Source of the DNA: an uncultured Actinomycetes bacterium
Lineage (GTDB): Bacteria > Actinomycetota > Acidimicrobiia > Acidimicrobiales > RAAP-2
Direction of reading: 5' to 3'
DNA length: 49,794 nucleotides
Assembly (NCBI GenBank): GCA_903825765.1
Contig: CAIKBU010000082.1
Location: 1 to 49,794 of the forward strand
Made by a program: the position numbers and the translations under genes. Positions 1 through 49,794 of this stretch are shown here, piece after piece; the first letter of the stretch is position 1; the number at the start of each line of letters is the position of its first letter. The notes under the pieces were generated by a model that was not told the origin of the DNA, searched no databases, and saw nothing but the letters and a program-made list of their open reading frames with translations.

Positions 1-212
1 CCCAAGAGGTCAACGGTGATTGAGGTGACGTTGGCCGGTACGGTCCACGTCTGCACCGAGGTGCTGTACGGATAGATCGTCGTCACCGTCGAACTCGTCG
101 CGCTGGCCACGGATGCCCCAACGAGCACGCCCACGAGCGTCAGTGACGACGCCACCAGGGTGGATGCCAGGAATCCCTTTAGTAATGTGCCTCGGAACAT
201 ACGCGCTTTCAT
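1..212 (-). CDS. Secreted surface protein, N-terminal fragment (cut by window edge)
   Basis: Only the first 70 codons are inside the window. The product starts with a basic n-region (MKARMFRG), a hydrophobic core and an ASVASA-T site, so it has a Sec signal peptide with probable cleavage near residue 38. The mature part then reads TWTVPANVTSITVDLLG, which resembles the opening of glycine-rich secreted domains and the matching stretch of the neighbouring protein at 369-5339. The ATG at 212 is preferred because the promoter block shared with the two other giant genes lies about 110 bases upstream at the same spacing. A second in-frame ATG lies four codons downstream at 200. It is probably a third member of the tandem family of giant surface proteins, but the domain content beyond the N-terminus cannot be seen. 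Confidence 0.75.
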   Translation of the reverse strand, partial: MKARMFRGTLLKGFLASTLVASSLTLVGVLVGASVASATSSTVTTIYPYSTSVQTWTVPANVTSITVDLL

Positions 213-270
213 GGTTTTTATCCGTTCTCAGGCCGACAGAGAAGCGCGTCACCGCATCCCCACCGTCCAG

Positions 271-294
271 TGGTGTGAGTATTTAGAAACTGTG
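271..294 (-). promoter_or_regulatory. Conserved 5'-leader block, copy 1
   Basis: This 24-base segment lies just downstream of the -10 box and matches 13492-13515 in front of the third giant gene at about five of every six positions. In both cases it would be the first part of the mRNA leader, 50-60 bases before the start codon. The copy before the middle giant gene is much weaker. Role unknown; a stabilising leader or a regulator site are both possible. Confidence 0.4.
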
Positions 295-300
295 TATGCA

Positions 301-332
301 ATAGTAGAATTTGCGTACGCTGATTGCAATAG
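301..332 (-). promoter_or_regulatory. Promoter of the truncated surface-protein gene (family block, copy 1)
   Basis: On the minus strand a -35 box TTGCAA (324-329) and a -10 box TACTAT (301-306) are separated by exactly 17 bases. The 23-base block 310-332, which covers the -35 box and most of the spacer, is nearly identical to blocks at 5433-5455 and 13531-13553. The start codon follows about 110 bases from the -35 box. Promoter function is inferred from the boxes, the spacing and the conservation. Confidence 0.65.
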
Positions 333-368
333 AAAAATCTTTTTCTTTACGGTGTTGGCGTTTTGTGC

Positions 369-3300
369 TCAGCGAAGGCAGCTCATCGAGCCTGCCGTAC
401 AACTCGTTGGCGCCTTGCGCCCAGTCGTAGTGAAGTAAATCGCTCGATTCTTGCCTGGCGCAATAGCGCCACCGTTGCGTGGCTGCGTGACCGTGACCGT
501 TGTAGTCCCATTGACCATGCGTGTCGTGTAGTTGGCATTCCAGAGCGACCCTAGAGAAGTCCCTTCGGGCAACGTGAAGCTGAAGGTCCACGGTGAGACT
601 GACGATCCCACCGTGTTGGGCGTCCTATTTATCAAGGTGAAGTGCGCAAGGTACCCCGAGTGGTACGACCGGGTTTTTACGTAGAGAAAATTGAGTGACG
701 CCACCCCGGTGACAGCAGCGGGAGTGGTAGGCGCTGAAACCGTGGAGGCGGCGCTCGGGCCGGCGGTATTCGTTGCGGTAACGGTAAAGGTGTAAGCGGT
801 ACCGTTCGTGAGGCCCGTCACCGTGCAACTCGTGGTCGTTGACGTGCAATGAGCACCCCCGGGGGCGGCCGTCACCGTGTACCCGGTCACGGGAGCACCA
901 CCGTTTTGATGGGGTGGCAACCACGTCACCGCCACCTGGCCGTTTCCTGGCGTGACCCGCACCCAGACGGGCGCACTACTCACCCCGACGGGCGTTACCG
1001 TCGGAGACAACGTCGGTGCGGACGTCGTGCCAGCGGCCGTGAGGGCCACCACGGAAAAGGAGTACGCCACGCCGTTGGTGAGGCCCGTCACCGTGCACGA
1101 CGTCGTCGTCGAGGCACAGCCAATGCCACCTGGCAACGCCGTTACCTGGTAGCCACTAATGGTCGATCCGCCAGCGTCGGCGACGGCCGTCCACGACACG
1201 GTGGCCGAAGAACTCGACGCCGTTACGGATACGCCAGTCGGGGCCGCGGGGGTGCCGTACGGAATCACCGCATCGGACTGCACCGACGAGGCGCTGGAGT
1301 AACCAGCCGCGTTGGTGGCGACCACGCTGAAGGTGTAGGACGTACCGTCGGCCAGACCGGTGAAGGCACAGGTCACGCGAGTGATGTTGGTGCAACTGGC
1401 GGGCGTCGCAGCACTCGGTGAGGCCGTCACGGTGTAGCCGGTGATGGCCGATCCACCCGTATTCGTTGGAGCACCCCAGGAAACCCGAACCATACCGTTA
1501 TCGAGCCAGGCCCATAACCCCATGGGAGCATCGGGTATTTGATTAATAGTGACCGGACTCGACGACGGCGAGACGACACTCGTAAAGCCGTTAGCATTCG
1601 TGGCCGTCACGGTAAAGGTGTAATCCGCATTCTCGGTGAGACCCTTGAAAGTGCAGGTAAGTACCGTCGTCACGCAGGGCGCCGGCACGAATCCAGTCGA
1701 GGCCACTGAGACCGTGTACGACACGAGAGGCACTCCTCCCGTGTCGTACGGGGCGATCCAGTTGACCGTGGCAGTAGGCCCGTAGGTCGAAGCCCACGGT
1801 GTGCCGACGGCAATCGGTGCGCCAATGGGTGTCACGATGTTGGACGCCGACGAGAGGGAACTCGAGGCCCCCGCGCTATTGACTGCCCGCACAACGAAGG
1901 AGTAAGAAGCGCCATTTGTGAGACCCGTGATCGTGCAACTCGTTGGCGTCGGGTCCGTGCTCGTGGCGGTACAGGAGAGGTAATTCGCGCCCACCACACT
2001 GGCGACGTAGGAAGTGATGGGAACGGAACCACTCGAAGCCGGTGCCGTCCATTGCACACTCGCTTGACCACTCGAGGCCGTGGCGGTGACGGCCGTGGGG
2101 GCATCAGGAGAGGTGATGCACGTGTTGCCGCCCATCATGCAGTTACGGATAGCACCGGTGCCGGTCGTCGTAAAGCCGAGGGTCATCGTTTCACCGGGGT
2201 AGAGGACGTGGGCGAAACTTGGCGCCACGACCGTGACGAGGGTGCCCGAGCCGAGCGGCGTACTGGTGGCCACCCCGTTCCATAAATCGACCAGTGTCGT
2301 TCCAGCTGGCAATTGGAAGGAGAAGGACCACGGGTTGGTGGCCGACCCCACGTTGAGGAGCGAGGGGTTCGAGATGGTGAAGCTTGAGCTATACCCGGCG
2401 GTCCACCAGTTGTTTGATCCGTAGGTGAGAACGGCGGCCGAAAGGGCGTACGCCACGGTGTAGCTCACCGGTGATCCAGTCGATGCCAGATAGTTAAGGC
2501 CCGAAGCCAGTTCGGGTACCAAGGTGCAAGTGCCCACCCCGACGTAGACGACTTCGTCGGCGCCGGGGGCCACCATGCATACCGTCGGCGTTGCGCTGGT
2601 CACACTGGTTGCTCCATCGCCAGTCGTAGCGATGATGGGCGTGTAGATGTTGTCGTAGGTGTCCTCAGTGGGCAGATTCGAAATTGTGGGGGCTGTTGGC
2701 GTCGCCTGGGTAATAGTGATGACGCCCGCGACGTAGGAAATGGCGTAGTTGAGGGCTCCCGCGCCGGCGCAGGTGGAGGCGTACGCCCCAGCGTTATAGC
2801 CACCCTTGGCCGTGGTGGAGCAGACGGGATAGGCGCTGAGTGCCGACGTGGACTCGCCATTGACAAAACCGCGGTAGCTGGCGGTCACGATAGGGACAGC
2901 CTGGTTAAAGACCGACGAACCGCTCGAAGCCGTGATGGTGAGTGGTGCGGGGCTGACGAGAAAACTCTGGGCGGAGCCGTCTGAGGCGAGGTAGTTCGTT
3001 CCGGATGAAACATGCGCCGTCAATGTGCACGTACCGACGGTGAGGTAGGTCACAACCCCACTCGAGGCATTCACCACACAAATAGACGTGGTCGAACTGG
3101 TGACTCGACGAGTACCGTCGCCATTGGTCGAGACGTTCGGTGTGTAGCTCTGACCGTACAGCGCATTCGACGGAATATTCATGATCGTGGGCGAAACGGC
3201 AGTCGCCTGATTGACGACGTAGCTCTGAGCCGCACCGTCGGCGCCGGCGTAGTTAACACCGCTGGCCACGTGGGCCACCAAAGTGCAGGCCCCCACGGTG

Positions 3301-5339
3301 AGGTACGAGACCGTGCTCCCGCTCACGCCACAAACACCCGGTGTACTACTCGTCACGCTGGTTGTGCCATCACCCGTCGTCGCGACTACCGGCGTAAACG
3401 TGGTGCCAAAGTAGACGCTGCTCGGCAGATTCGAAATAGTGGGGGTCGTCGACGACGCCTGGGTTACCGTGACAGTGCCACCGGCGAAGGTGATGGCGTA
3501 GTTAGTGCCCACCGCCCCTCTGCAGTCAATGGCGTAGTTGCCAGGGTGGGAGGCCGTCGTGGCGGAAGTGGTGCAGGTTGCCACCGACGAGAGTGACGCA
3601 ACGGAGTCACCCGCGACGAAGCCAACGTAGGTCGGCGTCAGGGACGCGCTCGTTCCGTACGGAATCGACTGGGTCGGTGCGTACACCGTCAGGGGCGCTG
3701 TGCGAACGGTGGTGGTGCCGGGGTTGTAGGTGACGCTGTAGTTCGTGTCAACCGCACCCGAACACGTGGCACTGTAGGTTCCGACGGGTGACGTACTCGT
3801 GGCCCCTGATGAACATGTGGGTAAGGAGGTGAGCGAGGCAAGGGTGTCACCATTGACAAAGCCGCTGTACGACGGCCGAGCCGTGATCGACGATCCGTAC
3901 GTCACGGACTGACTCGAGGCCGTGATGGCCAGTGGGGCGGGTGCCACCGTAAACGATTGGGCGGCGCCGGTTTGCGCCACGTACGAACCCGACTGTGCCG
4001 TCGAAGCAGTCAGTGAACACTGGCCGGCCCCAATAAACGACACCACGAAACCCGATACGCCGCAGACCGAGGGGGTCGACGTCGCGATAGTGGGGGCACC
4101 GTCGCCAGGCGTCTGGCTCACCGTGGCCGTAAAGGATTGACCATACAGGGGCACGCTCGGAATGTTCGAAATGGAAGGTGTGCCTGGCGTGGCGAGGACA
4201 GTCACGGCCGACGAAGGTGACGATGACGGCGAGGTGCCACCACTATTTGTCGCGGTCACCGAGACGGTGTACGACGTACCGCTCGACAGACCAGTGATGG
4301 CGCACGATGTACCGGACGTCGTGCAGGTTTGTCCACCGGGGTTCGCCGTGGCCGTGGAGGAGTCGACGGTACCCGCCGGGGCGGTCCAGGACACGACGAG
4401 TGACTGCGCACCATTGGTTGAGGCCGACACGTTGGTTGGCGCAGCGGGTGCGGGAACCGGAGGTGTCGCGGGCGCAATTGAAACCGATCCAGTGTTCCCG
4501 TTGAGCTGATTTGAAGCCAAGCCGTCATTCGACCACGTGACGGTAGAACTTGCGCTGTAGGAACCACCAGCACCGCCACCGCCACTCGTTCCGCCACCAC
4601 CACCGCCGTAGCCCGCACCACCACCGCCACCGGCATAGGCGCATCCGCTGTACTGATCACACGGACTCGAGGCCGTACCATCACCACCCGCGCCGTTCAG
4701 TCCTCCAGAGCCGTCGTTCGCACCAGAGCCTCCGGTACCGTTGGACCCACCCGCGCCCGCGCCCGCGCCACCACCAGTGCCGCCGTCGCCATTCGACTGA
4801 CCACCAACACCGCCATTGCCGCCACTTTCACGACCACCACCACCACCGCCGCCAGCAACAACCAATACGGTGCCGGTTGTTTGGTCGACAACGGCGGTCG
4901 AGCCGCCGCCACCACCCGATCCGTAGCCATTGCCGTTCCCGCCAGAGCCATACCCCCAGCCACCAGATCCTCCGCCGCCATTACCAGTACCGTGAGCGCC
5001 CTGGTGAGCAACGTAAATGGCAAGGGTATCGCCAGGGGTGACGTACATCGACGTGGTGACCACTGCGGCGGCTCCAGCACTCACGATCGGGTTCAGACCG
5101 ACCCCGGCGCCGTCACCACCACTGGCGATGATTTGCACGTAATTTTCCCCCGCCGGTACGACCCAGGTTTGGGCGGCGTTCCCAGTCGCGCTAAAGGTCG
5201 TTGCGGCCGACACGGGCGTGGCCGTGAGAACCGACGTGGCCGCGGTGGCGCCAAGAAGTGACGCGACGAGCCACGCTGTGACGGCTGCGTTCAATTGCGA
5301 GACTCGGCCTCGTAACGAGGCCAATTTCGGAAGCGGCAT
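369..5339 (-). CDS. Giant secreted glycine-rich / FnIII / MBG / CBM2-like surface protein (1656 aa)
   Basis: A signal peptide (residues 1-45, cleavage after PVSA) is followed by a glycine-rich domain (about 50-270) that opens with a TWVVPAGENYVQIIASGG segment. A first FnIII domain (about 285-380) comes next, then MBG-type and related repeats (about 380-960) with recurring YGxxFTP, TTGDGTTSVTS and GFVNGD motifs. A CBM2-like domain (about 960-1070, NNWWTAGYSSSF, PWSFSFQLPAGT) precedes four to five FnIII repeats (1080-1540) and a second CBM2-like domain at the C-terminus. It probably binds polysaccharide or mediates adhesion outside the cell. There is no LPXTG motif or C-terminal membrane segment, so the anchoring mode is unknown. 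An ATG 57 bases upstream (5396) is open, but 5339 places the signal peptide and the shared promoter at the same distance as in the sister genes. Confidence 0.8.
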   Translation of the reverse strand: MPLPKLASLRGRVSQLNAAVTAWLVASLLGATAATSVLTATPVSAATTFSATGNAAQTWVVPAGENYVQIIASGGDGAGVGLNPIVSAGAAAVVTTSMYVTPGDTLAIYVAHQGAHGTGNGGGGSGGWGYGSGGNGNGYGSGGGGGSTAVVDQTTGTVLVVAGGGGGGGRESGGNGGVGGQSNGDGGTGGGAGAGAGGSNGTGGSGANDGSGGLNGAGGDGTASSPCDQYSGCAYAGGGGGAGYGGGGGGTSGGGGAGGSYSASSTVTWSNDGLASNQLNGNTGSVSIAPATPPVPAPAAPTNVSASTNGAQSLVVSWTAPAGTVDSSTATANPGGQTCTTSGTSCAITGLSSGTSYTVSVTATNSGGTSPSSSPSSAVTVLATPGTPSISNIPSVPLYGQSFTATVSQTPGDGAPTIATSTPSVCGVSGFVVSFIGAGQCSLTASTAQSGSYVAQTGAAQSFTVAPAPLAITASSQSVTYGSSITARPSYSGFVNGDTLASLTSLPTCSSGATSTSPVGTYSATCSGAVDTNYSVTYNPGTTTVRTAPLTVYAPTQSIPYGTSASLTPTYVGFVAGDSVASLSSVATCTTSATTASHPGNYAIDCRGAVGTNYAITFAGGTVTVTQASSTTPTISNLPSSVYFGTTFTPVVATTGDGTTSVTSSTPGVCGVSGSTVSYLTVGACTLVAHVASGVNYAGADGAAQSYVVNQATAVSPTIMNIPSNALYGQSYTPNVSTNGDGTRRVTSSTTSICVVNASSGVVTYLTVGTCTLTAHVSSGTNYLASDGSAQSFLVSPAPLTITASSGSSVFNQAVPIVTASYRGFVNGESTSALSAYPVCSTTAKGGYNAGAYASTCAGAGALNYAISYVAGVITITQATPTAPTISNLPTEDTYDNIYTPIIATTGDGATSVTSATPTVCMVAPGADEVVYVGVGTCTLVPELASGLNYLASTGSPVSYTVAYALSAAVLTYGSNNWWTAGYSSSFTISNPSLLNVGSATNPWSFSFQLPAGTTLVDLWNGVATSTPLGSGTLVTVVAPSFAHVLYPGETMTLGFTTTGTGAIRNCMMGGNTCITSPDAPTAVTATASSGQASVQWTAPASSGSVPITSYVASVVGANYLSCTATSTDPTPTSCTITGLTNGASYSFVVRAVNSAGASSSLSSASNIVTPIGAPIAVGTPWASTYGPTATVNWIAPYDTGGVPLVSYTVSVASTGFVPAPCVTTVLTCTFKGLTENADYTFTVTATNANGFTSVVSPSSSPVTINQIPDAPMGLWAWLDNGMVRVSWGAPTNTGGSAITGYTVTASPSAATPASCTNITRVTCAFTGLADGTSYTFSVVATNAAGYSSASSVQSDAVIPYGTPAAPTGVSVTASSSSATVSWTAVADAGGSTISGYQVTALPGGIGCASTTTSCTVTGLTNGVAYSFSVVALTAAGTTSAPTLSPTVTPVGVSSAPVWVRVTPGNGQVAVTWLPPHQNGGAPVTGYTVTAAPGGAHCTSTTTSCTVTGLTNGTAYTFTVTATNTAGPSAASTVSAPTTPAAVTGVASLNFLYVKTRSYHSGYLAHFTLINRTPNTVGSSVSPWTFSFTLPEGTSLGSLWNANYTTRMVNGTTTVTVTQPRNGGAIAPGKNRAIYFTTTGRKAPTSCTAGSMSCLR
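4553..4995 (-). repeat. Glycine-codon-rich low-complexity tract
   Basis: The tract lies inside the giant gene and is dominated by GGN codons, seen on the plus strand as runs of CCACCACCG/CCGCC. It encodes long GGGG and GxG runs interrupted by a short Cys-containing insert (CDQYSGC). The pattern matches Gly_rich-type secreted domains. Such tracts are prone to replication slippage and assembly error. Confidence 0.7.
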
Positions 5340-5423
5340 TAGTGGTGAAATCCGTTCTTCGATTGGTACGACTTCGGTGCACCAACGCCATGCCAACGGC
5401 CAGAGTTGATAACACTGTTCCTA

Positions 5424-5455
5424 ACTATAGATTTTGCATACAGTGATTGCAATAG
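5424..5455 (-). promoter_or_regulatory. Promoter of the 1656-aa surface-protein gene (family block, copy 2)
   Basis: The minus strand has -35 TTGCAA (5447-5452), a 17-base spacer and -10 TATAGT (5424-5429), the best -10 match of the three copies. The block 5433-5455 contains the inverted repeat TTGCA-N9-TGCAA overlapping the -35 box. The distance from the -35 box to the chosen ATG (5339) is 108 bases, against 112 and 106 in the sister genes, and this spacing is the main support for that start. Confidence 0.7.
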
Positions 5456-5485
5456 CCGGGGCGAGAGTTTCTTCGTTCTTAAACA

Positions 5486-5518
5486 CCAACACCGCTCCGA
5501 GCAAAGGAGCGGTGTTGG
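5486..5518 (-). terminator. Strong hairpin after the 2623-aa surface-protein gene
   Basis: A perfect 13-bp inverted repeat (CCAACACCGCTCC and its complement) with a 7-base loop lies about 50 bases past the stop codon at 5568. The T-tract after it on the minus strand is short and interrupted, so termination may rest on the stem. It sits between the end of one giant gene and the promoter of the next, which suggests that each is its own transcription unit. Confidence 0.75.
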
Positions 5519-5567
5519 CGAGAACGAACGGTGCACGAGTACCACTGCCCCACGCAGCGTTACTCGT

Positions 5568-8500
5568 TTAGGCGACGCAGCTACTGCCTCCCGCCACGCA
5601 GGTAGACGGCGACTTCGATCCGACCACGTTGAAGTACACCGCCACCGATGACCCCGGGGCCAGGCTGGGTGCGTAACTCGGGCCGGTGACGGTGACGGTG
5701 GTCACGCCGGCGCTCACCGTGGTTGCGTACGAAGCGTTCCACACGTTGCCGATCGTCGTGCCCGCCGCCAACTTGAAGCTAAACGTCCACGGGGTGCTCT
5801 TCGACCCAACGGTGTTGACCGTCGAATTGATCAGGGTGTAGTGACCTTGGTAGCCAGTCGGCCACGTGAAGTCCTTGACGAACAAGAAGTGCAGTGAGGC
5901 ATTCTGGGTCAAGACTGCGGGGGTGGCCGCATTCGACGCGCTCGAGGCGGCGCTGGCGCCAGCGCCATTGGTGGCCGTCACGGTGAACGTGTAAACGGTA
6001 CCGTTCGTGAGACCGGTAAAGGTGCACGAGGTGGTTGTAGTGGTGCAGGGCGCTGGGGCCGTGCCCGAGGTGTGTGCCGTCACGGTGTAGCCGGTGATGG
6101 CGGTGCCGCCGTTGTAGTGGGGTGCCGTCCAGGTCACGGTGATCTGGGCATTACCAGCACTGGCCTGCACCGACGTCGGTGCGTTTGCGGCGCGCAGTGG
6201 CGTTGCCGTGCTCGTCGTCGACACGGTGGAGGCGTAACCAGCGGCGGTGATTGTCGTCACCGAGAAGGTGTAGGCCGTGCCATTGGTGAGGCCGGTGATG
6301 ACGCAGGTCGTCGTCGAGGTGTAGCAATCGTTACCACCGGGTGAGGCCGAGACGTAATAGCCGGCGATGGTCGAACCACCGAGGGCACTCGGGGCGGTCC
6401 AGCTCACGCTGGCCGACTGTGACGCGGTGGTCACGGCACCAATGGTGACGACACCAGGTGCCGCGAACTGCGTGACTGCACCTGAGGCCGCCGAGGCGGT
6501 AGAGGTGTAGCCACCAAGGTTGGTGGCCTTCACCGTGAAGGTATACGCCGTGCCGAGGGTGAGGCCGGTGAAGACACAGGTTGTGGTCGTCACGGCCACG
6601 CAGGCAGCGGGCGTCGTCACGGAGGGGCTCGCGGTCACGGTGTAGGAAACGAGTGCCGAACCACCAGTGAACGAAGGTACCGACCAGGCCACGTGCACCG
6701 CTCCCCCACTGATGAACGTCCAGACACTGTCCGGAGCGTTCGGCGTGAGGTTGATCGTGACGGCGCTCGACGCCGCCGAGGCCACACTGGTCAGTGCGGC
6801 GGCGTTCGTCGCGGTCACCGTGAAGGTGTACGACGCGCCATTGGACAAGCCGGTGAACGTGCAACGCAGCGTCGCCGTGACACAGGGTGCCGGCGTGGTG
6901 CCCGTTGCGTGTGCGGTGACCGTGAAGCTCGTCAATGCGGCGCCACCGGTGTTGAACGGCGCGCTCAGCACTACCACCGCCGTCGATCCCGAGACGACCA
7001 CATTGGTGATCGTTGGTGCATCGGGTGCACCAACCGGGGTGACGCTGGCCGAAGCCGTCGAGAGCGAACTCGAGACGCCCGCCGAGTTGATGGCGCGAAC
7101 GACGAAACTGTACGCCGTACCGTTGGTCAGGTTGGTGAAGGTGCAGGTGTTCGTGGCGAGTCCTGCGCCCTTCAGGGTGCAGGTGTTCCACGAGGCGCCG
7201 ACCACACTCACCACGTAGGAGACGCCCGAACCCGAGCCCCACGTCGAAGGAGTCGACCAGGTCACCGTGGCCGAGCCACTCGATTGGGTGGCGACCACAG
7301 TGGTGGGGGCCGAGGGTGAGGTCAATGACGTCACACCACCCATAGTGAAGCTACTGATTGCGCCGGGTCCAGTCGTGGTGAAGCCAATCGTGACCGACTG
7401 TCCTGGGGTCAGGTAGGGCGAGTCACTGAGAGCGGTAACGGTAATCAGTGAGCCATCAGCGGTAGGCGTTGAGGTGTAGGTCGCACCCCAGAGGTTGGAA
7501 ACGGTTGAACCAGTCGGCACCACGAACGTGAAGCTCCACGGTACGTCGGGCGTACCGACGTTGAGCAACGTGTTGTCGGTCAGCGTAAGTGACGAGTTGT
7601 ACCCATTGCCCCACCAGTCCCAGGTGCCGTACGTAACGGCTGCTGCGGTGTTGGCATAGGCGACGGTGTACGACATCGGGGTGCCGTTGGCGGCTGCGGC
7701 ATAGTTCGCACCGGCGGCCAACGTGGGTGTCAACGTGCAGGTACCAACCCCGACGTAGACAACTTGGCCAGTAGTCGGTACCACCAGGCAGACTGACGGC
7801 GTCGACGACGAGACCATGGCGACGCCGTCACCGGTGGTCGAAATCGCGGGGGTGTAGACGTTGTCGTACGTGTCCATCGTCATCGGGTTCGTGATCGAGG
7901 GCACGGTTGGTGTCGCCGGAGTGATGGTGACAGTGCCGGGCACGTAGACGAATGAGTAGTTCGTCGCCACCGCATTTGCGCAGGCCGTGGGGTACGTTCC
8001 AGCACTGGCGTAGACCTTGACGGTGCTGGCGCAGACGGGGAAGGCGTTGAGCACTTGCGTGTTCTCACCGTTGACGAAACCGCTGAAGGATGGGGTTATG
8101 GTCGGCAACGTCGTGTTGTAGACCATGGTGCCGTTCGAGGCCGTCACGGTGAGTACCGCCTTGGTCACCGAGAAACTCTGAGCGACCCCAGTGGCACCGA
8201 CGAAGTTCGCGGTCGTGGCAATGTGGGCCACCAAGGTGCAGGTACCGATGGTGAGGAAGGTCACGAGACCAGTGCCCCCGTTGACAACACAGACGCCCGA
8301 AGTCGAACTCGTTACCGTCGTAGCGCCGTCACCTACGGCCGACACCGATGGAGTAAAGGTTGATCCGTACGAAACACTCGAGGGGAGGTTCGAAATCGTT
8401 GGCGTCGTGGACTGACCCTGGGTCACGGTGAAGCCAGTCAACGTGGTGGAACCGGCGTTGGTCGTGGCGGTTGCCGCTACCGACACCGTCAAGACACAGC

Positions 8501-11500
8501 TTCCAACGCCGACGTAGTTGACGGTGCCATTCGTAACGCTGCAGACGCTGGGCGTCGTTGCGGCAATGGTGACACCCGTGCTTGGTGAGGAAACGGGAGT
8601 AAAGGAGTTGCCGGCGGTAGCCGAAGTAGGCAAGTTGCTGACTGAGACGGTGGGGGCGGCACCCTTGGTCACGGTGATTGAACCATTGACGAACGTCAAC
8701 TGGTAGTTGGGCGCCGAACCACCAGCGCAACTCGACACGTACGAGCCCGGGCTCGATGTCGAAGTGACGTAGGCGGTGCAGTACGGCATCACCGAGATGG
8801 CGCCATTGCTCGACGTGTCACCGCCGAGGAAGCCACTGTACGAGGCAGTAATGATGGGTGCGGTCGCGCCGTACGCAAGAGAGGCGCTCGACGCGGTTAC
8901 CGTCAGAGGTGCGGGTGAGACCCAGAACGACTGACCATTGTTCGTACTGGCGGCGTAGTTCGTGCTCGCAGCGACACTCGTGACCAACACACAGTTGGCA
9001 TTGGCCTTGAGGAGCGTGACAACGCCGGTACCGGCATCGACAGTGCAGACACTGGGCGAGTTCGACGAAACCGTCGCGACTCCGGTGCCAACCTTCGTCA
9101 CCACGGGAGTGAACGTATGACCGTACACCACACTGGAGGGAGTGGCGATGGTCGGTGCGGTGGGGGTGGCCTGATTCACGGTCAGCGATCCGCTGACGTA
9201 GGCAATGGTGTAGTTCGAGACTTGCGCCCCAGAGCAACTGGTCGTGTAGGAGCCCGGCGCTGATGCGTTGGTTGCGGTCGTCGTGCACGTCGGCAGCGTC
9301 GACAACACGCTCGCGTCGTCACCGTTGACAAAGCCGCTGAACGTGTAGGTAATGACGGGCGGTGTGGCGCCAAAGCTCATCGTGGGATTCGACGAAGTAA
9401 TGGTCAACACTGGCGACGTCACCGTGGTGACACCCGAAACGTAGACAATTTGGTAACTGCTCGACGACGCACCCCAACATACTGAGGTGTACGTGCCGGG
9501 CACTGAGCTGTTCGTCGTGCCCGACGTACACGTCGGGGTCGAGGTAAGTGAGCTGGCACTATCGCTGCCGACGAAGCCACTGTAGGTAGGCGTGGTCGAA
9601 GCCGTCGCGCCATACACAATCGACTGCGTAGGCGCAGTAATGGTCAACGTCGCCTGCGAGACGGTGGTGACGCCACTGACGTACTGGAACGTGTAGTTAG
9701 CCGCCACACCTCCCGAACACGTTGACGTGCCCGATGAGCCGGCCGGCGTAGCGGACGTGGTGCCCGACGCACACGTCGGGGCCGTCGTCAGCGACGCCGC
9801 AGTGTCACCATTCACGAATCCGCTGTAGGTGGGCGAACCAACGGTGGTGGTGCCGTAGGCGACACTTGATGATGGTGCCGTCACCGTCACTACCGCAGGA
9901 GAGACCGTAAAGGTCTGTGCCGAGCCCGACAATGCACTGTACGTGCTCGAGGCCGCGGTTTGGGCAGTAAGCGAACAGGTGCCGGCGGCAATGAAGGTGA
10001 CGGTCCGGGGATTCGAGACGGTGCACACGGACGTTGTATTCGACGTCACTGACGCCGCGCCATCGCCGGTGGCTTGGCTTACCGTTGCCGTGTACGTACC
10101 ACCGTACGTTGCACTTGAAGGGACGTTGGTAATGGATGGGGTGGATGGCGAAACGAGCAAATTAATAGAAGAAGAGGCACTAAAGCTACCGGTGCCGATT
10201 GCGTTGATGGCCGCCACCTGAAGGTACACATTTGCACCACCCGTCAACCCTGTTGCCGTACAGCTCGTCGTCGACGCAGAAATTGACCCACAGGTGCCAC
10301 CAGTGACTGTCGTCCACGTGGCGTTGTCGGTCGAGTACCGCACGACGTAGCCGGTTACTGCACTCCCGCCGGAAAAGGAAGGGGCCGACCACGACACCGT
10401 CGCTGACGATCCAGAAACTGGTGCGGCGCTGACGGTTTGTGGTGCGGCGGGAGCGGAGGAACCGCCGATCGTCAAAATGTCGAGACCCGGGAGATAGGGC
10501 ATCGTCACGTAGACGTGTGTACCGTCTGACGCGGCTTGCCATGGCTGTGCGTTTGCGCCGCTCCCGGGAAGGGCGATAGTACTGAGAACGACACCAGTCT
10601 GAGCGTCAATCTTGGTCACCGAGTTACTGCCGTAATTCGAGGACCACACGAAACTCCCGTCATCGGTGATTCCCACGTATGAACCAGAAACAGACAGTGT
10701 GCTCACGACGGAACCACTGGCCTTACTGATCTGCATTACCTTGCTGCCGCCTGAAGTCCATACGTAGTTGGCGTCACCTGTGATGCCAACTTGACCTTGC
10801 GACAACGAGATCGTACGAACCAAAGACCCATCACTCGCGTTCAACTCTGAGACGTTGCTGTCGCCATAGTTCGGTACCCAGACGTGTGTGCCGTCGGCGT
10901 AGACCGACCACGGCTGGTTGCCGACAGCAATGGTGCGCACTACCGTCGCGGTGGCGGCGTCAATCTCCGTCACTGAGTTACTGTTTCGGTTTGAGACCCA
11001 CACGTGCGTACCGTCGGTGGAACAGGCCATCGGGTACTTCTGAACGGTGATCGTGCCAACAACCGAACCATCGCTCGTGTTGATTTCGGTTACAACACCG
11101 TTGTTCCCAGAATTACCAGACCCATCAATGACGCTCGTCACCCAGACATGGGTACCGTCATCACAAATACCAATGGGACCCAGGGTGACGGGGATCGAGC
11201 GCACGACCGCACCGGTCGATTCGTTGTATTCCGTTACCGTCGCCGTGCCGTTGTTATTGAAGTCGTCAACCCACACGTGGGTACCATCGAGAGCCACGCC
11301 CTGCTCCTCGAGTCCGGTGTTCAGGGATGTAATTGCCGACACCGTAAAACTCTGAGCCGACCCTGATCCGGCCGGAGCCGAACCACTCGCCGCAACGGCA
11401 GCTGTCAACGTACACGTACCAGCGGTCGTGACGTTAACCCGACCTCCTGAGACCGTACAAACGGACGTCGTAGACGACGTCACGGATGTTGCGCCGGGGC

Positions 11501-13439
11501 TCGTCGTGGTGAAGGTTGGTACGAAAGAAAATCCCGGCGTCGCCGAGGTGGGCATGTTGTTGATTCTGATGGATGGAAGAAGGAACGAGGCGCTGAAGGT
11601 TCCGGTGCCGATTACGTTGACGGCCGCCACCTCAAAGTACACATTCGAGCCGCTCGGCAACCCAGTCGCCGTGCAGCTCGACGTTGCGTTCGTGACTGAC
11701 GCACAGGTTCCACTGGTGACACTCGTCCAGGAGGTGTTGTTGGTGGAGTACTTCACGACGTACCCAGTGAGCGGACTTCCGCCGTTCGACGAAGGTGCCG
11801 ACCACGACACCGTCGCTGACGAGTTCGACGCCAGAGTGGCGCTCACGCCTTGTGGCGCTGTGGGCGCCGTTGCCGTTGCCTCCGCCGATGCGGCGAAGTA
11901 GGAACCAGCACCCACCGTATTGACTGCGTCAATACGGAAGCTGTAGGTGACGCCGGTGGTAAGACCAGTGATTGTGCAGGTGGAACTCGACGCCGAGAGT
12001 CCCGAACAACCACCCGACGTGATGGCGTTGTAATAGCCACCCCCAACACTTTCTTGAACATTGAAGCCAGTCAGTGTGGCTCCACCAGAGGCCGCTGGCG
12101 GCGTCCACGACAGCGTCGCTTGACCGGCCACGCTGGTGTCAACGTTCAAGAATGGCGTGGATGGAACCGTCGCCGCTCCGCCAGGAAGTTTGACAAACGG
12201 GCCACCATTGTCCCCGAGATAGACGTTCGCACCATTGGCGTACATCGTGTACGTCGAGGACGTTGACTGAGCGAATGAGTTGACGAGCGTGTTCGTACTC
12301 GTGTCGGTCTGAGAAATTGATGATGACAACAGTGTCCACAGATTGCGACCGTCACTCGTGACCGCACCGTAGCCGCCGAGTGAGGGCAAGTTGACAGTGG
12401 TGACCGCAGGGGAAAGTACGTCGGCGGGAAATTCCCACGCCGTCGCTACTGCATCATTGCGAACAAAGATATTGCCGCCGTCACTTGTGATGACGTAGGT
12501 GAAGTGCCCAACATTGATCTGGGTAGCGGTGGTCGAACTCGTTGCAGTTACCGGAATCATTGAGACGTAGTTCGCCGTTTCACTCGTGGCGTAGACGTAA
12601 TTACCATCGTCGTAAAGTCCGCGGGGCCGGGGAATGTTCGAAATAGTGGCGACGATAGCTCCGGTTGAAATCGAAATTTTCGAGACAGAGTTTGATCCAC
12701 TGTTGGCGACCCAAAGATAGTTCGCATCGCGCACAATGTCGAGCGGGGTCGTGCCCACCGGAATGTTTGACAGATACGTACCACTGGTGCTGATTTTCGC
12801 CACGTAGTTCTTGTTGTAGCACGGAACGTACAGCGTGCTACCCACGAGCGCGATACTCGTCGCACCTTGAAGGTGCGTGGGGTCGTTCAGCTGCCACACC
12901 TGGGCACCGGTCGACTCGTTGTACTCCGTTACCACACCAGTCTCTTGTGTCGTCCAAATGTATGTCCCGTCGCCGTAGGTGCGGTCAGCAGTGTTCCCAG
13001 CGCTGCCCCCAATCGTGACCAAGGGTATTGAGGCCGCTTCGGTAACGCTCGAGGTGGCACTGTCGCCGGTCGCGTTATTCGTGATCGTGAACGTGTAGGT
13101 CGTTCCATTCGTCAGACCGGTGAAGTCGCAGTAGTTATTTGGCGTGTTCGTGCATGAACTTGGCGGGGTAACCACGGGAGAAGACGTCACACTCCAGGTT
13201 GGATCGGCGCCACCGGTGGGGGCGGGCACGGCCCACGACAGGGTGGCCGTGTGGTTCGCGGCAAAGTCGATCGCGATGCCCGTTGGCGTACCCGTCGCGC
13301 TCGCAGTTGTCGCAGTGGCGAGCACACCAAGGGGAATACCCGTCGCGATGAGCGCGACGCTCAGCGCCGAAGCGAGACGACGAGCGACTGCCCGTGGGAA
13401 CGTACGACACGCGAGAACAACCGTGGTGATTGAGAACAT
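5568..13439 (-). CDS. Giant secreted FnIII / beta-propeller / MBG / CBM2-like surface protein (2623 aa)
   Basis: A signal peptide (cleavage near residue 48, TASA-T) is followed by one FnIII domain and a first propeller-like block (about 140-425) with repeated DGxxxWxxN and VTEYNESTGA motifs. Two FnIII domains follow, then a second propeller block (about 700-985, DGTHVWV repeats of the YVTN/NHL kind), another FnIII domain, and a long MBG-type region (about 1100-1925) with SYSGFVNGD-like motifs. A CBM2-like domain (about 1928-2035, WDWWGNGYNSS, PWSFTFVVPTG), about five FnIII repeats and a terminal CBM2-like domain ending SPSTCVAGGSSCVA complete it. The second half has the same order as the neighbour at 369-5339, so the pair are paralogues; the propellers are unique to this one. 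It probably acts outside the cell in adhesion or polysaccharide binding. No enzymatic motif or cell-wall anchor was seen. Confidence 0.8.
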   Translation of the reverse strand: MFSITTVVLACRTFPRAVARRLASALSVALIATGIPLGVLATATTASATGTPTGIAIDFAANHTATLSWAVPAPTGGADPTWSVTSSPVVTPPSSCTNTPNNYCDFTGLTNGTTYTFTITNNATGDSATSSVTEAASIPLVTIGGSAGNTADRTYGDGTYIWTTQETGVVTEYNESTGAQVWQLNDPTHLQGATSIALVGSTLYVPCYNKNYVAKISTSGTYLSNIPVGTTPLDIVRDANYLWVANSGSNSVSKISISTGAIVATISNIPRPRGLYDDGNYVYATSETANYVSMIPVTATSSTTATQINVGHFTYVITSDGGNIFVRNDAVATAWEFPADVLSPAVTTVNLPSLGGYGAVTSDGRNLWTLLSSSISQTDTSTNTLVNSFAQSTSSTYTMYANGANVYLGDNGGPFVKLPGGAATVPSTPFLNVDTSVAGQATLSWTPPAASGGATLTGFNVQESVGGGYYNAITSGGCSGLSASSSTCTITGLTTGVTYSFRIDAVNTVGAGSYFAASAEATATAPTAPQGVSATLASNSSATVSWSAPSSNGGSPLTGYVVKYSTNNTSWTSVTSGTCASVTNATSSCTATGLPSGSNVYFEVAAVNVIGTGTFSASFLLPSIRINNMPTSATPGFSFVPTFTTTSPGATSVTSSTTSVCTVSGGRVNVTTAGTCTLTAAVAASGSAPAGSGSAQSFTVSAITSLNTGLEEQGVALDGTHVWVDDFNNNGTATVTEYNESTGAVVRSIPVTLGPIGICDDGTHVWVTSVIDGSGNSGNNGVVTEINTSDGSVVGTITVQKYPMACSTDGTHVWVSNRNSNSVTEIDAATATVVRTIAVGNQPWSVYADGTHVWVPNYGDSNVSELNASDGSLVRTISLSQGQVGITGDANYVWTSGGSKVMQISKASGSVVSTLSVSGSYVGITDDGSFVWSSNYGSNSVTKIDAQTGVVLSTIALPGSGANAQPWQAASDGTHVYVTMPYLPGLDILTIGGSSAPAAPQTVSAAPVSGSSATVSWSAPSFSGGSAVTGYVVRYSTDNATWTTVTGGTCGSISASTTSCTATGLTGGANVYLQVAAINAIGTGSFSASSSINLLVSPSTPSITNVPSSATYGGTYTATVSQATGDGAASVTSNTTSVCTVSNPRTVTFIAAGTCSLTAQTAASSTYSALSGSAQTFTVSPAVVTVTAPSSSVAYGTTTVGSPTYSGFVNGDTAASLTTAPTCASGTTSATPAGSSGTSTCSGGVAANYTFQYVSGVTTVSQATLTITAPTQSIVYGATASTTPTYSGFVGSDSASSLTSTPTCTSGTTNSSVPGTYTSVCWGASSSSYQIVYVSGVTTVTSPVLTITSSNPTMSFGATPPVITYTFSGFVNGDDASVLSTLPTCTTTATNASAPGSYTTSCSGAQVSNYTIAYVSGSLTVNQATPTAPTIATPSSVVYGHTFTPVVTKVGTGVATVSSNSPSVCTVDAGTGVVTLLKANANCVLVTSVAASTNYAASTNNGQSFWVSPAPLTVTASSASLAYGATAPIITASYSGFLGGDTSSNGAISVMPYCTAYVTSTSSPGSYVSSCAGGSAPNYQLTFVNGSITVTKGAAPTVSVSNLPTSATAGNSFTPVSSPSTGVTIAATTPSVCSVTNGTVNYVGVGSCVLTVSVAATATTNAGSTTLTGFTVTQGQSTTPTISNLPSSVSYGSTFTPSVSAVGDGATTVTSSTSGVCVVNGGTGLVTFLTIGTCTLVAHIATTANFVGATGVAQSFSVTKAVLTVTASNGTMVYNTTLPTITPSFSGFVNGENTQVLNAFPVCASTVKVYASAGTYPTACANAVATNYSFVYVPGTVTITPATPTVPSITNPMTMDTYDNVYTPAISTTGDGVAMVSSSTPSVCLVVPTTGQVVYVGVGTCTLTPTLAAGANYAAAANGTPMSYTVAYANTAAAVTYGTWDWWGNGYNSSLTLTDNTLLNVGTPDVPWSFTFVVPTGSTVSNLWGATYTSTPTADGSLITVTALSDSPYLTPGQSVTIGFTTTGPGAISSFTMGGVTSLTSPSAPTTVVATQSSGSATVTWSTPSTWGSGSGVSYVVSVVGASWNTCTLKGAGLATNTCTFTNLTNGTAYSFVVRAINSAGVSSSLSTASASVTPVGAPDAPTITNVVVSGSTAVVVLSAPFNTGGAALTSFTVTAHATGTTPAPCVTATLRCTFTGLSNGASYTFTVTATNAAALTSVASAASSAVTINLTPNAPDSVWTFISGGAVHVAWSVPSFTGGSALVSYTVTASPSVTTPAACVAVTTTTCVFTGLTLGTAYTFTVKATNLGGYTSTASAASGAVTQFAAPGVVTIGAVTTASQSASVSWTAPSALGGSTIAGYYVSASPGGNDCYTSTTTCVITGLTNGTAYTFSVTTITAAGYASTVSTTSTATPLRAANAPTSVQASAGNAQITVTWTAPHYNGGTAITGYTVTAHTSGTAPAPCTTTTTSCTFTGLTNGTVYTFTVTATNGAGASAASSASNAATPAVLTQNASLHFLFVKDFTWPTGYQGHYTLINSTVNTVGSKSTPWTFSFKLAAGTTIGNVWNASYATTVSAGVTTVTVTGPSYAPSLAPGSSVAVYFNVVGSKSPSTCVAGGSSCVA

Positions 13440-13491
13440 GAGGATCCTTTACTCGAACCATCCGTCAAACGCGCGTTTGATTGATGGCCGG

Positions 13492-13515
13492 TGGTGTGAG
13501 ATTTTAGAAACGCTG
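13492..13515 (-). promoter_or_regulatory. Conserved 5'-leader block, copy 3
   Basis: The segment matches 271-294 in front of the truncated giant gene, starts just after the -10 box and ends about 53 bases before the ATG at 13439. Conservation outside the promoter suggests a functional leader or recent duplication of the whole upstream region. Confidence 0.4.
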
Positions 13516-13521
13516 TTCTCA

Positions 13522-13553
13522 AAACTAGTATTTGCATACAGCGATTGCAATAG
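13522..13553 (-). promoter_or_regulatory. Promoter of the 2623-aa surface-protein gene (family block, copy 3)
   Basis: The minus strand has -35 TTGCAA (13545-13550), a 17-base spacer and a weak -10 TAGTTT (13522-13527). The 23-base block 13531-13553 differs from copy 2 by a single base. The -35 box lies 106 bases from the ATG. Confidence 0.6.
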
Positions 13554-13612
13554 GAATTTCACCGCGCCGTTTCAGCTCGGTCACCGCGCAAAATCGGGTT
13601 TTAAACGACACA

Positions 13613-13648
13613 ATCCCCTGACCAGTGCGATGGCACCGACCAGGGGAT
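13613..13648 (-). terminator. Hairpin after mdh, end of the sucC-mdh operon
   Basis: The arms ATCCCCTG and CAGGGGAT pair over 8 bp and enclose an inner GTGC/GCAC stem. On the minus strand the stem is followed within about 12 bases by TTTAAAA. It lies 40 bases past the mdh stop codon and upstream of the giant-gene promoter, where a terminator is expected. Confidence 0.6.
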
Positions 13649-13688
13649 GGCGTGGGACGTAGTCGTCAAAGCGACGACGCGACAGGGT

Positions 13689-14678
13689 TTAGAGCAGACC
13701 CAAGGCCTGCACCTCGTCGCGCTCGGAAAGTAGTTCATCCGTCGTTGTCTTAATGCGGCCCGCGCTGAATTCGTCAATCGCGAAACCTTCCTTGACGGCC
13801 CAGTTGCCGTGACCGTCAGCCTGAATGGGCAGTCCGAAGGTCAACCCCTCTGGCACGCCATACTCACCGTTGCTCGTCACCGCGACCGAAACGCAGTCGT
13901 CCGCGGCCGTGGGCGTCGTGAGTGAAACGACGGTGTCGATTGCCGCGTTCGCAGCGGAGGCCGCGGAGGAAAGGCCGCGGGCCTCAATGATGGCCGCGCC
14001 ACGCTTCTGCACGGTAGTGATGAAGTCACCCTGAAGCCACTCGGTGTCAGTAATGACGTCGGTGGCGGCACGACCACCGATGGTGGCATTGGTGAAGTCG
14101 GGATACTGCGTAGCGGAGTGGTTACCCCAGATCACGAGGTTCTTCACGTCAGCGACCGGTGCACCGGCCTTCTTGGCCAGCTGCGTTTCGGCGCGGTTCT
14201 GGTCCAAACGGGTCATGGCGAACCAACGGTCCGCGGGCACCTCGGGTGCGTTGGAACGGGCGATCAAGCAGTTCGTGTTGCAGGGGTTGCCCACCACCAG
14301 GACGCGAACGTCGCTCGCGGCATTTTCGGCAATGGCGCGGCCCTGCGGTTTGAAGATCCCACCGTTGATCGTGAGCAGGTCACCACGCTCCATACCGGCC
14401 TTGCGCGGTACCGAACCAACGAGTAAGGCCCAGTTGGTGTTAGTGAAGGCGTGGTTGAGGTCACTGGTCATCTCGATGCCGGCGAGCAACGGGAAGGCGC
14501 AGTCGTCGAGTTCCATGGCGACACCCTCGAGGGCCTTCATCGCGGGCTCAATTTCGAGCAAGCGCAGCACGACGGGAGTGGTAGCGCCCAGCAGTTGACC
14601 CGACGCAATACGGAATAACAACTGGTAGCCAATCTGGCCAGCGGCGCCGGTAACAGTGACGTGAACGGGAGTAGTCAT
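13689..14678 (-). CDS. mdh: Malate dehydrogenase
   Basis: The enzyme oxidises malate to oxaloacetate with NAD in the cytosolic TCA cycle. The 329-residue product is full length for the type 2 group found in actinobacteria. It shows the dinucleotide-binding loop [12 protein letters not shown] near the N-terminus, the segment [16 protein letters not shown], the NPCNTN stretch, the substrate-binding [10 protein letters not shown] and the catalytic-His region [11 protein letters not shown]. It starts at ATG 14678 behind an AAAGGA ribosome site and follows icd by 16 bases. It is the last gene of the probable sucC-to-mdh operon. Confidence 0.95.
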
Positions 14679-14694
14679 GAGGGTCCTTTAGTTC

Positions 14695-15891
14695 TTAGAG
14701 GCGGTCAACGATGGCGGAAGCGAATTCGGAGCACTTAACTTCGGTGGCTCCGTCCATGAGGCGGGCGAAGTCGTAGGTCACGATCTTGTCGGCAATGGTG
14801 GCCTCGAGCGCCCGAACAATGTCGTTAGCGGCGTCGGTCCATCCGAGGTGCTCGAACATCAAAACACCTGATAAGAGAACTGAACCGGGGTTGACCTTGT
14901 CCTGGCCGGCGTACTTGGGCGCCGTACCGTGGGTGGCTTCGAAGATACCGTGACCAGTGACGTAGTTAATGTTGGCACCGGGCGCGATACCGATACCGCC
15001 GACTTGGGCGGCCAGCGCGTCCGAAAGGTAGTCCCCGTTCAGGTTCATCGTGGCGATGACGTCGAAGTCCTTCGGACGGGTGAGCACCTGCTGCAGGGTG
15101 ATGTCGGCAATAGCGTCCTTGACGAGGAGCTTGCCCTCGGGGTTGCCGCCACAGTCGTCCCAACCAACGGCCACGTCGCTGAACTCGTCCTTGACCAACT
15201 GGTAGCCGTACTTCATAAAGGCACCTTCGGTGTACTTCATGATGTTGCCCTTGTGGACGAGGGTCACCGAGGGGCGGTCGTGCTTGAGGGCGTACTCAAT
15301 CGAGGCCCGGATCAGGCGCTCCGAGCCCATCTTCGAAATGGGCTTGATGCCAATGCCACTCATCTCGCGGATATCCCATCCGTAGTTGTCGTGCAGGAAG
15401 GAGCGAAGCTTTTCGGCCGCTTCCGTACCGGCTTCCACTTCCATACCGGAGTAAACGTCTTCGGTGTTTTCACGGAAGATGACCATGTCGACGTCTTCGG
15501 GCCGCTTGACTGGCGACGGCACGCCTTGGAACCAGCGCACGGGGCGCAAGCACACGTAGAGGTCGAGAATCTGACGAAGGGCGACGTTCAGCGAACGAAA
15601 GCCGCCACCAATCGGGGTGGTCAGTGGGCCCTTGATACCAATGAGGTACTCACGAAAGTCGGTGATGGTCTCATCGGGGAGCCAGTTACCGGTCTCGTTG
15701 AAGGCCTTCTCGCCGGCGAGTACTTCCTTCCACTCAATGGTCTTGCCGTACTTCTTCGCGGCGGCGTCAAGAACGAGCTTGGCGGCGGGCCAGATGTCAA
15801 CGCCCGTGCCGTCGCCCTCGATGAAGGGGATGATGGGATTGTCGGAAACGTGCAGCACGCCATCGGCGCTCATTGTGATTTTGTCAGCCAT
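14695..15891 (-). CDS. icd: Isocitrate dehydrogenase (NADP type)
   Basis: The enzyme decarboxylates isocitrate to 2-oxoglutarate. The 398-residue protein has the [15 protein letters not shown] opening, the substrate-binding SLNVALRQ loop containing the serine that is phosphorylated in enteric bacteria, [13 protein letters not shown], and the [12 protein letters not shown] and [14 protein letters not shown] segments of the homodimeric NADP family. A G-rich ribosome site (ATGGGGGT) precedes the ATG. The 48-base gap to metF is the widest within the operon, so an internal promoter is possible here. No AceK-like kinase/phosphatase gene is in the window. Confidence 0.95.
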
Positions 15892-15939
15892 ACCCCCATT
15901 CTACGGAGGGATCCGAGGCCCCTCAGGGGTGAAACCCTT

Positions 15940-16806
15940 TTAGGAGTGATATCCGTCATCACCGAAGAGCGCGGTGTGCATTTCTCGGGTCGCGGTGGAG
16001 CGGTTAAGGGTATAGAAATGCAGACCCGGTGCGCCGAGGGAAAGGAGTTCGCGACACATTTCAGTGGCCGCGGCAATGCCCTCGGCGCGCACGGCGACCG
16101 CTCCCCCGCGCCGATCGGCTGCTTCCAGGCGGGTAATCAACGCAGGTGGCACCGCAGCCCCCATCTGGGCCATGCGCTGCACGCCAGCCAGGGTGGTGAC
16201 GGGCATAATTCCTGGTAAAACGGGCTTGGTCACCCCGAGTGCGCCCAGTTCGTCGACCAAACGAGACCAGTCTGCGGTGGAGAAGAAGAACTGGGTCACG
16301 GCAAAGTCCGCCAGGTTGAGTTTCTGGGCGAGGTAACGGCGATCGCTGGCCAGGTCCGGTGATCGGGGGTGGCCGAGGGGGTGAGCGGCCACACCAATGG
16401 AGAACGTGCCCACTTCTCTCGCCAATGCGACCAGTTCGCTGGCGTGCGAGAACTCGGAGTCGACCAGGGCGGGGTCATCGGGAATGTCGCCGCCGAGGGC
16501 CATGACGTTACACACCCCCGCTGCGAGATAGTTCTGCAGAATCTCGCGCATCTCTGCACGAGAGTGCCCCACACAAATCAGGTGCGCCATGGCCGTGGAG
16601 CCCTGCAACTGGATTTTCCGGACGAGATCGTAGGTGCGCTGCCGTGATTCGCGGCCGCCCCGGTACGTTACCGAGACGAACGAGGGACTGAGCGGTGCCA
16701 GCTGGCGAATGGTAGTGGCCAGCGTCGTCGATTCCTCATCCGACTTCGGGGGGAAATACTCGAATGACCGCGTCGTTGACGCCGCCAAAATGTTGTGAAT
16801 CAGCAC
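15940..16806 (-). CDS. metF: Methylenetetrahydrofolate reductase
   Basis: The enzyme reduces 5,10-methylene-THF to 5-methyl-THF for methionine synthesis, with FAD as cofactor. The 288-residue length fits the bacterial single-domain enzyme. The FEYFPPKSDEE opening carries the catalytic Glu, and SVTYRGG, HLICVGHS, MALGGDIP and PGIMPVTTLAGVQRM are family segments. The start is GTG at 16806, five bases after the cupin stop codon, with a poor ribosome site; a TTG six codons downstream is an alternative. It lies with folD and purH, so the folate C1 genes are grouped. Confidence 0.93.
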   Translation of the reverse strand: MLIHNILAASTTRSFEYFPPKSDEESTTLATTIRQLAPLSPSFVSVTYRGGRESRQRTYDLVRKIQLQGSTAMAHLICVGHSRAEMREILQNYLAAGVCNVMALGGDIPDDPALVDSEFSHASELVALAREVGTFSIGVAAHPLGHPRSPDLASDRRYLAQKLNLADFAVTQFFFSTADWSRLVDELGALGVTKPVLPGIMPVTTLAGVQRMAQMGAAVPPALITRLEAADRRGGAVAVRAEGIAAATEMCRELLSLGAPGLHFYTLNRSTATREMHTALFGDDGYHS

Positions 16807-16811
16807 TCGGA

Positions 16812-17174
16812 CTAATTTCGTCCGAAGTCGTCATCAAGACGCACGATGTCGTCTTCCCCGAAGTAGGTACCGGTCTGAACCTCAATGAAGACCACGTCGT
16901 CGGTGCCACGGTTTTCGCAACGGTGCGCCTGACCGATAGCAATATCGACCGACTGACCCGGGAGCCGTTCGAAAGTCTCGCCGTCGAGGGTCACCGTGGC
17001 CACACCCGAGACAATGAACCAGTGTTCAGCGCGCTTTTCGTGGGTCTGGTAGCTCAGTCGCTTCCCCGGGGCGACGACAATGCGCTTGACCTTGTGGTCA
17101 TCGCAGACGTCGTCGAGCACGGTGAAGGTGCCCCACGGGCGCATATCAAACTCTCGGCCAAAGGTATCGGTCAT
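16812..17174 (-). CDS. Stand-alone cupin of the mannose-6-phosphate isomerase (ManC C-terminal) type
   Basis: The 120-residue single-domain cupin contains MRPWGTFTVLDD, KVKRIVVAPGKRLSYQTH and RAEHWFIVSGVATVTLDGE. These correspond to the C-terminal isomerase half of bifunctional ManC/AlgA proteins and carry the His/Glu metal ligands. The likely activity is fructose-6-P/mannose-6-P isomerisation or a related sugar-phosphate step. The ATG at 17174 shares one base with the folD stop codon, so translation is coupled. Its presence between folD and metF is unexpected because it has no folate role. Substrate not shown. Confidence 0.75.
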   Translation of the reverse strand: MTDTFGREFDMRPWGTFTVLDDVCDDHKVKRIVVAPGKRLSYQTHEKRAEHWFIVSGVATVTLDGETFERLPGQSVDIAIGQAHRCENRGTDDVVFIEVQTGTYFGEDDIVRLDDDFGRN

Positions 17175-18028
17175 CAGACACTCACTTTCTCAGCAGCTAA
17201 CACAGCGTTTCGAAGCAGCATCGCTCGGGTCATCGGACCAACTCCCCCAATTCGGGGAGTAATCCACCCGGCCACCTCCGTGACCTCATCAGCAATATCT
17301 GACAGTAATTTAGCACCGGCCCAACTCGTACCGGCGCCAACCACCGCGGCGCCTGGCTTGATCATGTCCGGCGTCACGAGACCGGCCACACCGGCGGCCG
17401 AGATCACCACGTCGCCCTCACGGACCAGGGCGCCCATGTCGTCGACACCCGTGTGCACGACGGTGACGGCGGCGTTGCAGCCCGGGCGACGCATAGCGAG
17501 GAGCAGGGAAAGTGGTCTTCCGATGGTGAGTCCACGTCCAATCACGACGACGTGCTTGCCCTCAACCGGCACGCGGTGAGCAGCGAGGAGCTCGACGATG
17601 CCCGCCGGCGTGCAGGGCAGTGGCCCCGGGGTCCCCATGACGAGGCGACCGAGGTTCGTGGGGTGCAGTCCGTCAACGTCCTTGGCGGGATCGATGCGCA
17701 GTAAGACTGCCTCTTCGTCGAGTCCAGCGGGCAGCGGCAACTGGACGAGAATGCTGTGCACGGCGGGGTCTGCGTTAAGCGCGTCAACGACGGCCTCTAC
17801 TTCGGCCTGCGTAGCGGAGGAGGGCAGCGAGTGGTGGAACGAGCGAATGCCGACCTCTTCACAGTCGGCAATTTTCATCGCCACGTACTTTGCACTCGGG
17901 CCGTCATCGCCCACGAGCACGGTACCCAGACCGGCAGGGCGGCCCGCCGAGGCGAGCCAGAGGGCTCGGTCGGCAAGTTCCATTTTGATTCTTCCGGCCA
18001 ACTTGTTGCCGTCGAGTAGTTCCGCCAT
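17174..18028 (-). CDS. folD: Bifunctional methylene-THF dehydrogenase / methenyl-THF cyclohydrolase
   Basis: The protein interconverts 5,10-methylene-THF, 5,10-methenyl-THF and 10-formyl-THF; the last is the formyl donor for PurN and PurH encoded upstream in the same operon. The 284 residues include the catalytic YVAMK lysine motif, [22 protein letters not shown] and the NADP loop [10 protein letters not shown]. The GRG form of that loop is usual in actinobacterial FolD. ATG 18028 has an AAGGAG site, and the gene starts 8 bases after the purH stop codon. Confidence 0.95.
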
Positions 18029-18036
18029 GGTGCTCC

Positions 18037-19578
18037 TTAGTGTCGAAAGTGACGCTCACCCGTGAGCATCATCACAATTCCGGCGGCGTTCGCCGCGTCG
18101 ATTACTTCCTGATCACGCACCGAACCACCGGGCTGCACCACGGCCGTTACGCCAACCGTGGTCAACGATTCGAGTCCGTCGGCGAAGGGGAAAAAGGCGT
18201 CCGAAGCAGCGGCTGATCCGACGGCGAACTCCCCCGCCTTGCTCGCGGCAATGCCGGCCGCCACCACGCGAGACTGTTGACCAGCCCCGACGCCAACGGC
18301 CACGCCGTCGCGGGCCAGCACGATGGCGTTCGAGGTGGTGCGAGCACACACTCGCCAGGCGACTTGGAGGTCTTCGAGTTGCTGCGCAGTGGGCTGCTTC
18401 TCGGTCACACAGCGCCACTGCGCCACTGGCACGAGCAGTTCATCCGCATTCTGCACCAGCGCCATGGCACCAAAGGTGCGCACCGAGAGCCCTAGCGCCT
18501 CAGGCGCTGGGGCGGCCAGCAACCGAGTGGCCTTGCGGCGGGCCACCAACGTGGCCACGGCCTCAGGGGTGAACGACGCAGCGATAATGACGTCGGCCTG
18601 GGGTCCGGCGGCAATGGCGCCGGCGAGGGCCTCGTCGAGTTGGCCACCAATCGCCACGATGCCGCCAAAGGCGCTCTGGGGGTCAGCGGCGAGGGCCTTG
18701 GTGAAGGCGTCGAGGAGCGACTCGCCGAGCGCCGCACCCGAAGCGTTGGCGTGCTTGATAATCGCCACCCCAAAGCGGCCAGGGACGTCGGCGCAGAGTT
18801 CATGCACCAAACGCCACGCGGCGTCTGCGTCAAACAGGTTGAGGTACGACAGGGGCGAGCCGGCCAACTGCTCGACCGAGTCCCACCACGAGGTGCTCCC
18901 GGCGATCCGGTAACGCGCTCCAATTTGGTGGGGATTCTCACCGTACCGAACGACGCTCGCCCGTTCGAGGGTGAGGTGGAGCGTCTCGGGGACGACGGCG
19001 TCGATTGCCGATGGATCGGGACCAATGGCCCCACCTTCGTCGAGCCAGGCCACGATGGCGGCGTCGTAGGCGGCAGTGTGAGCAAAGGCGGCGCGAGCCA
19101 ACGCGTGGCGGGTGGCGTCGCTCAGGGCGCCCGTCGTGCGGAGTTCGTCGAGCACCGACTCATACTGATCAGGACTGGTAACAATACCCACGCTGTGCTG
19201 GTTCTTCGCGGCGGCCCGCACCATTGTCGGCCCGCCGACGTCGATGAGCTCAATGGAGGGATTCGAGTCGAAGGGGTAGAGGTTACAAACGACGAGATCG
19301 ATTGGCGCGATGCCGTGTTCGGCAATGGCCTCGAGGTGCGCGGGCTTGGAGCGGTCGGCCAAGATGCCGCCGTGGATGGCGGGGTGCAAGGTCTTGACGC
19401 GGCCGTCAAGCATTTCGGGGAACCCTGTGACGTCGCTGACGTCATCGTGGGCAATACCAGCGTCGGCCAGTGCTTTGGCGGTGCCACCCGAGGCCACGAG
19501 TGCGACATCGCACTCGACCAAGTCGCGGGCGAATTCGAGAAGTCCGCGCTTGTCGTAGACGCTTAATAGTGCTCGCAT
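18037..19578 (-). CDS. purH: Bifunctional AICAR transformylase / IMP cyclohydrolase
   Basis: It carries out the last two steps of IMP synthesis. The 513-residue protein has the N-terminal MGS-like cyclohydrolase domain ([42 protein letters not shown]) and the C-terminal transformylase domain ([38 protein letters not shown]). The ATG has a strong AGGAGG site and follows purN by 9 bases. Confidence 0.96.
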
Positions 19579-19587
19579 GTAGTCCTC

Positions 19588-20196
19588 CTACGACGACAAA
19601 GTGATGCTGGCCGGCTCGTGTCCGTCCGACAGATTGGCAATAACCCTAGTAAGGACCTCGGGGTAGAGAACGCGCTCAACCAGTTTGATGCGTTCGTGCA
19701 AGGTCGATTCATCGTCGGAGTCGAGAATGGGAACGACCACTTGTGCCAGTATCGGCCCGTCGTCGAGGGCCTCAGTCGCCACGTGGACGGTGCAACCCGT
19801 CTCTTTGACACCACTGGCGAGCGCGTCGGCCACCGCGTGCCACCCTTTGAAAGAGGGCAGCAGGCTGGGGTGTGTGTTGAGGACGCGCCCGGGGAATCGG
19901 TCGTGCAGTGCGCTGGTCACGATGGTGCCAAAGCCGGCCATCGCCACGAGGTCGATGGCGTGGTCCGCAAGGACCTCAGCCAGCGCCACGCTATAGGCGT
20001 CTCGGTCGAAGGTAGCGGAGAAACCCCCAAATGCGCCACGGTCGACCAGCACGGACGAAATCCCGGCCTCATTGCCAATGTCGAGACCCCGACATGGTCG
20101 GTCAGCAATAACTAGGGCGACGGGAACGCCACAGCGCACAATGGCGTCGAGAATCGTTCCCGACCCCGACACCAAGACAGCGCACCGTGCAGTCAA
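19588..20196 (-). CDS. purN: Phosphoribosylglycinamide formyltransferase
   Basis: The enzyme transfers a formyl group from 10-formyl-THF to GAR. I place the start at TTG 20196, four bases past the sucD stop codon. This gives MTARCAVLVSGSGT, the normal family N-terminus, and 202 residues. The open frame extends further upstream only as a shadow of sucD. The catalytic Asn and His are in LNTHPSLLPSFKGWHA and the catalytic Asp is in DDGPILAQ. The usual SGSGTN loop reads SGSGTI here. There is no convincing ribosome site, so translation may be coupled to sucD. Confidence 0.9.
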   Translation of the reverse strand: MTARCAVLVSGSGTILDAIVRCGVPVALVIADRPCRGLDIGNEAGISSVLVDRGAFGGFSATFDRDAYSVALAEVLADHAIDLVAMAGFGTIVTSALHDRFPGRVLNTHPSLLPSFKGWHAVADALASGVKETGCTVHVATEALDDGPILAQVVVPILDSDDESTLHERIKLVERVLYPEVLTRVIANLSDGHEPASITLSS

Positions 20197-20200
20197 CGAA

Positions 20201-21091
20201 CTACAGCCCGAGTGAGCGGACGATTTCAACCATTTTTTCACCGGCTTCCGTTGGGTTTTGGCAGACGTACACGCCGGCCTCGGCGAGCGCGTCCATCTTG
20301 GCCTGCGCCGTTCCCTTGGAACCGGAGATGATGGCACCGGCGTGACCCATTTTGCGTCCGGGGGGCGCAGTCACGCCCGCGATGTAACAGACGACGGGCT
20401 TGGTCATGTTGGCCTTGATCCACTCGGCCGCCCGTTCTTCCTCCGAGCCACCAATTTCACCAATCATCATGACGGCCTTCGTTTCGGGGTCCGCTTCGAA
20501 CGCCTCGAGGCAGTCAATGAAGTTGGTACCGGGAACGGGGTCGCCACCAATGCCGACGCAGGTGGTCTGGCCAATGCCCTGTTGGCTTAGCTCGTGCAAC
20601 GCCTGGTACGTCAAGGTTCCCGAGCGCGAAACAATGCCCACGGGTCCACCGGGCAACGCAATGTCCCCGGACGTAATGCCGATATTGCACTTACCGGGGC
20701 TGATGATGCCGGGACAGTTGGGGCCGAGTAGGCGCACGCCGGGGAACTCCTCCACCAAGCGGTTGTAGGTCACGGCCTCATCGTGGGCCGGAATGCCTTC
20801 GGTGATGCAGACAATGAAGGTGATGCCGCCCTCGGCGGCTTCCAAAATCGCGGCCGAGGCAAACTTTGGTGGCACCACGATGAATGAAGCCGTCGCCCCC
20901 GTGGCGGCGACCGCTTCCTTCACTGAGTTGAAGACGGGAATGCCGTCAACGTCGGAGCCACCCTTGCCGGGGGTCACACCGCCGACGATCTTGGTGCCGT
21001 AGTCACGGTTTCGAAGGCCGTGGAAACGACCCTGGCCGCCCGTGAGTCCCTGGACAATTACCTTCGTGTTTTCGTCAACAAAAATACTCAT
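20201..21091 (-). CDS. sucD: Succinate-CoA ligase (succinyl-CoA synthetase) alpha subunit
   Basis: With SucC it converts succinyl-CoA and NDP to succinate and NTP. The 296 residues contain the N-terminal CoA-binding domain ([37 protein letters not shown]) and the phosphohistidine loop [15 protein letters not shown] near residue 252. ATG 21091 has an AAGGAG site and lies 9 bases after sucC. Confidence 0.97.
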
Positions 21092-21100
21092 GGTCGCTCC

Positions 21101-22243
21101 TTAAGCGTTGGCGAGTGAGACGGCGCGGCGCGCGGCGTCCAACATGGTCGGTTCGGTAATGAGTGCATCGTTCAAGTGCTCGGCCAAAATGGCACGGCCC
21201 TCAACGGCATTCGTGCCGTCGAGGCGCAGCACAATGGGCGAGTTGATGGTCACCCGGTTCAGCGCTTCGAGCACACCCTTGGCGACTTCGTCCACGCGGG
21301 TGATGCCACCGAAGATATTCACAAAAATCGCCTTTACCTTGGGGTCGGCATTAATGACCTCGAGGGCCGCCGCCATGACGTCAGCGTTCGCGCCACCACC
21401 GATGTCGAGGAAGTTCGCCGCGGTGCCACCAACTTGGTTGACGACGTCGAGCGTCGACATGGCCAAACCCGCACCGTTGGCAATAATGCCGACTGTGCCG
21501 TCGAGGCCAATGTAGTTAAGTCCCTTTTCGCGCGCCATGATTTCGCGGGGGTCAATGGTGTCAGTGGCGCGGAATTCGTCCCATTCGGGGTGGCGGAAAC
21601 TGGCATTCTCATCCAGTGTGACCTTGGCGTCGAGGGCCTTGACCACATTGTCCGGTGTGAGGATCAGTGGATTGATTTCGGCCAAGTCGCAGTCACCTTC
21701 GGTATAGCAGCGATAGAGCGAAACCAGCAACGTGGCCGCCTGCTCGCGAGCCACCTCGTCGAGATTGGCCTGGGCGACCCAGCGGCGGGCCGACTCGAGG
21801 TCGAGCCCGGTCACGGGGTCAATCGAAAGAAAGGCGATGGCGTCGGGATTCTCTTCCGCCACGACTTCAATTTCGACACCGCCCTCGGCGCTCAACATGC
21901 CGAGGTGCATCTTGTTGGGACGGTCCAGCGTGAAGGAGGCGTAGTACTCCTTGGCGATGGAGCTGGCCTCTTCGACCCAGAGACGTCGCACGATGTGGCC
22001 CTTGATGTCGAGACCGAGAATGAAGTCGGCGTGTTCGCGCACCTCGTCGACGTTGTTCGCGAGTTTGACGCCACCGGCCTTGCCTCGGCCACCAACCTTG
22101 ACCTGGGCCTTCAGCACAACGGGGTAGCCAATACGGTCCGCTACGGCAACCGCCTCGGCGACCGTGTCCGCGATGTCACCGACTGGGGTGGGGATATCGA
22201 AGCGACCGAAGTACTGCTTCCCTTGGTATTCAAAAAGGTCCAT
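21101..22243 (-). CDS. sucC: Succinate-CoA ligase (succinyl-CoA synthetase) beta subunit
   Basis: This is the ATP-grasp subunit. The start is the ATG at 22243 (MDLFEYQGKQYFGRFDIP), the conserved N-terminus of the family; 21 upstream codons are open but unrelated. Family segments include KAQVKVGGRGKAGGVKL, CDLAEINPL, GIIANGAGLAMSTLD, NFLDIGGGA and FVNIFGGITRVDEVAKGV. It is the first gene of the minus-strand operon and is divergent from the dpr genes. Confidence 0.96.
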   Translation of the reverse strand: MDLFEYQGKQYFGRFDIPTPVGDIADTVAEAVAVADRIGYPVVLKAQVKVGGRGKAGGVKLANNVDEVREHADFILGLDIKGHIVRRLWVEEASSIAKEYYASFTLDRPNKMHLGMLSAEGGVEIEVVAEENPDAIAFLSIDPVTGLDLESARRWVAQANLDEVAREQAATLLVSLYRCYTEGDCDLAEINPLILTPDNVVKALDAKVTLDENASFRHPEWDEFRATDTIDPREIMAREKGLNYIGLDGTVGIIANGAGLAMSTLDVVNQVGGTAANFLDIGGGANADVMAAALEVINADPKVKAIFVNIFGGITRVDEVAKGVLEALNRVTINSPIVLRLDGTNAVEGRAILAEHLNDALITEPTMLDAARRAVSLANA

Positions 22244-22364
22244 GCTGTCTACTTTCCGTGGGACTGTCGTGGCAAAACGCCGTCGACACGAAGTTCTCCC
22301 TAGCAACTTAGGCGACCGACCTAGTGTGCTGGCTCGCGGTACGGCAGCGATGCCCTGAAATTAG

Positions 22365-22388
22365 TTAGTCGTTATCTCAGACGATAAT
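22365..22388 (+). promoter_or_regulatory. Possible promoter of the dpr operon
   Basis: In the 204-base gap between sucC and the DPPR synthase gene, a TTAGTT-like -35 and a GATAAT -10 (22383-22388) lie 16 bases apart. TTATC and GATAA (22372-22387) also form a small inverted repeat. The putative start site would be about 50 bases before the ATG at 22448. No equally clear promoter was found for sucC in the same gap. Confidence 0.3.
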
Positions 22389-22447
22389 GCGCAGCCGTGC
22401 TGGCGCGACTCAGCCACCGGCGCATGGGGAGAACTAGCCTAGGAACC

Positions 22448-23350
22448 ATGAACGAGACCGGACACCACCGTGGGGCCGTGCGCGCTATGGCGTCGGGTAT
22501 GCGCATCCCCCAGTGGATAAAAAACGGCCTGGTCTTCATCGCACCCGCCGCCTCTGGTCGCTTTTTCCGTACAGAAGTCTTCGAAAATAGCCTGATTGCG
22601 TTCGCCACCTTTTGCGCGATTGCCAGCTGCATTTATCTGGTCAATGACATACGTGACGTCGATGACGACCGCTCCCACCCGTCAAAACGTTTTCGCGCTA
22701 TCGCGTCGGGTCAACTAACGATCAGTGTCGCCGTCGCCATGGCCGTGCTACTCGGAATCGCGGCCTGCCTGATGCCGCTGGCCCTCAACCACCCACTGGG
22801 GCTTTACCTCATTCTGGGGATCTACGTCATCGAGTCATTTTCCTATATTGCTGGGATCAAGCGAGTGGCCATCGTGGAGATGGCCTTCGTGGCGAGTGGC
22901 TTCTTTCTCCGTGCCTACGCGGGCGCCGTGGCCAGTCAGATTCCCGTCTCGGAATGGTTTCTCGTCGTCATCTCCTTCGGGGCTCTCTTTCTCGTCGTCG
23001 GGAAGCGTTCGGCTGAACTACGCAACGTGGGCACCAAGAATCGCGCCGTGCTGAAGGAATACACCCCGGAATTCCTCAACGCCGCCCTGACCCTGGCGGC
23101 CACGGTGGTGGTCACGGCGTACTGCCTCTGGGCCTTCGACACGTCGGCCACTGGACTTTCGTCCGTCAAGCACCTCACCATTGCAATCCGACTCACCGTC
23201 GTCCCGGTGGTGCTCGCCGTACTCTTCATTATTCGTGGCGCCGCGTCGCCCGACGGTGAAGCGCCCGAGGACCTACTGTTACGAAATCACACCGTGCAGG
23301 TCTTGGCCGTGGTCTGGGCCGCACTCGTGGGGATAGGAGTGTACGGATGA
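22448..23350 (+). CDS. Decaprenyl-phosphate phosphoribosyltransferase (DPPR synthase, UbiA family)
   Basis: The enzyme attaches 5-phosphoribose from PRPP to decaprenyl phosphate, the committed step towards decaprenyl-phosphoryl-arabinose. The start at ATG 22448 has an AGGAA site; an upstream in-frame ATG has no support. The 300-residue protein is hydrophobic with about eight or nine membrane segments. It shows the prenyl-phosphate/Mg site NDIRDVDDDRSHPSKRFRAI and the second motif GIKRVAIVEMAFVASGFFLR, and agrees closely with mycobacterial Rv3806c as I recall it, including VSEWFLVVISFGALFLVVGKR. Its stop codon overlaps the dprE1 ATG (ATGA). Confidence 0.9.
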   Translation: MNETGHHRGAVRAMASGMRIPQWIKNGLVFIAPAASGRFFRTEVFENSLIAFATFCAIASCIYLVNDIRDVDDDRSHPSKRFRAIASGQLTISVAVAMAVLLGIAACLMPLALNHPLGLYLILGIYVIESFSYIAGIKRVAIVEMAFVASGFFLRAYAGAVASQIPVSEWFLVVISFGALFLVVGKRSAELRNVGTKNRAVLKEYTPEFLNAALTLAATVVVTAYCLWAFDTSATGLSSVKHLTIAIRLTVVPVVLAVLFIIRGAASPDGEAPEDLLLRNHTVQVLAVVWAALVGIGVYG

Positions 23351-24681
23351 GTCGACAGAAATTGATGGGGTGGGGACGCACGGCTCCCTCCTTCGGCGAC
23401 CTCCAGCTACCCCGCAGCGAAGAGGACGTGCTCCACGCCCTGGGCCACGGTCCGGTAATCGCTCGCGGTCTCGGTCGGAGTTACGGTGACCCCGCGCAAG
23501 TGAGCGGGGGTGTCGTGCTCGACAACCGAGGATTCACCACCATCGGCGAGATCAGCCCCGATGGCGTCGTGACCGTCGAAGCCGGTGTGTCACTGCACGA
23601 GTTGCTCAAGGTCACCATCCCACTGGGATGGTTCGTACCAGTGACGCCCGGCACCCGTCAGGTGAGTGTGGGCGGGGCCATCGCGGCCGACGTCCACGGT
23701 AAAAACCATCACGTCGACGGTTCCTTTGGTGATCACGTGCTGTCCATGCGTATCCTCACTCCGGTGGGCGCGTTCGACGTGACGCCAACCCACCACGAGG
23801 ATCTCTTTTGGGCCACCATTGGTGGCATGGGCCTCACGGGCGTGGTGACCTCGGTGACACTTCGCCTCACCGCCATTGAAACCGATCGTGTCCTCGTCGA
23901 CACGACCAAGCACCGCAATCTGGACAGCGTCATGGACGCCATGCGCACCGGCGATGACGCCTACCGTTATTCGGTCGCCTGGGTCGACTGCATGACGAAG
24001 GGCGCGTCAATGGGTCGAGCAATTTTGACCCGTGGTCACCACGCCGGTGTCGACGATGTGGAAGCAGTGACGCTCGCAGGACCGACCAATGCACGTCTGC
24101 GCGTGCCCGTTGACGCGCCTTCGGGTCTGCTTAATCCCTTCACTATTCGGGCCTTCAACCAACTTTGGTACCGGGTCGCCCCGTCGAAGAAGGACCGCGA
24201 GATCCAGGGCCTCTCCACTTTCTTTCACCCGCTCGACGGGCTCAACGACTGGAACCGCATGTACGGTCGTCGGGGCTTTGTGCAGTACCAGTTCGCCGTT
24301 GACGACTACCACGGCGACGTCGTGGTCAAAGCGATTGAGCGACTCTCCTCGTCGGGAGTCCCGAGCTTTCTCGCCGTACTCAAGCGCTTTGGCCCCGGGA
24401 ACCACGGACCGCTCTCGTTTCCGATGGAGGGCTGGACGCTCGCGCTCGACCTCCCCGTGGGACCGTCGGCGCTCCCTGGGGTCCTCGACGACCTCGACGA
24501 CCTGGTGCTCGACGCCGGTGGTCGGGTGTACCTCGCCAAAGATGCACGCCTGCGACCCGACGCCGTGCGGGCCATGTACCCGCGTCTCGACGACTTTCTT
24601 ACCGTAAAACAGACGTACGACCCCGATCAGCGACTCACCAGTGACCTCGCTCGTCGACTCAATATTGGAGGACAGCACTGA
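23347..24681 (+). CDS. dprE1: Decaprenylphosphoryl-beta-D-ribose 2'-oxidase
   Basis: This FAD enzyme oxidises DPR to the 2'-keto intermediate. The 444-residue protein has LMGWGRTAPS near the N-terminus, the FAD loop IARGLGRSYGDPAQ, PGTRQVSVGGAIAADVHGKNHH, and the C-terminal YLAKDARL whose Lys matches the active-site Lys418 of M. tuberculosis. At the position of the benzothiazinone-reactive Cys387 (WNICVDFP in M. tuberculosis) this protein has WTLALDLP, so Ala366 replaces the Cys. Translation is coupled at both ends: ATGA with the DPPR synthase gene and TGATG with dprE2. Confidence 0.93.
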   Translation: MSRQKLMGWGRTAPSFGDLQLPRSEEDVLHALGHGPVIARGLGRSYGDPAQVSGGVVLDNRGFTTIGEISPDGVVTVEAGVSLHELLKVTIPLGWFVPVTPGTRQVSVGGAIAADVHGKNHHVDGSFGDHVLSMRILTPVGAFDVTPTHHEDLFWATIGGMGLTGVVTSVTLRLTAIETDRVLVDTTKHRNLDSVMDAMRTGDDAYRYSVAWVDCMTKGASMGRAILTRGHHAGVDDVEAVTLAGPTNARLRVPVDAPSGLLNPFTIRAFNQLWYRVAPSKKDREIQGLSTFFHPLDGLNDWNRMYGRRGFVQYQFAVDDYHGDVVVKAIERLSSSGVPSFLAVLKRFGPGNHGPLSFPMEGWTLALDLPVGPSALPGVLDDLDDLVLDAGGRVYLAKDARLRPDAVRAMYPRLDDFLTVKQTYDPDQRLTSDLARRLNIGGQH

Positions 24682-25448
24682 TGGAAAACGCATTCGGACA
24701 GCCCCAGCGGGTCATCGTTCTCGGCGGCAGTTCCGAGATCGCCCGCGCCATCACCAAGAAACTCGTCGCGGCTCGCGCCCACACCGTCGTGCTCTGCGGA
24801 CGCAACCCCGAGTTACTCGCCAAGGCCAGTGAGGAGGCGCTCGACTACGGTGCCACCGCGACACCTCTCGTCCACCTCGATGCGGAACACCCCGCTTCGG
24901 CCACCACGACCGTCGACGAGGCCTTCGCCGCCGCGGGTGGTTCGGTAGACCTCGTGATTGTGGCCGTGGGCCACCTCGGTTCGCAAGCCGACGATGAGAC
25001 CTCACCCGAGGCCGCCCTCGCCATGATGAACGTCAATTTCACGTGGCCCGTCGTCGCCCTGACCGAAGTGCGCAACCGCCTCGTCGCCCAGGGGAGCGGC
25101 CGGATCCTGGTTATTTCGTCAGTGGCCGGCATGCGCGTTCGTCGCAGCGCCTACCTCTACGGAGGTGCCAAGGCCGGCCTCGACCGCCTCGCGGATGGAC
25201 TGGCTGATTCGCTCGAAGGAACTGGAGCGTCGCTCCAGTTGCTGCGCCCCGGGGCCGTTCGTACCCGTATGACGGCCGGACTCGCCGACATGCCCTTCAT
25301 GACTGGCCCGAACGAAGTCGCCGAGTACGTCATGGCGGGACTCAGCACCAATCAGCGGGTGATCTGGAGTCCCCCAGTCCTGCGGTGGGTCTACCTCATC
25401 TTGCGTCACCTCCCACGCCAGTTGTGGCGCATGGTGATGGATCGCTAG
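24681..25448 (+). CDS. dprE2: Decaprenylphosphoryl-2-keto-beta-D-erythro-pentose reductase
   Basis: This SDR partner of DprE1 reduces the 2'-keto sugar to decaprenyl-phosphoryl-arabinose. The 255 residues show the nucleotide loop VLGGSSEIARAI, the NVNF segment, SSVAG and the catalytic YLYGGAKAGLD (Tyr-x3-Lys). RPGAVRTRMTAG follows, and the C-terminal WVYLILRHLPRQLWRMV is hydrophobic and basic as in the mycobacterial enzyme. The stop codon abuts the stop codon of the convergent gene with no bases between. The arabinosyltransferases that would use the product are not in the window. Confidence 0.92.
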   Translation: MENAFGQPQRVIVLGGSSEIARAITKKLVAARAHTVVLCGRNPELLAKASEEALDYGATATPLVHLDAEHPASATTTVDEAFAAAGGSVDLVIVAVGHLGSQADDETSPEAALAMMNVNFTWPVVALTEVRNRLVAQGSGRILVISSVAGMRVRRSAYLYGGAKAGLDRLADGLADSLEGTGASLQLLRPGAVRTRMTAGLADMPFMTGPNEVAEYVMAGLSTNQRVIWSPPVLRWVYLILRHLPRQLWRMVMDR

Positions 25449-26711
25449 CTACTTCCGCGTGCTCGCGGTCCCGGCCACGAGCTCCTTGGGGCGCAAGCTC
25501 ATCGTGTAGAAGTCTCGGGTCCACCAGTTGGCAAAGAAGGCGGTGGGGCGTTCGAGCATGGCGTTGGACCCGGCGTTCGCCGCGTTGAGCATGTCAACGC
25601 CGGTGCTGCCATTAATCGCGCGGTTGAGCGCCCCGGTGTAGGTGGCGTACACCACCCAGTCGGTGTTCATGTCCATTTCCATGCCGCGCACGGCGCCGGC
25701 GCGCACCAACGTGTTCGCGAGGTCGGCAATCGAGAGAGCCGGTCCGCCAACGTAGACGATCGCGCCGTTGGCCGTTACGCCCAGGCCCGAGCGCCACACG
25801 TTGAACGTATTCCCCGTCACCTTGCCCCAACGGACATTATTTTGCTGGTTCAGCCCGGCGACAGCCTGGCCACCGTCAACAATCAGGTCGAGATTCTGAC
25901 GCACGGAGGCGACGTTAGCGAGCGAATGGAAGTCTCGGCCCCACTGACCCAGGGAGATGTCGCCGTTTTTGTAGGTGACGACCGATGCCGCCCCCTTGCG
26001 CAGTGGTATCAAGATCTTGCCGTCGGTGAAGTACCCGCCCTGGGCGTCCTGCATGCGAAAGCCCGCGTTGAAAGCGGCGACCAACGAACGAGAATCCACG
26101 GCCGTAATGGGGGCGGTGTGACGATACGGGAGACCCTTGGGTCCAGGAATTTGCGAACCGGAGTACAACGTGGCTCGCAGCAGTTTGGTGTCCATCCACG
26201 CCACCCCCACCACGTAACTGGTGTGAATAGCGTCGGGTCGCACGAAGGCTTGATAGACCGCGGGCACGCCACCGGCCGTGTAGCGCGCGACGGGGTGCCA
26301 CACGCCCTCGTCCGCCGCCGGGTGCGCGGCCGGCGAGACAATGCGAGCCGGCACGGGCAGCGCGCCGTGTGGCGTCTTGGTCGGGCCAGTGCCACCACCG
26401 CCAAAGGCATTCCCCCCAGGGGTACCGCCCACCTTGGCCCCATTGAACTTGTTGTAGATGTTCTCGAACCACGTGACCAGACCACCGAGACCCTCGTTAC
26501 GACCCCATTCAGCTCCTCGAGCCATCGCCGAAACACCGTAGGAGGGATCGTGGAGCGCCTGATTGAGCGTGACCCCGTAGTAACCCACCACCGAGACCAA
26601 CGACACAGACGACAACACCACGAGACGACGCCAATAGAAGACCGCGCGCGAGTGGCGCCGGGCCCTGCGACGTCGCGGCGAGGGCGCAGCGGAGTGTCGA
26701 GGCGAAACCAT
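25449..26711 (-). CDS. Membrane-anchored or secreted NAGPA/phosphodiester-glycosidase-like protein, paralogue A
   Basis: The 420-residue protein has a basic N-terminus (about residues 10-28) and one membrane segment (VVLSSVSLVSVVGYYGV, about 31-47). A linker rich in Gly and Pro (about 85-120) follows, then a globular domain from about 135 with VPAVYQAFVRPD, VVGVAWMDTKLLRATLYSGS, LVAAFNAGF, GGYFTDGK, SVRQNLDLIVDGG, GLGVTANGAIVYVGGP and RGMEMDMNTDW. The FNxGF...GGY pattern and the DGG stretch resemble the phosphodiester glycosidase (NAGPA/DUF2233) fold. The catalytic function is an inference. It converges on dprE2 and is divergent from its paralogue at 26854, so an envelope role is plausible. 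Confidence 0.65.
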   Translation of the reverse strand: MVSPRHSAAPSPRRRRARRHSRAVFYWRRLVVLSSVSLVSVVGYYGVTLNQALHDPSYGVSAMARGAEWGRNEGLGGLVTWFENIYNKFNGAKVGGTPGGNAFGGGGTGPTKTPHGALPVPARIVSPAAHPAADEGVWHPVARYTAGGVPAVYQAFVRPDAIHTSYVVGVAWMDTKLLRATLYSGSQIPGPKGLPYRHTAPITAVDSRSLVAAFNAGFRMQDAQGGYFTDGKILIPLRKGAASVVTYKNGDISLGQWGRDFHSLANVASVRQNLDLIVDGGQAVAGLNQQNNVRWGKVTGNTFNVWRSGLGVTANGAIVYVGGPALSIADLANTLVRAGAVRGMEMDMNTDWVVYATYTGALNRAINGSTGVDMLNAANAGSNAMLERPTAFFANWWTRDFYTMSLRPKELVAGTASTRK

Positions 26712-26820
26712 AAGTGCCTAGTTTGCCACCCGCAACTGACTGAAGGGTCACCTTCGTCTCTGTGTGGCGTAAGAAGTGACTAAACAGCCAGATAAACGAG
26801 GAACAGCACACCCAAAAAGG

Positions 26821-26834
26821 CACTAGAACTAGTG
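26821..26834. promoter_or_regulatory. Palindrome in the divergent gap between the two NAGPA-like genes
   Basis: CACTAG and CTAGTG form perfect 6-bp arms around AA, 20 bases before the ATG at 26854. The position suits an operator. The rest of the 142-base gap shows no clear promoter pair. Confidence 0.3.
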
Positions 26835-26853
26835 GTCACCACCAAAGGAACTC

Positions 26854-27786
26854 ATGTCTCGTTCTGTCCGCTCACTCGCCGTTACGCTCGTTTTACTCAC
26901 CGGCGCCGCACCATGGTCGTCGGCTGGCGCCTCAGGACTCACGCCCCTCCCCGCCCCCCGGAGCATCTCGTCATTCATCACCCCCGCCTTGCCCAGTGAG
27001 GGGGCCTGGGCTCCCGAAGGACGGCGAGTCCATGGCGTGCCCGCCATCTACACCACGTTCCTTCGCCCGCCCCAGAACACTGGCGTTCGCGCTGGCGTGG
27101 CGTGGATTGACCCACGGCTGCTCCGCGCCACGCTCTACTCGGGGTCGCTCAGCCCCGGTGGCTATTTTTGGAAGCTCACGGCACCGGTATCGCGGGCGGC
27201 GTCACAATCACTCGTGGCAGCTTTCAACGGCGGATTCTTACTCAAGGATTCGCACGGTGGGTACTTCAGCGAGCACCATCTCGTGTCGGCCTTGGTGCCC
27301 GGTGCCGCGTCCCTCGTTCTCTACCGTGACGGCACGATGGCGCTCGGTGCCTGGGGCCGCGACCTGTCGATGACGCCCGCAGTCGTCGCGGTGCGACAGA
27401 ATCTCACGCTGCTCGTTGACCACGGAGCCCCAGTGGCGGGCCTCAATCGATACGACATCGCCGCCTGGGGCTTTGCACTCAACAAGGTCGTTGACACGCC
27501 CCGCTCGGCGTTGGGTGTCACCGCGTCGGGCGCCTTCGTCTACGTCGAGGGACCAATGAACGTGACGGACCTGGCGCGCCTGTTGGTGCGAGTCGGCGCT
27601 GTTCGAGGGATGGTGCTCGATATGAATCCACTGTGGCCGATTTTCGCGACCTACACGCCCGCCTCACCCACGGGGTACGCGTCGGCGGGTAATGGTCGTG
27701 ACCTCACCAGCTCGATGCTGCAAACGCCCGCTCGATTCTTTGCGCCGGCCTATTCGCGCGACTTCATCACGCTGTCGTCGAGGTAG
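26854..27786 (+). CDS. Secreted NAGPA/phosphodiester-glycosidase-like protein, paralogue B
   Basis: The 310-residue protein has a cleavable signal peptide (hydrophobic residues 8-24, possible SAGA site) in place of the membrane anchor and linker of paralogue A. The globular part follows paralogue A almost segment by segment: VPAIYTTFLRPP, AGVAWIDPRLLRATLYSGS, LVAAFNGGF, GGYFSEHH, AVRQNLTLLVDHG, ALGVTASGAFVYVEGP, RGMVLDMNPLWPIFATYT and FFAPAYSRDFITL. Family assignment is moderate and the substrate is unknown. ATG 26854 has an AAAGGA site. The stop codon lies one base from the stop codon of convergent pcrA. Confidence 0.65.
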   Translation: MSRSVRSLAVTLVLLTGAAPWSSAGASGLTPLPAPRSISSFITPALPSEGAWAPEGRRVHGVPAIYTTFLRPPQNTGVRAGVAWIDPRLLRATLYSGSLSPGGYFWKLTAPVSRAASQSLVAAFNGGFLLKDSHGGYFSEHHLVSALVPGAASLVLYRDGTMALGAWGRDLSMTPAVVAVRQNLTLLVDHGAPVAGLNRYDIAAWGFALNKVVDTPRSALGVTASGAFVYVEGPMNVTDLARLLVRVGAVRGMVLDMNPLWPIFATYTPASPTGYASAGNGRDLTSSMLQTPARFFAPAYSRDFITLSSR

Positions 27787-27787
27787 C

Positions 27788-30073
27788 TCAGGCGCGGCGC
27801 AGCGGGGTCATGGCCAGCATCAACTGCTTGGGCCCATGGCTATCAAAATTGACGGTGGCGCGAGCACCCGACCCGCTCCCGGCCGTCTTGGTCACGGTGC
27901 CGAATCCGTAGCGGTCGTGCACCACGCGATCCCCCACCGAAAGATTAAGGTTCTCCGCACCGGTGGAGCGAACGGGTGGCGCCGCGCCCGAACCAAAGGC
28001 CCTTCCTTGGGCAAACTCGCTGGATCGGCCGACAAAGCCCTCATCTTCGTCACGGAAAATTGCGCGGCGCACTGGCACGGTCTTGGAAAGATCGTCCATC
28101 AGTTCCGGTGGAATTTCGGCGAGGAAACGACTGGGGATGGCGTCGGTGCGCTGACCCCACATCGTGCGACTCCAGGCTTGAGTGAGCACGAGGTGCTTCA
28201 TGGCGCGAGTCAGGCCGACGTAACACAGTCGCCGCTCTTCTTCGAGTTCAGCTTCGTCAGCCAGTGCTCGCTTGTGCGGGAAAATTGTCTCCTCGAGACC
28301 AGTAATGACCACCATCGGGAATTCGAGGCCCTTGGCCACGTGCATAGTCATCATCGATATTGCCCCCGCCCCACCGTCGAGTTGGTCCGAATCGGCCACG
28401 AGCGCCATGCGCTCGACGAACTCCATAAGGGTTTCGTACTGGGCCGCGGCCGACGCGAGTTCACCGAGGTTTTCGAGTCGCGAGAATGCCTCGTCGGAAT
28501 TTTCCGCCCGGAGTGCCGCTCCCATGCCCGTGTCTCGCACAATGGCGTCAATCATTTCGCGGGGACTCAAATCATTGGCCATGGCCCGCAACTGTTCCAT
28601 CATGAAGGCGAACGTGTCGGCCCCCTGCAGGGCCTTCGCGGTGAGGCCAGCGGCCTGGGCAAAATTGACACTTTCCGCAAACGAGATGCCGTGCTCGGCC
28701 GCGTACACGCCGAGTTTGGCCTGCGCCGCCTCACCCACGCCACGCTTTGGCTCATTGATCACCCGGCGGGCCGAGGCCTCGTCGCGGGGATTCACAATGA
28801 GGCGCGCGTAGGCCAGGGCCGTCTTGATTTCCTTGCGGTCGTAGAAGCGCATACCGGAGATAACCCGGTAGGGCACACCAGCACGCAGCATCTCTTCTTC
28901 CAAGACACGACTTTGCGCGTTGGTGCGATAGAACACGGCCATGTCGTTCCACGACAGACCCAGGTCGTTGCGGGCGCGTCGAAGTTCGGTGGCCACCCAT
29001 CGCCCCTCGTCGTATTCGTCGCCGGCACGGTAGAGACGAATCTTGTCCCCAAACCCCTTGTCCGTGAAGAGATTCTTGGCGTGACGCGACGGATTCTTGG
29101 CGATGACGGCGTTGGCGGCGTCAAGGATCGTCTGGGTCGAACGGAAGTTCTGTTCGAGGAGCACGACGTCGGCGTCGGGGAACCGCTGCTCAAACTGCAA
29201 GATGTTGCGCACGTCGGCAGCTCGGAACCGGTAAATCGACTGGTCCGAGTCCCCGACGACACAGAGATTGCGGTGCTGGGCGGCCAGCATCATCACCAGT
29301 TCGTTCTGCACACCGTTGGTGTCTTGAAACTCGTCGACCAAGAGGTACTGAAAGCGTCGTTGGTACGAGGCCAGCACGTCGGCGTCGGCGCGCATCATCG
29401 CCACCGCGTTGAGGAGCAAGTCATCAAAGTCCATGGCGTTGGCCAGCTTGAGACGCTGTTCGTAGAGGGCGTAGATTTCGGCGATACGGCGGTGATTCGG
29501 GTCGTCGCCGTGGCCACTGTCGCGGTAGCGAGCCGCCGAGAGCATTTCATTCTTCGCCGCCGAAATCGCACTATGAACACTGCGCGGAGAAATCCGCTTG
29601 GTGTCCATATTGAGTTCCTTCATGATCCGATCGACGGCGGTTTCGGCGTCCCCAGCGTCGTAGATAGTGAAGCCACGCTCGTAGCCGAGCACGTCGGCGT
29701 GACTGCGCAGCATACGAAGACAGGCCGAGTGGAAAGTGGAGACCCACATGTTCTTGGCGTCCTCGCCAACGAGGTCGACGACGCGATGGCGCATTTCGTC
29801 GGCCGCCTTATTGGTGAAGGTGATGGCCATGATTTCAAAGGGCCGGGCGTCACCGGTGGCCAGAATGTGCGCAATACGACGGGTGAGGACGCGCGTCTTA
29901 CCCGAACCGGCTCCGGCCACGACGAGCAGGGGTCCGCCCCGTTGAACAACGGCCGCGCGTTGCGGTGGCGTCAGTCCTTCGAGGAGCGAGTCCGGCGAGA
30001 GCGCCGGTGAGTCATTCTCTGGGTCGTCGCCCCATAACGAGTCGTCAGAGATACGGCGGGCACTCACTCCCAC
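27788..30073 (-). CDS. pcrA: ATP-dependent DNA helicase PcrA/UvrD (SF1A)
   Basis: This 3'-5' helicase acts in DNA repair and replication restart. The 761 residues contain the Q-motif region LTPPQRAAV, Walker [52 protein letters not shown] and CYVGLTRA. The C-terminal [19 protein letters not shown] tail is the RNA-polymerase-interacting Tudor-like module of PcrA. The frame opens with GTG 30073; a second GTG at 30067 overlaps the guaA stop codon as GTGA and may be the real start. It is translationally coupled to guaA. Confidence 0.95.
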
Positions 30074-31593
30074 TCAATAGTGCCTGGTGGCTTCGATGTC
30101 ACGTCGAGCGCAACTCGATTTACCCCGGGCACTTCACGAATCAGTCGGTTCGCGATGGCTTCAATGACGTCGTAGGGCAGGCGTGCCCAGTCCGCCGTCA
30201 TGGCGTCATCGCTCGTCACCGCACGAATAACAATTGGATACGCGTAGGTTCGTCCGTCACCCATGACGCCCACTGTACGCACCGCCGGTAACACGGCGAA
30301 ACTCTGCCAGAGTTCACGGTACAAGCCGGCCTTCTTGATCTCATCAACCACGACGTAGTCAGCATTGCGAAGGATTTCGGCACGTTCGCGCGTCACTTCG
30401 CCGATGATGCGCACCCCGAGGCCAGGACCAGGGAATGGCTGACGCCACACGATTTCAGTGGGCAGGCCCAGTTCTTCGCCGACCTTACGCACTTCATCCT
30501 TGAACAAGGTGCGCAGTGGTTCAACGAGAGCGAAGCTCAAGTCGTCGGGCAGACCACCGACGTTGTGGTGACTCTTGATGGTGGCGGCGTGACCCGAACC
30601 CGACTCAATGACGTCGGGGTAGAGCGTCCCTTGAACGAGGAACTTGATGCCGTCGTCGGCCAAATCACGAGCAACTGCTTCGAACTCCCGAATGAACAGT
30701 TCGCCAATAATCTTCCGCTTCCGCTCCGGATCGGTAACCCCAGCGAGTGCGTCGAAGAATCGGTCTTGGGCCTTGACGTGAATGAGTTCGACCCCGAACT
30801 GCTTGGTGAAGGTCGCCTCAATCTGGTCACCCTCGTTCTTTCGCATGAGTCCCGTGTCCACGAACACGCAGGTGAGTTGGTTCCCCACCGCCCGGTACAC
30901 CATGGCCGCCGCGACGGCGGAATCCACACCACCGGAGAGGGCACAGAGCACTCGCTCAGTCCCTACCTGGGCACGAATAGCGGCCACTTGCTCATCAATA
31001 ATCGACTCGTTTGTCCACGATGGGGCCAGGCCGGCCTGGACGTGCAGGAAGTTTTCGATGATCTCTTGGCCGCGCTCGGAGTGCGCGACTTCGGGGTGGA
31101 ACTGCACGGCGTAAAAGTGGCGAGTTGCATCTTCCATGATGGCGACGGGCGCCAACGGGGTCGATGCCGTCACGACAAACCCTTCGGGGGCGTGGTCGAT
31201 GGCGTCACCGTGACTCATCCAGCATGAGCTGGTGGTTGGCCACGCGGACACCAGTGACGACTCGCCCTGGCGGGTGAGTTCGGTCCGTCCGTATTCGCCG
31301 CCACCCGTGTGTGCAACGGTGCCGCCGAGTTGCTGCGCCATGAGTTGAGCGCCGTAGCAAATACCAAGGATGGGTAGACCCAGTTCATAGATGGCGGGGT
31401 CGAGTGTCGGCGCGGGTGATTCGTAGACCGACTTCGGTCCACCGGAGAGAATGATGGCCGAAGCATTTTTCGCCCGAACCTGCTCGGCGGTGATCGACGT
31501 CGGGACGATTTCTGAGAAGACGTGAGCCTCTCGAACACGCCGCGCAATGAGCTGGGCGTACTGCGCCCCGAAGTCAACGACGAGGACCGTCAA
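30064..31593 (-). CDS. guaA: GMP synthase (glutamine-hydrolysing)
   Basis: The enzyme aminates XMP to GMP with glutamine. I place the start at TTG 31593, which overlaps the guaB3 stop codon as TTGA and gives the standard N-terminus [20 protein letters not shown] and 509 residues. The upstream open codons lie inside guaB3. The glutaminase triad is visible: Cys in [10 protein letters not shown], and His and Glu in [10 protein letters not shown]. The synthetase P-loop is [10 protein letters not shown], and the dimer domain ends [13 protein letters not shown]. Confidence 0.95.
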
Positions 31594-32753
31594 TGGCCCA
31601 TGCCTACACCCTGGGAGCGCTGCAACTGCTTGCCCTCCGTCTGCAATGACGGGGCGAGCATGATCTCCGCCTTCTGAAACTCCTTGAGGGTCTCGTAGCC
31701 ACACGTGGCCATCGAGGTGCGCAGGGCGCCGAACAAGTTCAGGCGGCCGTCGTTCTCGTGAGCGGGGCCCACGAGGATTTCTTCGAGGGTGCCACGAACC
31801 TTGGTGCGCACCCGTGTACCGCGAGGCAGCGTTGGGTGGAATGTCGCCATGCCCCAGTGGTACCCACGGGCGGGTGCCTCAATAGCGCTGGTGAGCGGCG
31901 AACCAATCATGACGGCGTCCGCACCACAGGCGATGGCCTTGGCGATATCACCACCGCGGCTCATGCCGCCGTCGGCAATGACGTGCACGTAGACACCGGT
32001 CTCGTCGAGGTGACGCATCCGCGCTCCGGCGACGTCGGCAATGGCGGTGGCCTGTGGCACACCGATGCCGAGTACACCACGCGAGGTGCACGCGTTCCCG
32101 GGTCCCACGCCGACGAGCACACCAGCGGCACCCGTGCGCATCAGGTGCAACGCAGCCTGGTAGCTGGCACAGCCGCCGACAATAACGGGAAGTTCGAACT
32201 CGCGAATGAACTTCTTCAAGTTCAGGGGCTCGACGGTCTTTGACACGTGCTCGGCGGAAACGACCGTTCCCTGGATGACGAGGATGTCGAGGCCGGCGTC
32301 GAGAATTGTCTGCGACATCCACGCCGTCTTCGCGGGGGTGACGGCGGCGGCCGTACGAATGCCGGCGGCCTTCATCTGACGAATGCGCTCGCCGACCAGT
32401 TCGATCTTGACCGGCTCCAAGTACATCTGCTGCATGCGAGACGTGGCCTTGTCATCGTCGAGTTCGGCGATCTCTTCGAACAAGGGGGTGGGGTCCTCGA
32501 AGCGAGTCCAGAGACCCTCGAGGTTCAAGACACCAAGTCCACCCAGGCGCCCCATTTCGATGGCGGTGGCGGGCGAAATGGCCCCGTCCATCGCTGAGCC
32601 CAGCACGGGGAGTTCGAATTTGTAGGCGTCAATTTGCCACGAGATGTCGACGTCCTCGGGGTCACGCGTCCGACGTGATGGCACGATGGCAATGTCGTCA
32701 AAACCGTAGGCCTGACGCGCCGATTTGTAAATGCCGATTTCTACTTCCGCCAT
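31590..32753 (-). CDS. guaB3: IMP dehydrogenase-related protein GuaB3
   Basis: The start is ATG 32753, six bases after a GGAGG site, giving 387 residues ([18 protein letters not shown]). The barrel keeps the IMPDH signatures, including [12 protein letters not shown] with the catalytic Cys and [17 protein letters not shown]. It has no CBS domains and is shorter than GuaB, as in the GuaB3 branch of actinobacteria and cyanobacteria. A cyanobacterial GuaB3 has been described as a GMP reductase, so salvage rather than IMP oxidation is possible. No canonical guaB lies in the window. Confidence 0.85.
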
Positions 32754-32898
32754 GGCAGCCTCCAAAAGAAACATCGTCCAACGCTGGACGAGTTGCTCTC
32801 CAATCTACCGGAAGAGACAACACCCCCACGATGAGGTTTTTTCGCCTCGTCCCCCTACACTGGTGCGATCCCCTTCTTGCACCAATTGGAGTCCCCCC

Positions 32899-35037
32899 AT
32901 GAAGTCACTCGCCCGTTTTGCCGTCACCAAGCGTTGGTTTGTCATCGCCCTGTGGCTCGTCGTTGCAGTTGGCATCAACGTAACCGCCGGTGCCCTCGGG
33001 AATCACTACTCCAACTCGTTCCAGTTACCGAAGACGAACTCCACGCTGGCCCTCGAACTTATTAAGTCGGCGCACTCTTCCCAGGTCACCGCCGGTGAAA
33101 GCGATCAGATTGTCTTCCAGACCACGACCGGTACCGTCGCCGATCAGCAGTCAACTATCGACCCCGTCTTGGCGAAAATCAGGGCGCTTCCGGGTGTTGC
33201 CTCGGTGATTGCGCCCTACGACCCCACCGCGCGTGGGCAAGTCAGCCCCGACGGCACGATTGCCTTTGCCGTTGTCAACTTCAAGTCGGCGGCCAATCTG
33301 ATTCCCGCGGCGTCCATCACCGCCCTCATCAAGGACGCCACCACGTTGCGGGGCGCCAACTTGGCCGTTTCCGAAGGTGGCGACGCAATCGCCAACGCCA
33401 CCCAGCCCAAGGGATCACCGGGTGAAGGCATTGGTCTGCTCGCCACCGCCATCGTCCTCATCGTGGCCTTCGGTTCGTTGATGGCCATGCTGCTGCCCCT
33501 CGGTGTGGCGCTCTTCGCTATCGCCATTGCTTCGGCGGCCACTACCTTGCTGAGCCACGTGGTGTCGATTGCGCAGTTCGCTCCCATCCTTGGCTCGCTC
33601 ATTGGTCTGGGCGTCGGCATCGATTACGCCCTTTTCATCGTGACTCGCACCCGCCAGAATCTCCAGCAGGGCATGAACGTGGAAGACGCCATCGTGTCCT
33701 CAATCAATACGTCGGGCCGGGCCGTGATGTTCGCGGGAGCCACGGTCTGCGTCGCACTCTTGGGAATGTTGGCGCTCGGCTTCGGCTTCTTGAGTGGCCT
33801 CGGTGTTGCCGCCTCGACCACGGTGGTCATCACCATGTTGGCGGCGGTGACCTTGTTGCCCGCGCTCCTCGCCTTCTGGAAGACCACTATTTTGAGCCGC
33901 CGCGAGCGTCGAGCGTTGGCCGCGAACGGTCCCGCGTTAGCTGAGCAAGATGGTGGATGGCAGCGCTGGGCGGAACTTGTCGCCAAGCGACCGAAGAGTT
34001 TTTCCTTGGCCGCCCTCGTCGCCATCGCACTCTTCGCCGCGCCGGTGTTGTCGCTGCAACTCGGTCTTTCTGACGCCGGTTCGAACCCCGCGGGTTCCAC
34101 CACGCGCGTCGCGTACGACACGCTCGCCAAGGGCTTCGGTGCAGGCTCAAATGGCCCACTCGAAATCGTCGGCAAAGTAACCAACGCCAGTGATCGAACT
34201 GCCATGGCGACGCTGTCGGCCAACCTGTCGACCAACAGCAATGTCGCCTTCGCCAGCCCACCTTTTCCCCTCAGCGCCACCGTTGAGTTGATCAAAGTGG
34301 TCCCGAAATCGGCACCGCAGGCCAAGGCCACCGATGACCTCATTACCGCCATTCGTACCACCTACGTGCCGGCCGTGACCGCCCAATCACACACGGCAAT
34401 CTACGTTGGTGGCGCCACCGCCATTGGTATGGACTTTGCGAGCAAGCTCGACTCGAAGATTCCGCTGTTCTTGGTCATCATCGTGGTGCTCGGCAGCCTG
34501 CTCCTCATGATCGCCTTCCGCTCCCTTCTCATTCCATTGACCGCAGCCTTCATGAACCTCTTGGCGGTCGCTGCCTCGTTTGGTCTCGTGGTGGCGGTCT
34601 TCCAGTGGGGCTGGGGTAGTTCGTTGATTGGCTCGGGCGCTGGGCCGGTCGAGGCCTATCTGCCCATCATCATGATTGCCATTCTCTTTGGTCTTTCGAT
34701 GGACTACCAGGTCTTCCTGGTGTCGCGCATGCACGAAGAGTGGAGCCACACCAAGGACAACGAGCTGGCCATCGTGCGCGGCCAGGCCTATACCGGCCGC
34801 ATCATTACCGCGGCCGCCTTCATCATGGTCTGCGTGTTCTTCTCCTTCGCCGTCGGTGGTCAGCGCATTATCGCTGAGTTCGGTATCGGTCTGGGTGGCG
34901 CAGTACTAATCGACGCGTTCGTCATCCGCACCGTGCTCGTTCCGTCGCTCATGCACTATTTCGGCAAAGCCAACTGGTGGATGCCCGCCTGGCTCGACCG
35001 CGTGATACCGAACGTGGCCCTCGAGGCGGGCGAGTAG
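32899..35037 (+). CDS. MMPL-family (RND superfamily) exporter
   Basis: The start is ATG 32899, giving 712 residues; an open frame further upstream reads into the guaB3 region and is not used. There is an N-terminal membrane helix (about 14-35), an extracellular loop domain (about 40-175), a bundle of five helices (about 180-330), a linker, a second helix and loop (about 370-540) and a second bundle (about 540-690) ending near DRVIPNV. GVGIDYALFIVTR and GLSMDYQVFLVSRMHEE are the paired MMPL signatures. Substrates of this family include lipids and drugs; none can be assigned here. It is divergent from guaB3 across 145 bases. Confidence 0.85.
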   Translation: MKSLARFAVTKRWFVIALWLVVAVGINVTAGALGNHYSNSFQLPKTNSTLALELIKSAHSSQVTAGESDQIVFQTTTGTVADQQSTIDPVLAKIRALPGVASVIAPYDPTARGQVSPDGTIAFAVVNFKSAANLIPAASITALIKDATTLRGANLAVSEGGDAIANATQPKGSPGEGIGLLATAIVLIVAFGSLMAMLLPLGVALFAIAIASAATTLLSHVVSIAQFAPILGSLIGLGVGIDYALFIVTRTRQNLQQGMNVEDAIVSSINTSGRAVMFAGATVCVALLGMLALGFGFLSGLGVAASTTVVITMLAAVTLLPALLAFWKTTILSRRERRALAANGPALAEQDGGWQRWAELVAKRPKSFSLAALVAIALFAAPVLSLQLGLSDAGSNPAGSTTRVAYDTLAKGFGAGSNGPLEIVGKVTNASDRTAMATLSANLSTNSNVAFASPPFPLSATVELIKVVPKSAPQAKATDDLITAIRTTYVPAVTAQSHTAIYVGGATAIGMDFASKLDSKIPLFLVIIVVLGSLLLMIAFRSLLIPLTAAFMNLLAVAASFGLVVAVFQWGWGSSLIGSGAGPVEAYLPIIMIAILFGLSMDYQVFLVSRMHEEWSHTKDNELAIVRGQAYTGRIITAAAFIMVCVFFSFAVGGQRIIAEFGIGLGGAVLIDAFVIRTVLVPSLMHYFGKANWWMPAWLDRVIPNVALEAGE

Positions 35038-35042
35038 CTCCC

Positions 35043-35660
35043 TTGTCGTACCTTCTCAGCGTTACTAGTTCAACCCGAGGCGACCAGTCGTGGTCGAACC
35101 GCGTCCTTCGTGCGTTCCTCGAATCCTTCGTTGCCCAGCACCCCGACCTCGATTGTCGCGAACGTGCCACGCTCGAGGTTCCCCATCTCGACCTCTCCGC
35201 CCAGCGGGCCGGTCGCATCCCCGTCGCCGACCAGTCGCCACAGGAAGCTGCCGCCTTCGCGCTGGCGGCCGAGCTCACTGGAGAACTCGAGCAGGCCAGT
35301 GCCCTCGTTCTCGCGACGCCCATGTACAACTGGGGCCCGCCAAGTTCACTTAAAGCCTGGATTGACCACATCGTGAATGTTCAGACCTTTTACCGACCCA
35401 GTGGACTCCTCCACGGATTACCCGTGACGTGCATTGTGGCCAGTGGTGGCTTCTATAGCGAGGGGACCAACGTGGCCCACGACCATCTGCGACCATTGCT
35501 GCGCGAAATTTTCTCGCGCATCGGAGTCGACGACGTTGCCTTTATTGACTGCGATCCCACTGGCCCGATGGACCGGGGGCTCCTCGATCCAAACGATCCC
35601 ACCAGTGGGTTTCAGCGAGCACTCGCCCAAGTGCCAGCGGCGGCCTCGCGTCGTCGCTAA
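35043..35660 (+). CDS. FMN-dependent NADH-azoreductase-like flavodoxin-fold reductase
   Basis: The start is TTG 35043, five bases after the MMPL stop codon, giving LSYLLSVTSSTRGDQSWSN, the phosphate-binding opening of the AzoR/NQO-like fold, and 205 residues. The flavin-binding loop reads PMYNWGPPSSLKAWIDHI and a second loop is ASGGFYSEG. The likely activity is two-electron reduction of quinones or azo compounds. The tight spacing suggests co-transcription with the exporter. Its stop codon overlaps the convergent RpiR gene by three bases. Confidence 0.8.
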   Translation: MSYLLSVTSSTRGDQSWSNRVLRAFLESFVAQHPDLDCRERATLEVPHLDLSAQRAGRIPVADQSPQEAAAFALAAELTGELEQASALVLATPMYNWGPPSSLKAWIDHIVNVQTFYRPSGLLHGLPVTCIVASGGFYSEGTNVAHDHLRPLLREIFSRIGVDDVAFIDCDPTGPMDRGLLDPNDPTSGFQRALAQVPAAASRRR

Positions 35661-36511
35661 CGCTGCGCGTGGAGCGCAAGGGCATCCCACTCGCGCATAC
35701 GTTCGGACCCCGCGGTACCGAGGTGCTGCACGACTGACCACGTCAGGCACTCAACGAGGGCCAAGGCGGTCAATGACGTATCGAACGGTGACGGGACGTC
35801 AACCGGGACTGGAAGAACAATGTCGGCGTAGCTGGCGGCTGGGCTGAGCCACAGGTCCGTTACCAGGATGACTTTGGCGTGACGTTGGTGGGCTGTTTCA
35901 ACAACCTTCACGGTCTCGTCGTCGTAGCGACGAAAGTCAAAGGCGACGAGGACGTGCTTTGACGAGAGATCTAACAAGGATGCTGTGCGACGACCGGGGT
36001 CTCGAGACAGGACCGAGACATCGCGGCGAGCGCGCGCGATGTAGGTGGCGAACATTTCGGCCCACGCCTGCGACACTCGCCCACCCACCATCGTGACGCG
36101 GTGGTGGGGATGCGTCAGCAACGCGACGGCCGCGTCGTACTCAGCTACTGGCACCGTTTGGGCAATCGAGGCCACCGAGTTCGCGAGTGCGGCGGAGAGC
36201 CCACTCAAAATACCGCTCTCGGGATCCACGGCCGACGCGAGTCGCTGTCGCGGACCCGCTTCACGAGTCGAAAGCTCCGACAAGAGCGCGGCATGAAACG
36301 AGGCAAATCCGTCAAAGCCAAGTTTCTGCACGAGTCGCACCACCGACGCCGTTGACGTCTTGGACTCCGTCGCGAGTTCACTCACGCCCGTCAGACCGGC
36401 GGCCGGGTAGCGCGCCATCAAGGTGTGCGCCACCTTCTTTTCGGTGGGCGTCAGTGTCGAAAACGACCGACGGACGAGCTCGATAACGGTGGTTGGCGAC
36501 GTGGTGGACAC
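35657..36511 (-). CDS. MurR/RpiR-family transcriptional regulator (HTH + SIS)
   Basis: The 284-residue protein has an N-terminal RpiR helix-turn-helix (about 5-80, LTPTEKKVAHTLM, TGVSELATESKTSTASVVRLVQKLGF) and a SIS domain (about 115-270, VTMVGGRVSQAWAEMFATYI, VLVAFDFRRYDDETVKVVETA). SIS domains in this family usually sense phosphosugars, but other ligands occur. The start is GTG 36511, 9 bases after the amidotransferase stop codon. It probably controls the divergent GS-like operon, because the shared upstream gap has repeated half-sites. Confidence 0.88.
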   Translation of the reverse strand: MSTTSPTTVIELVRRSFSTLTPTEKKVAHTLMARYPAAGLTGVSELATESKTSTASVVRLVQKLGFDGFASFHAALLSELSTREAGPRQRLASAVDPESGILSGLSAALANSVASIAQTVPVAEYDAAVALLTHPHHRVTMVGGRVSQAWAEMFATYIARARRDVSVLSRDPGRRTASLLDLSSKHVLVAFDFRRYDDETVKVVETAHQRHAKVILVTDLWLSPAASYADIVLPVPVDVPSPFDTSLTALALVECLTWSVVQHLGTAGSERMREWDALALHAQR

Positions 36512-36520
36512 AACGTGAGG

Positions 36521-37351
36521 TTACGACGAGGGGGCGGCGAAGGCGATTGTCGATTGGAGCACGCCCGTGTCGAGGGACCAGACACTCGCCGTCCCTCGCT
36601 CGGGCGCGACGTCAATGATTGCGTCGTTCAGTTGAGTCGTCCAACCGTCAACCGCCACGCCGGTGGAGGCCACGATGAAACCCCCATCACGAATCGTGTA
36701 GCGAAGGTGGTAGTAATTCTCGTCGTGCCCCTCGGGAAGGCCCTCGTCACCCGCGGCCCGTTGCAGGGATTTGACTGGGGCTGGCGTGGTGGCCACGGCC
36801 TGGACTGCGAGGAGTCGACCGGGGCTCAGCAAGAGGCAGTTCAGCGAACCGAGGCCACAGGTTTCACGAATGATCGACACCGCGCTGCGCACTCCCGACA
36901 CGATGTCGCCGTGTCGCTGCGCTTCTTGCATAATCAGCTGAAAGTACAACTCGGAGTCAGTCGTGCCTTCGAGCGCCGCACGACGATCGTCACTGAGGAT
37001 ATCGAGCAGTCGCTCGGGGTGCTGAAACGACCCGTTGTGAGCGAAGGACCACTCCCCACTCGTGAACGGGTGCGTGTTTTCGATACAGACGGGGAGTCCG
37101 GCGGTCGCCCAACGAAGGTGGACGATGCCAGCGGTGGCCGGCGCCGACGCCACGGTGAAAAAGTTCGGGTCGTCGATGGCGCGGTGAACAGAATTGACCT
37201 TTTCAATCCCCGCGTCACTTTCCCAGACCGCTGCACCCCATCCATCGCCGTGGAGGGTCGACATGTCGCGGTACTTCGTTAATTCATTCGGAGTTAACAA
37301 GGCGCCAATTGACGTTGATTCCTTCGAAGCGAAGGCGAGTAACCGGCACAT
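36521..37351 (-). CDS. Class II glutamine amidotransferase-like hydrolase (EgtC/YafJ type)
   Basis: The 276-residue Ntn-type domain begins with the exposed catalytic Cys (MCRLLAFASKE). HGDGWGAA, IVHLRWAT and THPF...WSFAHNGS are the class II glutaminase segments. There is no synthetase domain, so it is a free hydrolase. EgtC of this family removes gamma-glutamyl groups, and in this context it could release glutamate from a gamma-glutamyl intermediate; that is inference. ATG 37351 has a GAGGGG site. It is divergent from the GS-like gene and precedes the RpiR regulator. Confidence 0.82.
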   Translation of the reverse strand: MCRLLAFASKESTSIGALLTPNELTKYRDMSTLHGDGWGAAVWESDAGIEKVNSVHRAIDDPNFFTVASAPATAGIVHLRWATAGLPVCIENTHPFTSGEWSFAHNGSFQHPERLLDILSDDRRAALEGTTDSELYFQLIMQEAQRHGDIVSGVRSAVSIIRETCGLGSLNCLLLSPGRLLAVQAVATTPAPVKSLQRAAGDEGLPEGHDENYYHLRYTIRDGGFIVASTGVAVDGWTTQLNDAIIDVAPERGTASVWSLDTGVLQSTIAFAAPSS

Positions 37352-37380
37352 ACGACCCCTCTACGGCTATTCAATGCAAA

Positions 37381-37442
37381 CAGAGACTGTTTCTGTCGTC
37401 TATCGTACACGAAAGCAGAAAATTTATGTTTCTGAACAGAAC
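37381..37442. promoter_or_regulatory. Half-site array in the divergent RpiR-regulon gap
   Basis: The 108-base gap between the amidotransferase and GS-like genes holds CAGAGA (37381-37386), TTTCTG (37390-37395), CAGAAA (37416-37421), TTTCTG (37429-37434) and CAGAAC (37437-37442). They form overlapping inverted repeats, including TTCTG-AA-CAGAA. This density suggests an operator, most simply for the RpiR protein of the locus. No clean -35/-10 pair was identified. Confidence 0.5.
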
Positions 37443-37459
37443 TATTCAGAGGAGGTGGC

Positions 37460-38815
37460 GTGCTAGATCAACCAATGCCCTCGCTGAGCGATGACGCCAT
37501 CGCGACCCTCGTCGATGAGTGGCGAGCCCAGGGCGTAACGGGGCTTATTGGTACCTACGTTGACAACGGCGGTGTCGTGCGCGCCAAGCAGGTCCCCCTC
37601 GACCGCGTCGCCGCTTTTCACCGTAACGGCCTCGGCGCTTCGTACTCGTGGGCCATGTTCTGCATCGATGACGCACTCCCCATGACGCCCTACTTCTCGG
37701 TGGTGGGTGATATGCGCATGAAGGCCGACCTTTCGGCGGCTCGCGTCCTCGGCAACGGTCTCGCCTGGGCCCCACTGTGCCTGTTCAACCAAGATGGCTC
37801 ACCGCTCGAACACTGCCCACGCGGTTCGCTCCAACGTCAGGTGACGGCTCTGGCCCTCGACGACCTCACCGCGCGCAGCGCCTTTGAAATCGAATTCACC
37901 GCCTTCGACGCTGCCACCGGTGAAGTCGGGACCGGCGTCGCCTACGGTCTGCGCGCCATGATGGATAACGAAGCCTTTTTCACTGGCATCGTTTCCGCCT
38001 TGACGACTGCCGGCATACAGGTCGAGCAGATTCACGCTGAAGCCGGTCGCGGACAGATTGAACTCTCCACCCCACCGCTTGATCCCGTGGGGTCCGCCGA
38101 CGCACTCGTAGTTACCCGACTCGTACTGTGCCGCGTGGCCCGCGAACACGGCAAGTTGGTCTCGTTCGCGCCCCAGGCCCTGACCGACGGTATTGGGAGC
38201 GGCGCCCACATTCACGTGAGCCTGACGCGCAACGGTGTGCCGATTTTCTCTGGTGGGGATGACGTTCGCGAATTGACTACCGACGGGGCCCACGCCATTG
38301 GGGGCATCCTGGCCGAACTACCCAACGCCTTGGGTATTTTGGCACCCTCCCTCCTCTCCACCGCCCGCTTGCAGGCCGGCAAGTGGTCAGGGGCGTACAT
38401 CTGCTGGGGAGTGGAGAATCGAGAAGCCGCGGTGCGGCTCTGCCAAGCCACGCTCGGCAACCCCCACGGCGCCAACGTCGAGATCAAGGTCACCGACCAC
38501 ACGGCCAATCCCTACGCCGCTCTCGCGGTCATCCTCGGTCTCGCGCACCACGGCATCACCGCTGCCGCGCCACTTCCGCCCGAGGCCCCCGTGGACCCCA
38601 GTGCCCTTCGTGGCACGCCCGAGGCGATTGCCACCTTCGATACCGACCAAGGCCGCAACGTCGCTGCCTCCTGCGCTAGCCCCCTTCTGCGCGAGATTCT
38701 CAGCGACCGTCAACTCGAAGCCATCGCCGCCGTGCGAGGCCACGAGGTGACCCTCGCCGCCAGCACGCCCTATGACGACCTCGTAGTGAAGTTCCGCTAC
38801 GCGTGGTCGTCCTAG
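37460..38815 (+). CDS. Glutamine-synthetase-like gamma-glutamyl-amine ligase
   Basis: The start is GTG 37460 behind an AGGAGG site. The 451-residue protein keeps the GS fold signatures: EIEFTAF (metal Glu), HAEAGRGQIELS, GIGSGAHIHVSL (metal His), YICWGVENREAAVRL and a C-terminal NVEIKVTDHTANPYAAL, where the family's usual Arg before the PD motif is Lys. It is close to the PuuA/GlnA3/GlnA4/FluG-like branch. The permease, aminotransferase and amidohydrolase partners favour ligation of glutamate to an amine over ammonia assimilation. The amine is unknown. Confidence 0.8.
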   Translation: MLDQPMPSLSDDAIATLVDEWRAQGVTGLIGTYVDNGGVVRAKQVPLDRVAAFHRNGLGASYSWAMFCIDDALPMTPYFSVVGDMRMKADLSAARVLGNGLAWAPLCLFNQDGSPLEHCPRGSLQRQVTALALDDLTARSAFEIEFTAFDAATGEVGTGVAYGLRAMMDNEAFFTGIVSALTTAGIQVEQIHAEAGRGQIELSTPPLDPVGSADALVVTRLVLCRVAREHGKLVSFAPQALTDGIGSGAHIHVSLTRNGVPIFSGGDDVRELTTDGAHAIGGILAELPNALGILAPSLLSTARLQAGKWSGAYICWGVENREAAVRLCQATLGNPHGANVEIKVTDHTANPYAALAVILGLAHHGITAAAPLPPEAPVDPSALRGTPEAIATFDTDQGRNVAASCASPLLREILSDRQLEAIAAVRGHEVTLAASTPYDDLVVKFRYAWSS

Positions 38816-38865
38816 AAGAGGCAACCATTCGGACCAGGTAGGACCGAGTTAATAAAGGGGGATGT

Positions 38866-40371
38866 ATGAGCCAATCAACAACTGACCAGGCGACCAAGCC
38901 TCGTCGCAATCTGTCCGTGTGGGGGGCCCTCGGTCTCTCCCTGGGCATCGTAGGCCCGAGTTTGGCCATGTCCGGAAACGGGCAGGGCACCGCGGCCGCA
39001 GTCGGCAAGGCCGTACCACTGATCTTCGTGCTCGGTGGTCTGTGTATTCTGCTGATTAGTCACGGGTTTATCCGCCTCACCCAGCGCTACAGCCAGGCCG
39101 GGTCAGCGTACGCCCTCGTGGGTAAGACGCTGGGTCCACGCGCCGGATACTTCTCCGGATGGGGCGTCATGATCACCTACCTCTTCTTCGCGATCGGTAA
39201 CGTCGGCGCCATTGGGAGCTTCGTCAACGCCTTCTTGGCCAACGCCCAGAACTCGGCCCACCCCACGCAGGTGCCGTGGCTCGTGAGCGGTGGCATTGGC
39301 CTCGCACTCACCGGCTTCATGGCCACGCGCGAATTCCGCTCAGTGGTGCGCACCCTGCTCATCATTGAAGGTATCGGCGTCGCTTCGATGACCATCTTGA
39401 CGTTGGTGATTTACCTCAAGGGCGGCAATGCTCACCACGGTGGCGTCGACTTCTCGGCATTCAGCTTCAAGGGCCAGAACTTCTCGGGCATCATGGGGGC
39501 CGTCGTCGGCGCTCTCCTCTCCTGGGGTGGCTTTGAAGGTGCGGCCGCGCTCGGCGAAGAGACGTCCGACCCCAAGCGCAACATTCCACGGGCCTTGCTG
39601 ACCACGGTGATCGGCGCCAGCGTGTTGTTCATCCTCGTGATGTTCGCGCAGTCGATTGGTTTCGGTACTGACGCCGCGGGTGTCAAGGCCTTCTCCTCCT
39701 CGGGTAACTCGCTCGCGTCCCTCGGCCACACCTACGTCGGTCAGTGGTTCTCACTCGTTTTGTCTTTCACCGCCATCATGTCGGCCTTTGGCTGCATGCT
39801 CGGTTCGGCTGGCACCGCGGGTCGTTTGCTCTTCGCCTTCTCCCGCGACGGGGTTGGTCCCGCCTCGTGGGGTCGTCTCGACAAGCGCGGGGAGCCCACC
39901 TCGGCCATGACCGCGGTGATCGCGGTCACCCTGGTGATCTCGGTCGTCTCCTTCGTGACCGGCCACCCCGCAATGGGACTGGGCAGTGCGGCCTTGAGTG
40001 ACTACTTCTACTACTCCACCATTGGCGCCATCTGCCTGATGGTGGCGTATCTCATGGTCGAGCTGGGCACCATTCGCCACATTCTCACCGAGCGCAAGGA
40101 ACTCATGAAGGAACTCATCATTCCGATCGTTGGTTCCCTGCTTATCATCGTGGTTTTCTACTACAACGTGAAGTCGCAGACCTCGTGGTTGGCCGCTCCC
40201 TTCGTCGCCTTCGCCGTCATGGCGGTGGGACTTCTCATCGGCCTCGCCACCCCCGGCATTGCCGAGAAGATAAACGCCGGCCTCAATCGCGACCTGTCCG
40301 AGGCCGAGGGCAAGAACCTGCCCGCCTCGTCGGGCCACGGGTCCTCACCCTTCCCTACGACCGAGGTCTAA
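38866..40371 (+). CDS. APC-superfamily amino acid/polyamine permease
   Basis: The 501-residue protein has about twelve membrane segments, with the APC opening LGLSLGIVGPSLAMSGNGQG, the substrate-loop segment GGFEGAAALGEETSDPKRNIPRAL and the soluble, charged C-terminus ending PFPTTEV. The ATG at 38866 has an AGGGGG site and follows the ligase by 50 bases. Homologues import amino acids, ethanolamine or polyamines, and the adjacent GS-like ligase points to an amine substrate. Confidence 0.85.
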   Translation: MSQSTTDQATKPRRNLSVWGALGLSLGIVGPSLAMSGNGQGTAAAVGKAVPLIFVLGGLCILLISHGFIRLTQRYSQAGSAYALVGKTLGPRAGYFSGWGVMITYLFFAIGNVGAIGSFVNAFLANAQNSAHPTQVPWLVSGGIGLALTGFMATREFRSVVRTLLIIEGIGVASMTILTLVIYLKGGNAHHGGVDFSAFSFKGQNFSGIMGAVVGALLSWGGFEGAAALGEETSDPKRNIPRALLTTVIGASVLFILVMFAQSIGFGTDAAGVKAFSSSGNSLASLGHTYVGQWFSLVLSFTAIMSAFGCMLGSAGTAGRLLFAFSRDGVGPASWGRLDKRGEPTSAMTAVIAVTLVISVVSFVTGHPAMGLGSAALSDYFYYSTIGAICLMVAYLMVELGTIRHILTERKELMKELIIPIVGSLLIIVVFYYNVKSQTSWLAAPFVAFAVMAVGLLIGLATPGIAEKINAGLNRDLSEAEGKNLPASSGHGSSPFPTTEV

Positions 40372-40373
40372 CC

Positions 40374-41708
40374 ATGGAACCAGCCGGACTCGATCAAATT
40401 GCCCCCGGGGCCGCCGCCCTCTACCGCCGCGACTTGGCGGCAGTGGCCGGCATCGAGAAGCTCCGCTTCTTCCCGCTCGCGATTGAGCGCGGGTTCGGCT
40501 CCACGTTGGTGGAGGTCGGTGGGCGCGAGCTCATCGACCTCACCGCCACGTGGACCGCGGCCGGTCTCGGCCACGGACACCCCCGCATTGTCGAAGCCAT
40601 CACGCGCGCGGCGGCCTTTCCGCCGGGCGCGGGTGGCCTCTCGGCGGTGCACCCCGACTCCGTTGGTCTGGCTGAGGAACTCTTGGCGCTCGTCCCCGGT
40701 ACCGGTGATCGACGCGTGTACCTCGGTCACGCCGGCTCTGACGCTTGTGATGTCGCGCTGCGCGCCGTTCGCTTCAACTCAGGTAAGCGGCGCCTCGTCG
40801 CCTTCAAAGACTCCTACCACGGTGGCATCGGCTTAGCGATGGCCGCCTCGGGCGTGCACGTCAACGCCGGGGCCACGATCCCCGACCCCGACACCGTCTT
40901 CGTGGACTACCCGAATCCCTTCCGCCCCCCACTCGACGGCACTGATCCCCTCGTCGCCACGCTGTCGCAGATCGAGGAGGCCTTCGCGGTTGGCGACGTG
41001 GCCTGCATCATGGTCGAGCCCATGCTGGCCGACGGTGGCATGGTGGTCCCGCCACCGGGCTTCTTGACCGGCATCGCCGCGTTGTGCGCCCGCTACGACG
41101 TGCTCTTCGCCGTGGATGAAGTCAAGGTCGGCCTCGGCCGGCCGGGCCTGCTGCACGCCTTTCAACTCGAAAATGTCGTTCCCGACATCGTCTGCTTCGG
41201 CAAGGTCATCGGTAATGGGCTTCCTCTCTCCGCCGCCGTCGGGCCCGCCGCCATCTTTGATGGCCCCGCCGCGGCCGCGCTCCTCACGACGGCCGGAAAC
41301 CCCATCTGCACGGCCGTCGGACGTGAGGTACTGCGCGTCTTAGTCGAAGAGGATCTTCCCGCCCGCGCGGCCCGCGCGGGGGAACGACTTCGCGCCGGCA
41401 TCGCCTCGCTTAACCACCCCCGTGTCGGTGACGTGCGTGGTCACGGACTGGCCAACGGTATCGAGCTCGTCACCGACCGTGACACCAACACACCCGACAG
41501 CGCCTACGCGGCGGCCGTGGTCTACCGCGCCTTCGAGTTGGGTGTCTGCGTGTACAAGGTCGGTGGCAATACGCTCGAAGTCACGCCGCCCCTCGTCATC
41601 ACCGACGCGGAAATTGACCGATCAATCGAGATTCTTGAACAGTCGCTCAACGACGCGGCCGCCGGTCTCGTACCGGCCGACGTACTCGCCGCCTACGGTG
41701 GCTGGTAA
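40374..41708 (+). CDS. Class III (PLP) aminotransferase
   Basis: The start is ATG 40374, two bases past the permease stop codon; a longer upstream frame overlaps the permease gene and is rejected. The 444-residue protein has LTATWTAAGLGHGHPRI, the YLGHAGSDACDVALRAVR phosphate-site region, SYHGG, FAVDEVKVGLGRPG (cofactor Asp) and DIVCFGKVIGNGLPLSA with the Schiff-base Lys. It resembles 4-aminobutyrate and omega-amine transaminases. A role in transaminating the imported amine or its gamma-glutamyl derivative is likely but unproven. Confidence 0.88.
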   Translation: MEPAGLDQIAPGAAALYRRDLAAVAGIEKLRFFPLAIERGFGSTLVEVGGRELIDLTATWTAAGLGHGHPRIVEAITRAAAFPPGAGGLSAVHPDSVGLAEELLALVPGTGDRRVYLGHAGSDACDVALRAVRFNSGKRRLVAFKDSYHGGIGLAMAASGVHVNAGATIPDPDTVFVDYPNPFRPPLDGTDPLVATLSQIEEAFAVGDVACIMVEPMLADGGMVVPPPGFLTGIAALCARYDVLFAVDEVKVGLGRPGLLHAFQLENVVPDIVCFGKVIGNGLPLSAAVGPAAIFDGPAAAALLTTAGNPICTAVGREVLRVLVEEDLPARAARAGERLRAGIASLNHPRVGDVRGHGLANGIELVTDRDTNTPDSAYAAAVVYRAFELGVCVYKVGGNTLEVTPPLVITDAEIDRSIEILEQSLNDAAAGLVPADVLAAYGGW

Positions 41709-41734
41709 GACGCCCCCCTACGAAAGTTAGACCC

Positions 41735-42892
41735 ATGACCCACCCCGCCATTGCCGAAGCTCTCAACGAGCTCGCTCTCATCGACCACCACGTACACGGC
41801 ACCCTCCGTGTTGAGCTCGACCGAGAGGCCTTCGAGGACGTCATGACCGAGTCGGATCGCCCTCGTCGGACCGGTACCACCAACTTCGACTCCCAGTTTG
41901 GCCTGAGTGTTCGTCGATTCTGCGCCCCCGTGCTGGGCCTCGAACCCCACGCGAGCCCCGAGGACTACGTCGCCCAACGTCTCGCCCTGGGGTCCACCGA
42001 AGTCAATCGACGACTCCTCTCGGCGGCGCGCCTCGGGGCCATGATTATCGACACCGGATTTGCGACCTCGAAACTGACTGACCTCGTCGAGACGGCCGAG
42101 CTCTCGGGTGCCCCGACGTTCGAGGTCGTGCGTTTGGAGGCGGTCGCCGAGGCGCTCGTGCGTGATGACGTCGATCCCGCCAACTTTGCCGACACCCTCC
42201 GCCGCACCTTGTCGGACGCCGTGGCGAGTGGCGCGGTGGGCTTCAAGTCCATTGCGGCCTACCGCTACGGCCTCGACGTCCCCCACCACCGTCCCCACGA
42301 CACCGAGGTGACCCGCAGCGCGGCGACCTGGATGGCCCAGGCGGCGGCCTCGGGCCACGTCCGCATCAGTGATCCGATTCTGCTCAGTTTTCTCATGTGG
42401 TCGGCAATTGATACCGGCAAGCCCCTCCAGTTCCACATTGGCTACGGCGACTCCGACATCAATCTGTTGCGCGCCAACCCCGCCCTCCTCACCGACTTCA
42501 TGCGCGCCACTCAAGACTCGGGCGCTTCCATCATGCTGCTGCACTGCTACCCCTACCAGCGTGAGGCGGCCTACCTGTCGCAGATGTTCCCCCACGTCTA
42601 CTTCGACATCGGCGAGGCCATCAACTACTCGGGTCTCCAGAGTCGCACCATTATTGGTGAATCACTCGAAATTGGACCGTTCACCAAGCAGCTCTACTCG
42701 AGCGATGGCTGGGGTCCCGCCGAACTGCACTTCGTGGGCTCGCACCTCTGGCGTCGAGGTATGACCGAGGTCTTGTCGTCGTGGGTCGACAAGGGTGACT
42801 GCACGGTGGATGACGCCATTCGCATCGCCACGATGATTGGTCGCGACAACGCCACCGCCGTCTACGGCGTTTCCGGCATCACTCGGGCCTAG
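41735..42892 (+). CDS. Amidohydrolase-superfamily (amidohydrolase_2, FluG N-domain-like) hydrolase
   Basis: The 385-residue TIM-barrel metallohydrolase has the N-terminal HxH motif in LIDHHVHG, FKSIAAYRYG, LQFHIGYGD, LLHCYPYQREAAYLS, VYFDIGEAINYSG and the C-terminal catalytic Asp in YSSDGWGPAELHF. Eukaryotic FluG proteins fuse this kind of domain to a GS-like domain, and here the two halves are separate genes of one operon. It may hydrolyse an amide or gamma-glutamyl product. The gene lies 26 bases after the aminotransferase. Its stop codon overlaps the stop codon of the convergent DUF4260 gene. Confidence 0.83.
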   Translation: MTHPAIAEALNELALIDHHVHGTLRVELDREAFEDVMTESDRPRRTGTTNFDSQFGLSVRRFCAPVLGLEPHASPEDYVAQRLALGSTEVNRRLLSAARLGAMIIDTGFATSKLTDLVETAELSGAPTFEVVRLEAVAEALVRDDVDPANFADTLRRTLSDAVASGAVGFKSIAAYRYGLDVPHHRPHDTEVTRSAATWMAQAAASGHVRISDPILLSFLMWSAIDTGKPLQFHIGYGDSDINLLRANPALLTDFMRATQDSGASIMLLHCYPYQREAAYLSQMFPHVYFDIGEAINYSGLQSRTIIGESLEIGPFTKQLYSSDGWGPAELHFVGSHLWRRGMTEVLSSWVDKGDCTVDDAIRIATMIGRDNATAVYGVSGITRA

Positions 42893-43290
42893 GCGGCGGG
42901 GTCGTCCTCACCCTCTTTGAACAAGCTGCCCAGGTGGGTGTGCTTGAAGTTCGAGTCGTACTTGAGGCCGTACCCGAAAAAGCGGTCCCAGCCGACGTGG
43001 CCCAGCCAGATAATGCCAATGGCGAGCACGGCCACGTGGTGAAAGTGCCACCCGTAGAGGACGACGAGTGACGGTGCCAGGTAGCTGTGGCCGACGTTGT
43101 AGAAGAAGGCACCGACCGTGGTGGACCGCAGGTAGCCCAGCATAAAAATGTCCGGCACGAAGAGCAGCACCACGTAGAGCCACCAGTGCTGGTGGGTCAG
43201 GCGAAAGGTGAGCAGCGACCCCACGAAGAGGACCGCACCGTCAAGACGCAGCCACCACCGTGGCTTGGCGTTAACGAAACCATTCGCCAC
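42889..43290 (-). CDS. DUF4260-family small membrane protein
   Basis: The 133-residue protein has about four membrane segments and the conserved pattern LRLDGAVLFVGSL, FVPDIFMLGYL, GAFFYNVGHSYLAP, WLGHVGWDRFFGYGLKY and THLG. The many His and Asp residues near the membrane surface are typical of the family. Function unknown. The start is GTG 43290, three bases after the upstream hydrolase stop codon, so the two genes are probably co-transcribed. Confidence 0.75.
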   Translation of the reverse strand: MANGFVNAKPRWWLRLDGAVLFVGSLLTFRLTHQHWWLYVVLLFVPDIFMLGYLRSTTVGAFFYNVGHSYLAPSLVVLYGWHFHHVAVLAIGIIWLGHVGWDRFFGYGLKYDSNFKHTHLGSLFKEGEDDPAA

Positions 43291-43293
43291 GAC

Positions 43294-44241
43294 TTAGAGG
43301 CCCGACAAGAAACCGAGGAGGGCGCCGAAGTAGGCCTCCTGGTCGTCGTAGAGGGCCATGTGCGATCCCTCGGGGCAGATGAAACTCGAGCCCTGAGGAA
43401 TTCTGGTGGCCATCATTTCGAGGAACGTCGGGTCCATCGTGTCGTAGCGACCACCCAAGACGAGGGCCGGCACGGCGATGTCCTTCAAGTCCTCGGTGCG
43501 GTCCCAGTCAGCCAGCGTCGCCTCGGGCCACATACCGAGCTCACTCGGTCCCTGCATCTTGATGTAGCAGGCCTGATTGATGGTGGCGAAGGCGTAGTTA
43601 ACCGGCTCGGGCCACTCCTCGGGTGGCATGCGCAAGATGTGGTGCACGTAGTAGGCCTCGACGAGGAGTTCCATGTAGCGCGGGTTCGTAAAGTCTCGCG
43701 CGGCCTCGATGGCGCGAATTTCGGCGAGTTGGTCGGCGTCGACGGCTGGCAACAGCACTTCATTGGCGTAACGGCTGTAGGCCGGCGCTGACGACATCAT
43801 GTTCGAAATAACGACCCCCTTCAACCGATCGCTGTGGCGAATGGCGTATTCCATTGCCAATATTCCACCCCAGGAATGCCCGAGTATCACCAGGTTGTCA
43901 GGTCCCAAACCGAGGGCCTCGCGCACTTGGTCGACCTCGTCAATGAAGCGCTCGAGATCCCAGAGCGAGTCATCCTCGGGGCGGTCACTGCGACCGGAAC
44001 CCAACTGGTCGTAGTAGTAGTACTCAATACCCGCCTGAGGCAGGAAGGAGTCAAAGGCCTCGAAGTAGTCGTGGGTGGCGCCGGGGCCGCCGTGAAGGAG
44101 GAGGACTTTCAGGGCTGGGTTGTTACCAACGCGCTTGGTCCAGACGTTGAACGTGCCGAGTGGGGTGGTCACGGGGATGAGGCGCACACCACCCGAGACG
44201 ACGTCCGTGCGTCCGGTGTGGTCGTAGTAACTCTGGTTCAT
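43294..44241 (-). CDS. Proline-iminopeptidase-type alpha/beta hydrolase (S33)
   Basis: The 315-residue protein has the oxyanion segment LLHGGPGATHDYF, the nucleophile elbow GHSWGG, the catalytic Asp in GGRYDTMDP and the His in PEGSHMALYDD. The HGGPG and GHSWGG pair is characteristic of prolyl aminopeptidases, which remove N-terminal proline, but amino-acid amidases and lactonases share it. The ATG at 44241 has an AAGGAG site. It begins downstream of the groEL terminator hairpin. Confidence 0.85.
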   Translation of the reverse strand: MNQSYYDHTGRTDVVSGGVRLIPVTTPLGTFNVWTKRVGNNPALKVLLLHGGPGATHDYFEAFDSFLPQAGIEYYYYDQLGSGRSDRPEDDSLWDLERFIDEVDQVREALGLGPDNLVILGHSWGGILAMEYAIRHSDRLKGVVISNMMSSAPAYSRYANEVLLPAVDADQLAEIRAIEAARDFTNPRYMELLVEAYYVHHILRMPPEEWPEPVNYAFATINQACYIKMQGPSELGMWPEATLADWDRTEDLKDIAVPALVLGGRYDTMDPTFLEMMATRIPQGSSFICPEGSHMALYDDQEAYFGALLGFLSGL

Positions 44242-44308
44242 GGCGCTCCTTGGTCGATGGCTGTTTCGACATTACCGTCAGTGCGGCCCCCGGCGACGCC
44301 TTAAAGCA

Positions 44309-44336
44309 CTGCGCCGGACCTTTCGGCCCGGCGCAG
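44309..44336 (-). terminator. groEL terminator hairpin
   Basis: The perfect 9-bp arms CTGCGCCGG/CCGGCGCAG enclose a 10-base loop about 25 bases past the groEL stop codon, followed on the minus strand by a short T-run (CTTTAAG). A second small hairpin lies between this stem and the stop codon. Confidence 0.65.
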
Positions 44337-44342
44337 CACCAT

Positions 44343-44358
44343 CACTGGAAGTCCAGTG
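44343..44358 (-). terminator. Small hairpin next to the groEL stop codon
   Basis: CACTGGA and TCCAGTG pair perfectly around two bases, directly after the groEL stop codon. It may stabilise the mRNA end or assist the terminator at 44309-44336. No T-run follows. Confidence 0.4.
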
Positions 44359-44360
44359 AC

Positions 44361-46282
<1,922 letters not shown>

Positions 46283-46302
46283 TTGGTTTTGCCTCCTGTT
46301 TA

Positions 46303-46329
46303 TTAGCACTCAAACCTTACGAGTGCCAA
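46303..46329. promoter_or_regulatory. CIRCE operator (HrcA binding site)
   Basis: TTAGCACTC and GAGTGCCAA are separated by exactly nine bases, one mismatch from the consensus. It lies between the groES promoter region and the ribosome site. HrcA repression of groES-groEL, relieved by heat, follows from knowledge of this element. Confidence 0.93.
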
Positions 46330-46330
46330 A

Positions 46331-46357
46331 TTAGCAGAGTAGCGGGTGGAGTGCCAA
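46331..46357. promoter_or_regulatory. Degenerate second CIRCE-like element
   Basis: TTAGCAGAG and GAGTGCCAA are separated by nine bases, in tandem with the better CIRCE one base away. The right arm is identical to that of the main element; the left arm has three changes. On the minus strand the repeated TTGGCA and TAAT(T/A)(T/A) at 18-base spacing could also serve as overlapping -35/-10 boxes. Confidence 0.5.
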
Positions 46358-46438
46358 GTCATGACACCACGCTTCAACGGTCGAACGCTTCTTCAACTTC
46401 CCGCTTCGCCGGCCCCCTGACGCTTTCACGCCACTTCG

Positions 46439-47050
46439 TTACGGGTTCTGCCGCTCCAGGTGCCAACCCCCGTCAGCGGGGGTATAGATCACTCGGTCGT
46501 GCAGTCGGGCTTTGCGGTGCTGCCAGAATTCGAAGAGATCCGGCACGAGTGTAAAACCACCCCAGTAGTCGGGGCGGGGAATGCCGTGGCCCTCGTAGGA
46601 TGTCTCCAGGGTGTCGTAGCGGGCGTCGAAAGCGGCGCGACTCTCGAGGGGTTCACTCTGCTTCGAGGCCCACGCCCCAATCTGGTGACCGCGTGGTCGA
46701 GAAGCGAAGTAGGCGTCCGACGCTTCGGCCGACATCCGCTCGACGCGGCCCTCAATGCGAATCTGGCGACCCAGCGGTTCGCAGTACCAAAGGAGAGCGG
46801 CAACGCCGGTGGCTGCCAGATCGCGCCCCTTACGGGACTCGTAATTGGTAAACCAGCCGAAACTCGTCTCGTCGTAGTGGCGCAGCAGCACCATCCGGGT
46901 GCTCGGTCGACCTTCGGCCGACACGGTAGTGAGGGCGATGGCCTCTCGCTCACGCATCTCCGGCTGGGCCTCGTCAAACCACTTCACGAACTGACGAAAG
47001 GGGTTGACGTCGGCGTCGGTAACGTCAAAGGGCACCCAACGTTCGCTCAT
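46439..47050 (-). CDS. pdxH: Pyridoxamine 5'-phosphate oxidase
   Basis: This FMN enzyme makes pyridoxal 5'-phosphate. The 203 residues contain EAIALTTVSAEGRPSTRMVLLR, WFTNYESRKGRDL, RQIRIEGRVERM, ASKQSEPL and the C-terminal RPDYWGGFTLVPDLFEFWQ and RLHDR, which hold FMN- and PLP-contacting residues. The ATG at 47050 overlaps the tsaD stop codon (ATGA). It is the last gene of the t6A operon. Confidence 0.94.
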   Translation of the reverse strand: MSERWVPFDVTDADVNPFRQFVKWFDEAQPEMREREAIALTTVSAEGRPSTRMVLLRHYDETSFGWFTNYESRKGRDLAATGVAALLWYCEPLGRQIRIEGRVERMSAEASDAYFASRPRGHQIGAWASKQSEPLESRAAFDARYDTLETSYEGHGIPRPDYWGGFTLVPDLFEFWQHRKARLHDRVIYTPADGGWHLERQNP

Positions 47051-48054
47051 ACAACCTCCGCCAACGGCCAGTTGGGACGAGCCGAGAGGTCAAATCCGCT
47101 CGGACCATTTGCCACGTAGCGATGCAGACCGGCCGCACCAATCATGGCGGCGTTATCGGTACACATGGAGAGCGAAGGCAGGTAACTCGGCACGCCGTAG
47201 TCGGCCGCGATACCCTCAACCCCGCGCCGCAGTGCCGAGTTGGCGGCCACGCCACCGGCCAGGGCAATACCCTTGACGTCACGGGCCTCGAGCACGTGGC
47301 GCAACTTGCGCAGTAGTTGCTCGGCCACCGCTGCTTGGAATGAAGCCGCGACGTCGGCGATGGGCAGATCGGGTTGCTTTTCGGTGGCGCGCACGACGGC
47401 GGTCTTGAGTCCGGAAAAGGAGAAGTCGTAGTCGGGTCCGGTCATTGAGATCGGCAATTTGAGCGAACCGGCGGTGCCACTCGCGGCCAGGCGGTCAATT
47501 TCGGGACCGCCTGGGTAGGGCAGCCCCAGCCAGCGAGCCACCTTGTCGTAGGCCTCACCAGCGGCGTCGTCAATGGTTTCACCCAAGACTTCGTGGTGAC
47601 CCGGGCCGTGCTGGAGAACAATCATGGAGTGTCCGCCCGACACCAGCAACGTCACCAGTGGCCACTCGAGGTCGGGTCGCTCGAGGAGCGGCGCAAAGAG
47701 GTGCCCTTCGAGGTGGTTAACACCCACGAACGGCTTGCCCCACGCGAGGGCGTAGGCCTTGGCGGCCGAGAGACCGATGAGGAGCGAGCCAATGAGTCCC
47801 GGACCACTGGTCACTGCGACGACGTCAATTGCGGGCGCGTGCGGGTCAAGGCCGGCCTCGATCAAGGCCCGACGCACCACCGGTCCGATGGTGACGAGGT
47901 GGGCCCGGCCGGCGAGTTCGGGCACGACGCCCCCAAAGGCCTTGTGCTGATCGATTGACGACTCAATGACCGAGGAGTGGACGTGCAACGCGTCGTCAAC
48001 GACGGCGGCCGCCGTGTCGTCACAACTCGTCTCGATTGCTAGCGCCAGGGTCAC
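47047..48054 (-). CDS. tsaD: tRNA N6-threonylcarbamoyladenosine transferase catalytic subunit
   Basis: It transfers the threonylcarbamoyl group to A37 of ANN-decoding tRNAs. The 335 residues include AIETSCDDTAAAVV, the metal-binding VNHLEGH, VSGGHSMIV, the KVARWLGLPYPGGPEID segment and ALAGGVAANSALR. The start is GTG 48054, nine bases after rimI. Partners TsaB and TsaE are encoded upstream in the same operon; TsaC is not in the window. Confidence 0.97.
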   Translation of the reverse strand: MTLALAIETSCDDTAAAVVDDALHVHSSVIESSIDQHKAFGGVVPELAGRAHLVTIGPVVRRALIEAGLDPHAPAIDVVAVTSGPGLIGSLLIGLSAAKAYALAWGKPFVGVNHLEGHLFAPLLERPDLEWPLVTLLVSGGHSMIVLQHGPGHHEVLGETIDDAAGEAYDKVARWLGLPYPGGPEIDRLAASGTAGSLKLPISMTGPDYDFSFSGLKTAVVRATEKQPDLPIADVAASFQAAVAEQLLRKLRHVLEARDVKGIALAGGVAANSALRRGVEGIAADYGVPSYLPSLSMCTDNAAMIGAAGLHRYVANGPSGFDLSARPNWPLAEVV

Positions 48055-48063
48055 GAGAGAATC

Positions 48064-48549
48064 CTAGGAGTCAGTGGGCGTCGTGGGCACAACGAGGTCT
48101 TCGAGTTCAGCCCAGAGAATCAGGGCGTCCTCGCCCGTCTTTTCGTAGTAACGCTTGCGCACACCGACGGGCTTGAAACCGAAGCGGTAGTAGAGCTGGT
48201 GCGCTCGAGTATTGCTCGCCGCCACCTCGAGGGTGGCCCGTTCAATGCCGCGAGATCGCGCGTCGGAGAAACCGTCGGTCAACAGCGCAGTGGCGATTCC
48301 GCGACTCTCAAAACCTGGTCGCACGCCCAGGGTGTTGATGTGCATCTCGTCCTTCAACACGTACATCAACCCGAGGAAACCCACCACGGTGCGGTCAATT
48401 TCCACCACGGTGAAACGACGATTCGCCGCGTTGGTGAGTTCATCGACCAGCATGCCTCGCGACCACGGTTCAGGAAACTGACTGTCCTCGATAATCACGA
48501 TGTCGTCGACATCACTGACGGTGGCGTGGCGAATAGCCCAGGAACTCAT
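48064..48549 (-). CDS. rimI: Ribosomal-protein-alanine N-acetyltransferase (GNAT)
   Basis: The 161-residue GNAT has the acetyl-CoA loop RPGFESRGIATALL and the EVAASNTRAHQLYYRFGFKPVGVRKRYY tail of RimI, which acetylates the N-terminus of S18. RimI commonly lies between tsaB and tsaD in actinobacteria, as here. The ATG at 48549 overlaps the tsaB stop codon (ATGA). Confidence 0.92.
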   Translation of the reverse strand: MSSWAIRHATVSDVDDIVIIEDSQFPEPWSRGMLVDELTNAANRRFTVVEIDRTVVGFLGLMYVLKDEMHINTLGVRPGFESRGIATALLTDGFSDARSRGIERATLEVAASNTRAHQLYYRFGFKPVGVRKRYYEKTGEDALILWAELEDLVVPTTPTDS

Positions 48550-49223
48550 TGGCGCTCTCGGGTTGTGAAGTTCGCCACGGCATCGGCCTCTCGCAGGTAG
48601 AGCGGTTCAACGAACGCGCTCGGTTCGCGCGTCATCGCCAAGCGTAATGCGGACGTCACGGAGGGGACCCGCTGCTCCTCAACGTTGCCATTCGGCACCG
48701 CGGCGAAGTCCTTCAAGTAGCGCGAGACGCCATCACCGGTGAAGGTCACCGGGGTGGCCAACGTCGCCCACCGGATAACGACCTCACGCGGGGAGTCGAC
48801 CGTGGGCTCCGAGGTGGCGACGACGTCCTCACCGAGCGCAAACGTTTGAATAAACACTTCACCTCGACGGCCGTCAACGGCGGCCACCAGTGTGCCCCGC
48901 ACGCCACTGGCGTGGGCCCCGTGGGCCAACAGTTCGAGTGAGGTGACGCCAACGAGCGCGATGCCCAGTGCCTCGCTCAGCCCAATCGCCGTAGCCAGCC
49001 CCACCCGAAGTCCGGTAAAGAGACCCGGACCCCGATCAACCACGATGCGGTCGAGGTCGGCGGGGGTGAGCGACCATTCGCGCAGCGTGCGGTCGATAGC
49101 CGTGGTCAACGTCTCCGTGTGGTGGCGATCGTCGTCGACCACCCAGCCCATCTCAAATCCCGTCGACGTACGCAGTCCAATCGCGCAGGCCGTGGTGGCG
49201 GTTTCGATGGCCACAATGTTCAC
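48546..49223 (-). CDS. tsaB: t6A synthesis scaffold protein TsaB
   Basis: This is the inactive TsaD-like dimer partner. The N-terminal NIVAIETATTACAIGL and the DRIVVDRGPGLFTGLRVGLATAIGLSEAL segment are diagnostic. I prefer the GTG at 49223, which overlaps the tsaE stop codon as GTGA and lies nine bases from GGAAGG; GTG 49232 would place that site against the start codon. The preferred start gives 225 residues. Confidence 0.94.
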   Translation of the reverse strand: MNIVAIETATTACAIGLRTSTGFEMGWVVDDDRHHTETLTTAIDRTLREWSLTPADLDRIVVDRGPGLFTGLRVGLATAIGLSEALGIALVGVTSLELLAHGAHASGVRGTLVAAVDGRRGEVFIQTFALGEDVVATSEPTVDSPREVVIRWATLATPVTFTGDGVSRYLKDFAAVPNGNVEEQRVPSVTSALRLAMTREPSAFVEPLYLREADAVANFTTRERQ

Positions 49224-49696
49224 GCTGCCCACCCTTCCAGCAGCACCCGTCGGGCCTCATCGAGCGCTCCGCCAACGGTGATGGTTCGTTCGTCGTTGTC
49301 GTCGGGGGCCAACGTGATGGTGAGGACATCACGCCCAAAAATCGAGGCGGCCAGTTCCCCCCATTCGACGAGCGCCACTCCCTGTTCCTCCACGAGTTCA
49401 CCGAGGTCGAGGTCGAGGACTTCGCCGAGGCTCTCGACGCGGTAGACGTCGCAGTGGTGCAGCGTGGTTATGCCGGCGGCGTTCGTCGCCTCGTGCTGGC
49501 GCACCATGGTGAACGTCGGGCTGGTCACGCGGTCCGTGACCCCGAGACCCCGAGCGACCCCCTGGCTAAAGGTCGTCTTTCCCGCCCCGAGCGGGCCCGA
49601 CAACAGCACGATGTCGCCGGGACGAAGAACACTGGCGAATGCCTCACCCGAGGCCTGCGTGGCGGCAGCGGTGGCGCAGGTTCGCTGAAAGGTCAC
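49220..49696 (-). CDS. tsaE: t6A synthesis ATPase TsaE
   Basis: The P-loop ATPase drives the TsaBDE cycle. The 158 residues contain LLSGPLGAGKTTFSQG (Walker A), VTSPTFTMVRQHEA, HHCDVYRV and VALVEWGE (Walker B region). The start is GTG 49696, overlapping the udg stop codon as GTGA. Confidence 0.95.
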   Translation of the reverse strand: MTFQRTCATAAATQASGEAFASVLRPGDIVLLSGPLGAGKTTFSQGVARGLGVTDRVTSPTFTMVRQHEATNAAGITTLHHCDVYRVESLGEVLDLDLGELVEEQGVALVEWGELAASIFGRDVLTITLAPDDNDERTITVGGALDEARRVLLEGWAA

Positions 49697-49794
49697 GAGA
49701 GCAGTGCCTTCACGAGGGCGAGGTCAGTACGCATCACGTCTTCTACGATACGACCTTGTCGCAACGCCGCCGCCGGATGGTAGGTGACGACGCC
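49693..49794 (-). CDS. Uracil-DNA glycosylase family 4-like protein, C-terminal fragment
   Basis: Only the last 33 residues and the stop codon lie in the window. They read VVTYHPAAALRQGRIV and end MRTDLALVKALLS. The TYHPAAALR motif carries the conserved His of the family 4 (thermostable, Fe-S) uracil-DNA glycosylases, and the DL..VK tail fits. The stop codon overlaps the tsaE GTG, so it is the upstream gene of the t6A operon. The assignment rests on a short fragment. Confidence 0.7.
   Translation of the reverse strand, partial: GVVTYHPAAALRQGRIVEDVMRTDLALVKALLS

Follow-up and report, generated by a model that had tools for sequence, protein, structure and literature searches.

What does a gene cluster consume that combines a permease, a glutamine-synthetase-like ligase, a class III PLP enzyme and two different hydrolases with an RpiR-family regulator? 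The question is raised by six open reading frames between positions 35657 and 42892 of the window, the 49,794-nucleotide stretch of DNA from an uncultured Actinomycetes bacterium that we analysed. Both the reading frames and their Pfam families agree with those given in an earlier note on this DNA. Our answer, which we hold at about even confidence, is a regulated, divergently transcribed pathway that would consume an alpha-amino amide or alpha-amino lactam. Its steps are drawn from sequence and gene context, building on families, active-site conservation and co-conservation read directly from the sequences.

The reverse strand carries the presumed cluster regulator (HTH_6 and SIS domains; 35657..36511; PF01418 50.5 bits, PF01380 60.5 bits) and, 9 bp away, an EgtC-like class II (Ntn) hydrolase of the GATase_4 family (36521..37351; PF13230 54.5 bits), the proposed remover of a gamma-glutamyl tag. 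A divergent intergenic region of 108 bp (37352..37459), the presumed site of both promoters, separates these from four genes on the forward strand: a glutamine-synthetase-like gamma-glutamyl ligase (Gln-synt_C; 37460..38815; PF00120 208.6 bits); an APC-family permease (AA_permease; 38866..40371; PF00324 106.6 bits, PF13520 103.4 bits), the proposed importer; a PLP-dependent enzyme of class III fold (Aminotran_3) and ACL / amino acid amide racemase type (40374..41708; 377 bits to 2zuk), proposed to interconvert D and L forms; and a binuclear-metal amidohydrolase of the FluG N-half type (Amidohydro_2; 41735..42892), the proposed amide or lactam opener. The ligase starts with GTG, preceded by AGGAGG, and the racemase-type gene with ATG at 40374. 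The forward-strand genes are spaced by 50, 2 and 26 bp, and because the gaps within each strand group are short, the six genes suggest two divergent operons. Short repeats are present in the 108-bp region. A sigma-70 scan of this region gave one match against 1.1 expected, hence no promoter excess, and its comparison with two relatives revealed no clear shared operator.

Relatives were found by a contig scan with the racemase alignment as query; with only the ligase as query, no relative was found. For comparison we took the best 80 of 107 racemase loci from other genomes and dropped 20 with short flanks, leaving 60 flank-complete loci (33 from Mycobacteriaceae) for the ligase and hydrolase counts. 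Two further loci, L051 and L052, share their contigs with L068 and L083; they lie outside the 80 and form extra rows in the 85-, 82-, 63-, 60- and 49-row alignments where the gene is present. The six-gene set recurs in identical order and orientation in L051 and in 39 of the 60 flank-complete loci (from the best 80 of 107), 33 of these 39 belonging to Mycobacteriaceae. Because the six genes recur with order and orientation kept, the arrangement is not chance. Co-conservation had been named beforehand as a check on this locus, and the outcome of non-conservation did not occur.

The PLP enzyme had been read as a class III aminotransferase. The class III fold stands; the aminotransferase function is not supported, as the nearest solved relatives are racemases. 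Its top solved matches are the ACL / amino acid amide racemases 2zuk, 3dxv, 5m46-5m4d and 6gio (377 to 342 bits), and against 377 bits for ACL racemase, the best GABA aminotransferase reaches 189, PuuE 165 and putrescine aminotransferase 144. The equivalents of D210, K241 and K267 (D220, K251, K277) are kept in 85 of 85 alignment rows, two of which are repeats (L051=L068, L052=L083), and those of W49 and Y137 are kept as well; we take Asp210, Lys241 and the PLP lysine to be the catalytic residues of ACL racemase. By itself the DEVK motif is not diagnostic, since among seven distant class III proteins one carries it too. By sequence, the enzyme is closest to ACL racemase, with its catalytic residues intact. 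At positions that we assume to line the pocket, L19, W49, L78 and Y137 of the Achromobacter obae ACL racemase are kept, and nearby positions 47, 48, 50, 77, 140, 293, 294 and 296 differ from that enzyme in most rows. The clade of the window racemase, which is consistently changed beside the pocket (e.g. 48 A to T, 50 G to T), is separate from the characterised racemases on a tree that has several poorly supported forks and flagged long branches. Since residues adjoining the ACL-racemase pocket are changed in this clade, its substrate may differ from that of ACL racemase.

The adjacent ligase, described earlier as GS-like, is not a normal glutamine synthetase. Both ammonia-handling acids of that enzyme, which we take to be Asp50 and Glu327, are replaced in it, and we therefore reject plain glutamine synthetase as its identity; the genome's own homologue, L001, keeps both (FDGSS, TEAPV). 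It falls below the cut-offs of the PuuA, GlnA I and GlnA III models, the best NCBIfam model being gamma-glutamylputrescine synthetase NF045547 (PuuA), at 193.9 bits versus a cut-off of 650. The permease likewise scores below the cut-off of every specific NCBIfam model. That best-scoring model, together with the class III fold, the APC permease and a ligase of gamma-glutamyl type, would suit an amine catabolism like that of Puu, in which the PLP enzyme would be a genuine aminotransferase, working either on a gamma-glutamylated amine or on the amino acid formed last, while the hydrolases remove glutamate. The cluster indeed shares the logic of ligase, permease and tag-removing hydrolase with Puu of E. 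coli and GlnA3/GlnA4 of Streptomyces, but it differs from both in having no oxidase or aldehyde dehydrogenase among its six genes, and a racemase and a FluG-type amidohydrolase present. Gene types corresponding to PuuB, PuuC and PuuD are missing from the six, as had been pointed out; a class I PuuD-family hydrolase (PF07722, 196 bits) is encoded on a different contig of this genome, C48. As the racemase scores are about twice the aminotransferase scores, and all 85 rows carry K at the K241 position, which is Q in five of the seven distant class III proteins, we consider Puu-like catabolism unlikely and reject Puu-type transamination on the scores above. The Puu logic proposed earlier, with its route via an aminotransferase, is not supported.

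The ligase and the amidohydrolase correspond, as previously suggested, to the two halves of FluG as separate genes. Their top solved matches are the bacterial single-domain homologues 4hpp, presumably PA5508, and 2qpx. FluG is a single fused fungal protein, whereas here racemase and permease genes lie between the two parts. Although the Amidohydro_2 score of 25.3 bits is just below the gathering score of 26.4, the amidohydrolase scores 157 bits against 2qpx, a hydrolase of known structure. Its predicted structure (pLDDT 93.9) matches 2qpx with a TM of 0.85; the next folds are those of uronate isomerases and of an Amidohydro_2 protein that is uncharacterised, rather than of amidases, which counts against the pathway proposed here. 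The metal ligands, bridging lysine and tyrosine of the FluG N-half, as taken from PMC6478659, are present in the window protein: all 63 rows have H19, H21, K171, Y176 and H234, and H270 and D324 are each kept in 62 of the 63. The passages of that paper considered here represent the N-half of FluG by 2QPX and its C-half by Pseudomonas aeruginosa PA5508, call the substrate and pathway of FluG unidentified, and give no known reaction for 2qpx (PMC6478659).

The second hydrolase, earlier called EgtC-like and class II, has a complete EgtC-type active site. C2, R80, N106, G107 and D132, comprising the catalytic cysteine and the residues with which class II hydrolases bind the gamma-glutamyl group, occur in 49 of 49 rows, and the predicted structure (pLDDT 89.9) has EgtC 4zfk/4zfl/4zfj as top fold matches, sharing the Ntn fold. 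EgtC cleaves a gamma-glutamyl bond, and 4zfl is substrate-bound. These observations argue against a reversed division of labour, in which the FluG-type amidohydrolase would remove the gamma-glutamyl group and the EgtC-like enzyme, or its M20 or FGase-like counterpart in relatives, would cut another bond. We regard this as improbable, although FluG-type amidohydrolase and ligase genes also occur together outside racemase clusters (L053, L054, L055) and 2qpx is without a known reaction in the passages cited; two of these clusters, L053 and L054, also hold an EgtC-like gene.

The proposed tag-removing role is consistent with gene content across relatives. A ligase lies near the racemase in 55 of the 60 flank-complete loci (from the best 80 of 107), five having none nearby, and each of the 55 holds exactly one of three unrelated hydrolases, selected after inspecting the neighbours: EgtC-like (41), M20 (8) or N-formylglutamate-amidohydrolase-like, FGase-like (6). 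Each also holds exactly one amidase, either FluG-type (49) or isochorismatase-like (6). With all flanks included, exactly one of the three hydrolases is present in 65 of the best 80 of 107 loci and two in none; the four ligase loci among these 80 that have none of the three are all short-flanked. Hydrolase type requires six changes on the racemase tree. The FGase-like family occurs in proteobacterial racemase clusters, and a hydrolase of this family is proposed for the last step of a gamma-glutamyl amine pathway in the part of PMC6529630 consulted. On a Shinella plasmid, a gene 84% identical to the A. obae ACL racemase lies in a like cluster with ligase, FGase, isochorismatase and RpiR genes, all four of which are present in six of six plasmid regions opened. 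An Orn/Lys/Arg-decarboxylase-like gene accompanies the racemase in 35 of the 60 flank-complete loci (from the best 80 of 107), often adjacent to it; none was found in this genome. Three such proteins score best against a lysine decarboxylase model, far under its cut-off.

The occurrence of the racemase is patchy. Among 118 genomes of one genus, 17 hold it, and the EgtC-like gene is found in those 17 plus one; genome G509 has the EgtC-like gene and the ligase without the racemase. A sample of 396 genomes from the phylum, with four candidates scored per genome shown, returned the window's own racemase alone (1/396) and therefore shows no more than the rarity of the gene. One plasmid cluster has arsenic resistance genes and insertion sequences in its vicinity. 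Patchiness and plasmid location would both fit detoxification rather than nutrition, the cluster inactivating a cyclic alpha-amino toxin, such as a molecule resembling cycloserine, through glutamylation and ring opening. Catabolism fits them equally well, however, and the deglutamylase and decarboxylase-like genes suggest that the product is used further, which makes detoxification rather doubtful. That the class II hydrolase is an EgtC displaced from ergothioneine biosynthesis, within a chance mixture of genes, is barely credible, and we reject it: EgtC is the nearest solved fold, but the curated EgtC model TIGR03442 gives 62 bits versus a cut-off of 218.65, no EgtD match was found in this genome (by a search that gave a signal in just one of the 14 control genomes, and there below the cut-off), and the EgtC-like gene is present in 47 of the best 80 of 107 racemase loci.

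The RpiR/SIS regulator had been taken as a hint of an amino sugar or phosphorylated amine as substrate, a hint that gains no support from its SIS domain. Sugar-phosphate SIS domains carry SxSGxT; all 60 cluster regulators compared have a D-x-x-R-Y loop in its place, and we reject sugar-phosphate sensing on that ground. SxSGx[TS] occurs somewhere in two of the 60.

In the amide- or lactam-consuming pathway that we favour, the APC permease would import the substrate, and the ACL-racemase-type enzyme would interconvert its D and L forms, making both usable. The ligase would then attach glutamate, through its gamma-carboxyl, to the free amine of the substrate at the expense of ATP, the FluG-type amidohydrolase would open the amide or lactam, and the EgtC-like hydrolase would free glutamate and an amino acid, on which the decarboxylase-like enzyme may act in many relatives. 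This neighbour suggests a substrate derived from lysine or ornithine, for example alpha-amino-epsilon-caprolactam or 3-aminopiperidin-2-one; with an isochorismatase-like enzyme, a primary amide would be a better fit than a lactam. Hydantoin utilisation, for which the part of PMC7431475 consulted lists a racemase, hydantoinase and carbamoylase, is similar in logic only (racemise, open a cyclic amide, strip an N-group). Here the cell itself would add the N-group, gamma-glutamate, and the racemase, ring-opener and EgtC-like hydrolase belong to other families.

These results tie a racemase known as an industrial catalyst and biocatalysis tool to a defined set of genes found in both Actinobacteria and Proteobacteria. 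The passages of the literature consulted state no cellular role for ACL racemase, and the gene set suggests a testable natural one. Tentatively, and with less confidence than we place in the pathway itself, we propose that ACL / amino-amide racemases serve in nature to channel both enantiomers of an alpha-amino lactam or amide, with lysine or ornithine as its most likely source, into a gamma-glutamyl-tagged degradation, in which a FluG-type amidohydrolase or isochorismatase-like amidase opens the amide and EgtC-like, M20 or FGase-like hydrolases interchangeably remove the tag. The label 'aspartate aminotransferase family protein' would thereby give way to a testable function. If the proposal is true, the amidohydrolase half of FluG would gain a concrete candidate reaction, D-amino amides or lactams would be a real nutrient or nuisance for cluster-bearing bacteria, and the glutamate tag would be a general handle, removable by several unrelated hydrolases.

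The PLP enzyme of the locus, encoded from an ATG at 40374, is a class III aminotransferase by Pfam, and the earlier note had placed it in a Puu-like catabolic pathway for gamma-glutamyl amines. In place of that reading we propose, as the better one, a gamma-glutamyl-tagged pathway around an enzyme of the alpha-amino-epsilon-caprolactam (ACL) racemase type. Compared with solved structures, the protein matches the Achromobacter obae ACL racemase 2zuk best, at 377 bits versus 189 for GABA aminotransferase, with isoleucine 2-epimerase (242), PuuE (165) and putrescine aminotransferase (144) among the other lower matches. Its other best matches are the amino acid amide racemase 6gio and the entries 5m46 to 5m4d, deposited as 'Aminotransferase class-III', which we take to be the Rhizobium freirei ACL racemase. 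The equivalents of D210 and K241, presumably the racemase acid/base pair, and of K267, presumably the PLP lysine, are conserved in all 85 aligned racemase rows, and W49 and Y137 in 84 each. Seven distant class III proteins from the loci carry Q (five), I (one) or K (one) at the K241 position, so that a lysine there is not diagnostic by itself. Positions adjacent to the ACL-racemase pocket differ in most of 82 rows, and the type of chemistry is therefore better supported than the substrate. In the racemase tree, the rows nearest to the window come from uncultured actinobacterial genomes with Umea isolate names (L063, L064), followed by Acidimicrobiaceae genomes.

The six genes (35657-42892) lie where the earlier note placed them and belong to the families it named. 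The RpiR regulator and the EgtC-like class II hydrolase, 9 bp apart on the minus strand, diverge across a 108 bp gap from the ligase, APC permease, PLP enzyme and amidohydrolase genes on the plus strand, which are separated by 50, 2 and 26 bp. An AGGAGG upstream of the ligase GTG start lies inside the divergent gap. The genome, with a stated completeness of 96%, comprises 1.75 Mb in 129 contigs, of which the window is C82. A flavodoxin-fold/FMN reductase gene (34977-35660) runs towards the regulator gene, the two sharing 4 bp at their ends; only one similar gene occurs near the other racemase loci (L099). Beyond the amidohydrolase gene and on the strand opposite to it, genes for a DUF4260 protein and a hydrolase of the proline-iminopeptidase family (42889-44241), both absent from the list of regular racemase-locus neighbours, stand ahead of groEL.

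The gene set is strongly co-conserved. A search of 100 relatives yielded an identical six-gene order in G047 (L051) and the core of ligase, permease, racemase and amidohydrolase in G039 (L052). We further scanned genome contigs with the racemase alignment and took the best 80 of 107 loci, 60 of which are flank-complete (6 kb or more of sequence upstream of the racemase and 4 kb or more downstream). Among these 60, a ligase lies within 9.5 kb of the racemase in 55, and the exact six-gene order and orientation recurs in 39, comprising all 33 Mycobacteriaceae loci together with L066, L067, L068, L070, L126 and L129. A decarboxylase-like gene lies within 9.5 kb in 35 of the 60, including 28 of the 33 Mycobacteriaceae. 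Five of the 60 have no ligase nearby: the L073 genome holds a complete second cluster (L164), the L121 genome has ligase, permease, amidohydrolase and M20 peptidase-type hydrolase genes at another site (L162), and searches for the remaining three gave an isochorismatase-ligase-amidohydrolase-EgtC-like module for L075 (L163), just a lone ligase for L134 (L161) and only weaker ligase matches for L071. Across 118 genomes of the genus of Mycolicibacterium septicum (G485, locus L092), the racemase is present in 17 and the EgtC-like gene in the same 17 plus G509. In G509, whose genome gave no racemase, the EgtC-like gene diverges from a ligase (L160, contig C5), with no racemase, permease or amidohydrolase match within the 19.5 kb examined. 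Close decarboxylase-like relatives (at least 73% identity) occur in 13 of the 118, all within the 17, and paralogues at 33-38% identity are common.

Plasmid clusters connect the gene set with genuine ACL racemase. On a plasmid of Shinella zoogloeoides, a gene sharing 84% identity with 2zuk stands in the order RpiR, isochorismatase, ligase, N-formylglutamate-amidohydrolase-like protein (FGase), racemase. In Pantoea and Klebsiella plasmids, isochorismatase, FGase and RpiR diverge from ligase, APC permease and racemase. The same families occur together with branched-chain-type ABC transporter genes on plasmids from Shinella sp. HZN7, Maritalea and Sinorhizobium meliloti. Ligase, FGase, isochorismatase and RpiR are all present in 6/6 regions, hand-picked from two matching sets of 85 and 84 records with largely shared organisms. 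The racemase was matched in 45 Klebsiella plasmid records; in a Klebsiella oxytoca plasmid (L144), the ligase-permease-racemase cluster is flanked by insertion sequences, close to arsenic resistance genes.

The ligase falls short of the curated cut-off in each of three models (PuuA, GlnA I and GlnA III), and its closest solved chain is 4hpp, which we take to be PA5508, a homologue of the FluG C-half. Both ammonia-handling acids are replaced, compared with the homologue L001 of the same genome, a presumed glutamine synthetase with the motifs FDGSS and TEAPV. The amidohydrolase is a homologue of 2qpx (157 bits; model pLDDT 93.9, TM 0.85), with metal ligands, bridging lysine and tyrosine conserved in 62-63 of 63 rows. 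PMC6478659 states that gamma-glutamyl ligases have neither of the two ammonia-handling acids, and uses 2qpx as a model for the FluG N-half and PA5508 as the C-half homologue. In the fold comparison, 2qpx is followed by an uncharacterised Amidohydro_2 protein and by uronate isomerases, so the fold itself names no reaction. The class II hydrolase conserves Cys2, Arg80, Asn106, Gly107 and Asp132 in 49/49 rows, and its model (pLDDT 89.9) is nearest to EgtC, including 4zfl, an entry listed with natural substrate. As a true EgtC it was rejected, scoring below the curated cut-off; a search with few positive controls gave no EgtD match in the window's genome. Elsewhere in this genome (contig C48, 11715-15156), some 1.9 kb separates a further glutamine-synthetase-like gene from a class I hydrolase of the PuuD family (PF07722, 196 bits); this may be a more conventional locus for gamma-glutamyl amines.

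Among the 60 flank-complete loci, the 55 with a nearby ligase each hold one and only one hydrolase type out of three unrelated ones (EgtC-like 41, M20 8, FGase-like 6), a partition noticed only after the neighbour families had been listed and in loci that are not independent. Each also holds either a FluG-type amidohydrolase (49 loci) or an isochorismatase-like hydrolase (6 loci), never both; family assignments were confirmed on representatives. Over all 80 loci, one of the three hydrolases is present in 65 and two in none, and the four ligase loci without any are all short-flanked. Hydrolase type requires six changes on the racemase tree, where a strongly supported sister relationship links the window, L063 and L064, which carry the EgtC-like type, to L065 and L083, which carry the M20 type. 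On the simplest reading, one slot serves removal of the glutamyl tag and the other amide cleavage. For the Streptomyces ethanolamine pathway, PMC6529630 suggests that a member of the FGase family takes off the tag. Two racemase-free clusters (L053, 5886-15034; L054, 4452-13573) comprise APC permease, isochorismatase, SDR, ligase, FluG-type amidohydrolase, SDR and EgtC-like hydrolase with an adjoining methylaspartate ammonia-lyase gene, so that the ligase-amidohydrolase-EgtC-like trio travels with varying middle enzymes.

As to the substrate, the RpiR/SIS regulator had been taken to hint at an amino sugar. Sugar-phosphate SIS domains carry SxSGxT where the cluster regulators have a D-x-x-R-Y loop in 60/60 (for example FDYHRY, FDFRRY), and the family name thus lends an amino sugar no support. 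No paper on a pathway joining these families was found in openly licensed literature; passages of two such papers on ACL racemase or related lactams have a biocatalysis or caprolactam context and give no cellular role. Passages of PMC7431475 and PMC6061476 name alpha-amino lactams and amides as substrates of ACL-racemase-type enzymes. The decarboxylase-like neighbour of the relatives points to a basic amino acid, so that the compound would be a lactam or amide derived from lysine or ornithine. Against this stand the differing near-pocket residues, a decarboxylase-like gene assigned no specificity, and the failure to find that gene in the window's genome. Throughout, we infer that the locus is best regarded as a gamma-glutamyl-tagged pathway built on an ACL-racemase-type enzyme.
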